The notes under the pieces: generated by a model | The model's input: the letters and a program-made list of their open reading frames with translations, nothing else | The model's database searches: none | What the model was told of the DNA's origin: nothing | Position numbers and translations under genes: made by a program | Assembly (NCBI GenBank): GCA_016215345.1 | Contig: JACRKD010000012.1 | Location: 1-36,227 of the forward strand | Direction of reading: 5' to 3' | DNA: 36,227 nt | DNA from: Candidatus Vogelbacteria bacterium | Lineage (GTDB): Bacteria; Patescibacteriota; Minisyncoccia; Phycocordibacterales; UBA12445 | In this document: positions 1 to 36,227 of the stretch, one piece after another | How the letters are laid out: every line of letters begins with the position of its first letter | Numbering within the stretch: position 1 is the first letter of the stretch

Positions 1-1
1 A

Positions 2-145
2 ATATCGATTACCATTGGCAATGAGGAAGTTCGTGTACGTTTCAAGATTAAATGTTTTAGTCATAATGTGTCCGGGTTATGGACACCCATAGTATTGCAC
101 AAAAACTCGTGGTTTGGTATTGTTTGCGTAGGTACTATAGATTAA
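2..145 (+). CDS. possible C-terminal end of a truncated gene
   Basis: An open frame runs from the window edge to a TAA and encodes about 47 residues ending in a mixed hydrophobic stretch (WFGIVCVGTID). No start is visible, so it would be the 3' end of a gene entering from the left, convergent with lemA. I do not recognise the protein. A second plus frame is also open for about 30 codons, so coding is uncertain. The 23 nt between it and the lemA stop hold only a 10-bp palindrome (GTTTCGAAAC). Confidence 0.3.
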   Translation: MSITIGNEEVRVRFKIKCFSHNVSGLWTPIVLHKNSWFGIVCVGTID

Positions 146-168
146 AAATCTAGGTTTCGAAACTTTAC

Positions 169-723
169 CTACAAACTTACTGTCGGCGCAACTTCTGCCC
201 CTTTTGCCGATTCGAAATATGCCTTACCGCTAAAACCGGAGAGCCTCGCGATGAGACTCGACGGGAACATCTGAACATAAGTGTTATAAACCTTTACCGC
301 GTCATTAAACCGGCCTCTCTCAACACCAATTCTATTCTCCGTCCCCTCTATTTGTACCATAAGCGTTCCGACAGTATCGATAGACTTAAGCTGTGGATAG
401 TTTTCCATAACCACCAAAAGTCTAGCCAGCGAAGACTCTACCTGGTTCGTCGCCAATACTTTTTCGTCTACCGACTTGGCGTCTCCGTACCTGGTTCGCG
501 CCTCCGCGATAACATCAAAAACCGCCTGCTCCTGCTTCATCGCCCCTTTCACCGAATTTACGAGGTTTGGAATAAGATCGAAGCGCCTCTGATACTGCGT
601 TTCCACCTGCGCCCACTGTCCTTGCAACCCCTGGTCCAACCCGACAAAACGATTGTAAGTCGTAAGCCAATAGCCCAAAACTACAACTACAACTGCTATA
701 ACTACCCACCATTTTTTACTCAT
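169..723 (-). CDS. lemA: LemA family protein
   Basis: A 184-residue protein with one N-terminal membrane helix (about residues 5-22) followed by the helical LemA domain. The family signature is clear: YNRFVGLDQGLQGQWAQVETQYQRR, here seen as the usual run from the helix into QVETQYQRRFDLIPNLV, then ENYPQLKS and a late FN(D)AVKVYN segment. LemA proteins are membrane-anchored coiled-helix proteins of unclear role, common in CPR genomes. The length is typical. The ATG start begins directly with a lysine-rich segment and the helix. It appears to be a single gene; the nearest upstream minus-strand gene ends near 1003 and is separated by a terminator. Confidence 0.9.
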   Translation of the reverse strand: MSKKWWVVIAVVVVVLGYWLTTYNRFVGLDQGLQGQWAQVETQYQRRFDLIPNLVNSVKGAMKQEQAVFDVIAEARTRYGDAKSVDEKVLATNQVESSLARLLVVMENYPQLKSIDTVGTLMVQIEGTENRIGVERGRFNDAVKVYNTYVQMFPSSLIARLSGFSGKAYFESAKGAEVAPTVSL

Positions 724-861
724 AATATTTTTTAAATTAGCTTATATAAACTAAACCAAAACTCTCTATTATATATGTACGAAAATTCCTTAATAAGTCT
801 AGCACACAGAGACAAAACACGATACCACTCCAACCCCCCCCATTACCCCGTTGGAAGTAAC

Positions 862-899
862 GTCTTACTATCTCCAATGGTCGTGGGTTTTAGTAAGAC
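862..899. repeat. 9-bp inverted repeat in the intergenic gap
   Basis: GTCTTACTA and TAGTAAGAC form a perfect inverted repeat separated by 20 nt, within the 279-nt gap between lemA and the small-gene cluster. No T-run follows on either strand, so it is not a standard terminator. It could be an operator upstream of lemA or a chance match. Confidence 0.3.
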
Positions 900-946
900 A
901 TTAATAATCAGCCTCTGCGGCGGGTTGTTATAAGTGAAGCGAAATT

Positions 947-981
947 AAAAAGAAAAAGCCCCGCCAGAATCCCGACAGGGC
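947..981 (-). terminator. rho-independent terminator of the small-gene cluster
   Basis: Read on the minus strand, GCCCTGTC pairs with GGCGGGGC (two G-U pairs) around an 8-nt loop and is followed by TTTTTCTTTTT. It lies about 20 nt beyond the stop of the last small gene and would end the transcript of the three genes at 1003-2010. Confidence 0.6.
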
Positions 982-1002
982 CGCTCCACAGAGGAGACTC
1001 TC

Positions 1003-1218
1003 TTACGATACTTCTACCTGAACATGCACAGTGCCCTGTATTCCGCTCACCATCACCTTGGCGATGCGGCAGGACGGCGAACAGAGACCAAACGCAACCA
1101 CCGACCCTTGGTATTGGTCCGGACAGATCGCCTCTTCCATGAGGCTGTGAGCCTCTTCGTCGCTTGAAGCCCTCGCAAGGGCTCTCGCCAGCCTGACCTC
1201 CATCTCTTCCCTGGTCAT
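1003..1218 (-). CDS. small protein, paralogue of its upstream neighbour
   Basis: I take the inner ATG (MTREEMEVRL) instead of the longer ORF start. It is preceded by an excellent AAAGGAGG Shine-Dalgarno at 8 nt, and it overlaps the upstream stop as ATGA. The product is 71 residues, soluble, with an acidic helical first half (ARASSDEEAHSLMEEAI) and a beta-like second half holding two Cys (LCSPSCRI). The first half matches the next gene position by position (R-E-E-RL--A---ASS--EA-S---EAI), so the two arose by tandem duplication. I recognise no family. Translational coupling through the 4-nt overlap is likely. Confidence 0.65.
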   Translation of the reverse strand: MTREEMEVRLARALARASSDEEAHSLMEEAICPDQYQGSVVAFGLCSPSCRIAKVMVSGIQGTVHVQVEVS

Positions 1219-1442
1219 GCCTTTTTTCCTCCTTTGTCGCAATCGACAATCAAGTCGTGCTTCATGCCTAGAGCGTCGAACCACCGTAGATCAACGCACC
1301 TGTACTCATCGTCCCAAACAATCCGCAGGTTCTGAAAATGTTCCCCGCCGATTGCCTCTTGGATAAAAGACCACGCCTCACCTTGGCTACTCGCCACTTC
1401 AATGGCCGACAAAATCCGACCCTCTATCTCTGTCCGGTTCAT
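1215..1442 (-). CDS. small protein, paralogue of its downstream neighbour
   Basis: A 75-residue soluble protein starting at MNRTEIEGRIL, with an AAAGGA Shine-Dalgarno about 8 nt upstream; the longer ORF-track start would put a hydrophobic nonsense leader in front. The N-terminal half (IEVASSQGEAWSFIQEAI) is homologous to the following gene. The C-terminal half (NLRIVWDDEYRCVDLRW) looks like a beta-sheet and differs between the copies. Gap to the upstream membrane gene is 31 nt, so the three genes probably form one operon. No known family recognised. Confidence 0.65.
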   Translation of the reverse strand: MNRTEIEGRILSAIEVASSQGEAWSFIQEAIGGEHFQNLRIVWDDEYRCVDLRWFDALGMKHDLIVDCDKGGKKA

Positions 1443-1473
1443 GGTGGGTTCCTTTCCCTGGGTTGACAAAAGG

Positions 1474-2010
1474 CTAATCACAGAGGACACAGTCCACGCC
1501 GGCCGTAGCAATGTCGGTCTCGACACCCCTCACGCTCCTCGTGAACTGATCATGCGAGAACGGCAAGCTGACCTTAACTCGGGAATAGAGCCGACCGGTG
1601 TCCACTGATCCGTCCCTAAGCAAGAAGCGAAGTATGGCGACCCGATAGTTCAAACCAAGGAGGTCCTCGCCATCGGGAGACTCGAGAAACACCCTTTGTC
1701 CGGGATTGAGACCAAGATCTCTCTCAAGCTCGGCAATCTGCTCCATATAGTGCGTTAAGGTGAGTCTTAGCGCTGCGACCTGCAAGAGGTCGGTCGGCCT
1801 GCTTAGCACCTTACCGTCATGGGCCGGACAGTCTAGGCGCCCTGTCTTCAAGGGCAACTCCTCGAGCGGCTTCACGACGAAACCAATCCAGCCAGTACTT
1901 AGCGCAAAGAAGAATCCGAGACAGGCGGTAACAACAAATGAAGACGTCGGTACGAAGAGACTCAAGATGCACAGAACTCCGAGACAAATCTGAAGAGGTC
2001 TGCTTCTCAT
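1474..2010 (-). CDS. membrane protein of unknown function, first gene of the small cluster
   Basis: The ATG at 2010 (MRSRPLQICLG) is chosen over the upstream GTG at 2019 because an AAGGAG lies 10 nt before the ATG but only 1 nt before the GTG. The 178-residue product has two adjacent membrane helices (about residues 5-45, a helical hairpin) and then a soluble domain of about 130 residues with a helical stretch (LTLTHYMEQIAELERDLG). The tail ends CVLCD. I do not recognise the family. It is preceded by a hairpin and a good promoter and is followed by the two paralogous small genes. Confidence 0.65.
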   Translation of the reverse strand: MRSRPLQICLGVLCILSLFVPTSSFVVTACLGFFFALSTGWIGFVVKPLEELPLKTGRLDCPAHDGKVLSRPTDLLQVAALRLTLTHYMEQIAELERDLGLNPGQRVFLESPDGEDLLGLNYRVAILRFLLRDGSVDTGRLYSRVKVSLPFSHDQFTRSVRGVETDIATAGVDCVLCD

Positions 2011-2027
2011 GCCTGCCACGCTCCTTA

Positions 2028-2048
2028 ATGCCCACCTAAAATGGGCAT
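2028..2048 (-). promoter_or_regulatory. leader hairpin directly before the Shine-Dalgarno
   Basis: ATGCCCA and TGGGCAT form a perfect 7-bp stem around a 7-nt loop. On the minus strand its 3' arm ends right before TAAGGAG, the ribosome site of the 178-aa membrane protein. Such placement could control ribosome access or mRNA stability. No T-run follows, so it is not a terminator. Confidence 0.4.
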
Positions 2049-2104
2049 CTCGTCAAAATGTATAGTATTTTCAAGGCGATTACGCCCTTTTCAGCTCTTC
2101 CTAT

Positions 2105-2134
2105 ATTCTAACATACCCCTCTATTGTCTGTCAA
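2105..2134 (-). promoter_or_regulatory. sigma70-type promoter for the small-gene cluster
   Basis: TTGACA (-35), 18 nt, then TGTTAGAAT, an extended -10 with core TAGAAT. The -35 overlaps the last codons of the isomerase gene. It gives an mRNA leader of roughly 90 nt containing the hairpin and the Shine-Dalgarno, unlike the leaderless arrangement of many genes here. Confidence 0.5.
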
Positions 2135-3090
2135 GCCAACTCCCGCTTTAAGTCTTCAATAATATTCACTCTTTCCGGGTCAGCGCCATTCAGCTTGGCA
2201 ACATGGAAACTTATCCAGTCCACTAAAATTATAGAGTTAAAAATCTTTTCTAGCTTACTTTTTCCGTCCAATTCTATTATAGAAACATCTGGAAGTCTAG
2301 CGTCTAGTAACTTTTTAGTCAGCTCCATACGTTTCAAAATCCTCGGGTGTTCATCGCCACTCTTGAGAAAAATAATATGAAAATCATCTTTCAATCTTTC
2401 CACGGCACCCAAATTGTCAAATCCGACTATCTCATTGTGATCCAGTTCTGGAAGGAAATTGCAAAAGGCCGGCATCTTCCCCAACTCATTCAATTTGATT
2501 TTCCAAATATAGGCCAGCGGAAAGTTATCGCGAGAAGAGTATATAAGAGAAATTTTTCTAGACAACTTTTTCGCCAGGTCCCTCCCCTTTTCTTCCAACA
2601 TTTCCGGCCGAAGCGTATTTTCTAAATCATACACTTCCGTCAAAAGTTCTTTCTCACCTAACATCGTAACGAAAGCAACAAACGAATATCCGACAGCCAT
2701 CCTAGGCTGAAGACCGGAAGGCAAAACAATGTACAGCAAGTTATGAATTTTCGCCATCTCCAAAAGTTTTCCACCGGACGCCACCACAGCCAAGGGAAGA
2801 TTCCCCGAGATAACCTCCTCGGCGAAGTTGAGAGTCTCCTCGGTATTGCCGGAATAGGAACTGGCGATAAATAAAGTTTCGCTTCCCCGCACAAAAGCAG
2901 GCAAGCCATAATCAGAGTGTACTCTCAAATTCAAGTCTGGCCTGAAGATTTTCAACAAATCTGCCGAGAGGTGTGACCCGCCCATTCCTCCCACAACTAT
3001 ATCGGACAAAACTTTTAGGTTATTAATGTTGTCTGTTTTCGGCCTGAAACCGAACTGCTTATTAAAGTCTTTTATATTATTTTCTATCAT
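2131..3090 (-). CDS. bifunctional phosphoglucose/phosphomannose isomerase
   Basis: A 319-residue SIS-fold protein of the bacterial/archaeal PGI/PMI family, interconverting glucose-6-P or mannose-6-P with fructose-6-P. Visible marks are VVGGMGGSHLSADLL near the start, the phosphosugar loop SSYSGNTEET, the strand ending VASGG, and ELDHNEIVGF near residue 215, where the family has its catalytic HNE. Length fits the family (about 300-340). It would feed sugar phosphates to glycolysis and glycan synthesis. The ATG lies 6 nt after a TATTAT -10, suggesting a leaderless mRNA. It is divergent from the dsbA-like gene. Confidence 0.85.
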   Translation of the reverse strand: MIENNIKDFNKQFGFRPKTDNINNLKVLSDIVVGGMGGSHLSADLLKIFRPDLNLRVHSDYGLPAFVRGSETLFIASSYSGNTEETLNFAEEVISGNLPLAVVASGGKLLEMAKIHNLLYIVLPSGLQPRMAVGYSFVAFVTMLGEKELLTEVYDLENTLRPEMLEEKGRDLAKKLSRKISLIYSSRDNFPLAYIWKIKLNELGKMPAFCNFLPELDHNEIVGFDNLGAVERLKDDFHIIFLKSGDEHPRILKRMELTKKLLDARLPDVSIIELDGKSKLEKIFNSIILVDWISFHVAKLNGADPERVNIIEDLKRELA

Positions 3091-3096
3091 TGTCCT

Positions 3097-3125
3097 ATAA
3101 TAACTCCTTAAAGGACATTGTGCAA
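3097..3125 (-). promoter_or_regulatory. leaderless-type promoter of the PGI/PMI gene
   Basis: Minus strand: TTGCAC, 17 nt, TATTAT, then 6 nt to the ATG at 3090. Its -35 (3120-3125) overlaps the -35 of the divergent plus-strand promoter (3118-3123), so polymerases could not occupy both at once. Confidence 0.5.
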
Positions 3126-3146
3126 AAGAGGGTTATACCCTAGAAT
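3118..3146 (+). promoter_or_regulatory. leaderless-type promoter of the dsbA-like gene
   Basis: TTGTGC, 17 nt, TAGAAT, then 6 nt to the ATG at 3153, so transcription should begin at or next to the start codon. The -10 lies inside a perfect palindrome. Confidence 0.5.
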
Positions 3147-3152
3147 CTAGGG
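3138..3152. repeat. palindrome over the -10 and start of the dsbA-like gene
   Basis: CCCTAGAATCTAGGG is a perfect 7+1+7 palindrome ending at the base before the ATG and enclosing the -10. GGGTTATACCC (3130-3140) overlaps its left arm. This is a good place for a repressor, but no regulator can be named. Confidence 0.4.
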
Positions 3153-3797
3153 ATGATGGAAAATAACATATTTAGAAACATAGCCATATGGCTTATCATT
3201 GCATTAACAATAGTAATCGTTGTGCTCATATTGGTCGGCCTAAGTAGTGGCCATATACAGGTATCTGGCGACCTTGTTGTCCCCGTAAACTCTTCAGACC
3301 ACATAGTTGGCACATCCACTCCAAAACTTACCATAGTTGAATATGGCGATTATCAATGTCCGGCTTGTGCCGCTTTCGACCCAGTGGTAAGAAAAGTTAT
3401 GGAAGAGTACAGCGACAAAGTTCAACTAGTATCGCGCAACTTTCCTCTAATACAACATAGAAATGCCACCTCCTCGGCCAAGATAGTCGAGGCCGCGGGG
3501 AGACAGGGAAAATTCTTCGAAATGCGGGAAAAAATCTATACCGGCCAGCTTGACTGGGCAAATAGTGACAAGCCAGTCGAGATATTCACTAGATACGCCG
3601 TAGAACTGGGTCTTAATGTTGATAAACTGTTAACCGACAAGGAACTGCCAGAAATTACAAATAAGATAGAAACCGACCTACAGGGAGGAAAAGATTCTAG
3701 CGTAAATTCCACACCATCTTTCTTCCTAAATGGCAAAAAAGTGGCCATGCCTCTTAATTACGAGGAGTTCAAAAAAATTGTCGAAAACAATCTATAA
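3153..3797 (+). CDS. membrane-anchored DsbA-like thiol:disulfide oxidoreductase
   Basis: 214 residues: a signal-anchor helix (about 10-31), then a thioredoxin-fold domain outside the membrane. The active site is C69-P-A-C72 in DYQCPACAAF, and a cis-Pro loop lies near STPSFFLNG. This matches the DsbA/Thioredoxin_4 family that introduces disulfides into secreted proteins. The next gene encodes VKOR, the usual partner that reoxidises such a protein, and the frames overlap by about 20 nt. The start may be either of two adjacent ATGs. It probably serves Cys-containing secreted proteins, including those of the copper module. Confidence 0.9.
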   Translation: MMENNIFRNIAIWLIIALTIVIVVLILVGLSSGHIQVSGDLVVPVNSSDHIVGTSTPKLTIVEYGDYQCPACAAFDPVVRKVMEEYSDKVQLVSRNFPLIQHRNATSSAKIVEAAGRQGKFFEMREKIYTGQLDWANSDKPVEIFTRYAVELGLNVDKLLTDKELPEITNKIETDLQGGKDSSVNSTPSFFLNGKKVAMPLNYEEFKKIVENNL

Positions 3798-4224
3798 AAT
3801 CCTGATAACGGTACTCCACCTTCTGCCCATTGCCGGATTCACTGACGCAACTTATCTCACAGTTGAACACTATTCAGGCGGAAACATCATGTGTGTTATA
3901 TTTCAAGGATGCGATATCGTTAACACCAGTAAATACGCCGTGATAATAGGCACACCCATCGCGCTTTTTGGTATGGTCTACTACTTCACACTCATAATTC
4001 TGGCCTCTATATACTCAAGTACTGGCAAACGAGAGTTTCTACTGACAATATTTATGCTCTCCGGCCTAGGATTTATATTTTCTATTTATTTAACCTACCT
4101 TCAACTTTTCGTTATTAACGCCATCTGTTTTTATTGCATCATTTCAGCGGGCATAACAACGACCATCTTTGTCTTAAGTGGCTATCTGCTCACAAAAAAC
4201 TTATCCACAGGTTATCCAAATTGA
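3778..4224 (+). CDS. VKOR family protein (DsbB-like quinone-linked oxidant)
   Basis: I choose TTG at 3778 (MSKTIYKILITVL) instead of the ORF-track ATG at 3730. A GAGGAG site lies 10 nt before it, and the longer start adds a non-membrane leader inside the dsbA-like gene. The 148-residue product has four membrane helices, the loop cysteine pair C39/C45 (MCVIFQGC) and the catalytic C117-F-Y-C120. Family knowledge: bacterial VKOR passes electrons from DsbA-like proteins to quinone. Its overlap with the DsbA-like gene supports one two-component disulfide pathway. Confidence 0.85.
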   Translation: MSKTIYKILITVLHLLPIAGFTDATYLTVEHYSGGNIMCVIFQGCDIVNTSKYAVIIGTPIALFGMVYYFTLIILASIYSSTGKREFLLTIFMLSGLGFIFSIYLTYLQLFVINAICFYCIISAGITTTIFVLSGYLLTKNLSTGYPN

Positions 4225-4269
4225 AAGTTCAACCATCGGGGTATAGAATTACCTTATTAGTAACTAAGA

Positions 4270-4294
4270 AGTGCTGGAGTTTCGTGCCAGTACT
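4270..4294 (+). other. intergenic hairpin before the repeat-protein gene
   Basis: AGTGCTGG pairs with CCAGTACT (one G-U pair) around a 9-nt loop, between the VKOR stop and the repeat-protein start. The following bases are ATTATTAATAG, not a T-run. It could be a weak attenuator or mRNA-processing hairpin. Confidence 0.25.
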
Positions 4295-4317
4295 ATTATT
4301 AATAGTTAATTTTTAAT

Positions 4318-5421
4318 ATGAAAAAGAATTTTCTTAAGAGAATCACGCGGCTTTCCATGCCAACTGTCCTCTCTCTACTCTTGGTAACGGCTGTTGCTTC
4401 AGCTGCGACCACCATCAGTACTAATATAACTACAGGTGGTACCCTTTCGGTTACAGGGGCCTCAACATTAACCGGTCTCTCTACTCATGTTGCCGGTTTC
4501 GTATCTCAGGCATCATCAACAGTGGTTGGTGCTTTCACCACAACCGGTGCTAACGCATTTGGTAGTACACTGGCTATTACAGGTCTCTCTACCCATGTTG
4601 CCGGTTTCGTATCTCAGGCATCATCAACAGTGGTAGGAGCATTTACCAACACAAATCTTGCTTCTCTAAACGGCGGGGCTTCGACGACAAATCTATCCAC
4701 CTCTGGTACTCTTTGGGTGGGTGGTAGAGCCACCACAACTGCTAGCACCGGGAACATAGCGACAGCAGGAACCCTATCTGTTACCGGTCTATCGACACTG
4801 GTTGCTGGTTTCGTATCTCAAGCATCATCTACGGTGGTAGGCGATCTAACTGTCACGGGTACATTCACACCGACACAAACTGCCGCCACAACATTCGCAG
4901 TTGGAGGAGGATACACTTCCGGAGGATCAGGTTCAACCTTATCGGCTGATGGAGATCTATCTTTGAACGGCGCGCTCAACATTAACGGCTGGGCGACCTC
5001 AACATCAGCCGGGCTGTTCACAGCAGGTGGATCTCTGCGAGCTTCCTCGACGCTACAGGCCACAGGAGCAACACAACTTTACAGTACCCTAACAGTTGAC
5101 AGTACATCTATCTTAACCGGCCTCGCTTCTCTAAACGGTGGAGCTTCAACAACAGCTTTGTCAGTATCGCAGACACTTATGGTAAATGGTCATGCTACGA
5201 CGACGTCTCTTGGAAGAATTCTAACGGACTCAAGCCTATCCGTTGCGACAACTTCAACAGCTAGAATGATTAACGCCGGATCTGGGTCAGCAACAACGAC
5301 TATCTATCTCGGTAAGGCCTGCTTCCTATTCACAATGCCAGACGATACCTCTCTCTACTACTGGCCACAGTCTGCTGGGACTCTTGGTGGTTGGGCAACA
5401 TCTACAGCATCTTGTTTCTAA
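4318..5421 (+). CDS. secreted Thr/Ser/Ala-rich repeat surface protein
   Basis: 367 residues with a basic N-terminus and a signal peptide (cleavage probably near residue 29, VASA). The rest is low-complexity beta-type sequence. A repeat TGLSTHVAGFVSQASSTVVG occurs near residues 52, 88 and, more diverged, 157; a second repeat LASLNGGASTT occurs near 114 and 272. The only Cys residues are C-terminal (KACFLF and the final CF), fitting a disulfide made by the DsbA/VKOR pair upstream. Such 'ASTT' repeat proteins are common in Parcubacteria and are thought to be surface proteins. No catalytic domain is visible. Confidence 0.75.
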   Translation: MKKNFLKRITRLSMPTVLSLLLVTAVASAATTISTNITTGGTLSVTGASTLTGLSTHVAGFVSQASSTVVGAFTTTGANAFGSTLAITGLSTHVAGFVSQASSTVVGAFTNTNLASLNGGASTTNLSTSGTLWVGGRATTTASTGNIATAGTLSVTGLSTLVAGFVSQASSTVVGDLTVTGTFTPTQTAATTFAVGGGYTSGGSGSTLSADGDLSLNGALNINGWATSTSAGLFTAGGSLRASSTLQATGATQLYSTLTVDSTSILTGLASLNGGASTTALSVSQTLMVNGHATTTSLGRILTDSSLSVATTSTARMINAGSGSATTTIYLGKACFLFTMPDDTSLYYWPQSAGTLGGWATSTASCF

Positions 5422-5444
5422 GCCATTAACTTAATACCTAAGTT

Positions 5445-6344
5445 ATGAAAAATTATTATAAAACAATCCTAGTGGCGTCTGCCCTAACACTGCTAGGTCC
5501 GCTACAGGCGCTAGCCCTGAATGATGTTACCCTAGAAAGCGGAGGAGACGCCATCATAAATGTAGCCGGCATAAATCTTACATTATCTCCCGCCTCGGTG
5601 ACGGATTCGGTGCAGGTTGATAGCAGTAGCTTCACCGTTACCATTTCCAACAACGGATCTATGACAATTGTATCCACCGACAGACGAACTATGACCTTTA
5701 GCCAACCGGATGGACAAAGCCCACTCCTGACAACGACCCTAGTCTGTACCACGGCGGACAGTACATATACAATAGGGAACCCAACAGCTGGGGCCACAAA
5801 CCTACAAATAACGGTTACCCCAACAACCAACACTTGCTCTACTAGTGGTGGTGGAAGCGGTTCTAGCGGAAGTGGTAGTACGACTGGTGGTGGAGGTGGA
5901 GATCCTTATGCCGGAACGAGAGTGACCACTACAGCGGCCGTAAAGTCAGCAACAGTAACGAAACCAGTGGTAGTAACACCAACGCCTGTTGCAACTACCG
6001 TTACTCCAGTGGCAACTACAGCTTCCCAATCTCCTCTGGTGACACTAAAGGTTGGGCAATCAAATCCTATAGTTAGAGTGATTCAGGTCATACTAAACCT
6101 TGATCCAAAAACTAAGGTAGCGTCATCGGGTCCTGGTTCGCCCGGAAAAGAAACGGCCGTCTTCGGTAATCTGACTGTCAATGCCATAAAGAAATTGCAG
6201 GCTGCCAGCGGAATAGCCAAACAAGGAGATGCCGAGTATGGAACGCTAGGCCAGAAAACGGTGCTTAAGCTGATAGACGTATTAGTCGAGAGAATAAAAG
6301 TTCTTCAAGACAAACTGAATCAACAAAAAGCTTCTGGCAATTAA
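5445..6344 (+). CDS. secreted protein with C-terminal peptidoglycan-binding-like domain
   Basis: 299 residues: signal peptide (about 1-24, ending ALA), a beta-rich domain (about 25-135) with Cys in LVCTT and NTCST, a Gly/Ser linker, a Thr/Val/Pro linker (about 160-200), then a domain from about 202 to 280 resembling PG_binding_1 (LKVGQSNPIVRVIQVILN ... AVNAIKKLQ-like spacing, here NLTVNAIKKLQAASGI). It ends in a Lys/Gln-rich helix. It probably attaches the cell-surface protein to the wall. Only 23 nt separate it from the repeat protein, so they are likely co-transcribed, and a strong terminator follows. Confidence 0.8.
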   Translation: MKNYYKTILVASALTLLGPLQALALNDVTLESGGDAIINVAGINLTLSPASVTDSVQVDSSSFTVTISNNGSMTIVSTDRRTMTFSQPDGQSPLLTTTLVCTTADSTYTIGNPTAGATNLQITVTPTTNTCSTSGGGSGSSGSGSTTGGGGGDPYAGTRVTTTAAVKSATVTKPVVVTPTPVATTVTPVATTASQSPLVTLKVGQSNPIVRVIQVILNLDPKTKVASSGPGSPGKETAVFGNLTVNAIKKLQAASGIAKQGDAEYGTLGQKTVLKLIDVLVERIKVLQDKLNQQKASGN

Positions 6345-6360
6345 ATAAAGCTACAAGAGG

Positions 6361-6392
6361 GGTCGGAACACATAGAAGGTCCGACCTTTTTT
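6361..6392 (+). terminator. rho-independent terminator of the surface block
   Basis: GGTCGGA and TCCGACC form a perfect 7-bp stem with a 12-nt loop, followed by TTTTTT. It lies 17 nt after the stop of the peptidoglycan-binding protein. Confidence 0.8.
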
Positions 6393-6419
6393 GCCGCTTG
6401 AATCCCCCTCCCCCTTTTT

Positions 6420-7058
6420 TTAATTTAGATATTTGAAGTCTTTACTGAAGAACCTTCGAGCAAGACAAAAGATGGTATAGGTGATGAAATAAGCGGCAAA
6501 AACATCTATCGAGTAATGAAGATGCCCCAACAAGACGCTGGCCGCCAGAACTATGGAAATAAAAACAAAAGGCAAGCGAAGCCTTTTATTATCCCAAAAG
6601 GTCAGGGCGAGAAGAAAAGGAAAACCGGTGTGGCCGGAGAAGAAAAGATCGCCGGTACCATTAAGCCCTAGGAGATTCAGCAACTTGCCATCACCGAGAG
6701 TAATACTATCTGGCGATGGAGCTATGTGGGTGAGGGTCATAAAAACGGCCCTGATCACAATGAATAACGCTACACTTTTAACTACAAAAGGCAGTCTCTT
6801 AGGCTCTAAAATAATCAAGACGGCAATAAAAAGTATTAAAAATAATGCGCCATAGATTACAATAATTTCCACATTCAAGGTCGGAATATTGTCTAGTATT
6901 ATATCGTTTACGAAATTACTCTGGCGGGACGCGGCATAGTTATTTGTAAAATAGTTGAAAACTAAACTAATCAGCAAAAAGAACAAACCGCCGATAGCAG
7001 ATGAAGCGTAATCTTTATCAGCCCAGTTATGTTTATGTTTATTAAGGGTTTCTTGCAT
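6420..7058 (-). CDS. PAP2-superfamily membrane phosphatase/transferase
   Basis: 212 residues with about six membrane helices. The catalytic motifs of the PAP2 fold are present: SGHTG (141-145) and GHLHYSIDV (178-186) with the late His and Asp. The first PAP2 motif (KxxxxxxRP) is not clear, and the spacing resembles the sphingomyelin-synthase-like PAP2_C branch, so the substrate may be a phospholipid or a polyprenyl phosphate. It is the last gene of the envelope operon, 9 nt after the GT4 gene. Confidence 0.75.
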   Translation of the reverse strand: MQETLNKHKHNWADKDYASSAIGGLFFLLISLVFNYFTNNYAASRQSNFVNDIILDNIPTLNVEIIVIYGALFLILFIAVLIILEPKRLPFVVKSVALFIVIRAVFMTLTHIAPSPDSITLGDGKLLNLLGLNGTGDLFFSGHTGFPFLLALTFWDNKRLRLPFVFISIVLAASVLLGHLHYSIDVFAAYFITYTIFCLARRFFSKDFKYLN

Positions 7059-7067
7059 ATATCATGG

Positions 7068-8258
7068 TCAATTATTTGGCAACCGTTGATGTATTATATC
7101 ATTATAAAAACGCTCCAGGGATCTGGTAACACTCCCTCTAGAATAATTAAGCGCCAAACTGCGACTATTATTAGAAAAACTTCTTGCCATCTCGCCGTCC
7201 CTTGTAAGAAGAATGATTTTCTCCGCCATATCGCGTAGATCGCCTGGAGTAAATAAGAGGCCGTTCACCCCTTCCTTCACAATCTCTGGGATCCCGAGCG
7301 CCCTGGCTCCAATGACAGGAAGCCCCGCGGACATAGCCTCCAAAACAGAAAGAGGCATGTTTTCGCTATCGCTAGCCGTTACGAAGACATCGCTAGCCTG
7401 CAAAACTTCAACCAATTCACCGCCGCGCTTGAAACCAACAAAGGAGACATTCTTTCCGATCCCCAAATCCTTGACTAGTAACTCGATCGCCCCCTTCTCC
7501 GGGCCATCACCAACAATAACCAATCCTATGAACGGTTCGCTCTTTAAGGCCATAGCGAAAGCCCTTACAACTTGGTCAATCTTTTTTTCATAGCTTACAC
7601 GCCCCATGTAAACAAGGGTCTTTTTTCTAAAACCCAGGGAGCTCTTGAGGCGCTCTTTGGCAATATCATCCCCTGCAGGCTTAAAGAGTTCAGTATCAAT
7701 CGCGTTAACGATAATCTCCATCGGCCTCTTAAGACCATAATTTTTTAGCTCTTGGGCTAGAGATTTACTTGGGCTTACAACAGCATCACAGCAATTATAA
7801 TAAAAATTTACATAGTTCCAAGAAAAGCTCCGCGCCCATGCATAATCTAGCTTAACGTGTTTAAGATATTTATCATAAAACGTATGATGAGTACCAACTA
7901 TCGGTATATTGAACAACTTGGCGGCAAGAACCGCCTCCCATCCGATACTAAATGGGGTGTGGGCGTGAATTATGTCTAACCTAACCCTCCTGGCATGGTT
8001 AATCGCAAGACCGAGAGGTAGCGGTATCCTCTGGTCATGATAAACCATCGCCGGTACTGATGGTAGACGGATAATTGTAAACGGATAATCCCCATCACCA
8101 TTTAACTCCCCGCCCTGCCGCCTTAACAAACTGCCGGCAACGGTATACACAAAAACCTCATGACCAAGATTCCCAAGCGTGATAGCCGAGGTCAAGGCGG
8201 TATTCGCTACGCCGTTTACCTGTGGCGGGAAAGTATCACTAAATATTCCTATCCTCAT
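7068..8258 (-). CDS. glycosyltransferase family 4
   Basis: 396 residues, GT-B fold. The N-terminal domain begins MRIGIFSDTFPPQVNGVA, the glycine-rich opening typical of GT4 retaining transferases, followed by HAHTPFSIGW. The C-terminal domain carries VYMGRVSYEKKID, the donor-binding GDGPEK and the E-x7-E motif in ASDSENMPLSVLEAMSAGLPV. It probably adds hexose from a nucleotide sugar to a glycolipid. Its start overlaps the stop of the upstream GT2 by four bases (ATGA), indicating translational coupling. Confidence 0.9.
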   Translation of the reverse strand: MRIGIFSDTFPPQVNGVANTALTSAITLGNLGHEVFVYTVAGSLLRRQGGELNGDGDYPFTIIRLPSVPAMVYHDQRIPLPLGLAINHARRVRLDIIHAHTPFSIGWEAVLAAKLFNIPIVGTHHTFYDKYLKHVKLDYAWARSFSWNYVNFYYNCCDAVVSPSKSLAQELKNYGLKRPMEIIVNAIDTELFKPAGDDIAKERLKSSLGFRKKTLVYMGRVSYEKKIDQVVRAFAMALKSEPFIGLVIVGDGPEKGAIELLVKDLGIGKNVSFVGFKRGGELVEVLQASDVFVTASDSENMPLSVLEAMSAGLPVIGARALGIPEIVKEGVNGLLFTPGDLRDMAEKIILLTRDGEMARSFSNNSRSLALNYSRGSVTRSLERFYNDIIHQRLPNN

Positions 8259-8941
8259 ACTCGTAATCGTCTAAGTTGGGCAAACTGTCGCGCTATTCCA
8301 GACACAGATGTTGTCTTTAAAATATCACCAAACATGCGCATATCCGCTATAATTCCAGAAACAACCCCCTGTTTGCTAGCTTTAAGCGGACTACGGACAT
8401 TATCCCAAAAAACCACTCTTATTCTGCTCTTACTTGCCATGATCACATTATTAAAAAAAGTCTCTATCCCAAAACGAGAAAGTCTGCTAATCTCCTCCAG
8501 CCGATCCTCAATGAGGCTTTTTTTGAAAACTCTCTCTCCTGTTAATATGTCCATGCCGACAAGCCTGTAAAATATATCGGCAAAGAAACTGATCCTCCTT
8601 ACACTAAAACTTACATCGGCGACTCCAAAAGTAACCGGCTCTATCAGCCTGCTCACGTTATCAGCATTCAATCCTATCAAGTCGGCATCCAAAAGAAAAA
8701 TTGTATCCCCCGCAGACTCTCTTACACCGGTAACCACCGCCAGACTCTTGCCCTTGTTTACGCCGTGATTAATCATACGGACTCCCGGAAACTTTCCGAC
8801 AACACTCGAAGTATTATCGGTTGAATGATCATCAACCACGATAACCTCATCTATAAGCGGGTGTTTATAAACTACCCCTAGGACATTTTCTATTCTCGGA
8901 GCCTCATTATAGGCCGGTATTATGCAAGAAACTTTTGACAT
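8255..8941 (-). CDS. glycosyltransferase family 2
   Basis: 228 residues, GT-A fold. The start CIIPAYNEAPRIENVL, the metal-proximal VVDDHSTDNT and the DxD region LLDADLIGL (near residue 84) are canonical GT2 marks. There is no C-terminal membrane segment, so it is a short cytoplasmic type, like dolichyl/polyprenyl-phosphate sugar transferases or polysaccharide GTs. It is the third gene of the operon, downstream of the DedA protein and overlapping the GT4 gene. Confidence 0.85.
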   Translation of the reverse strand: MSKVSCIIPAYNEAPRIENVLGVVYKHPLIDEVIVVDDHSTDNTSSVVGKFPGVRMINHGVNKGKSLAVVTGVRESAGDTIFLLDADLIGLNADNVSRLIEPVTFGVADVSFSVRRISFFADIFYRLVGMDILTGERVFKKSLIEDRLEEISRLSRFGIETFFNNVIMASKSRIRVVFWDNVRSPLKASKQGVVSGIIADMRMFGDILKTTSVSGIARQFAQLRRLRV

Positions 8942-8951
8942 ACAATCTATT

Positions 8952-9557
8952 TTACAACCTCTCTAAATCTTTGTTACTTTTCTGTCTATACCAATAAAAC
9001 ATACCCGATAGTAAAACCAGGGCAAACAAAAGAAACATTGACGCGTAATTCAGACTATCATTTATCTGTGAAAACGCGTGGCCAAAAAAGTAGCCTATGA
9101 GTAATAACACTAACGACTTTGGTAATGTACCGATAAAGTTATACCAGATAAATTGCCAAAATGGAACATTAGCCATACCGGCGGCAAACAAAACAATAGT
9201 CCCGGCGGCATGCGTCAATTTACCGATAAGAAGTGTCTTGCCGGGATGCTTCTCGAAGTGGTTCTCCACTGCCTGCACCCTATCATCTGTTAGACCGAAA
9301 TGGTGCCCCCACTTATGAATAAAACTATGTCGACCGAAGTGGCCCATGCCATAGTTTATGGCGTCTCCAATCAGATCCCCGACAACTACAATGACGTAAA
9401 CAAACCAAATATTCAGATTGAAGTAACCAAAGGCCGGGGATGAGAGCATTCCGGCAATCATGGTAACAACCGGCCCCTCGATTATAGACAGTGGGAAAAG
9501 AATTATATATTTATATTGGATGAGAAGAGCAATGACTTCCCCATATGTAAAAAACAT
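8952..9557 (-). CDS. DedA family membrane protein
   Basis: I prefer the ATG at 9557 (MFFTYGEVIALL) to the ORF-track TTG at 9584, which would lie inside the upstream glycosyltransferase. The roughly 201-residue product has an N-terminal re-entrant region (SIIEGPVVTMIAGML), GDLIGDAINYGMGHFGR, a cytosolic loop and GKLTHAAGTIVLFAAGMANV, the DedA pattern. Family knowledge: DedA proteins act in lipid (undecaprenyl phosphate or phosphatidylethanolamine) movement across the membrane. In an operon with GTs and PAP2, a lipid-carrier role is likely. Confidence 0.85.
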   Translation of the reverse strand: MFFTYGEVIALLIQYKYIILFPLSIIEGPVVTMIAGMLSSPAFGYFNLNIWFVYVIVVVGDLIGDAINYGMGHFGRHSFIHKWGHHFGLTDDRVQAVENHFEKHPGKTLLIGKLTHAAGTIVLFAAGMANVPFWQFIWYNFIGTLPKSLVLLLIGYFFGHAFSQINDSLNYASMFLLFALVLLSGMFYWYRQKSNKDLERL

Positions 9558-9567
9558 CCTGTAAAAA

Positions 9568-10377
9568 TTAAAGCTGACTCTCAATGTTATTTATAAACTC
9601 TTCGGCAGTCGCAAACCCCATCTTCTCTTCTTCGGTAAGCTGCCGATCTTTTCGCCGGTCCAGATAAATCTGAAGATATTTTCTCGCTTCGGAAACAAAC
9701 TGTTTATTATTGGTAAGTCCCGAAATGTTATCAGACCTCAACCGGTATAAACCCAAAACTTTTTCTATATAACCGAATTCATATTTTTCGCTAATTCGAT
9801 TCCAAAGCTCAACATCTTCGTGGATTCTTAAACTCTCATTGAACCCTCCGACATCCTCAATAACCTTTTTTCTGATTACTGCCGAAGATATCTGAATTGG
9901 TGAATTATCAATAAAAAACGGAACAGTGAACTTATTTTGGGGGGGATTTTTTTGGAAACGCGACCTTGTCTCTGTCACATAATTGACACCGATTTGCTGA
10001 TCCGCATACACGACAAAAGTATCCTGATGAGATTTTAAGTAGTTCATGGCGGTGGACAAAAAGTCCCTCGCCCATAGGTCATCGGCATCTAGAAAAGCCA
10101 GATACTCCCCTCTGGCCTCCTTAATACCAAAGTTCCTCGCCGCCGCGGCTCCCTTATTTTTAGTCTCGAAAAATCTAAGCTGGAGATCCACTTGCCCTGA
10201 TTTTGGTAGGAAGATAGATTTAACGTACTCTTCTGTACCATCATTAGAGCCGTCATCAACAACTATAATTTCATAATCAGAAAAATCCTCTGCCAAAACA
10301 CTTTTTATCGCCTCCTCTAAAAGATTCCGACGATTATAAGTTGGGATTATTACGCTAACCAAAGGCACTTTCTCCAC
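9568..10377 (-). CDS. glycosyltransferase family 2, first gene of the envelope operon
   Basis: I choose the GTG at 10377 (MEKVPLVSVIIPTYNRR); a TATACT -10 lies 6 nt upstream, inside the longer ORF. The 269-residue protein shows the GT2 hallmarks SVIIPTYNRR, VVDDGSNDGT, ARNFGIKEARGEYLAFLDADD and a later helix with ED (HEDVELWNRI). This resembles polysaccharide GT2 enzymes that use UDP-sugars. It likely starts transcription of GT2-DedA-GT2-GT4-PAP2, an envelope glycan or glycolipid operon. Confidence 0.85.
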   Translation of the reverse strand: MEKVPLVSVIIPTYNRRNLLEEAIKSVLAEDFSDYEIIVVDDGSNDGTEEYVKSIFLPKSGQVDLQLRFFETKNKGAAAARNFGIKEARGEYLAFLDADDLWARDFLSTAMNYLKSHQDTFVVYADQQIGVNYVTETRSRFQKNPPQNKFTVPFFIDNSPIQISSAVIRKKVIEDVGGFNESLRIHEDVELWNRISEKYEFGYIEKVLGLYRLRSDNISGLTNNKQFVSEARKYLQIYLDRRKDRQLTEEEKMGFATAEEFINNIESQL

Positions 10378-10383
10378 AATAAT

Positions 10384-10389
10384 AGTATA
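10384..10389 (-). promoter_or_regulatory. candidate -10 (TATACT) of the envelope operon
   Basis: TATACT stands 6 nt before the GTG start of the first glycosyltransferase. No convincing -35 is present at 16-18 nt (TAGATA only). It is listed because the spacing to the start matches that of other genes here. Confidence 0.3.
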
Positions 10390-10478
10390 TATCACCTGCC
10401 GGCCGGTATCTAGCCAAAAGCCTGTAACCCACCAAAAACCTCATAAATTAAGGAGTTATTGGCCATATGACTATATAG

Positions 10479-10931
10479 CTACCTCTGAAATTCTACCTCA
10501 AATGGATACATACCCATCCCGCAACTTCCCCATAACACACCGAAGGGCTGAACACCAAGATCAATATCTGTGCTTCCCGTTTGCGGAAGTATTTTGCTGA
10601 ATCCCAAGCTTGGAATAATGACCGCCGCCGAACAGTCAAAAGTGCCGTTTGTATTAATTCGCAAAACTGTCGGCATATCGGCTTTCGCGATACTCCTATA
10701 CGGTAGATATCCACCCTTGGCCCGGATTTCAACTATCTGACGACCGCCCACCAAGGAGACATTATCACCCGTAGTCGCGGAAGAAAAACCACTGCTGTCC
10801 CCTCCGCTAGAATTAACGAAGGCAATAGCGCCGACGACGATCAGCCCGGAAATTAAAACTGACACAACCACAGATTTCATCCCGCTAGGTACGCCAACTC
10901 CGTCTCCTAATTTTTTTTTATTTTTCGTCAA
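10479..10931 (-). CDS. membrane-anchored cupredoxin-like protein (copper efflux cluster)
   Basis: 150 residues: a basic N-terminus, one membrane helix (about 19-42), a Ser/Gly linker, then a cupredoxin-type beta-sandwich from about residue 65. Potential copper ligands are the Cys in TFDCSAAV and the C-terminal CGMGMYPFEV, the Cys and Met positions of type-1 or Cu(I)-binding cupredoxins. It follows the HMA-TauE gene by 3 nt and copA by one gene, so it is probably an extracytoplasmic copper acceptor working with CopA. Confidence 0.72.
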   Translation of the reverse strand: MTKNKKKLGDGVGVPSGMKSVVVSVLISGLIVVGAIAFVNSSGGDSSGFSSATTGDNVSLVGGRQIVEIRAKGGYLPYRSIAKADMPTVLRINTNGTFDCSAAVIIPSLGFSKILPQTGSTDIDLGVQPFGVLWGSCGMGMYPFEVEFQR

Positions 10932-10934
10932 ATT

Positions 10935-11957
10935 TTAAAAGTTAAAAACCGGAGGGAAGAGCCCGATCACAACCAAACTATTGATAATATTAAACAAGGC
11001 AAACAAGATAACTATAAGACCGGCGGTTTTAAAGAAAACCCCAGACCCGGAGCTACCCTTGATACTAAAAGAACTAAAACTTATTAAAGCCAAAACCGGC
11101 AGGGTCCCAAGGGCGAATGATAACATCGTTAATCCGCCAGAAAGAAAACTCCCTGCCGACAGCGTATAAAGTTGCATCGATTGTGTAAACCCGCATGGCA
11201 GAAAAAAAGTTGCGATACCAACCAAAAAAGGTGTAAACGTGTGATTAAAATTAGCAACTCCGATCGCATATCTGGAAATAACCTTCGGCATGCCGATTTG
11301 GAAACGTTTCGCAAGGTGAAAGGTATCTAACAAATTTACCCCCATTATTAACATAACCAGACCGACAAAGAAATTCAGAAGGAATGTCATGGTCGTATTC
11401 AAAACGAAGGCAGAACCCAGAGCGCCAATCATGCCACCGAGAATAAAAAACGAGGCAACGCGACCGATATGGAATAGAAGTTGCGGCCTCCATTTATCTC
11501 CCTCTTTGGCAAATGTAGCCGACATAGACAAGAGAAGTCCTCCGACAACCGCCATACAAGTTGAGAGAGAAGCGACCACCCCGATCATAAAAACCCCTCC
11601 GTAAGAAAGTTCCCCGCTTCCTATTAAATTTAATAAACCGGCTTTCTGTAGCAAAACAAACAACGCAATAAATACCGTAGCTATCGGTATCGCAATCTTG
11701 AACTCTGACCAATTCACTTCCTTTATTGGTCTTGCGATAGACAAGGAGTACCCGTGCTTTCGTAACTTATGCGAAAGTTCCATGGCCACGGCTTCCGGTG
11801 ACCTACCTCCAAAATTACCAGTTACTACGACAGAGTGGTCTTTGAGACTAGACTTAGCACTCGTGATATAAGATACACCTCGAAGTTCATTCTCGATTAA
11901 AAGTACGCACAACTTGCAGTGCATTCCAGCGACATAAAACGTAAAAGTTTGTTCCAT
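10935..11957 (-). CDS. HMA domain fused to TauE/SafE (CcdA/DsbD-like) transporter
   Basis: 340 residues. An N-terminal heavy-metal-associated domain (about 1-68) carries GMHCKLC with C14 and C17. It is followed by a linker helix and about seven membrane helices of the UreH/TauE-SafE/DsbD-like type, with SLSTCMAVVGGLLLSMS and FFLPCGFTQSMQLY, where Cys residues sit in helices at membrane level. Related fusions lie beside copper ATPases in many bacteria and probably move copper or electrons. It starts 4 nt after copA's stop and precedes the cupredoxin, giving a compact copper operon. Confidence 0.85.
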   Translation of the reverse strand: MEQTFTFYVAGMHCKLCVLLIENELRGVSYITSAKSSLKDHSVVVTGNFGGRSPEAVAMELSHKLRKHGYSLSIARPIKEVNWSEFKIAIPIATVFIALFVLLQKAGLLNLIGSGELSYGGVFMIGVVASLSTCMAVVGGLLLSMSATFAKEGDKWRPQLLFHIGRVASFFILGGMIGALGSAFVLNTTMTFLLNFFVGLVMLIMGVNLLDTFHLAKRFQIGMPKVISRYAIGVANFNHTFTPFLVGIATFFLPCGFTQSMQLYTLSAGSFLSGGLTMLSFALGTLPVLALISFSSFSIKGSSGSGVFFKTAGLIVILFALFNIINSLVVIGLFPPVFNF

Positions 11958-11961
11958 ATTC

Positions 11962-14196
11962 CTAACTATTTAGTCTAAACCTGTTTAGAAGTAGCGAGTT
12001 GCCCACAACAGAGACAGAACTTGTAGCCATGGCAACGGAGGCAAAAATCGGGTTCATCAATATCCCCCAAATAGGATAGAGTATCCCCATCGCAACAGGT
12101 ATCAGGAGCACATTGTACGCGAATGCCCAGAAGAGATTCAATTTGATCGTTCGCATAGTCCTCTTTGAAAGTAATATAGCGCCGGCCACTGTTCTCAAAT
12201 CTTTGTTGATCAAGGTTATATCGGCCGCCTCAATCGCGACATCCGTTCCTGTGCCCATGGCGATACCGACATCTGCCGCAACCAGAGCCGGCGCGTCATT
12301 TATTCCGTCGCCAACCATAGCGACTATTCTGCCCTCGGCTTGGATTTTCCTCACCTCTGCCTCTTTTTCTTGGGGCAAAACTTCAGCCAGCACTCTTTTA
12401 ATCCCAACTTGTGAAGCTATCGCCGTAGCCGTCCTCATATTGTCTCCGGTTATCATAATAGGTTCTACACCCATCCCTATCAACATAAGAATCCCGGCCT
12501 TCGATGACTCTTTGACTGTATCGGCAACGGCAATTAGTGATTCCAGGTTACCATCGATAGCGAGCATCATTACCGTTTTCCCCTCGCCTTCTAACCTTTC
12601 GACCTCTGCCAAATTATTGCCGAGCGAAACAGTTTCTTTGTCCATCAACCTCTTATTACCCAAAATAACACGTCTACTGTCCAGCACCCCTTCTACTCCG
12701 TGGCCGGGAATAGCCCTAAACCCTTCAGCCCTAACTAACGCAATGTTTTCCGTCTCTGCTTTACTCACAATACTTTCAGCCAGTGAGTGTTCCGAGCCTT
12801 TTTCCAAAGATGCGGCAAATTTGAGCGCCTCATCATGGGAAACGCCACCGACCGTTATTATATCCGTCACCTCCGGTTTGCCTTTTGTTAGAGTTCCTGT
12901 TTTGTCAAAAATTACAGTAGTCACCTTATGAGCGGTTTCTAAACTCTCCGCATCTTTAATCAAGATTCCACTCTCCGCGCCCTTGCCCGTTCCAACCATT
13001 ATAGCTGTCGGCGTCGCGAGCCCCATAGCGCAAGGGCAAGCGATTATAAGCACGGCGATCATATTAAGCAGCGCGTAGAGAAGCGCCGGTGCTGGTCCCC
13101 AAACATACCAACCAACGAAAGTAACAATGGACAACATTAAAACTATCGGTACAAAATTGGCAGAGACCAGATCGGCCAATCGCTGTATTGGCGCCTTACT
13201 CCCCTGCGCGTCCTCAACCAATTTAATGATTTGCGCGAGCATGGTTTCGGATCCAACCTTAGTGGTCTTAAAGGTAAAACTGCCGTTCTTGTTTAATGTC
13301 GCCCCGACAACAGTATCCCCGACAGTTTTGTCCACAGGCATACTCTCACCGTTTATCATGGACTCATCTATTGACGACTCACCTTCTAAGATAACCCCAT
13401 CAACAGGAATCTTTTCTCCGGGACGCACACGGATTACATCTCCTATCAACACATCTTTTATCTCTATATCAATCTCCTTGCCATCTCTCAAAACCCTAGC
13501 GGTCCTTGCTTGAAGGCCGATAAGTTTTTTAATCGCTTCAGATGTTCCCGCCTTGGCCTTAGCTTCGAAGTAACGACCGAGAAGAATCAAGCCAATAATG
13601 ATTGTAGATACATCGAAGTAGGGCATCGGATCAATTCCTATCTCTTGAACAACTTTCGGAAAGACCGTAACAAAAGCTGAATAGAGATACGCGACGGTCG
13701 TACCAATAACAACTAGAGTGTCCATATTGGCCGTTCTGTGCTTCAAGGCTGGAATTGTCGCTCGGTAAAACGCAAAACCTGCCCAGAACTGCACCGGGGT
13801 CGCCAAAATTAATTGCACCCAAAATTCTCGCAAAATTTTCGGCGCCGTCTCCATAAGTCCGGGGAAACTACCCCAGAGAATTAACGCCCCAAGTGTCAAA
13901 CTCACAATAACTTTAAATACAAGAGAATTTAGTTCCCTTAATTTTTCCTGTTTTTCTTCATCTTCTGATTGAAGCTCCTCACCAATCATCGCCTCATATC
14001 CAACATTTGAAACCGCAGAACTTATGTGTTCATCCGTAACCAAAGCTGGATCGTAATCAACGGTCGCCTTAGCACTGGCCAAATTTACAGACGCGATAGA
14101 AACCCCTGGAACTTTTTTAAGCGACCCTTCGATCATGGCCACGCACGACGCGCAGTGCATCCCCTTAATCGAAAAAGTTTTTTTGATATTGGCCAT
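11962..14196 (-). CDS. copA: Cu(I)-exporting P1B-type ATPase
   Basis: 744 residues. One HMA domain (about 4-70, GMHCASC with C15/C18), eight membrane helices, actuator GESMPVDK, the transmembrane copper motif CPC ([13 protein letters not shown], near 388), phosphorylation site DKTGTLTKG (near 430), GDGIND hinge (near 630), and C-terminal YN and MxxSS copper-site motifs ([13 protein letters not shown]). All point to Cu(I) export. Oddly, the SEHPLA motif of the nucleotide domain reads SEHSLA, keeping the His but losing the Pro. It is the first gene of copA-HMA/TauE-cupredoxin; no CsoR-like operator is visible in the 18 nt upstream, so it may be read from the methyltransferase transcript. Confidence 0.95.
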
Positions 14197-14214
14197 AATG
14201 AATTTATCGATTTT

Positions 14215-14823
14215 CTAATAATTTTTTCTAAATAAGTGCGCCTCTTTGATAATGGGGAAAGTTCTTTCTGCGACGAAGGAGAAACCGTTGTTAGTAAAAG
14301 CGTTGATATTATTTATATAAGAATGCGGAGTGAATTTATATATCTTAGCAATTATTTTCCCAAGCCAGTTATTCTTAACTGGTGTATTTAGAAAGTAACC
14401 ACCTTTCTTAAGACATGGAGCAAGACTTTTTACAGCCATTTCTATATTCTTAACGTACTCTAAAACACCCCCGGTTACGATGAGATCGAACTGCTCCGAT
14501 TCAAATTTTAGTGGTTTAGTCACATCGCCATTAAATATAGAGACGTGTTCATCTAATTTTTTTCTTCGGACAGTCGTTTCCATTATCTCAGTCATGGCAC
14601 TGTTCAGATCAAAGGCCTCTACTGAGACGTTAGGAAATCGTCTTAATATCGCAAAGGTATAAAGACCTGTTCCACAACCAGCGTCAAGAACCTTAAATCT
14701 ATCTTGTTTCTGAAATGGTATTGGAGCAATAAAATAGCTGACCGCCAACCTATACCCAAAAATCCACAGTCCAAGGTCGTAAAATCTTGCAATTTTATAA
14801 TAAAAATTATTTGGGTCAGTCAT
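14215..14823 (-). CDS. class I SAM-dependent methyltransferase
   Basis: 202 residues. Motif I is VLDAGCGTGLYTFAI (near 45-60), the ribose-binding acidic end is EAFDLN, and motif IV region is FDLIVTGGVLEYV. The short N-terminal segment (FYYKIARFYDLGLWIFGYR) resembles small ubiE-like or class I methyltransferases whose substrate cannot be told from sequence. It follows another methyltransferase by 3 nt and precedes copA by 18 nt. Confidence 0.8.
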   Translation of the reverse strand: MTDPNNFYYKIARFYDLGLWIFGYRLAVSYFIAPIPFQKQDRFKVLDAGCGTGLYTFAILRRFPNVSVEAFDLNSAMTEIMETTVRRKKLDEHVSIFNGDVTKPLKFESEQFDLIVTGGVLEYVKNIEMAVKSLAPCLKKGGYFLNTPVKNNWLGKIIAKIYKFTPHSYINNINAFTNNGFSFVAERTFPIIKEAHLFRKNY

Positions 14824-14826
14824 ATT

Positions 14827-15393
14827 TTACTCTTTAAGATTCTTTTCCCATTCAAAAACTGCTCCTCCGAGATTAACGAACCTGCTAAGATTGCTGAACC
14901 TAAGTTCACTTTTTTTGCTCGACAAGATCACGGCTAGTTTTTCAAAATCCCTAATATGAGCACCCTTGTCCAGCCAAAAGACAGGATAAGCTAAGAATTT
15001 CATCTGTCCAGGTAGCACCAGGTCCACTATCAAAACATGGCCATGTTCCTTGGTGACACGAAACATTTCATGTAATACCCTTGCACATTCATCGTCAGAT
15101 AAGTGGTGAAAAACGGCAACTGAAAACGACAAATCAAAACTACTGTCTGGAAAATTAATTTTTGTCGCGTCCATAGTTTCAAAACGAGAATTTGGATACT
15201 TCTTCTTCGCGCTCTCTACCTCACTCAGTTCTTTATCGATGCCGATATAACCGTTATCAAATAACTCCGAAACCATACCGGAACCACAGCCTACATCCAA
15301 AACATCCCCGCCTTTAAATTGTACCGAGTCAAGGTATTGTTTCAGTCCGTCTTTTTCAATTTTCTCAAACCATTTTTCTAATACTCCAAACAT
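14827..15393 (-). CDS. class I SAM-dependent methyltransferase
   Basis: The ATG at 15393 (MFGVLEKWF) is preferred to the ORF-track TTG at 15414, which overlaps the preceding gene. 188 residues with motif I VLDVGCGSGMVSEL, IGIDKE, and FDLSFSVAVFHHLSD typical of the Methyltransf_11/ubiE-like group. Substrate unknown. It is not similar enough to the next methyltransferase to be a tandem duplicate by eye. It is probably co-transcribed with the frameshifted gene upstream. Confidence 0.8.
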   Translation of the reverse strand: MFGVLEKWFEKIEKDGLKQYLDSVQFKGGDVLDVGCGSGMVSELFDNGYIGIDKELSEVESAKKKYPNSRFETMDATKINFPDSSFDLSFSVAVFHHLSDDECARVLHEMFRVTKEHGHVLIVDLVLPGQMKFLAYPVFWLDKGAHIRDFEKLAVILSSKKSELRFSNLSRFVNLGGAVFEWEKNLKE

Positions 15394-15402
15394 GTTGTTA
15401 AC

Positions 15403-15421
15403 TTGGAGGTTCAACCTCCAA
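15403..15421. repeat. 19-bp perfect palindrome at a gene junction
   Basis: TTGGAGGTTCAACCTCCAA is a 9+1+9 palindrome. The stop codon of the frameshifted upstream gene lies in its centre, and it is 10 nt from the methyltransferase ATG. In mRNA it would fold into a tight hairpin holding a GGAGG. Confidence 0.5.
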
Positions 15422-16141
15422 TTGATGCTACCGTAACAGCCGCTGTAAGATAATCCAAAAAACTTTTCTTATCTAAATAAATCGGCTTCAATTCATCTCT
15501 CAGTTTAAAAAGTTGCGGGTAATTTTTGAGATATCTGTCGATACCTTGAGTATTAGGAATCCAAAGTTTATTCAATGTTGGCTCGAGACCTAAAATAAAC
15601 ACTGTTGTTATTTCGTTAAGTGCCCAAAAAGGCTACCCCAACTGCTACCCTCTTTTGATTCAAGATATTTCGAATCAAAGATATACCACATCTGTACCAT
15701 CAGAATTTCGTGAGCTATTTTTCTTTTCTGCGCATTAGGATCTTCATAAGCATCACACGCAACTACGTTCTTACCTCTGTTAGAAATCCCTCGGTGAAAT
15801 GGACTGACTACTACCCTGTATTCGGAAAATTCCCACGGCACACCCGTTATATTTTCCACCTCGTTGTAAAAAATATCATTTATCTCATCCCATGTTTTTT
15901 GATAGTCGCTAACAGCCTTGTCAGTTATTTGCTCCTCATCCGCGTGCCTTTCCCACACGACCTTTTCAATTGCATCTTTTGCCTCTTCATAATTTTGAAC
16001 GGTTGAGATCATGGTCAACAACTCATCACCAATCTTCATCGTCCTTGCCCGATTCACCACACCGGCGGGATCCAGACTCTTTAACATTGACCACATCACA
16101 CGGGCGTCATATTCCGAATTTTTGGCAAAAATTGTTTTCAT
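15411..16141 (-). pseudogene. unknown cytoplasmic protein broken by a 1-base frameshift
   Basis: The two ORFs 15608-16141 and 15411-15602 are pieces of one gene. The first ends GSLFGHLTK, but in the second frame the DNA reads straight on as GALNEITTVFILGLEPTLN, with no stop between. Adding one base in the T5G3 run near 15622-15630 joins them into about 243 residues. The protein is soluble and contains AHEILMVQMWYIF, which recalls a degenerate HExxH-type helix, but no family is recognised. A good leaderless-type promoter precedes it, so the gene may be active if the frameshift is a sequence error. Confidence 0.6.
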
Positions 16142-16147
16142 TTGCTA

Positions 16148-16176
16148 ATTATATAGCCATATTATTTTTTTAACAA
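16148..16176 (-). promoter_or_regulatory. leaderless-type promoter before the frameshifted gene and methyltransferases
   Basis: TTGTTA, 17 nt, TATAAT, then 6 nt to the ATG at 16141. It overlaps the 3' end of the RhuM-Fic gene. It likely drives the frameshifted gene, both methyltransferases and perhaps copA. Confidence 0.45.
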
Positions 16177-17127
16177 CAATAAAATCAATCCGATAATTCG
16201 GTCTTTATGCGATGGATCACTTTCAGCAACAAGAACGGTAAGTGCTGTAAGCGCGGAGGGGGTTAATTTAGACGTATCCAGGATATTAGCTTGCTTTAAA
16301 AACCAGACGAATGCAAAAGCGCCCGATCGCTTATTACCGTCGGTATAAGGATGATTCTTCACCATAAAATACAAAAGGTGTGCGGCTTTTTCTTCTACGG
16401 TCGGATAAAGTTCATTACCGCCAAAGGATTGCATTACGTTACCAACAATTCCCGCGACCGATCCCGCGCTCCGCTCATGACCAAATATTTCTGTCGCTTC
16501 ATCTTTTCCGATTAAAGTTCGACGTAGTTCCTTCAACCCTTCCGATACATTGGTAACGGTAATATCGACTTTTTTCTTTGTCAGTTTACCTTTTGGTGAA
16601 CGCTCCTTATCGTATGCATCAAGCGAGATCCATGTATCTGCAAATAGAGTAATTAGTTCAACCACATCTTTCGGATTAATCGAGGAACATGAAGGCAGAA
16701 GTTCCTTAACATCATCAACCATTCTCAAAAACTGCGCATAATTTTTCGCAACACGGCTTTTGTTTATTGCGAACCCATCCACAATATAGTTTCGTAATGT
16801 CTTCGTCGCCCAACGTCGAAACTCTATCGCGACCCTTGAATTTATCCTGTACCCAACACCCAAAATTACGTCGAATGAATAGAGGGTTAGCGGTTTATCG
16901 GAATTTGCATTATGCATTTTTTGCATATTGCTTTTCTCATCAATTTCACCATCTTTAAATATGTTATGAATATGACGAGACACTACCGACTGATCCACAC
17001 CAAAAAGATCTACAATCTGTGCCTGTGTAGCCCATATGGTCTCATGCGAAAAATCCCCGCGAAGTTCGATCGCACCATTCTTCGCCTGATATATAATCAC
17101 CCCTTTATTTTTCTGTGTGTTTTTCAT
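16162..17127 (-). CDS. RhuM-type protein with C-terminal Fic/Doc domain
   Basis: Start at ATG 17127 (MKNTQKNKG), 7 nt after a TAGAAT -10; the track's TTG is 6 nt earlier. About 321 residues. The N-terminal half (to about 130) is the RhuM/virulence-protein domain: IWATQAQIVDLFGVDQSVVSRHIHNIF, YSFDVILGVGYRINS, EFRRWATKTLRNYIVDGF. The C-terminal half is a Fic/Doc domain with HPYTDGNKRSGAFAF (near 257), the nucleotide-transfer loop. The combination is widespread in accessory DNA; the target is unknown, AMPylation or phosphorylation of a host protein being the family activity. It is a single-gene unit next to the cupredoxin end of the copper operon. Confidence 0.85.
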   Translation of the reverse strand: MKNTQKNKGVIIYQAKNGAIELRGDFSHETIWATQAQIVDLFGVDQSVVSRHIHNIFKDGEIDEKSNMQKMHNANSDKPLTLYSFDVILGVGYRINSRVAIEFRRWATKTLRNYIVDGFAINKSRVAKNYAQFLRMVDDVKELLPSCSSINPKDVVELITLFADTWISLDAYDKERSPKGKLTKKKVDITVTNVSEGLKELRRTLIGKDEATEIFGHERSAGSVAGIVGNVMQSFGGNELYPTVEEKAAHLLYFMVKNHPYTDGNKRSGAFAFVWFLKQANILDTSKLTPSALTALTVLVAESDPSHKDRIIGLILLLLKK

Positions 17128-17134
17128 CCTCAAG

Positions 17135-17162
17135 ATTCTATCACATTGTTCTACTCAACAAT
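17135..17162 (-). promoter_or_regulatory. leaderless-type promoter of the RhuM-Fic gene
   Basis: Extended -10 TGATAGAAT with core TAGAAT at 17135-17140, then 7 nt to the ATG. A weak -35 ATTGTT lies 16 nt upstream. It overlaps the stop of the cupredoxin gene, so it lies inside the tail of the copper operon. Confidence 0.38.
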
Positions 17163-17513
17163 TATTTTTCCATGATACATATTCATCCCGCAGGAGTAAG
17201 TAAATTCGCCTATTTTGTTTGGCGTGATTTGGATAAAAACTTTTTGATTGAGGGGCAAAATCTTACGGATATTAAAATCTCCAAACACCACCTCCTCCAG
17301 ACACCCGGTCGGATCAGTACGAGTGAAATTAAGCGTAGTCGTCTTTCCCACTGGCACAGATATAACCTCTGGGTTATATCCTCCCTCCACCTTTATATCA
17401 ATAGAACCGGAAACCGCCACCGCCTTTTTATCTTTTTTATTCATAAAAAACCAATAAACAAAAACTATTGCTACTAATCCCACGACTATAACCAAAATTT
17501 TATCCGGAGTCAT
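17151..17513 (-). CDS. membrane-anchored cupredoxin-like protein, last gene of the CsoR operon
   Basis: 120 residues: N-terminal helix (about 5-24), a short lysine-rich cytosolic patch placement (NKKDKK) after it, then a cupredoxin domain starting VEGGYNPEVISVPVGK. Potential copper ligands are the Cys in DPTGCLEEVV and the C-terminal CGMNMYHGKI. It is related in layout to the 150-aa cupredoxin of the copA operon (both end C-G-M-x-M-Y). It is likely an extracytoplasmic copper binder. It lies 36 nt after the 87-aa membrane gene, and the operon seems to end here; no terminator is obvious. Confidence 0.75.
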   Translation of the reverse strand: MTPDKILVIVVGLVAIVFVYWFFMNKKDKKAVAVSGSIDIKVEGGYNPEVISVPVGKTTTLNFTRTDPTGCLEEVVFGDFNIRKILPLNQKVFIQITPNKIGEFTYSCGMNMYHGKIIVE

Positions 17514-17549
17514 TGTATTTTTTATAAAGTTATAAAAGGCAGTCCCGTG

Positions 17550-17813
17550 TTACTGCTCGATACTAGAATTGTGCATCCAAACATAGTACCAACCAAAAAA
17601 CCAAGCTCCAATAAATACATAGACCGCTCCGAGCAAGAAACTGCCAAGGTCTAACCAAGTAAATCCCGGAAGTGTTTCAAAAAGTAAATGGTGTAATTTC
17701 ACTGCTTCCACGCTACGAAGAGGCAAAAGGCCGCCCAAAACACATAGCGTATAAACAATTTCTCCACCCAAAACGCACTTCCACACATACGATTGAAAAT
17801 TTAATTTCCCCAT
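17550..17813 (-). CDS. small two-helix membrane protein (DUF5676-like)
   Basis: I choose the inner ATG at 17813 (MGKLNFQSYVWK); the longer ORF adds a basic leader. 87 residues with two membrane helices (about 12-30 and 52-78). The C-terminal helix SFLLGAVYVFIGAWFFGWYYVW recalls the DUF5676 small membrane proteins often found beside copper genes; this match is from memory and is tentative. A PxR-SVEAVKLHHLLFE segment between the helices has adjacent His residues. It is the tenth gene of the CsoR operon. Confidence 0.62.
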   Translation of the reverse strand: MGKLNFQSYVWKCVLGGEIVYTLCVLGGLLPLRSVEAVKLHHLLFETLPGFTWLDLGSFLLGAVYVFIGAWFFGWYYVWMHNSSIEQ

Positions 17814-17866
17814 ATTTTTATAATTATTTAATAATCTATCTCGCCCGCGCAAAGCTACCTTGTGCG

Positions 17867-18622
17867 CTAAACATACCCCCTCCCCCTATGTGCTATTATA
17901 GCATGTCCAGCATATGAGATCATAACCCCAAGAGCAACAACAGACACAAACAGTCCGAAACCTTCATTATACGGGTCGCTGAACAATCCAACATCAGAGT
18001 GGGGAATCGAAATTGAAAGAATGAAATAGGTTCCAAGAGTAATCGCCCTCGTCTGAAGCCATCTTTCTCTATCAACAAACGCCACGACGAGCGCGGACAG
18101 AAGTACGGTGAGATGATGAATGGAGCTTAGAGTATAATTCAAATAAATAAACACCCAATTCCAAATAGTATAGCCGATAATCCACGCTAGGGACATTCCG
18201 TCCCAATGAACGTCTTTGTATTTTCCGTCGGTACCCAGATGAATAGTATCCACCCTATTCAATGTAAGAATTACCAAGAGACCGGCCACCGCATTAAGAT
18301 AGTTCGCAATATTGCCAGCCGAAATGTCCTTAATAACCGCCTCAAGAATATTGGCAACAAGAAATAGATAGATAGCCCATCGACCAAAACTTGTACGTCC
18401 GAGACTAGTAACCCTAAACAAAACAATCAAAACAATGCCCGCCATAACGGAAAATCCCTTAACCCACGGGAACCAACCCAAAACTCCTGATGATTCCCAA
18501 TAAGGAATAAGCAAAATTGGAATAACCGTAAATGTAACCAACGTTAATTTTGGACAACGACGAAATATCTCTTCCATCAGAAGTAAAATAATAAATATAA
18601 ACAAAAAATACAGTAAGGTCAT
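17867..18622 (-). CDS. polytopic membrane protein, DUF5692-like
   Basis: 251 residues with about seven or eight membrane helices and very short loops. Features are WESSGVLGWFPWVKGFSV, WAIYLFLVANILEAVIKD, and a WIIGYTIWNWVFIYLNY helix rich in Trp and Asn. I believe this is the DUF5692 family of uncharacterised bacterial membrane proteins, but cannot confirm it here. No redox Cys is present in the helices. It lies 23 nt after the Gly/Met-rich gene and belongs to the CsoR operon; its role in copper handling is inferred only from that. Confidence 0.7.
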   Translation of the reverse strand: MTLLYFLFIFIILLLMEEIFRRCPKLTLVTFTVIPILLIPYWESSGVLGWFPWVKGFSVMAGIVLIVLFRVTSLGRTSFGRWAIYLFLVANILEAVIKDISAGNIANYLNAVAGLLVILTLNRVDTIHLGTDGKYKDVHWDGMSLAWIIGYTIWNWVFIYLNYTLSSIHHLTVLLSALVVAFVDRERWLQTRAITLGTYFILSISIPHSDVGLFSDPYNEGFGLFVSVVALGVMISYAGHAIIAHRGRGYV

Positions 18623-18645
18623 AAAAATCCCTCCTATATCACGTT

Positions 18646-19194
18646 TTACTTCTTCGAAAAAACTTTACGGCCTAACCAAACGACGGCCAAAACTAAAAGT
18701 ACTGTGACTAGAATTTGGTAGATTAACCCGAACCAATACATACCAGTCGATGACCCGCCCCAATTGCCCATCATACCGTAGCCACCATATCGAGATCCGT
18801 ATCCACCCATCATGCTTCCATATCCTCCCCAGCTACCCATCATTCCATATCCGTAATTAGAAACGCCCGTGCTGTCGTAACCTGTACCCAAAAATTGCTT
18901 ACCCATCTGAATATGCATAGCCCGCTCACCTGTCTCGCCAAATCTCGCAACTAAGGATTGATTCATGGCCTCATGCCCCGCCACCATCATAAGGCCCATG
19001 GCATACTCCCCCACTAGCTCAAACTGCTCATCGTTTAGTGAAGAGTATTGAAGCGTTTTGGCCTGAACTTGCTCTACGATGGCCCGACCCTCCGCCTCCT
19101 CTTCGGCTACCGAGGCCGCGAAAGCCACAGACGATCCCATCGACACGGCTATTAGTAATATCCCCGATAAAATTGCGATATCTTTTTTACTCAT
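18646..19194 (-). CDS. secreted/anchored Gly-Tyr-Met-rich protein, probable metal binder
   Basis: 182 residues: signal peptide (about 1-30, VAFA), an acidic helical region with LMMVAGHEAMNQSL and MHIQMGKQ, then a Gly/Tyr/Met-rich region (about 110-145: GYGMMGSWGGYGSMMGGYG) and a C-terminal membrane helix with a basic end. The Met and His clusters fit Cu(I)/Ag(I) binding outside the membrane, as in periplasmic Met-rich copper proteins. No family recognised. It is 44 nt after the 47-aa gene in the CsoR operon. Confidence 0.75.
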   Translation of the reverse strand: MSKKDIAILSGILLIAVSMGSSVAFAASVAEEEAEGRAIVEQVQAKTLQYSSLNDEQFELVGEYAMGLMMVAGHEAMNQSLVARFGETGERAMHIQMGKQFLGTGYDSTGVSNYGYGMMGSWGGYGSMMGGYGSRYGGYGMMGNWGGSSTGMYWFGLIYQILVTVLLVLAVVWLGRKVFSKK

Positions 19195-19238
19195 ACCAAT
19201 AAAATTATTTTTGTAAATCTAACTATAATTGTATCATT

Positions 19239-19382
19239 TTAATGACAACATGAGTGATCTTTTTGATGCTCGTCATTTTTGAGCGAACTCTTTTTCTCTT
19301 CACATGACCCGTGTCCGCGCCTCACCATCCACAAATGACTTAGAACACAGAGCCCAAGCAATATCCACAATATATAATCCAT
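19239..19382 (-). CDS. 47-aa membrane protein with His/Cys tail (absent from ORF track)
   Basis: Read directly from the sequence: ATG at 19382 to TAA at 19239, 47 residues. One hydrophobic helix (MDYILWILLGLCVLSHLWMV), a basic stop-transfer RRGHG, then a hydrophilic tail with C-E-E-K-K and the ending HQKDHSCCH. It resembles DUF2933-type mini membrane proteins found with copper genes, but is shorter. The His/Cys cluster predicts metal binding on the cytosolic side. It lies 18 nt after the stop of the 304-aa gene and 44 nt before the next gene, filling an otherwise empty 200-nt gap in the operon. Confidence 0.65.
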   Translation of the reverse strand: MDYILWILLGLCVLSHLWMVRRGHGSCEEKKSSLKNDEHQKDHSCCH

Positions 19383-19400
19383 AATATTATTTTAAGACTA

Positions 19401-20315
19401 TTAAACACTGCAACCACCGCCACTCGCGCCACCACTATCTGGTTTGGTCACTGCCGATTTTATTTTGGCAAATCCTCCTCCGCTGGAATAATCGAACCCC
19501 AAGACCTCCCTAGGAGAAACATCCGCCCAGTCAATTCCTCGACCTTGCATATATGTCGCGATAGTTAAGTAGGTGTCCGGAAACCAATAGGAATTAACGG
19601 CAAGCGCGGCCTTATACATTTCATCCTCGCTCACACCTTGCGAGGCCATTAACTCAAGAAGTCCTAGCATAGCCATCCCATGATTACAATCCGGAAAGTG
19701 AGTGGAATTACCGCAACAAGGCCGATAAATATTTCTCGACACCCTCCCTACAAGAGCCTGCTGGTCAGAAGTTAAATCAAAAAACTTATGTTTGCTGTAA
19801 TGGTCCATCGGACTCCCTTTCGAAACAGTCCAACCGCCGGTTGAAGCAAAGTTACTGGCATCGCCGGATGACATCATCTCCCCAGAATCCAAAACAGGAT
19901 TCTTACTAGAAAGACCAAGCGCCCAGAGCAAGTTGAGGAGGTACGGCGCGTTGTCTTTCGTAATTTTAGCGCGGTCAGGATTATCACCAAACAACAACTT
20001 CTTTTCTTCTTCTCCAAGACCACCGCGACCGGCATAAATCTCTTCTAATTTACTGGCATCAATAACCCCCTCTTTAACGAGCCGCGCGCCAAGATCTCCC
20101 CATATAATCGGTAAGACTACGCCAGACGACGGTAAAACATCTCCTTCGGAGACCACAGCCTGTCCAAGAGAAGCGCTAGCTCTATTCCCGCCAGGGGACG
20201 ACACCTCCGCACCGCCCCGCGTGCCGGATAACGCCATAACAAATATTATTATAGTGGCGACAGTTATCGCGATGGAAGACGTAAGACTATCTTTATTTAT
20301 TTCTTCATTTGGCAT
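19401..20315 (-). CDS. secreted/anchored protein with CC-x8-C-x-H motif, unknown family
   Basis: 304 residues: N-terminal anchor helix (about 12-30), a Gly/Ser linker, a first domain with a helix-turn PSSGVVLPIIWGDLG, and a helical second domain. The most striking segment is RPCCGNSTHFPDCNHGMAML (near 198-217), holding three Cys and two His, a likely metal or [haem-like] ligand set, followed by a helix rich in Met and Ala. The C-terminus is GGGCSV, a third isolated Cys. I recall similar proteins only as hypothetical CPR proteins. Sixth gene of the CsoR operon, between two Cys-tailed membrane proteins. Confidence 0.75.
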   Translation of the reverse strand: MPNEEINKDSLTSSIAITVATIIIFVMALSGTRGGAEVSSPGGNRASASLGQAVVSEGDVLPSSGVVLPIIWGDLGARLVKEGVIDASKLEEIYAGRGGLGEEEKKLLFGDNPDRAKITKDNAPYLLNLLWALGLSSKNPVLDSGEMMSSGDASNFASTGGWTVSKGSPMDHYSKHKFFDLTSDQQALVGRVSRNIYRPCCGNSTHFPDCNHGMAMLGLLELMASQGVSEDEMYKAALAVNSYWFPDTYLTIATYMQGRGIDWADVSPREVLGFDYSSGGGFAKIKSAVTKPDSGGASGGGCSV

Positions 20316-20327
20316 GTTTATTTTTTA

Positions 20328-20807
20328 TTAACAACAACCTTTTTTCATCTCTTCGACCAATTTTTCTACTTTTTCTCCGGATCCGTGGAGAAGACTGCGA
20401 GACTGCAACCGATTACTTTTTGTCATATCAATAAATAGGTAAAGTATAACGGCCAAAACAACCAACGCGAACAAAGCGCTAGGCCAATCAAACGATACCA
20501 ACTCATAGGAGAGACCAAACCCCGTCGTCATAAAGAGAGTTTTCCACACAAGTTGTGATCTCCCGCTACGGAGGTTACCCTCCAATTTATACGCGATTCC
20601 CACAATTGAACCACCCATCAAGATCGCGGTCGGCAACTGGAATTCCGTAACGGGAAGCCAGAAGAAAGACATACCTATAAACATTACGATCCATGTGAGA
20701 GATACCCCGACGCACACTGGGCAGATGTTCCATGAAGAAAGTCGGCTAACGGCTCTGGCCGAGAAAGTTACAATCAGGATTGATGATAATACAAGAATTA
20801 TCGTCAT
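20328..20807 (-). CDS. four-helix membrane protein with CPVC and C-terminal CC
   Basis: 159 residues with four membrane helices. A CPVC motif (C29, C32) follows the first helix, NICPVCVGVSLTWI, and the protein ends EEMKKGCC (C158, C159). Two Cys pairs suggest a thiol relay or a Cu(I) site; this would fit a partner of the CcdA-like protein encoded 6 nt upstream. No family recognised. The tail is Lys/Glu-rich and helical, probably cytosolic. Fifth gene of the CsoR operon. Confidence 0.75.
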   Translation of the reverse strand: MTIILVLSSILIVTFSARAVSRLSSWNICPVCVGVSLTWIVMFIGMSFFWLPVTEFQLPTAILMGGSIVGIAYKLEGNLRSGRSQLVWKTLFMTTGFGLSYELVSFDWPSALFALVVLAVILYLFIDMTKSNRLQSRSLLHGSGEKVEKLVEEMKKGCC

Positions 20808-20813
20808 GTTAAT

Positions 20814-21593
20814 TTAGATAAAGAAAATTAAAAATCCAATAATTATCATAATAACACCGGCCCATAATTTTACCTTGCCTATATTTTGAACTTTCCATTC
20901 TTGAATTTTACCCAGGACACTTTTATCCGCGGCGACAAAAAGAACTGCAACAAGCGGAACAATAAGGATCAGATTGTAAAGCAGTAAATAAAGAACGCCA
21001 GAGAAATATGTAACCTGATCGCGGAGAAGTCCTATAACCATGAGATACGGTCCGCCCATGCAAGGGAACTGACAAATGCCAACCAAGAGACCCAAACCAA
21101 ACGCGGCGAATATGGAAGTTCTCTCCATGAGTCGTGCCATCGCGCCGTGAACGCCACTTGGCAGTTTCAACTTGATCGGAAATCTTGGGAAAAATTCATT
21201 TATGATGTTTATAATCCCGAAGACGATAAGCAGTGTGGCACCGAGTTTCCCCATAAAATGCGGGGTGTTAAAGATATGCAAGACCCTGAGAATTCCTAGT
21301 CCGATAAAGAAGTAGGCCGCGAAGATACCAGCAATATACATTCCGCCGATCTGGAGGATTCGCCTTCTCGTCATCTCCACTCCGAAGAGAAAAGCAATTG
21401 TCAGAAGGAGAATAGAAAATGAACACGGATGAACACTATCAAGAAGCGCCGACACGAGGATCAAAGGCAGTAACCACGCCCCTTGATTACTTACCGACCA
21501 AAGGAAAGTTGAGGTTGAAGAACTATTTTTCAGAAAGACAATAGCCACAATCGACACGATAATCACAGCCAAAATTATATTTATTCTTTTCAT
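20814..21593 (-). CDS. CcdA/DsbD-like thiol electron transporter
   Basis: 259 residues with a signal-like first helix and six further membrane helices. The two helix-borne Cys motifs of the CcdA/DsbD family are present: SVHPCSFSILLLTIAFLFG (C57) and GICQFPCMGGPYLMV (near 175-190). Family role: carry electrons from cytosolic thioredoxin to outer-side thiols. Start overlaps nothing; the upstream DUF1573 gene ends 5 nt before. It would reduce the exposed Cys of the other operon products, keeping Cu(I) sites active. Confidence 0.85.
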   Translation of the reverse strand: MKRINIILAVIIVSIVAIVFLKNSSSTSTFLWSVSNQGAWLLPLILVSALLDSVHPCSFSILLLTIAFLFGVEMTRRRILQIGGMYIAGIFAAYFFIGLGILRVLHIFNTPHFMGKLGATLLIVFGIINIINEFFPRFPIKLKLPSGVHGAMARLMERTSIFAAFGLGLLVGICQFPCMGGPYLMVIGLLRDQVTYFSGVLYLLLYNLILIVPLVAVLFVAADKSVLGKIQEWKVQNIGKVKLWAGVIMIIIGFLIFFI

Positions 21594-21598
21594 GGCTT

Positions 21599-22093
21599 TT
21601 ACGGAGTAACCATGGCCTTTATCTCAACTTGGAGCGCGCTGCCATTTTTCTCTGTAACATAGACGAAACGGTCTATAGCACCAACGCCGGCCGGGCCGTG
21701 AGCATTCGGATCGTAAACCACTTCCACCTCCATGGACTCTCCCGACTTAATTGTCTCGTCTGCCGGTGGGACAGCGCCCATTCCGGGCATCCCAAACGGA
21801 CCCTTCTTCGATTCACCCTTAACTATATAAGCCGCTGTACACATGCACGACGTCGTCACACTCGCGATTTTAATTTCATTTTGCGTCGGGTTGTTGATTT
21901 TGAAGACGTGACTCACCTTGCCGTTCGCCATTGAGATTGTGCCGAAATCGTAAAGTTGTTCAGGGGCAGTTATGAGACTCGCCGTATTTTTGTCTTGCGT
22001 CCCAGGTGACGGCTGACTATCAGACTTGAAGGCCAGGACAAAGAACAGGCCCAGAAAAATTATAGAGAATAAAACTATTGCTTTTTTATCCAT
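21599..22093 (-). CDS. DUF1573 domain protein, membrane-anchored
   Basis: 164 residues: an N-terminal helix (about 5-22), then a DUF1573 immunoglobulin-like domain beginning YDFGTISMANGKVSHVFKINN, followed by TTSCMCTAAY with a Cys pair spaced C-M-C, and the closing strand VTEKNGSALQVEIKAMV. DUF1573 proteins are secreted beta-sandwich proteins often near CcdA-type genes. The C-x-C pair could be reduced by the CcdA-like protein encoded next. Third gene of the CsoR operon. Confidence 0.85.
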   Translation of the reverse strand: MDKKAIVLFSIIFLGLFFVLAFKSDSQPSPGTQDKNTASLITAPEQLYDFGTISMANGKVSHVFKINNPTQNEIKIASVTTSCMCTAAYIVKGESKKGPFGMPGMGAVPPADETIKSGESMEVEVVYDPNAHGPAGVGAIDRFVYVTEKNGSALQVEIKAMVTP

Positions 22094-22125
22094 AGAATTA
22101 AACTAAACTGATAAAAACCTTCCAG

Positions 22126-22524
22126 TTAGTTTAAAGATGGGCTATTTTCCAGAAGAGATAACCAATAAAAATCTTTTTGTCGTTTGTTGGAATACGCCAA
22201 GTTAGATCTCGGACCAAAATATATCTGTTGTAATTTCAGCTTTTGTCTCTGATAAAAAATGAGCCCGGTTCCCAGCAGTAAGAACAAGCCTATAATGGAC
22301 AAGGTAAAACCGTATAGAGAGACAATCGTAACATTGGAGAATATGTTGTACGCCCTTATGTGCTGAAGCGCGAAATCGACAGCAGTGGAAACACAAGCAA
22401 CTCCGCTCACTGTAGACGCTATACATCCACCGCCAGAGTGATCCATAGACTCGACCATAGATACAAAACCCAGTATAGTGGTAAAAATAAGAGTTATAAA
22501 TAAAATTGAAGCCAGATATTTCAT
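22126..22524 (-). CDS. small two-helix membrane protein with Cys/His loop
   Basis: 132 residues: signal-anchor helix (about 4-24), an external loop MDHSGGGCIASTVSGVACVS with His and two Cys, a helix segment with FALQHIRAYNIFSN, a second membrane helix (about 65-90) and a basic cytosolic tail. The layout (anchor, D-H, C...C, H, helix) recurs in uncharacterised CPR proteins near metal genes. A metal-sensing or copper-binding loop is inferred. It begins 4 nt after the csoR stop. Confidence 0.7.
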   Translation of the reverse strand: MKYLASILFITLIFTTILGFVSMVESMDHSGGGCIASTVSGVACVSTAVDFALQHIRAYNIFSNVTIVSLYGFTLSIIGLFLLLGTGLIFYQRQKLKLQQIYFGPRSNLAYSNKRQKDFYWLSLLENSPSLN

Positions 22525-22528
22525 CCTT

Positions 22529-22792
22529 TTATCTGCGCTTTAGTCGATAAACTCTAAGTATCTCACCTATCGCTTTTTTCTCACCTCCCGCCTTCATCTG
22601 TCGCAAGGCACAAGTGCTAAGATGACCCTCCACAAGAGAGTCTTCTACGCCGGAAAGCGCTTGTTTAACAGCCGAAGTTTGGGTAATAACATCTATGCAG
22701 TATTTATCATTTTCCACCATATCTTCCAGCCCCCGGATTTGCCCTTCTATGATCTTCAGCCTCCTCAAAATTTTATTCTTCTCCGGATTCAT
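22529..22792 (-). CDS. csoR: CsoR-family copper-sensing repressor
   Basis: 87 residues from the ATG at 22792 (MNPEKNKILRR), chosen because a TATAAT -10 lies 7 nt upstream; the track's longer ATG is inside that interval. The all-helical CsoR/RcnR fold is clear: RLKIIEGQIRGLEDMVE, YCIDVITQTSAV, DSLVEGHLSTCAL. The Cu(I) ligand set C32-H57-C61 of true CsoR proteins is complete (a Ni sensor would have a different set). It should release DNA upon Cu(I) binding. It heads eleven close-spaced minus-strand genes, and its operator is in its own promoter. Confidence 0.92.
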   Translation of the reverse strand: MNPEKNKILRRLKIIEGQIRGLEDMVENDKYCIDVITQTSAVKQALSGVEDSLVEGHLSTCALRQMKAGGEKKAIGEILRVYRLKRR

Positions 22793-22799
22793 TACCTCC

Positions 22800-22829
22800 A
22801 TTATATACCCCCAGAGGGTACAAAGTCAA
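22800..22829 (-). promoter_or_regulatory. csoR promoter with CsoR operator between -35 and -10
   Basis: TTGACT, 18 nt, TATAAT, then 7 nt to the ATG. Inside the spacer is GTACCCTCTGGGGGTATA, with inverted arms TACCC/GGGTA, close in form to known CsoR operators (A/T flanks, C-run and G-run). CsoR bound there would block polymerase, giving copper-induced expression of the whole operon. The GGAGGT between the -10 and ATG is 1 nt from the start and so is unlikely to act as a Shine-Dalgarno. Confidence 0.7.
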
Positions 22830-22842
22830 GTTGTCGCATGAT

Positions 22843-23094
22843 TTATAAATTATTGTATGTATTATCGTTTCTATTATCCACCGAATAAATCTTAATTCCG
22901 ACTGGGGAACTTGACAGGAGTTCGAAGACGACCCTTATCCTCCCGCTTCTTACGCGATACAGATTGCTAAATCCCTTAAGCTTTTTTATGTTTAACATTT
23001 TCCACTCCCCAGAGTATATCTCATCTATCACTCGTTCCATGCAATCCAGTTCCTGCGGGCGGAGTTTGCGAAGAAATTTATCTATTTTATCCAT
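22843..23094 (-). CDS. RelE/ParE-type toxin
   Basis: Start at the ATG 23094 (MDKIDKFLRKL), overlapping the antitoxin stop by 8 nt; the ORF-track start would run deep into the antitoxin. 83 residues with the RelE/ParE core: two N-terminal helices, then MLNIKKLKGFSNLYRVRSGRIRVVFELL, the characteristic 'Y-R-x-R-x-G-x-x-R-V-x-F' strand pair. Catalytic class (ribonuclease or gyrase poison) cannot be decided. It is oriented behind a Phd-type antitoxin, the usual order, and ends about 14 nt before the csoR promoter. Confidence 0.75.
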   Translation of the reverse strand: MDKIDKFLRKLRPQELDCMERVIDEIYSGEWKMLNIKKLKGFSNLYRVRSGRIRVVFELLSSSPVGIKIYSVDNRNDNTYNNL

Positions 23095-23326
23095 TGCGCA
23101 TAGCTCGGAGTCTCTTAAGAACATCCCAACCGTCGATTCCTCTTTTATCAATCTTGGTAAAATCTACAACAGTCTCCCAGCCAGTCCCATCATCGTCCGG
23201 ACTCGAAATTAAAAAAACTGGCTTGGATTTACGGACCACCACATATGACTTCCCCTTCCCCACTTGAGCAATATAATCATTCATATTTAACCTTAGTTCC
23301 TTTAACCCTATGATATTTGTTTTCAT
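23087..23326 (-). CDS. Phd/YefM-type antitoxin
   Basis: Start at the second ATG (23326; MKTNIIGLKELRLN), 7 nt after a TAAACT -10. 79 residues: an N-terminal Phd/YefM DNA-binding fold (IGLKELRLNMNDYIAQVGKGKSYVVVRKSKPVFLIS) and a C-terminal toxin-neutralising tail with acidic and Trp residues (GWETVVDFTKI). It is expected to autorepress at the palindrome over its -35. It forms a two-gene operon with the overlapping toxin. Confidence 0.77.
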   Translation of the reverse strand: MKTNIIGLKELRLNMNDYIAQVGKGKSYVVVRKSKPVFLISSPDDDGTGWETVVDFTKIDKRGIDGWDVLKRLRAMRNG

Positions 23327-23333
23327 GCCCATA

Positions 23334-23362
23334 AGTTTACCTTAAGATTACCCGACGCGCAA
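23334..23362 (-). promoter_or_regulatory. leaderless-type promoter and palindrome of the Phd/RelE module
   Basis: TTGCGC, 17 nt, TAAACT, then 7 nt to the chosen ATG. The -35 is inside the palindrome ACGCGCTTGCGCGT (minus strand; 23355-23368), a probable autoregulatory site. The downstream GGTAAACT...GGCATG layout recurs at the second toxin-antitoxin module near 33.4 kb. Confidence 0.5.
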
Positions 23363-23396
23363 GCGCGTTAATTTATATTCTATTGTGTATCGTGGC

Positions 23397-23424
23397 AAAA
23401 GAAAAGCCTACCTTAGGGGTAGGC
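23397..23424 (-). terminator. rho-independent terminator of the 23.5-24.1 kb gene
   Basis: On the minus strand GCCTACC and GGTAGGC form a 7-bp stem with a 5-nt loop, followed by TTTTCTTTT. It is beyond the stop at 23553 and insulates the next minus-strand module. Confidence 0.65.
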
Positions 23425-23552
23425 ATGGGACTATCGCACGGGGTTCAAGATGGTGGACAATAGGAACCAAGGGGAGATGAGGAAAAGCAACCATTCTGCA
23501 ACTGCGGCCAAACACTTCCCATGGTAACGCCAGCCGACTTCTTGAGAAAGAG

Positions 23553-24091
23553 CTAGACTCTAAAGGACGAAAGCGCTCCGGAACCGAAGTAGAGACCCGC
23601 GAAAGCGTTAAGCCCAATCCCGGCCAGATTGTAGAACCCCGTAGATACGCCAACCAAGAGAGACGTCGCGGCGAGCCCCCAAGATAGACCGCCTGTATTC
23701 GCCTTCCAGAATCAGAATGGCCGTAACGAGAGGACAAATGACCGCGAAGGCCGTAACCAAATGTTCGAGCGACAGATACATGGCTCCTCTGATTGAAATT
23801 ATCCGTGGCTGTTTTAACGTTCTTAGCGACAATATAGCACTTAAATCGCACCTTATTGCGCAAAGCCACTCTAGCCATCAAATTTGACCAGGCAACGTAG
23901 TTCCCCTTGCCGGTATCCTCAAGAGTCTTCAGATCAGGTTGGCCGCGTTTGTAGCTCTCTCCGCCGGACAATCGTGAGATCTTAAGCGACCTGACTCGAA
24001 ACTCCCTAACCCAAAGGGGTGTATAAGCAAACACGCTAACGGCGGAAAAAACCGCCGCCATCAAAAGAGTTATAATCTTCTTCGCAACCAC
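23553..24091 (-). pseudogene. three-helix membrane protein of unknown family, two frameshifts
   Basis: Start at GTG 24091, with AAGGGG about 8 nt before it. The first frame gives a signal-like helix (KKIITLLMAAVFSAVSVFA) and a charged region ending TATDNFNQR. The ORF track then continues in a Ser/Arg-rich nonsense frame. Shifting one base near 23779-23790 gives AMYLSLEHLVTAFAVICPLV, and a second shift near 23700-23715 gives FWKANTGGLSWGLAATSLLVG ... GSGALSSFRV and a stop at 23553, followed by a terminator. Both shifts are one extra base. I recognise no family. Either a decayed gene or two sequence errors. Confidence 0.5.
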
Positions 24092-24241
24092 CGTGCTCAC
24101 CCCTTTCTCGAGGTTTGTAGAAATTAAAAGGTATCAATCACAGCCAGTGTAAAAGACCGCCTGTCTAGCTGAATCCTAACAACAAAGGAACATTTGAGCG
24201 GAAAAAGGACCTCGCCGCGACAAGATCTTTTTTTAAATTAA

Positions 24242-24610
24242 CTATTTATTCTCTGTGGAGTCTTTTAGAAAATAATACAGGGCAAGTGGAGCCGCCCAAT
24301 TCGCAAACCTTTCTATGAAATCTAACCAACCGATACCGACTAATGGGCGAACGAGTGCGGTCCAGAATCCCCAGAAAGCTGCCCAAAGAAGGACTGGCCG
24401 AAGAGGTTTTATCAAGACGATAAGAGCCACCAAGATATCAGATAAGCCAACCAGTAGTAGATTAGCGGCTAGACCAGCGTCAGCGCCGGTCAATTCACTG
24501 ATCCATCTTATCCAATCTGCCTTTCCATACACCGCGAGCATACCATGCCCGAGAAACTCCCCCGCGACCCCAACTCTTAAAATCCATTCAATTTTTTTAC
24601 TATTTGTCAT
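24242..24610 (-). CDS. small membrane protein, DoxX-like
   Basis: 122 residues with four membrane helices: ILRVGVAGEFLGHGMLAVYG, LLLVGLSDILVALIVLI, LLWAAFWGFWTALVRPL and FANWAAPLALYYFL. The early R-x-G-x-A-G-E-F-x-G-H-G and the overall size resemble the DoxX-like family, whose members are poorly characterised. It appears to be a single gene. The 140 nt downstream hold nothing I recognise, and no clear -10 is seen upstream. Confidence 0.6.
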   Translation of the reverse strand: MTNSKKIEWILRVGVAGEFLGHGMLAVYGKADWIRWISELTGADAGLAANLLLVGLSDILVALIVLIKPLRPVLLWAAFWGFWTALVRPLVGIGWLDFIERFANWAAPLALYYFLKDSTENK

Positions 24611-24624
24611 AGTTATAAAAAATT

Positions 24625-24639
24625 AACTAATAATTAGTT
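24625..24639. repeat. palindrome before the DoxX-like gene
   Basis: AACTAATAATTAGTT is a 7+1+7 palindrome 14 nt before the ATG of the DoxX-like gene. A possible operator; AT-rich enough to be chance. Confidence 0.3.
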
Positions 24640-24694
24640 TGGCGTACGGCCAAGAAACACGCTTGGTTTCCATGTATTTATTATAACGCAAAAA

Positions 24695-24949
24695 CTAATA
24701 AAGATCATCATGGGTTCCGATTCTTAACAATACGCAGAAGTCGGGATATATAGTGTATATAGCCCGATAATCACCTGTTACATTTATACTGCGACAATTT
24801 TTATATTAACCATTAAGCGAATGATTATTTAATATAGAGTTTAAATAATCAATTATAAACATCTCTTGTCTTTCATAAAACTTCTGTTTAATTTTTGCTG
24901 TTAACTTTTTAAAGTCATTTAGAAAACTACGGTAGTAACTAATCTTCAT
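24695..24949 (-). pseudogene. RelE/YafQ-type toxin with an in-frame stop (absent from ORF track)
   Basis: Reading from the ATG at 24949, 5 nt after the antitoxin stop, gives MKISYYRSFLNDFKKL ... NNHSLNG, then TAA at codon 48, then in the same frame YKNCRSINVTGDYRAIYTIY ... LLRIGTHDDLY and a TAG at 24695. The C-terminal part (RSI-x-V-x-GDYR-x-IY ... IGTHxxLY) is the conserved toxin core, so this is one 84-codon toxin gene with a single nonsense codon. Without the core the toxin should be inactive, leaving the antitoxin alone. The stop is in codon 48; a one-base change from GAA, AAA or CAA would make it. Confidence 0.72.
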
Positions 24950-24954
24950 AAAAG

Positions 24955-25275
24955 TTAGAGAGATTTCAGATAAGCAGTGGCGTCTTTTATCGTACCAAAA
25001 GAACTAGAAAGATTCTTGCCCTCTTTTATATCTCTAAGGGCTTGGTCTATTATTTTTCGTGTTTTAGAATTTGGCGTAGGATGGTCTGCAAAGACAACCC
25101 GTCTTTCGTTAACAAGCTCACGCAAGTAATGATTAATGATGGTCCCTAGCGGTAATCCCAAATCGCTCGCCACCTCTTGGGTCGCTTTTTTGAGCTCACT
25201 ATCTGCTTTGTCTGCCCTTGGGGCGAGCTTTGTACCCCGGATAGACCTTTGACACCTCTTGCGACCATAACCCAC
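24955..25275 (-). CDS. RelB/DinJ-like antitoxin
   Basis: The recognisable region is a ribbon-helix-helix N-terminus (TKLAPRADKADSELKKATQEVASDLGLP) followed by LGTIINHYLRELVNERRVVF and a toxin-binding tail (ALRDIKEGKNLSSSFGTI). The start is uncertain: the track's GTG (25275) gives 106 residues with a basic, unusual leader, whereas such antitoxins usually have about 85-95. A frame change in the first 25 codons is possible. It lies directly before the broken toxin. Confidence 0.65.
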   Translation of the reverse strand: MGYGRKRCQRSIRGTKLAPRADKADSELKKATQEVASDLGLPLGTIINHYLRELVNERRVVFADHPTPNSKTRKIIDQALRDIKEGKNLSSSFGTIKDATAYLKSL

Positions 25276-25306
25276 TGGATTGACGAATTTTGCGAACCTA
25301 GAACGA

Positions 25307-25335
25307 TTTGCTTAACTTCGGAAAAGTTAAGCAAA
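25307..25335. repeat. 12-bp perfect inverted repeat at the helicase 3' end
   Basis: TTTGCTTAACTT and AAGTTAAGCAAA flank a 5-nt loop. It spans the last two codons of the helicase gene and its stop. A TTTTATT run follows on the plus strand only, so it would not act as a minus-strand terminator by the standard rule. Alternatives are a remnant of a mobile-element end or a protein-binding site. Confidence 0.6.
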
Positions 25336-27480
25336 TTTTATTAAAGCTTTAAGTTTTTTATAATACCGTTCGCGTTGCTTGAACTGTTTCTCCAAAAATG
25401 GAACCTGTGTATCTCGATAATCAACGATTGTTTTTTGCTCACCAATATCTCGAAGTCGTCCCGTGTATTGGACGAGCTTGCCTTCAAACGAAAAAGGGAA
25501 TGCTAATATGAGGCAAGAAATTCCTCGAATATCTATACCTTCGCCCAAAAATTGACCAGTGGAGAGAATAACTCCATAATGCCCGGATTCAATCTGCTTA
25601 AGTTTTGATTTCCTTGATCTGGCCGAATCATCACCAGAAATTACGATTGTTTCGCATTTACCCTTAAGATACATAGCTAGAATTTCAAGATGCTCTTTTC
25701 TCTCGCTTAACACGAGCAGTCTTTTGCCAGCACTAATCTTGTTTAAAATATCCTCAACGATCATCTGATTTCTGGTAGTATCAAAACATACAATCTTGGC
25801 CAAAAGCTGAAAATGGTCGGTAGTAAATTTAAATGGGACGACTAAAGTTGTCGTGCGGATTAAAACTTCTGGTGGTTGATGCGGAAGAATAGAAACAGGT
25901 TCAATGTCCGAAGCTTCCATACGAGCAATAATATCTCCGATATATACATAGATTAGTTTTTCGTCATTATGCTTTCGTTTGGGAGTGGCCGTTAGCCCAT
26001 AGATATATTTTGGGTTCAGTTGTGCAATAACTTCACGAAAAGTAGCAGCTGGGATGTGATGACATTCGTCGACAATAATCGTGCCGAATTTATCCTTTAA
26101 CTCCGAAAGGTCACCTTTGTGAGCCAAGCTTTGTAATAAACCAACAGTGATTTGTTTACCTAATTTTTTCTTTGTCCCGGAATACTGGCCGATATGTGCT
26201 TTCGCAATACCTAAAAATGTTTGAAGCCTTTCAATCCACTGATCCAGCAATTGTTTGCGATGGACAAGAATAAGAGTTGATAATTGTCTGCGAGACACAA
26301 GCTCTAATCCGATTATTGTTTTACCACTTCCGGATGGTGCAACAATAACGCCTTGATCACATCCCATTGCTATTTGAACAATTGGAACTTGCGCTGGTGT
26401 CAGCTTTATCTCACTTTGATAGGAAGTTTGTTCAAAATTAGGAATGTCGAATCGTGTTGTATAGGCGATCTTATTTTCTTTAAGAAATTTAATCAGAATT
26501 TGCAAAAATCCTCGAGGTAAAGAAATAAAATCCGCGGTTTCGTCAATTAGTTTAAAATACTTCTGAACCTTATAAATTGATTTCCCTAATCTTCGTTTGG
26601 TGAGATATTCGGTATTAAGAAAATTGAGTTCTTCTTTAAGAAAATTAATGAGTCCAGGGGAAAGCTCAGACCGTTTCAAATCAATCTGATTGCTTACCAA
26701 AATTCCCAATCCACCACTAATTGGCATATTTACCATCGCTTTTCCTGCATCTACAAATAACGACTGGCGTATTGAATCTAACTCAGTAATAGTATGCCGT
26801 TTTACAGTGGCTAGAAATTGCCATTGATCAGGAAATGGTTTACTAGTTTCTAAATCGATAAACATTGCATTGCCAGTTGTTACTGATCCACCTTGAAGTG
26901 GTAAGGCAATAAGGTTGCCAAAGCCGGCTCCAGTCAATGTGTCTTGGTTAGGAAATAGTCGATCAAAACTGACTTCTTTTTCAAATTCAGATACATGAAA
27001 AGCTCTGCGTATGAGTTCAAGCGCGATTTGTCGGCTTTTATAACAAGGATAGTTTTCAGAAAAGAAAATCCAAACATGGCCACCGTTACCAGAACGAGAA
27101 CGTTCGAGATACGCAGAAAGTTTAACTTCTTCACAAACCTGCAAAAACGATTTACTATCCCTCAACCAATTCTCACCGTCAAAATCAGCTGCAATAAAAT
27201 ATGAAGTATTGTCAGATAGAATTGGACATATACCAACAACGTGCTGACCAATAAGATGTTTTTTAACAACTTCTTTGGTTAGAGGTAGGAGTTTCTTATT
27301 TTCAAAATCTTTCATTGACCCACCACGTCGCTTATGCGCCATGAATTCATCCCAATTAAAATCATAGGCTGGGCTGTATCCAGATCGTCCTTCCTTTTCC
27401 CAGCGACGTGCGTAAACATCTGTTCTTTCTCGGAACAGCGACATAAATAACTCAAGCTGTTGTTCACTGATAGAAATCAT
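25327..27480 (-). CDS. AEP (TOTE-type) primase fused to SF2 helicase
   Basis: 717 residues. The first ~250 form an archaeo-eukaryotic primase domain of the type known from TOTE conflict systems: AADFDG (DxD, near 98), SGNGGHVWIFF (sGnGgH, near 133) and FGNLIALPLQGG. The rest is a superfamily 2 helicase: Walker A APSGSGKT (near 382), DECHH (near 470), GLTATPKRK (near 498), and motif VI QYTGRLRD (near 670). No nuclease is seen in the same gene. The combination suggests a DNA-repair or anti-mobile-element role. It lies 27 nt downstream of the HTH-Fic gene, probably in one operon under its operator. Confidence 0.86.
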   Translation of the reverse strand: MISISEQQLELFMSLFRERTDVYARRWEKEGRSGYSPAYDFNWDEFMAHKRRGGSMKDFENKKLLPLTKEVVKKHLIGQHVVGICPILSDNTSYFIAADFDGENWLRDSKSFLQVCEEVKLSAYLERSRSGNGGHVWIFFSENYPCYKSRQIALELIRRAFHVSEFEKEVSFDRLFPNQDTLTGAGFGNLIALPLQGGSVTTGNAMFIDLETSKPFPDQWQFLATVKRHTITELDSIRQSLFVDAGKAMVNMPISGGLGILVSNQIDLKRSELSPGLINFLKEELNFLNTEYLTKRRLGKSIYKVQKYFKLIDETADFISLPRGFLQILIKFLKENKIAYTTRFDIPNFEQTSYQSEIKLTPAQVPIVQIAMGCDQGVIVAPSGSGKTIIGLELVSRRQLSTLILVHRKQLLDQWIERLQTFLGIAKAHIGQYSGTKKKLGKQITVGLLQSLAHKGDLSELKDKFGTIIVDECHHIPAATFREVIAQLNPKYIYGLTATPKRKHNDEKLIYVYIGDIIARMEASDIEPVSILPHQPPEVLIRTTTLVVPFKFTTDHFQLLAKIVCFDTTRNQMIVEDILNKISAGKRLLVLSERKEHLEILAMYLKGKCETIVISGDDSARSRKSKLKQIESGHYGVILSTGQFLGEGIDIRGISCLILAFPFSFEGKLVQYTGRLRDIGEQKTIVDYRDTQVPFLEKQFKQRERYYKKLKALIKFA

Positions 27481-27507
27481 ACATTTTAAGTGTGAGGCAA
27501 TCGGCTA

Positions 27508-28440
27508 TTATCTTACATCCGTGCGGTCTAAAATTTTGAAACCATCCATAATGGCTTCACAAAGAAAATCCTCCAATTGGCTCTGGTCTTCTTTTGTTTG
27601 AGCTTTATAGAGATACGTGTAATAAAGCTTTTTCTGTTCCTGGCGAATTATCGCAGGAGCGAAATTTGCGCCAAGTAGCATTGCATTCATAAGTAAACGA
27701 CCAACACGGCCGTTTCCATCTCCGAATGGGTGAATCTGTTCAAACTTACTATGCACGCCAGCCGATAAAGAGATAATGTCTTGGGTTTTTTCAGTAATAC
27801 GAGCCATAACCTCTGAGATAAGTTTTGGAACACTCATATAATTTGCTGTTGGCAAATTAACACCGGTAATTCTGACGGCGTGATTACGATAAACACCAGC
27901 ATCCGGACGAACGCCATTCATGAGAATGCTGTGGAGTTTAAGCACAAGAGCTTCGTCAACTTTTTCTTTCTTAGCAATATTATCAAATAAATAATTCAAG
28001 GCCGTCTGGTGATTTTTTGCCTCTAGTTGTTCAGTCAAGCTTTTATTTGGCAAAGCTGCGTTGTCAAAAAGAATAGCCGCAGTATCGGGTTCGGTTAGAG
28101 CACTGCCCTCAATGCTGTTGCTGTGATAAGTAAGTTTCAAAATAAACTGATCACGAATATCTGGACTAGCCAAAATTTCATTTATAACACTTTTATGTTC
28201 TCCTGATTTTTGCCCCAGAGCTTGTTTTTTGGCCGTCAATTGATCAGAGGAAATTGTTTTCTGTCCGGTTACTTCCAAAAAAAGGTTGTCAATTAAAGCC
28301 TGCATTTTGGGTCGTGGATTGGATTTGCCGGTCCACCAACTGTTGAAAGCGGCAAAAGAAACGCCAAACCTTAAAGCCAGCTTGGTCTGGGTTAGCCCCA
28401 ACATTTTTTGAATTATCTCCAATTTTTGACGGGTATTCAT
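27508..28440 (-). CDS. HTH (XRE-type) plus Fic-domain protein
   Basis: 310 residues from the ATG at 28440 (MNTRQKLEI); the track's TTG is upstream. The N-terminal helix-turn-helix (LGLTQTKLALRFGVSFAAFNSWWTGKSNPRP) is a XRE-like DNA-binding domain. The C-terminal Fic domain has the full catalytic loop HPFGDGNGRVGR (near 236-247). SNSIEG (near 108) is the class II inhibitory motif (S/T-x-x-x-E-G/N) whose Glu blocks the active site, so the enzyme should be self-inhibited. It probably AMPylates a target and represses its own operon, including the primase-helicase. Confidence 0.9.
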   Translation of the reverse strand: MNTRQKLEIIQKMLGLTQTKLALRFGVSFAAFNSWWTGKSNPRPKMQALIDNLFLEVTGQKTISSDQLTAKKQALGQKSGEHKSVINEILASPDIRDQFILKLTYHSNSIEGSALTEPDTAAILFDNAALPNKSLTEQLEAKNHQTALNYLFDNIAKKEKVDEALVLKLHSILMNGVRPDAGVYRNHAVRITGVNLPTANYMSVPKLISEVMARITEKTQDIISLSAGVHSKFEQIHPFGDGNGRVGRLLMNAMLLGANFAPAIIRQEQKKLYYTYLYKAQTKEDQSQLEDFLCEAIMDGFKILDRTDVR

Positions 28441-28455
28441 AATAAGCAAATTTAA

Positions 28456-28480
28456 TTTGTAATATATACTATATTACAAA
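28456..28480. promoter_or_regulatory. 11-bp inverted repeat upstream of HTH-Fic
   Basis: TTTGTAATATA and TATATTACAAA flank TAC, a perfect long-arm inverted repeat 15 nt before the ATG. Very likely the binding site of the HTH domain of the encoded protein. AT-rich -10 candidates lie inside it, so binding would block transcription. Confidence 0.6.
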
Positions 28481-28523
28481 ACTTTATAAAGTTATGCAAA
28501 ATTACAGAACTTTATAAAGTTAT
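28473..28523. repeat. two 23-bp direct repeats, each with a 14-bp palindrome
   Basis: Two copies, 28473-28495 and 28501-28523, offset by 28 bp and differing at one base. Each contains the palindrome AACTTTATAAAGTT (28480-28493 and 28508-28521). Together with the 11-bp inverted repeat they make a multi-site operator for the HTH-Fic/helicase operon. Confidence 0.65.
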
Positions 28524-28649
28524 AGATATAAAAAATCAGTAGCACAAAAATAGGCAACAAAAAACTGTGCTGGATATTATCCACACAGTAATATAATCAG
28601 AGTTAGAATTGTACTTTTTCTTACACACAACAAGCCCCTTCTTATAACT

Positions 28650-28724
28650 TGGGGTGCCCAGAGAGGATCGAACTCTCGTGGCCGCCTCCACAGGGCGGAG
28701 CTTTACCTCTAAGCTATGGGCACC
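28650..28724 (-). tRNA. tRNA-His (GTG)
   Basis: Cloverleaf read on the minus strand: acceptor GTGCCCA/TGGGCAC, D-arm GCTT/AAGC, anticodon stem CCGCC/GGCGG with loop CTGTGGA (anticodon GTG), T-arm GAGAG TTCGATC CTCTC. The extra 5' G (G-1) faces C73, the identity mark of bacterial tRNA-His, and CCA is encoded (28650-28652). Confidence 0.94.
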
Positions 28725-28754
28725 ATTACTTTTATACTAAATATAAAATACTCA

Positions 28755-29313
28755 CTATTTATAATTCGGCGACTCTTCAGTTATACCAGATTTTGCGTTT
28801 GAAAGTCTAGCTAGAGCATAGAGGAGACTCGAGAGACGATTCATAAAAGAGAGAGCCTCGGCTGAAATCTTGGATGGACCCTCATCGGACACCGCGATCA
28901 CTCGCCTTTCGGCCCTACGAGCCAAGGTTCTGCCAAAATCAAACGTCGCAGATATCTCATCTCCACCGGCTATAAAAAAAGTTTTAATTGGCGGTAAGAC
29001 TTTTTCAATATTATCAATAATCCCTTCCATTATTGTGATCTTAGATCCATCCATCACCTTACTAGCACCCGCAACCTGTGCCTGAATTATAAAAAGGTTC
29101 TCTTGTATCCAATGAGTTAATTCTCCAAAAGTTTTAAACTGCGATCCAACACCTAAATCAAGCTTCGCCGACTTCACCTTACAAATTCCCAAAAAAGAAT
29201 CGAGCTCATCTAGAGTGCCCAAAGCCTCTGCCACGGCCGAACTTTTTGAAATCCTCTGGTCACAACCGAAGGTCTGTGTCGTCCCCCCCGTCCCCTTTCC
29301 TTGTATATAACAT
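28755..29313 (-). pseudogene. PduO-type cob(I)alamin adenosyltransferase, frameshifted at G7
   Basis: The ORF track shows only MAEALGTLDELDSFLG onwards. Reading upstream in the same frame gives GGTTQTFGCDQRISKSSAVA, the conserved ATP-binding start of PduO-type transferases, and the ATG at 29313 gives MLYTRKGDGG, the rest of that motif (family: YTxxGDxGxT). The two join exactly if the run of seven G (plus-strand C7, 29283-29289) is six. C-terminal marks FFIAGGDEISATFDFGRTLARRAERRV are intact. The enzyme makes adenosylcobalamin. It has a clear leaderless-type promoter; one base is the only damage. Confidence 0.8.
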
Positions 29314-29320
29314 GCAAAAT

Positions 29321-29349
29321 ACTATATCACGCTTTAACTATTTTGTAAA
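29321..29349 (-). promoter_or_regulatory. leaderless-type promoter of the adenosyltransferase gene
   Basis: TTTACA, 17 nt, extended -10 TGATATAGT with core TATAGT, then 7 nt to the ATG at 29313. This supports the upstream start, in front of the frameshift. Confidence 0.48.
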
Positions 29350-29383
29350 ATCTAACTAAAATTGACGCCCAAGAACATTTAAA

Positions 29384-32076
29384 CTAATTTCCTTCGGTAA
29401 AAAAATTTCTGATCTCCTCCACGACGATAATCGATCCGGCGACCGGAATGACGATAAGCCACTCTGAAACCGACAGTGGTACCGTGTGTAATATTCCCTG
29501 CAAAAATGGGTGTGTGTAAAGCAGAAAGCTGTAATAACATGACAATCACAGTAGCCACAATCAGAAACTTATTGGACAATGGATTCATCTGCAATATAGA
29601 TCTACTTTCAGATCTACAATTCCATGCGTTAAGCCACTGAAAAACAGCAAGGACCGTAAGAGACATCGTCCATGCCTTTGTCATATCGTCCGCGATATAA
29701 TACCTAAATATAAATAACGTGCCAACCGCCATAGGTAACGCCATAAAAAATATTCTCTTCGCCATAAGTTCGTCCACGATCCATTTCTTAGGACGCTCAA
29801 ACCTTCCGCGCATGAGCCCACTCTCCTTGGGCTCCATAGCAAGCGCGACATTGAGAAAACCATCGGTAACAAAGTTGAGCCAGATAATTTGCGCGGCGAC
29901 CAGAGGTAGCGGGTATCCTAAAACAAGCGCGCCGGTAATCACTAATACTTCCCCCATACTCGTGGAGAAAAGATATAAAAATAACTTTTTTGATTGTCTT
30001 ATAAATTCCCCGCCCCTCTTCAGCCGCAGAAACTATCCCAGCGAAGTTGTCATCGAGAAGAACTATATCTGAAGCCTCCTTTGCCACCTCGGTACCAATT
30101 TTCCCCATCGCAACACCGAGATCAGCAGCCACAAGAGATGGGGCATCGTTGACTCCATCCCCTGTCATGGCCACAACTTCTCCTCGGCTACGGAAGGCCT
30201 CTATAATCCGCATCTTATGAGCCGGTGAAACTCGCGCAAAAACACTCGCGTGAACAAGTTTCCTGGCCAGCTCTTCACTGGAGACTCTATCAACATCCTC
30301 ACCCGTAAGAACAATGTCGCCTTGTCGCCAGATATCAGCCTCCTTCGCAATGGCTTCTGCTGTCAAACTATGATCTCCGGTAATCATAACAACACGCATA
30401 CCAGCGTCTTTAACTTTTTTCATTGCTTCCCTAACCTCCGAGCGAAGCGCGTCACTCATGCCAAAAAATCCTACGAATGTAAGCGGGGGTGGAGCAAGTG
30501 GGTTGATACTTCTTTCAACGCCGGAATTCATAGCATACGCCATAACCCGAAAGCCACCCTTAGCTAGTTTGTGAAAAACGGCCTTAAGTTCTTTACGTCG
30601 ATCTTCGCTTAGAAGCAAAACCCCATCCCTCCCGTCCGGACTCGATGAAGCTGGATGCCAAATATTTTTACAAAGTTCCATGACATTTTCCGGCGCCCCG
30701 ACAACCGTAAGGAAATTGTTGTCTCCAACTGAATGAACCGTCGCATGATATTTTCTACTGTAGTCAAAGGGTAGTTCAAAAATCTTCGGCGACTCATCTT
30801 CTAGCACATTATGGTGAAATCCGACTTTTTCTGAAAATACTAGCATGGCGGCTTCGGTAGGGTCTCCGATAATCTTCCAGCTGTCAGTTTCTTTTATAAA
30901 AGAAGATCTGGCATTAGCGCAAAAGGCTGCGATCTTACCGCTAAAGAGGAGTTCGAGATGATTCAACGGATCAATAACCTTGCCTTCAAAAACAATCTCC
31001 CCTTTTGGTTCATAACCATTTCCAGTAATTTCAAAAATTTTACCGTCGACGTACACGCGCTGGAGAACCATCTCGTTTCGCGTAAGTGTTCCTGTCTTAT
31101 CTACGGCGATAATCTTTGTTTGTCCTAAAGCTTCCACCGCCTGAAGGCGCTTTACGAGAACATTCGGCTAACGCCATTTGCTAAAACTAAAGTCGTAACG
31201 ATGGGCAATCCTTCCGGAATTATAGACACGGCAAGCGCGACAGCGACAGTAAACATCTCTCTTAATGATTCACCCGAAAGAATCCCAGCGGCTATCAAAA
31301 CAGTACTGATAATACCGACAGCAATTATAATAAGACGGGGTAAATAATGAATATTGGTTTTCAGGGGAATCTCGGTGTCAATTGAAGAAATCTCCACCGC
31401 TATTTTCCCAATTTCCGTGTCCAGTCCGGTCGCGACCACAACTGCGCTACCGTTTCCGCTCAAAACGTTGGTACCCTTGAACACCATGTTCTTCTGATCT
31501 GCAACGGGGACATTACCACTCGATGCGGCCGGAATAGTCAGTTCCGTTTTGGTTACGGGCTCCGATTCCCCCGTTAAGCTCGCTTCATCAACTTTAAGGG
31601 TACTCGCAAATATAACACGCGCATCAGCCGGGACCTTCTCTCCTTCCCGCAACACAATAATATCTCCGGGCACAACTTCTTTATCTAAAACCGTGATGTC
31701 TTTATCATCTCGCAGTATCGTTGCCGAAGTCTCTGTAAAGTTCTTCAAGGCGAGGAGGGTGTTTTGCGCCCGAACCCTCCCATACCGTACCAACAACAGC
31801 ATTAAAAATGAGCACCGTGAAAATTATGGAGGCATCTACAGTTTCTCCCATGGCCAAAATAGTACCCGCCGCAAGGAATAGAATATAAATAAGAGGACTC
31901 TGAAACTGACGAAAAAAGATAACAAAAACACTGTCCACCTTACCTTCGGGTAGTTTGTTTAATCCGTATTCCTTCAGACGCAGAGCTACTTCCTCGCTCG
32001 TCAAACCGCCTTCACGCGAACGAAGCTTCCCAAGAACATCGAGGGGCGTTCCCGCATACCATGGAATTTGTTGCAT
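29384..32076 (-). pseudogene. P2-type (Ca2+-like) cation ATPase broken by several frameshifts
   Basis: Four ORF-track pieces make one gene of about 2.7 kb, the normal size. Frame 1: GGLTSEEVALRLKEYGLNKLPEG. Near 31771-31776 one extra base, then RAQNTLLALKNF ... SLTGESEPV ... IIPEGLPIVTTLVLANGVSRM. Near 31151-31167 a shift with apparently missing residues, then VKRLQAVEALGQTKII, DKTGTLTRNE, MTGDGVNDAPSL. Near 29972-29984 one extra base, then LFSTSMGEVLVITGALVLG. Near 29489-29499 one extra base, then ILHTVPLSVSEWLIVIPVAG to a stop at 29384. PEGLP and the N-terminal domain point to P2 (Ca2+ or related) ATPases. All signature residues survive, so the decay is recent or is sequence error. Confidence 0.85.
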
Positions 32077-32188
32077 AAACTATAACTACAATAATACAAC
32101 TACAAGAAGGCTGTTACAAATAAAAAACAGAGGGAAACTGTAATGTTCCTCGTAACAAAGTTCTAATCCAGATCATTGAGTTCCTTAC

Positions 32189-32275
32189 TGGTGCGCGAGG
32201 GGAGATTTGAACTCCCATAGCCTTGCGGCCGCTACCACCTCAAGGTAGTGCGTCTACCAATTTCGCCACCCGCGC
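32189..32275 (-). tRNA. tRNA-Leu (GAG)
   Basis: Minus-strand cloverleaf with acceptor GCGCGGG/CTCGCGC (one G-U), anticodon stem CTACC/GGTAG with loop TTGAGGT (anticodon GAG), a long variable arm (CGGCCGCAAGGCTAT region) typical of Leu, and T-arm GGGAG TTCAAAT CTCCC. Discriminator A73 and CCA are encoded. Confidence 0.94.
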
Positions 32276-32319
32276 ATACCTATACAATATACTCGAAAAG
32301 AGTTTTATTTCAATAAATT

Positions 32320-32742
32320 TTATTCTGTCTCTTTTTTGTCCTCTGACATCGCCTCGTCATTCGCCTCCTCCATCTTAACTGTCCTCCTCATTTTTCGGCT
32401 AATTTCTTTCTGGGCCTTTGTGTGAACGTAATAGAGCTTAGCTCTTCTTACTCGGGATCTTTTCTTTATTTCGATCGTGTCGATAACTGGTGAGTATAAC
32501 GGAAAAATTCTTTCCATACCGACGCCACTCGCCACCTTTCTAACAGTAAAAGTACCTCCCGCCTCATTTCCATGCTTCCTAGCGATAACTAAACCTTCGT
32601 AATCTTGTATACGGGTCTTAATCTTGTCCTTGTCTTTTTCTTTGATTTTAACCGAAACAATCACAGTATCACCTGATTTTATGTTCAGTTTCTGTCTTTT
32701 CTCCATGTCCACCGGAGAGATTTGAATATTTCCAAATTTCAT
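32320..32742 (-). CDS. rplS: 50S ribosomal protein L19
   Basis: 140 residues. L19 marks: IKSGDTVIVSVKIKE, TRIQDYEGLVIARKHG, TVRKVASGVGMERIFPLYSPVIDTIEI, RRAKLYYV. L19 lies at the 30S-50S interface. The usual length is about 115; this one has a C-terminal extension of charged residues (MRRTVKMEEANDEAMSEDKKETE). It stands alone next to tRNA-Leu. The mRNA leader starts about 20-30 nt upstream if the TATGAT sequence is the -10. Confidence 0.95.
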   Translation of the reverse strand: MKFGNIQISPVDMEKRQKLNIKSGDTVIVSVKIKEKDKDKIKTRIQDYEGLVIARKHGNEAGGTFTVRKVASGVGMERIFPLYSPVIDTIEIKKRSRVRRAKLYYVHTKAQKEISRKMRRTVKMEEANDEAMSEDKKETE

Positions 32743-32822
32743 AGTAGATCAAAACTATCATAAAGCTTGGCAGAAGTAAATAGACTAACTACAACCTTGG
32801 AAGGATTAAAATAATTTATTTT

Positions 32823-33107
32823 TTATAACCCAAAAAGGTCCACATGACTTCCCATATTAACCAAGACGAGAATCAATATTTCATTTTTTATTTCGTACAC
32901 GAGTAAAACATCCGGCGCGATATGACACTCTCGAAATTGTTGTAAATATCCATTGAGCCGGTGGTCACGACAATTCTCCGGAAGTGGTTTACCAGATTGC
33001 AAAATAGCAATAATCTCATTAAGTTTTCCGAGTTTAAAATTTTTACGCCCACTAAATCGACGGAAGGCCTTTCGATACTGTTTGGTCGTAACTATTCCGT
33101 AAATCAT
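32823..33107 (-). CDS. YafQ-family mRNA-interferase toxin
   Basis: 94 residues. The C-terminal core matches YafQ/RelE toxins: CRDHRLNGYLQQFRECHIAPDVLLVYEI ... LVLVNMGSHVDLFG. In YafQ the His and Asp in such positions (H in 'CRDH', H in 'ECHI', D in 'PDV', H in 'GSH') form the active site for in-frame cleavage of mRNA on the ribosome. It lies 6 nt after the antitoxin, the standard order. Confidence 0.87.
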   Translation of the reverse strand: MIYGIVTTKQYRKAFRRFSGRKNFKLGKLNEIIAILQSGKPLPENCRDHRLNGYLQQFRECHIAPDVLLVYEIKNEILILVLVNMGSHVDLFGL

Positions 33108-33113
33108 GCGGGG

Positions 33114-33398
33114 TTAATCTTCCGAAGACAGAATCTCCTCGTGCATCTTAAGAATGTCCTTATACCGTTTACCATTTCTCACAGCCCCTTCTGTTTCCCT
33201 AAGTATTTCCTGTTCCTGTCGTATTGTAAAACCATTGGCCGTACGAAGATCGAGGGGGACCGATTGTGTTATCGCAATGTTATGAAGAAAGAGCTTAAGT
33301 CCCGACGAGAGATCGAGCCCAATTTCTTCAAGGGTTTTCTTGGCCTCCCGCTTAATTCTCGAATCAATACGAATTTGAATGGTTGTTTGCATATTCAT
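33114..33398 (-). CDS. DinJ/RelB-type antitoxin
   Basis: 94 residues (ATG at 33398; a second ATG is 6 nt later). The ribbon-helix-helix is at the N-terminus: TTIQIRIDSRIKREAKKTLEEIGLDLSSGLKLFLHNI, followed by PLDLRTANG and a helical toxin-binding tail. It is expected to autorepress with its toxin. The ATG lies 6 nt after TAAACT. Confidence 0.87.
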   Translation of the reverse strand: MNMQTTIQIRIDSRIKREAKKTLEEIGLDLSSGLKLFLHNIAITQSVPLDLRTANGFTIRQEQEILRETEGAVRNGKRYKDILKMHEEILSSED

Positions 33399-33404
33399 GC
33401 CTAT

Positions 33405-33432
33405 AGTTTACCCAATGTAATGACATTGTCAA
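33405..33432 (-). promoter_or_regulatory. leaderless-type promoter with operator of the DinJ/YafQ-type module
   Basis: TTGACA, 16 nt, TAAACT, then 6 nt to the ATG. Between the elements lies CAATGT-CATT-ACATTG (33413-33428), an inverted repeat suited to the ribbon-helix-helix antitoxin. The segment GGTAAACT...GGCATG is almost identical to that of the Phd/RelE module. Confidence 0.57.
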
Positions 33433-33448
33433 TACATAAAAATTTAAT

Positions 33449-34156
33449 TTAACCACGAAGTTTAGCAAGAGTTTTATCCATATCAGCAGGGAGCGGAGCG
33501 TCTATTTTGATAGGCCCGCCATTCGGCAACTTGAATTCTATGGACGAAGCATGGAGCGCTTGCCTTTTCATTCCATCCGGACAGACCTTATCTTTGGCAT
33601 AAAGAGAATCGCAGGCGACTGGATGACTTATGGCTTTTAGATGAACCCTTAATTGATGTGTTCTTCCTGTTTTCGGTCTAAGCTCCACCAAAGAATAATC
33701 CTTAAATTTGTCTACCACCTTATAGTAAGTTAGGGCCTCTTTCATCTCTCCCCTAGCAGATGCGCCGGTACTCTTCATTCTAAAATCCCCCTTGTTTCTT
33801 CCTATGGGCTTATCTATAATTCCACGATCATCTTTCGGGTGCCCATAGACAATCGCATGATAAACTTTTTGAATCTTTCTTTCTTTAAAAATTTTTTTCA
33901 AATATTCGTAAGCCTGCTGATTTTTCGCGAGAACCAAGACACCGGTTGTGTCTGCATCAAGTCGATGAACAATCCCCGGCCTATTGAGGGAAGACTCTCC
34001 CACTTCTATCATCTCTGGATGTCGCTCGAGAATCCAATCAGTTAACGTATAGTTCATACTTTTGAAATCCGCGTGTACAGCAAGTCCCGCCGGCTTATTT
34101 ATGGCCAGAATATTGTTGTCTTCGTATAGAATGTCTATCTTCGGTTCTTTCTTCAT
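33449..34156 (-). CDS. RluA-family 23S rRNA pseudouridine synthase
   Basis: 235 residues. Catalytic motif RPGIVHRLDADTTGVLVLAK (catalytic Asp in HRLDADT, near 68), the upstream LYEDNNILAINKPAGLAVH, and the late LRPKTGRTHQLRVHLKAIGHP-like run (here AISHPV). It lacks the N-terminal S4 domain found in RluD, as in other short RluA relatives. It converts uridine to pseudouridine in rRNA. Third gene of the tpiA-pgk operon, 38 nt after pgk. Confidence 0.9.
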   Translation of the reverse strand: MKKEPKIDILYEDNNILAINKPAGLAVHADFKSMNYTLTDWILERHPEMIEVGESSLNRPGIVHRLDADTTGVLVLAKNQQAYEYLKKIFKERKIQKVYHAIVYGHPKDDRGIIDKPIGRNKGDFRMKSTGASARGEMKEALTYYKVVDKFKDYSLVELRPKTGRTHQLRVHLKAISHPVACDSLYAKDKVCPDGMKRQALHASSIEFKLPNGGPIKIDAPLPADMDKTLAKLRG

Positions 34157-34194
34157 GCGCCCTTAGACTACATCTTACTTAACCCGACCACAAA

Positions 34195-35313
34195 TCAAGA
34201 CTTCAGCGCCTCTATTCCCGGCAATATACCATCAGCCAAAAAATCTAGCATGGCGCCGCCACCGGTAGACACGAACGTGAATTTTTCTAAAAGTCCGAGA
34301 CTTTTTATGGATGCAATCGTATCTCCACCACCGACAATGGAAGTCGCGCCAGATCTGGATATCATATTGGCCAAGTCCGCCGTCGTACCAGCAAATCCCT
34401 TTTCATAATTACCCATAGGGCCGTTCCAAAGAATGAACTTGGCAACAGAAATTTCTTTTTCAAGCAAAGATACAGTAGCCGGACCAACATCCAGCATATT
34501 GTCTCCCGACAACACCTCATCTATTCTCTTTATAGAATCAACCAGATTGTTGCGGACATTAACGTCTACCGGCAAAATAACTTTCGAACTGTCTTTGACA
34601 AAACTTAAATCTAAATCAGTCTGATCCGCAAGCGATACTCCGACCTCTAGCCCCATAAACTTAAAAACTGTATTTGACAAAGCTCCACCAATGAAAACCT
34701 TATCGGCTATATCAACAAATTTTTTAACAAGTTTAATTTTGGTCTCAAACTTCGTGCCACCAACGATAAAAAGGAAAGGGCGACTCGGATTAAAAGCCAG
34801 CGAAAGGTTTTTTACCTCACTCTCAGCCAAAAGCCCGATAAAGCCCGGCAAAAGTTTTGGGACAGAAACAATTGAAGCATGCGTACGGTGCATAACCGCG
34901 AATGCGTCATCCACATATAAATCAGCCAAAGAGGCAAGACCTTTGGCAAAAATTTCGTCATCTAAAACTTCTCCGGGATTTTGTCTTAAGTTCTCGAGCA
35001 TAACGGCCTCGCCGTTCTTGAGATTATCTATTCCCTCCAGAACGACAATGTTTTTTGGATCAGCAGGCAAAAGCCTTGCCTTAAGATACTCCGCGACAGG
35101 GAAAAGAGTCTCACCGGGGTTTTCGCCAATATGACTAATTATAATAACCTTAGCGCCTTTATTTTTAAGATAATTTATAGTCGGCAGAGATTTAACAATC
35201 CGAAAATCATCAAATACCTTACCATTTTTTATCGGGACATTTAAATCAAGCCTAAGTAAAACCCTCTTGCCGGAAATAATACCGATATCCTCCAATAATC
35301 TCGGGATAGCCAT
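34195..35313 (-). CDS. pgk: phosphoglycerate kinase
   Basis: 372 residues, shorter than the usual 390-400. N-terminal RLDLNVPI, MLENLRQNPGE and DDAFAVMHRTHASIVSVPKLLPGF mark the 3-phosphoglycerate side; C-terminal ILWNGPMGNYEKGFAGTTADLA and the GGGDTIASI nucleotide loop mark the ATP side. The SHIGENPGE segment replaces the normal SHLGRPKG, losing a conserved Arg, an oddity to check. It makes ATP from 1,3-bisphosphoglycerate. It begins 3 nt after tpiA's stop. Confidence 0.93.
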   Translation of the reverse strand: MAIPRLLEDIGIISGKRVLLRLDLNVPIKNGKVFDDFRIVKSLPTINYLKNKGAKVIIISHIGENPGETLFPVAEYLKARLLPADPKNIVVLEGIDNLKNGEAVMLENLRQNPGEVLDDEIFAKGLASLADLYVDDAFAVMHRTHASIVSVPKLLPGFIGLLAESEVKNLSLAFNPSRPFLFIVGGTKFETKIKLVKKFVDIADKVFIGGALSNTVFKFMGLEVGVSLADQTDLDLSFVKDSSKVILPVDVNVRNNLVDSIKRIDEVLSGDNMLDVGPATVSLLEKEISVAKFILWNGPMGNYEKGFAGTTADLANMISRSGATSIVGGGDTIASIKSLGLLEKFTFVSTGGGAMLDFLADGILPGIEALKS

Positions 35314-35316
35314 AGA

Positions 35317-36078
35317 CTAAATAGAATTTGCGACAGCGATAACCATTAAAAACTTCTCACTGCTTAGACTGTCCCTACCGACCAAAAGTCCATCAACACC
35401 GGAAAGACGCAACATAGCGTCAGTATTGTTTTTATCTACCGAACCGCCGTAAACTATAGGCACCTTAAACGAATAATCTCTGCCAAACATTTCCACCAAA
35501 ATTTTCTTCAGAAACAGCGCCACCTCCAAAACACTCTCGGGAGTCGGATAACCACTGGCGTTCTTGCCTACCGCCCAGACTGGCTCGTAGGCAATTATCA
35601 AACTCCTCAAGTCTTCTCTTTTAATCTTCGAAAGCCCCGCCGTGATTTCATTACGTAAAAAATTCAAATACTCTCCAGCCTCATCCCTGAATCGTTCCCC
35701 AACGCAAAACACAATCTTGAGACCGGCCTTAACCGCGGATTTTATTTTTTTACTGATTAATTCATCGTCTTCTCCGAGTACCCTTCTCTCCGAATGGCCG
35801 ACAATAACGTATTGCACGCCAAGGTTTTTAAGCTGTAAAGGAGAAACCTCCCCGGTATAAGGACCCATCTCATCAAAAAAACAATTTTCAGCGCCTAAGG
35901 ACACACTATTCAGCTTCAAATTATTGATGGATTCTAAAAAAACTGCCGGCACGCACACCACAACAGAAACTTTCTTGAAATGCTTTACTCCGGAAGCTAC
36001 TTCAGAAAAAATTGCCATAGCGTCTTTCCTTGTTGCCGGATTCATCTTCCAATTACCGATAATTATTTTTTTAGCCAT
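35317..36078 (-). CDS. tpiA: triosephosphate isomerase
   Basis: 253 residues. All TIM catalytic marks are present: NWKMN (Lys, near 11), VGHSERR (His, near 97), and YEPVWAVG (Glu, near 167), with GGSVDKNN and LVGRDSL near the C-terminus as phosphate loops. It interconverts DHAP and glyceraldehyde-3-P, in a glycolytic operon with pgk. The ATG is 58 nt after the possible partial CDS. No clear promoter is seen directly upstream. Confidence 0.95.
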   Translation of the reverse strand: MAKKIIIGNWKMNPATRKDAMAIFSEVASGVKHFKKVSVVVCVPAVFLESINNLKLNSVSLGAENCFFDEMGPYTGEVSPLQLKNLGVQYVIVGHSERRVLGEDDELISKKIKSAVKAGLKIVFCVGERFRDEAGEYLNFLRNEITAGLSKIKREDLRSLIIAYEPVWAVGKNASGYPTPESVLEVALFLKKILVEMFGRDYSFKVPIVYGGSVDKNNTDAMLRLSGVDGLLVGRDSLSSEKFLMVIAVANSI

Positions 36079-36136
36079 ATAAATACTAAATCAACAACCC
36101 CGCGGCAAGCCGACGAGGTATGGTCTGAGGCATGAC

Positions 36137-36226
36137 CTAAACGAATAATCTAAGCTGACGTGGTTCCTCTGACCTCGTCTTTCCTTGATTGGCGACATAT
36201 CTTTCGACCGCTTTCCAATCTCCCCG
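36137..36226 (-). CDS. possible C-terminal end of a gene entering from the right
   Basis: Minus-strand frame open from the window edge to a TAG at 36137, about 29 residues ending GKTRSEEPRQLRLFV. It has a basic, helical composition like a real C-terminus but is too short to identify. The other frames close sooner. Confidence 0.25.
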   Translation of the reverse strand, partial: RGDWKAVERYVANQGKTRSEEPRQLRLFV

Positions 36227-36227
36227 C

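Follow-up and report, generated by a model that had tools for sequence, protein, structure and literature searches.

A conserved gene cassette beside a copper-exporting ATPase in a Patescibacterium: a candidate thiol relay for copper export

In ScsABCD (suppressor of copper sensitivity), ScsB keeps ScsC reduced and both proteins bind Cu(I) (PMC8900818). This system is a thiol relay linked to copper and uses a membrane conduit of the DsbD/CcdA type, and in both respects it resembles what we propose for the locus described here; unlike ScsB, however, the CcdA of our cassette is stand-alone, its partner is a DUF1573 or Sco/TlpA-like protein, the end protein is of a type designated here CC-C-H, and the core is without ScsC. 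There was no ScsB three-domain protein and no DsbC-type/ScsC CxxC isomerase in the gene run. The CcdA/DsbD–CcmG–CcmH arm of cytochrome c maturation likewise has CcdA, a TlpA-like protein (in some of our loci), and an end protein whose three-helix outer domain the CC-C-H protein may resemble, whereas the cassette has no Pfam CcmH match, LRCxxC motif, or CcmC/CcmF genes and stands in a copper setting. CcdA–TlpA–ScoI, which serves CuA assembly, shares with our proposal the notion that Cu(I) can bind only once the cysteines have been reduced and, in a subset of loci, a Sco/TlpA-like CxxxC protein, but no cytochrome oxidase target was found in the genome analyzed. The csoR/cueR–copA islands (e.g. 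in Alteromonas, PMC8478169) contain a Cu ATPase, cupredoxin, and DUF2933 as our locus does, and ICMT, YHS, DUF305, and DUF5676 genes as its relatives do; as described, they are without the DUF1573–CcdA–CC-C-H core. In the open-access papers searched, neither a CsoR from the Candidate Phyla Radiation nor this gene combination was described.

The DNA analyzed (the window) was a stretch of 36,227 nucleotides from Candidatus Vogelbacteria bacterium (contig JACRKD010000012.1 of GCA_016215345.1). A sequence-only reading had described an operon of eleven close-spaced minus-strand genes headed by csoR. All eleven ORFs were present at 17151-22792, with intergenic gaps of 4-53 nt, but the boundary at 17151 is arbitrary: the run extends down to 10479 with no gap larger than about 55 nt, and this part contains copA, an HMA/DsbD_2 gene, and a second cupredoxin gene (Table 1). 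The copper ATPase had been left out of the earlier gene list. No convincing internal terminator or promoter that would split the eleven-gene set after csoR was seen, as the predicted sites were close to shuffle level (12 vs. 8.7 and 18 vs. 17).

Table 1. Features of the run in the window. Fractions of 89 are numbers of loci with the family among 89 related loci.
Feature	Position	Strand	Basis
Promoter: -35 TTGACT (22829-22824), 18-nt spacer, -10 TATAAT (22805-22800)	22800..22829	-	Best-scoring match in region, 11/12
CsoR operator palindrome TACCCTCTGGGGGTA within promoter spacer	22806..22820		Recurrence at csoR starts in related loci
csoR, C32-H57-C61 triad	22529..22792	-	PF02583 7.7e-25, 87.5 bits vs. 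cut-off 22.8
Core gene 1, membrane protein with exposed loop; Cys34, Cys44, His55 conserved	22126..22524	-	63/89
Core gene 2, DUF1573; motifs TSC-M-C, GPFGMPG, DPNAHGPAG	21599..22093	-	PF07610 2.1e-13; 60/89
Core gene 3, CcdA-like, putative electron conduit; C57 and C178 conserved	20814..21593	-	71/89
Core gene 4, membrane protein, CPVC and C-terminal CC	20328..20807	-	24/89
Core gene 5, 304-aa CC-C-H protein	19401..20315	-	Conservation, model, fusions
Accessory 47-aa DUF2933-like Cys/His protein	19239..19382	-	PF11666 0.00047, just under cut-off; 12/89
Accessory Met/Gly-rich exported protein	18646..19194	-	11/89
DUF5692 membrane protein	17867..18622	-	PF18948 6e-29
Accessory DUF5676-like two-helix membrane protein	17550..17813	-	PF18926 0.00046, below cut-off; this form 10/89
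Accessory cupredoxin, 120-aa	17151..17513	-	PF13473 3.8e-23; 19 other loci
CopA, copper-exporting P1B-1 ATPase with HMA domain	11962..14196	-	Pfam and signatures
HMA + DsbD_2 membrane protein	10935..11957	-	Pfam; 22/89
Second cupredoxin-like protein	10479..10931	-	0.002, below cut-off; 25/89

A common core was found in about 147 loci. It comprises a Cys/His protein, a DUF1573 or Sco/TlpA-like protein, a CcdA-like protein, a CxxC/CC-tail protein, and the CC-C-H protein, and this order recurred in many families and in other classes. In most loci these genes lay together, usually beside a Cu ATPase. copA was present in 72 of the 89 related loci, compared with about 3% expected by chance, an expectation that is low because most genomes hold only one or two Cu ATPases. 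Of 286 genomes of the class, 85 encode CC-C-H. The family also occurs in other classes of Patescibacteria and is plasmid-borne in Burkholderia; on the plasmids of Burkholderia contaminans its gene comes after one for a heavy-metal ATPase, within a copper island that is headed by CueR and includes CcdA.

The first core gene lies immediately before the DUF1573 or Sco/TlpA-like gene. The latter type, with a CxxxC motif and an invariant His, takes the DUF1573 slot in 14 loci, and its profile weakly reaches ScoI (Blr1131). Among DUF1573 proteins, selenoproteins are known in which UGC replaces CGC (PMC9312934). The assignment of the third product as CcdA-like held at the family level, as the family profile matched the solved CcdA 5vkv (7e-10) and relatives matched PF02683 (1.2e-10); the window protein alone reached no Pfam match. 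Its two membrane cysteines are conserved, C57 in 97% of 78 aligned sequences and C178 in all. Elsewhere other proteins that end in a CC tail fill the fourth slot (family c6 in 26 loci). Redox-type cysteines were conserved in the CcdA-like, DUF1573, and CC-C-H proteins.

The CC-C-H protein has an N-terminal anchor, an outer domain with C200, C201, C210, and H212, and a C-terminal tail with Cys302. The four outer-domain residues were invariant in an alignment of 131 sequences. Five further residues, M170, H172, H176, M214, and M216, characterize the cassette type; most of the fused and Burkholderia forms lack them. CC-C-H was fused to a CopB-type copper ATPase in one genome, to rhodanese in two, and in about ten cases to a membrane domain with CPxC, and an apparent DUF1573 fusion proved to be a rhodanese fusion. 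Most of the CPxC-fused forms had no neighbouring ATPase, suggesting that some CC-C-H proteins may act outside copper handling.

The CC-C-H family matched nothing in Pfam or NCBIfam, and none of 12 members matched CcmH (PF03918) up to E 10; the LRCxxC active site of CcmH is missing, with RPCC...DCNHG in its place. A structure model (pLDDT 96 for residues 57-290) had 2hl7 as its top PDB match, aligned over 71 columns at an rmsd of 2.6 and a target-based TM of 0.65, with a weak Foldseek E of 1.7. The profile comparison with CcmH, at 147 sequences, gave a weak 64% in hhalign, with a score that none of 150 shuffles and no other family reached; in an earlier test with 91 sequences the value was 13%, one of 60 shuffles scored better, and a plain HMM search was unspecific. 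The model and profiles thus hint that the outer domain may distantly and weakly resemble the three-helix domain of CcmH. PCYCGC (PF13798) was rejected as a relative on the basis of no Pfam match; its absence from 93 genomes, obtained without a positive control, says little.

A promoter of the same layout was seen in about 20 related loci. The predicted operator within it also stood up: the G/C-run palindrome TACCC-n5-GGGTA occurred near 24 of 39 csoR starts in related loci, compared with about 0.8 expected, usually between -35 and -10 as in the window. It further precedes the first cassette gene in 7 loci and copA in 4. We placed the csoR start at the ATG at 22792, since the listed ATG at 22801 falls inside the -10 element. 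The gene is single in the window's genome, and its closest NCBIfam model is the copper-sensing RicR. The Cu(I) triad of Mycobacterium tuberculosis CsoR is C-H-C, spaced by 25 and 4 residues, and C32, H57, and C61 of the window protein have the same spacing. The 57 regulators in the loci all kept the metal-type His (C-H-C or C-H-H), unlike CstR, which has lost it; about half were C-H-H rather than the copper triad, and regulators with C-H-C accompanied CPC ATPases, those with C-H-H CPH ATPases. The claim that all eleven genes form one CsoR-headed system was not borne out. Across the 286 genomes CsoR and the core occurred together in 30 (33 expected), i.e. independently, although in 21 of these 30 they lay within 6 kb of each other. 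CsoR is an optional regulator of the cassette.

We consider it probable (roughly 0.6), judging from sequence, that the run is a copper-excess operon in which a CcdA-fed thiol relay at the exit of the copper pump keeps Cu(I)-binding cysteines on the outside reduced. CsoR, by its family, triad, and operator, would repress the promoter until it binds Cu(I). CopA, which carries CPC and the exact TM7/TM8 Cu+ signatures N-x6-YN-x4-P and P-x6-MxxSS-x5-N[ST], would export Cu(I). The five-gene core would constitute the relay: we infer that the CcdA-like protein passes electrons from cytosolic thioredoxin to the outside, where the DUF1573 protein (CxC), or elsewhere the Sco/TlpA-like protein, would hand them onward. 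Thus kept reduced, the CC/C/H site and C-terminal cysteine tail of the CC-C-H protein may accept the exported Cu(I) and deliver it to the Met/His-rich and cupredoxin proteins. By analogy, the best reading is that the relay works like Scs or CcdA–TlpA–Sco with other parts. Of the earlier copper/thiol interpretation, the copper link, the thiol link, and the co-location stand, but the single eleven-gene CsoR-headed system was not supported. A bolder version is tentative: CC-C-H could have a remote form of the CcmH fold and have been redeployed from cytochrome maturation to copper, receiving Cu(I) on the outer side where CopA/CopB release it and being recharged by CcdA, in a widespread export-coupled thiol relay of cells without cytochrome c maturation. 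In favour of the relay we counted the recurring core order, the Cu ATPase in 72 of 89 loci, the CC-C-H fusions, the CsoR-type operators ahead of the first core gene, the Burkholderia island, the conserved redox-type cysteines, the DUF1573 selenoproteins, the extra Met and His of the cassette type, and the missing CcmC/CcmF genes. The weak CcmH resemblance, the independence of CsoR and core, the ATPase-less CPxC fusions, and the C-H-H regulators were counted against it.

Although Patescibacteria, which are abundant and for the most part uncultured, have very small genomes, about a third of those sampled in the class retain the CC-C-H family. The relay offers a candidate, testable role for this family, for DUF1573 where it adjoins CcdA, and for the CC-tail proteins, and the plasmid relatives in cultured Burkholderia and Paraburkholderia make the cassette directly testable. 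If true, it would tie copper export to thiol electron flow via cytochrome-assembly-like parts in organisms without that pathway.

The possibility exists that the relay carries no copper and, as in ScsB–ScsC, a known copper-linked thiol pair (PMC8900818), isomerises or reduces outer disulfides scrambled by copper stress. A CcdA-like conduit with CxC/CxxC proteins within a copper regulon would suit such general repair, as would a thioredoxin-fold protein, Trx127, that in some loci occupies the same slot. We regard it as unlikely, since the window's core has no ScsC-like isomerase and the most conserved protein is CC-C-H, once fused to a Cu ATPase and with extra Met/His in the cassette type. Alternatively, the relay could serve a secreted cuproenzyme or a CuA-type site by readying its cysteines, in the way that CcdA–TlpA–ScoI does for cytochrome oxidase; the Sco/TlpA-like substitution with its reach to ScoI, and the nearby cupredoxins, point this way. 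However, COX2 had no match in the window's genome, matches in the class were mostly short, cupredoxin-size proteins, some beside copA, and c-type cytochrome assembly genes were absent, with no CcmC/CcmF family gene above cut-off in 286 genomes, so this role appears quite improbable. It is very unlikely that the system serves reactive sulfur or persulfide rather than copper, with a CstR as repressor and with the thiols and rhodanese fusions acting on sulfane sulfur: sulfur genes can be under CsoR-family control (PMC10318464) and rhodanese–CC-C-H fusions do occur, but the His retained in 57/57 regulators, their pairing with CPC and CPH ATPases, and the copper ATPase in most loci argue against persulfide sensing.

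Accessory gene content varied greatly between loci. The DUF2933, Met/Gly-rich, DUF5676, and 120-aa cupredoxin genes, counted earlier in the set, were optional, and DUF5692, which was found in none of the other loci retrieved, is a local addition. Such variation would suit a loose metal-resistance island of adjacent genes without joint mechanism, a view to which we give hardly any weight, because the five core genes keep a fixed order and several in-frame fusions exist. Two methyltransferase genes sit between the two halves of the run. The second showed a weak similarity (about 28% over 100 aa) to the methyltransferase next to CC-C-H on Burkholderia plasmids, but both are rare in other loci, and a link was therefore rejected as coincidence.

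The 304-aa CC-C-H protein, which matched no family in Pfam or NCBIfam, was found in 13 of 60 relatives, and the neighbourhoods of these 13 contained the same genes as the window. At least 561 relatives turned up when 85,462 species genomes were scanned, and the best 80 belonged nearly all to Parcubacteria groups. We then compared 89 loci picked by similarity to CC-C-H, and not by neighbouring genes; genes were called by a simple longest-ORF method, with small genes possibly missed. The loci contained copA (72/89), CcdA (71/89), the Cys/His protein (63/89), DUF1573 (60/89), csoR (39/89), the CPVC protein (24/89) and c6, an alternative CC-tail family in the slot of the CPVC protein (26/89). In most of them, the order was Cys/His protein, DUF1573 (or a Sco/TlpA-like protein), CcdA, CC-tail protein and CC-C-H. 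The conserved co-location of the core genes was borne out, with csoR nearby in the 39 loci. Another 42 loci, chiefly from the more divergent members, had copA in 25 cases, CcdA in 24 and DUF1573 in 20, and DUF1573, CcdA and copA mostly adjoined CC-C-H in 16 loci of other classes of the phylum. One contig labelled Thermodesulfovibrionia (L041) had a typical Parcubacteria-like cassette; the label is probably a binning error.

We found no description of the DUF1573/CcdA/CC-C-H core in the open-access literature, and the sequence-only reading likewise held that the eleven-gene combination is not known to be a described system. The closest working analogue is Scs, where ScsC is held reduced by ScsB and both bind Cu(I) (PMC8900818), although the parts of the cassette differ from those of Scs. 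The accessory genes are the same as in ordinary copper islands (PMC8478169).

The eleven minus-strand genes of the window were present at the positions proposed for them, behind one promoter with a CsoR operator: TTGACT-18-TATAAT, the top-scoring promoter match of the region, carries TACCCTCTGGGGGTA in its spacer. The csoR ATG (22792) lies very close behind the -10, and judging by this closeness the message may be nearly leaderless. The csoR start codon was likewise a few bases past the -10 in many loci (L018, L027, L030, L032, L047, L083, L091, L099 and others), which suggests nearly leaderless messages there too. Since internal promoters and terminators were predicted at counts near the shuffle level, nothing pointed to a break behind csoR. 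The proposed end of the run at 17151 did not hold, as same-strand genes continue with small gaps to 10479. Short ORFs and two methyltransferases, on the same strand and with small gaps, lie between the RhuM/Fic gene and copA. The RhuM/Fic gene is probably an insertion, because just two related loci have it. Immediately upstream of csoR is a pair of small genes that, by eye, resemble an antitoxin and a RelE-type toxin. Elsewhere in the window, a cation P-type ATPase is seemingly broken across several overlapping frames, being either a decayed gene or the result of sequence errors.

Features of the window and of one related locus (L161)
Feature	Position	Strand	Remark
RhuM-type + Fic domain gene	16162-17133	-	directly after 120-aa cupredoxin, same run
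copA	11962-14196	-	same run; exact Cu+ (P1B-1) membrane signatures
HMA + DsbD_2 gene	10935-11957	-	same run
Second cupredoxin-like protein	10479-10931	-	same run
Antitoxin/toxin look-alike pair	22843-23332	-	
Apparently split cation P-type ATPase	29379-32076	-	
DsbA-like gene, then VKOR gene	3153-4224	+	
CopB-type copper ATPase (HMBD domain) + CC-C-H	L161:3653-6766	+	single 1037-aa frame; one genome

The window CsoR is a clear PF02583 protein with the C-H-C triad, and its closest curated model is the copper-sensing RicR. Of 286 genomes from the class, 85 carried the CC-C-H family and 111 carried csoR. The two occurred together in 30 genomes, against 33 expected, yet in 21 of these 30 csoR was within 6 kb of CC-C-H (less than one expected). 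CsoR is therefore an optional but genuine regulator of the cassette: its role as regulator stood, whereas the reading of all eleven genes as one system headed by CsoR was not supported. The operator palindrome was found at the start of 24 of the 39 csoR genes (about 0.8 expected), in most cases precisely between TTGAC and a -10 resembling TATAAT; of the 65 palindromes in the loci, csoR accounted for 26, the first core gene for 7 and copA for 4. The metal-site His was kept in 57/57 regulators, and regulators with C-H-C paired with CPC ATPases (20 to 3), those with C-H-H with CPH ATPases (17 to 6). Both findings speak against a reading of the regulators as persulfide sensors; they argue for a regulator and an ATPase matched for metal sensing within a locus. 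From L016 to L176, the third metal-site residue of CsoR (Cys/His) follows the ATPase class (CPC/CPH) of the same locus.

The CcdA-like assignment was right at the family level: the aligned family matched the solved CcdA 5vkv (7e-10), relatives matched PF02683, and the two key cysteines were conserved. In the DUF1573 proteins, the TSCMCT, GPF and DP-AHGP motifs were invariant. Across 131 CC-C-H sequences, C200, C201, C210 and H212 were invariant, and 125 ended in a tail cysteine (e.g. GGCGV). M170, H172, H176, M214 and M216 were typical of the copper-cassette forms and absent from most fused and Burkholderia forms.

Besides the ATPase fusion in the table, in-frame fusions joined CC-C-H to rhodanese (two genomes) and to a Cys-rich + CPVCG membrane domain (about 10 cases, often without a copper ATPase nearby). 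In L124, L126, L127 and L131, a CPxC-fused gene adjoins a secreted protein of about 204 aa with GPCCCKCWRW and a C-terminal GCGG, belonging to no Pfam family. On Burkholderia contaminans plasmids, a heavy-metal ATPase gene precedes the CC-C-H gene inside a CueR-headed island that also has DUF2933, CcdA, peroxiredoxins and ICMT. The Burkholderia and Paraburkholderia forms start with a twin-arginine-like stretch (the Tat-signal Pfam match was weak), which favours an outside location for CC-C-H.

An AlphaFold model of CC-C-H (50 sequences, residues 57-290) had a mean pLDDT of 96 and a pTM of 0.93. Its best PDB match was the CcmH periplasmic domain 2hl7 (probability 0.69, but E 1.7; a TM of 0.65 relative to the target and an rmsd of 2.6 across 71 columns); the remaining matches had an rmsd of about 9 or more, and 2hl7 was also the sole low-rmsd match of the first model. 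Profile comparison with ten CcmH sequences gave 64%, and the register was consistent (RPCC opposite LRCxxC, GVSEDEM opposite GKSKKEI), with a score above all 150 column shuffles, while other local families reached at most 2.5%. Since CC-C-H has neither a Pfam CcmH match nor the LRCxxC motif, we do not count it as a CcmH member; a distant relationship is plausible from the predicted fold and the profiles.

Cytochrome c maturation is absent: no CcmC/CcmF-family protein exceeded the cut-off in the 286 genomes, whereas nine control genomes gave matches, and none of 59 genomes from the phylum had a PF03918 match above cut-off. Matches to COX2 were few and mainly cupredoxin-sized, with none in the window's genome. 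Because of these results, a CcdA-type relay would need another customer, and the neighbouring genes point to copper. In such a relay, CcdA would pass electrons to the DUF1573 or Sco/TlpA-like protein, which would hold the CC-C-H cysteines reduced; the reduced protein might then accept Cu(I) exiting CopA or CopB and hand it to Met/His-rich proteins and cupredoxins. A redox role of the DUF1573 CxC fits with the known DUF1573 selenoproteins, in which UGC replaces CGC (PMC9312934). The contig that carries the reducing CcdA cassette also has a disulfide-oxidising pair, the DsbA-like thioredoxin gene and the VKOR gene.
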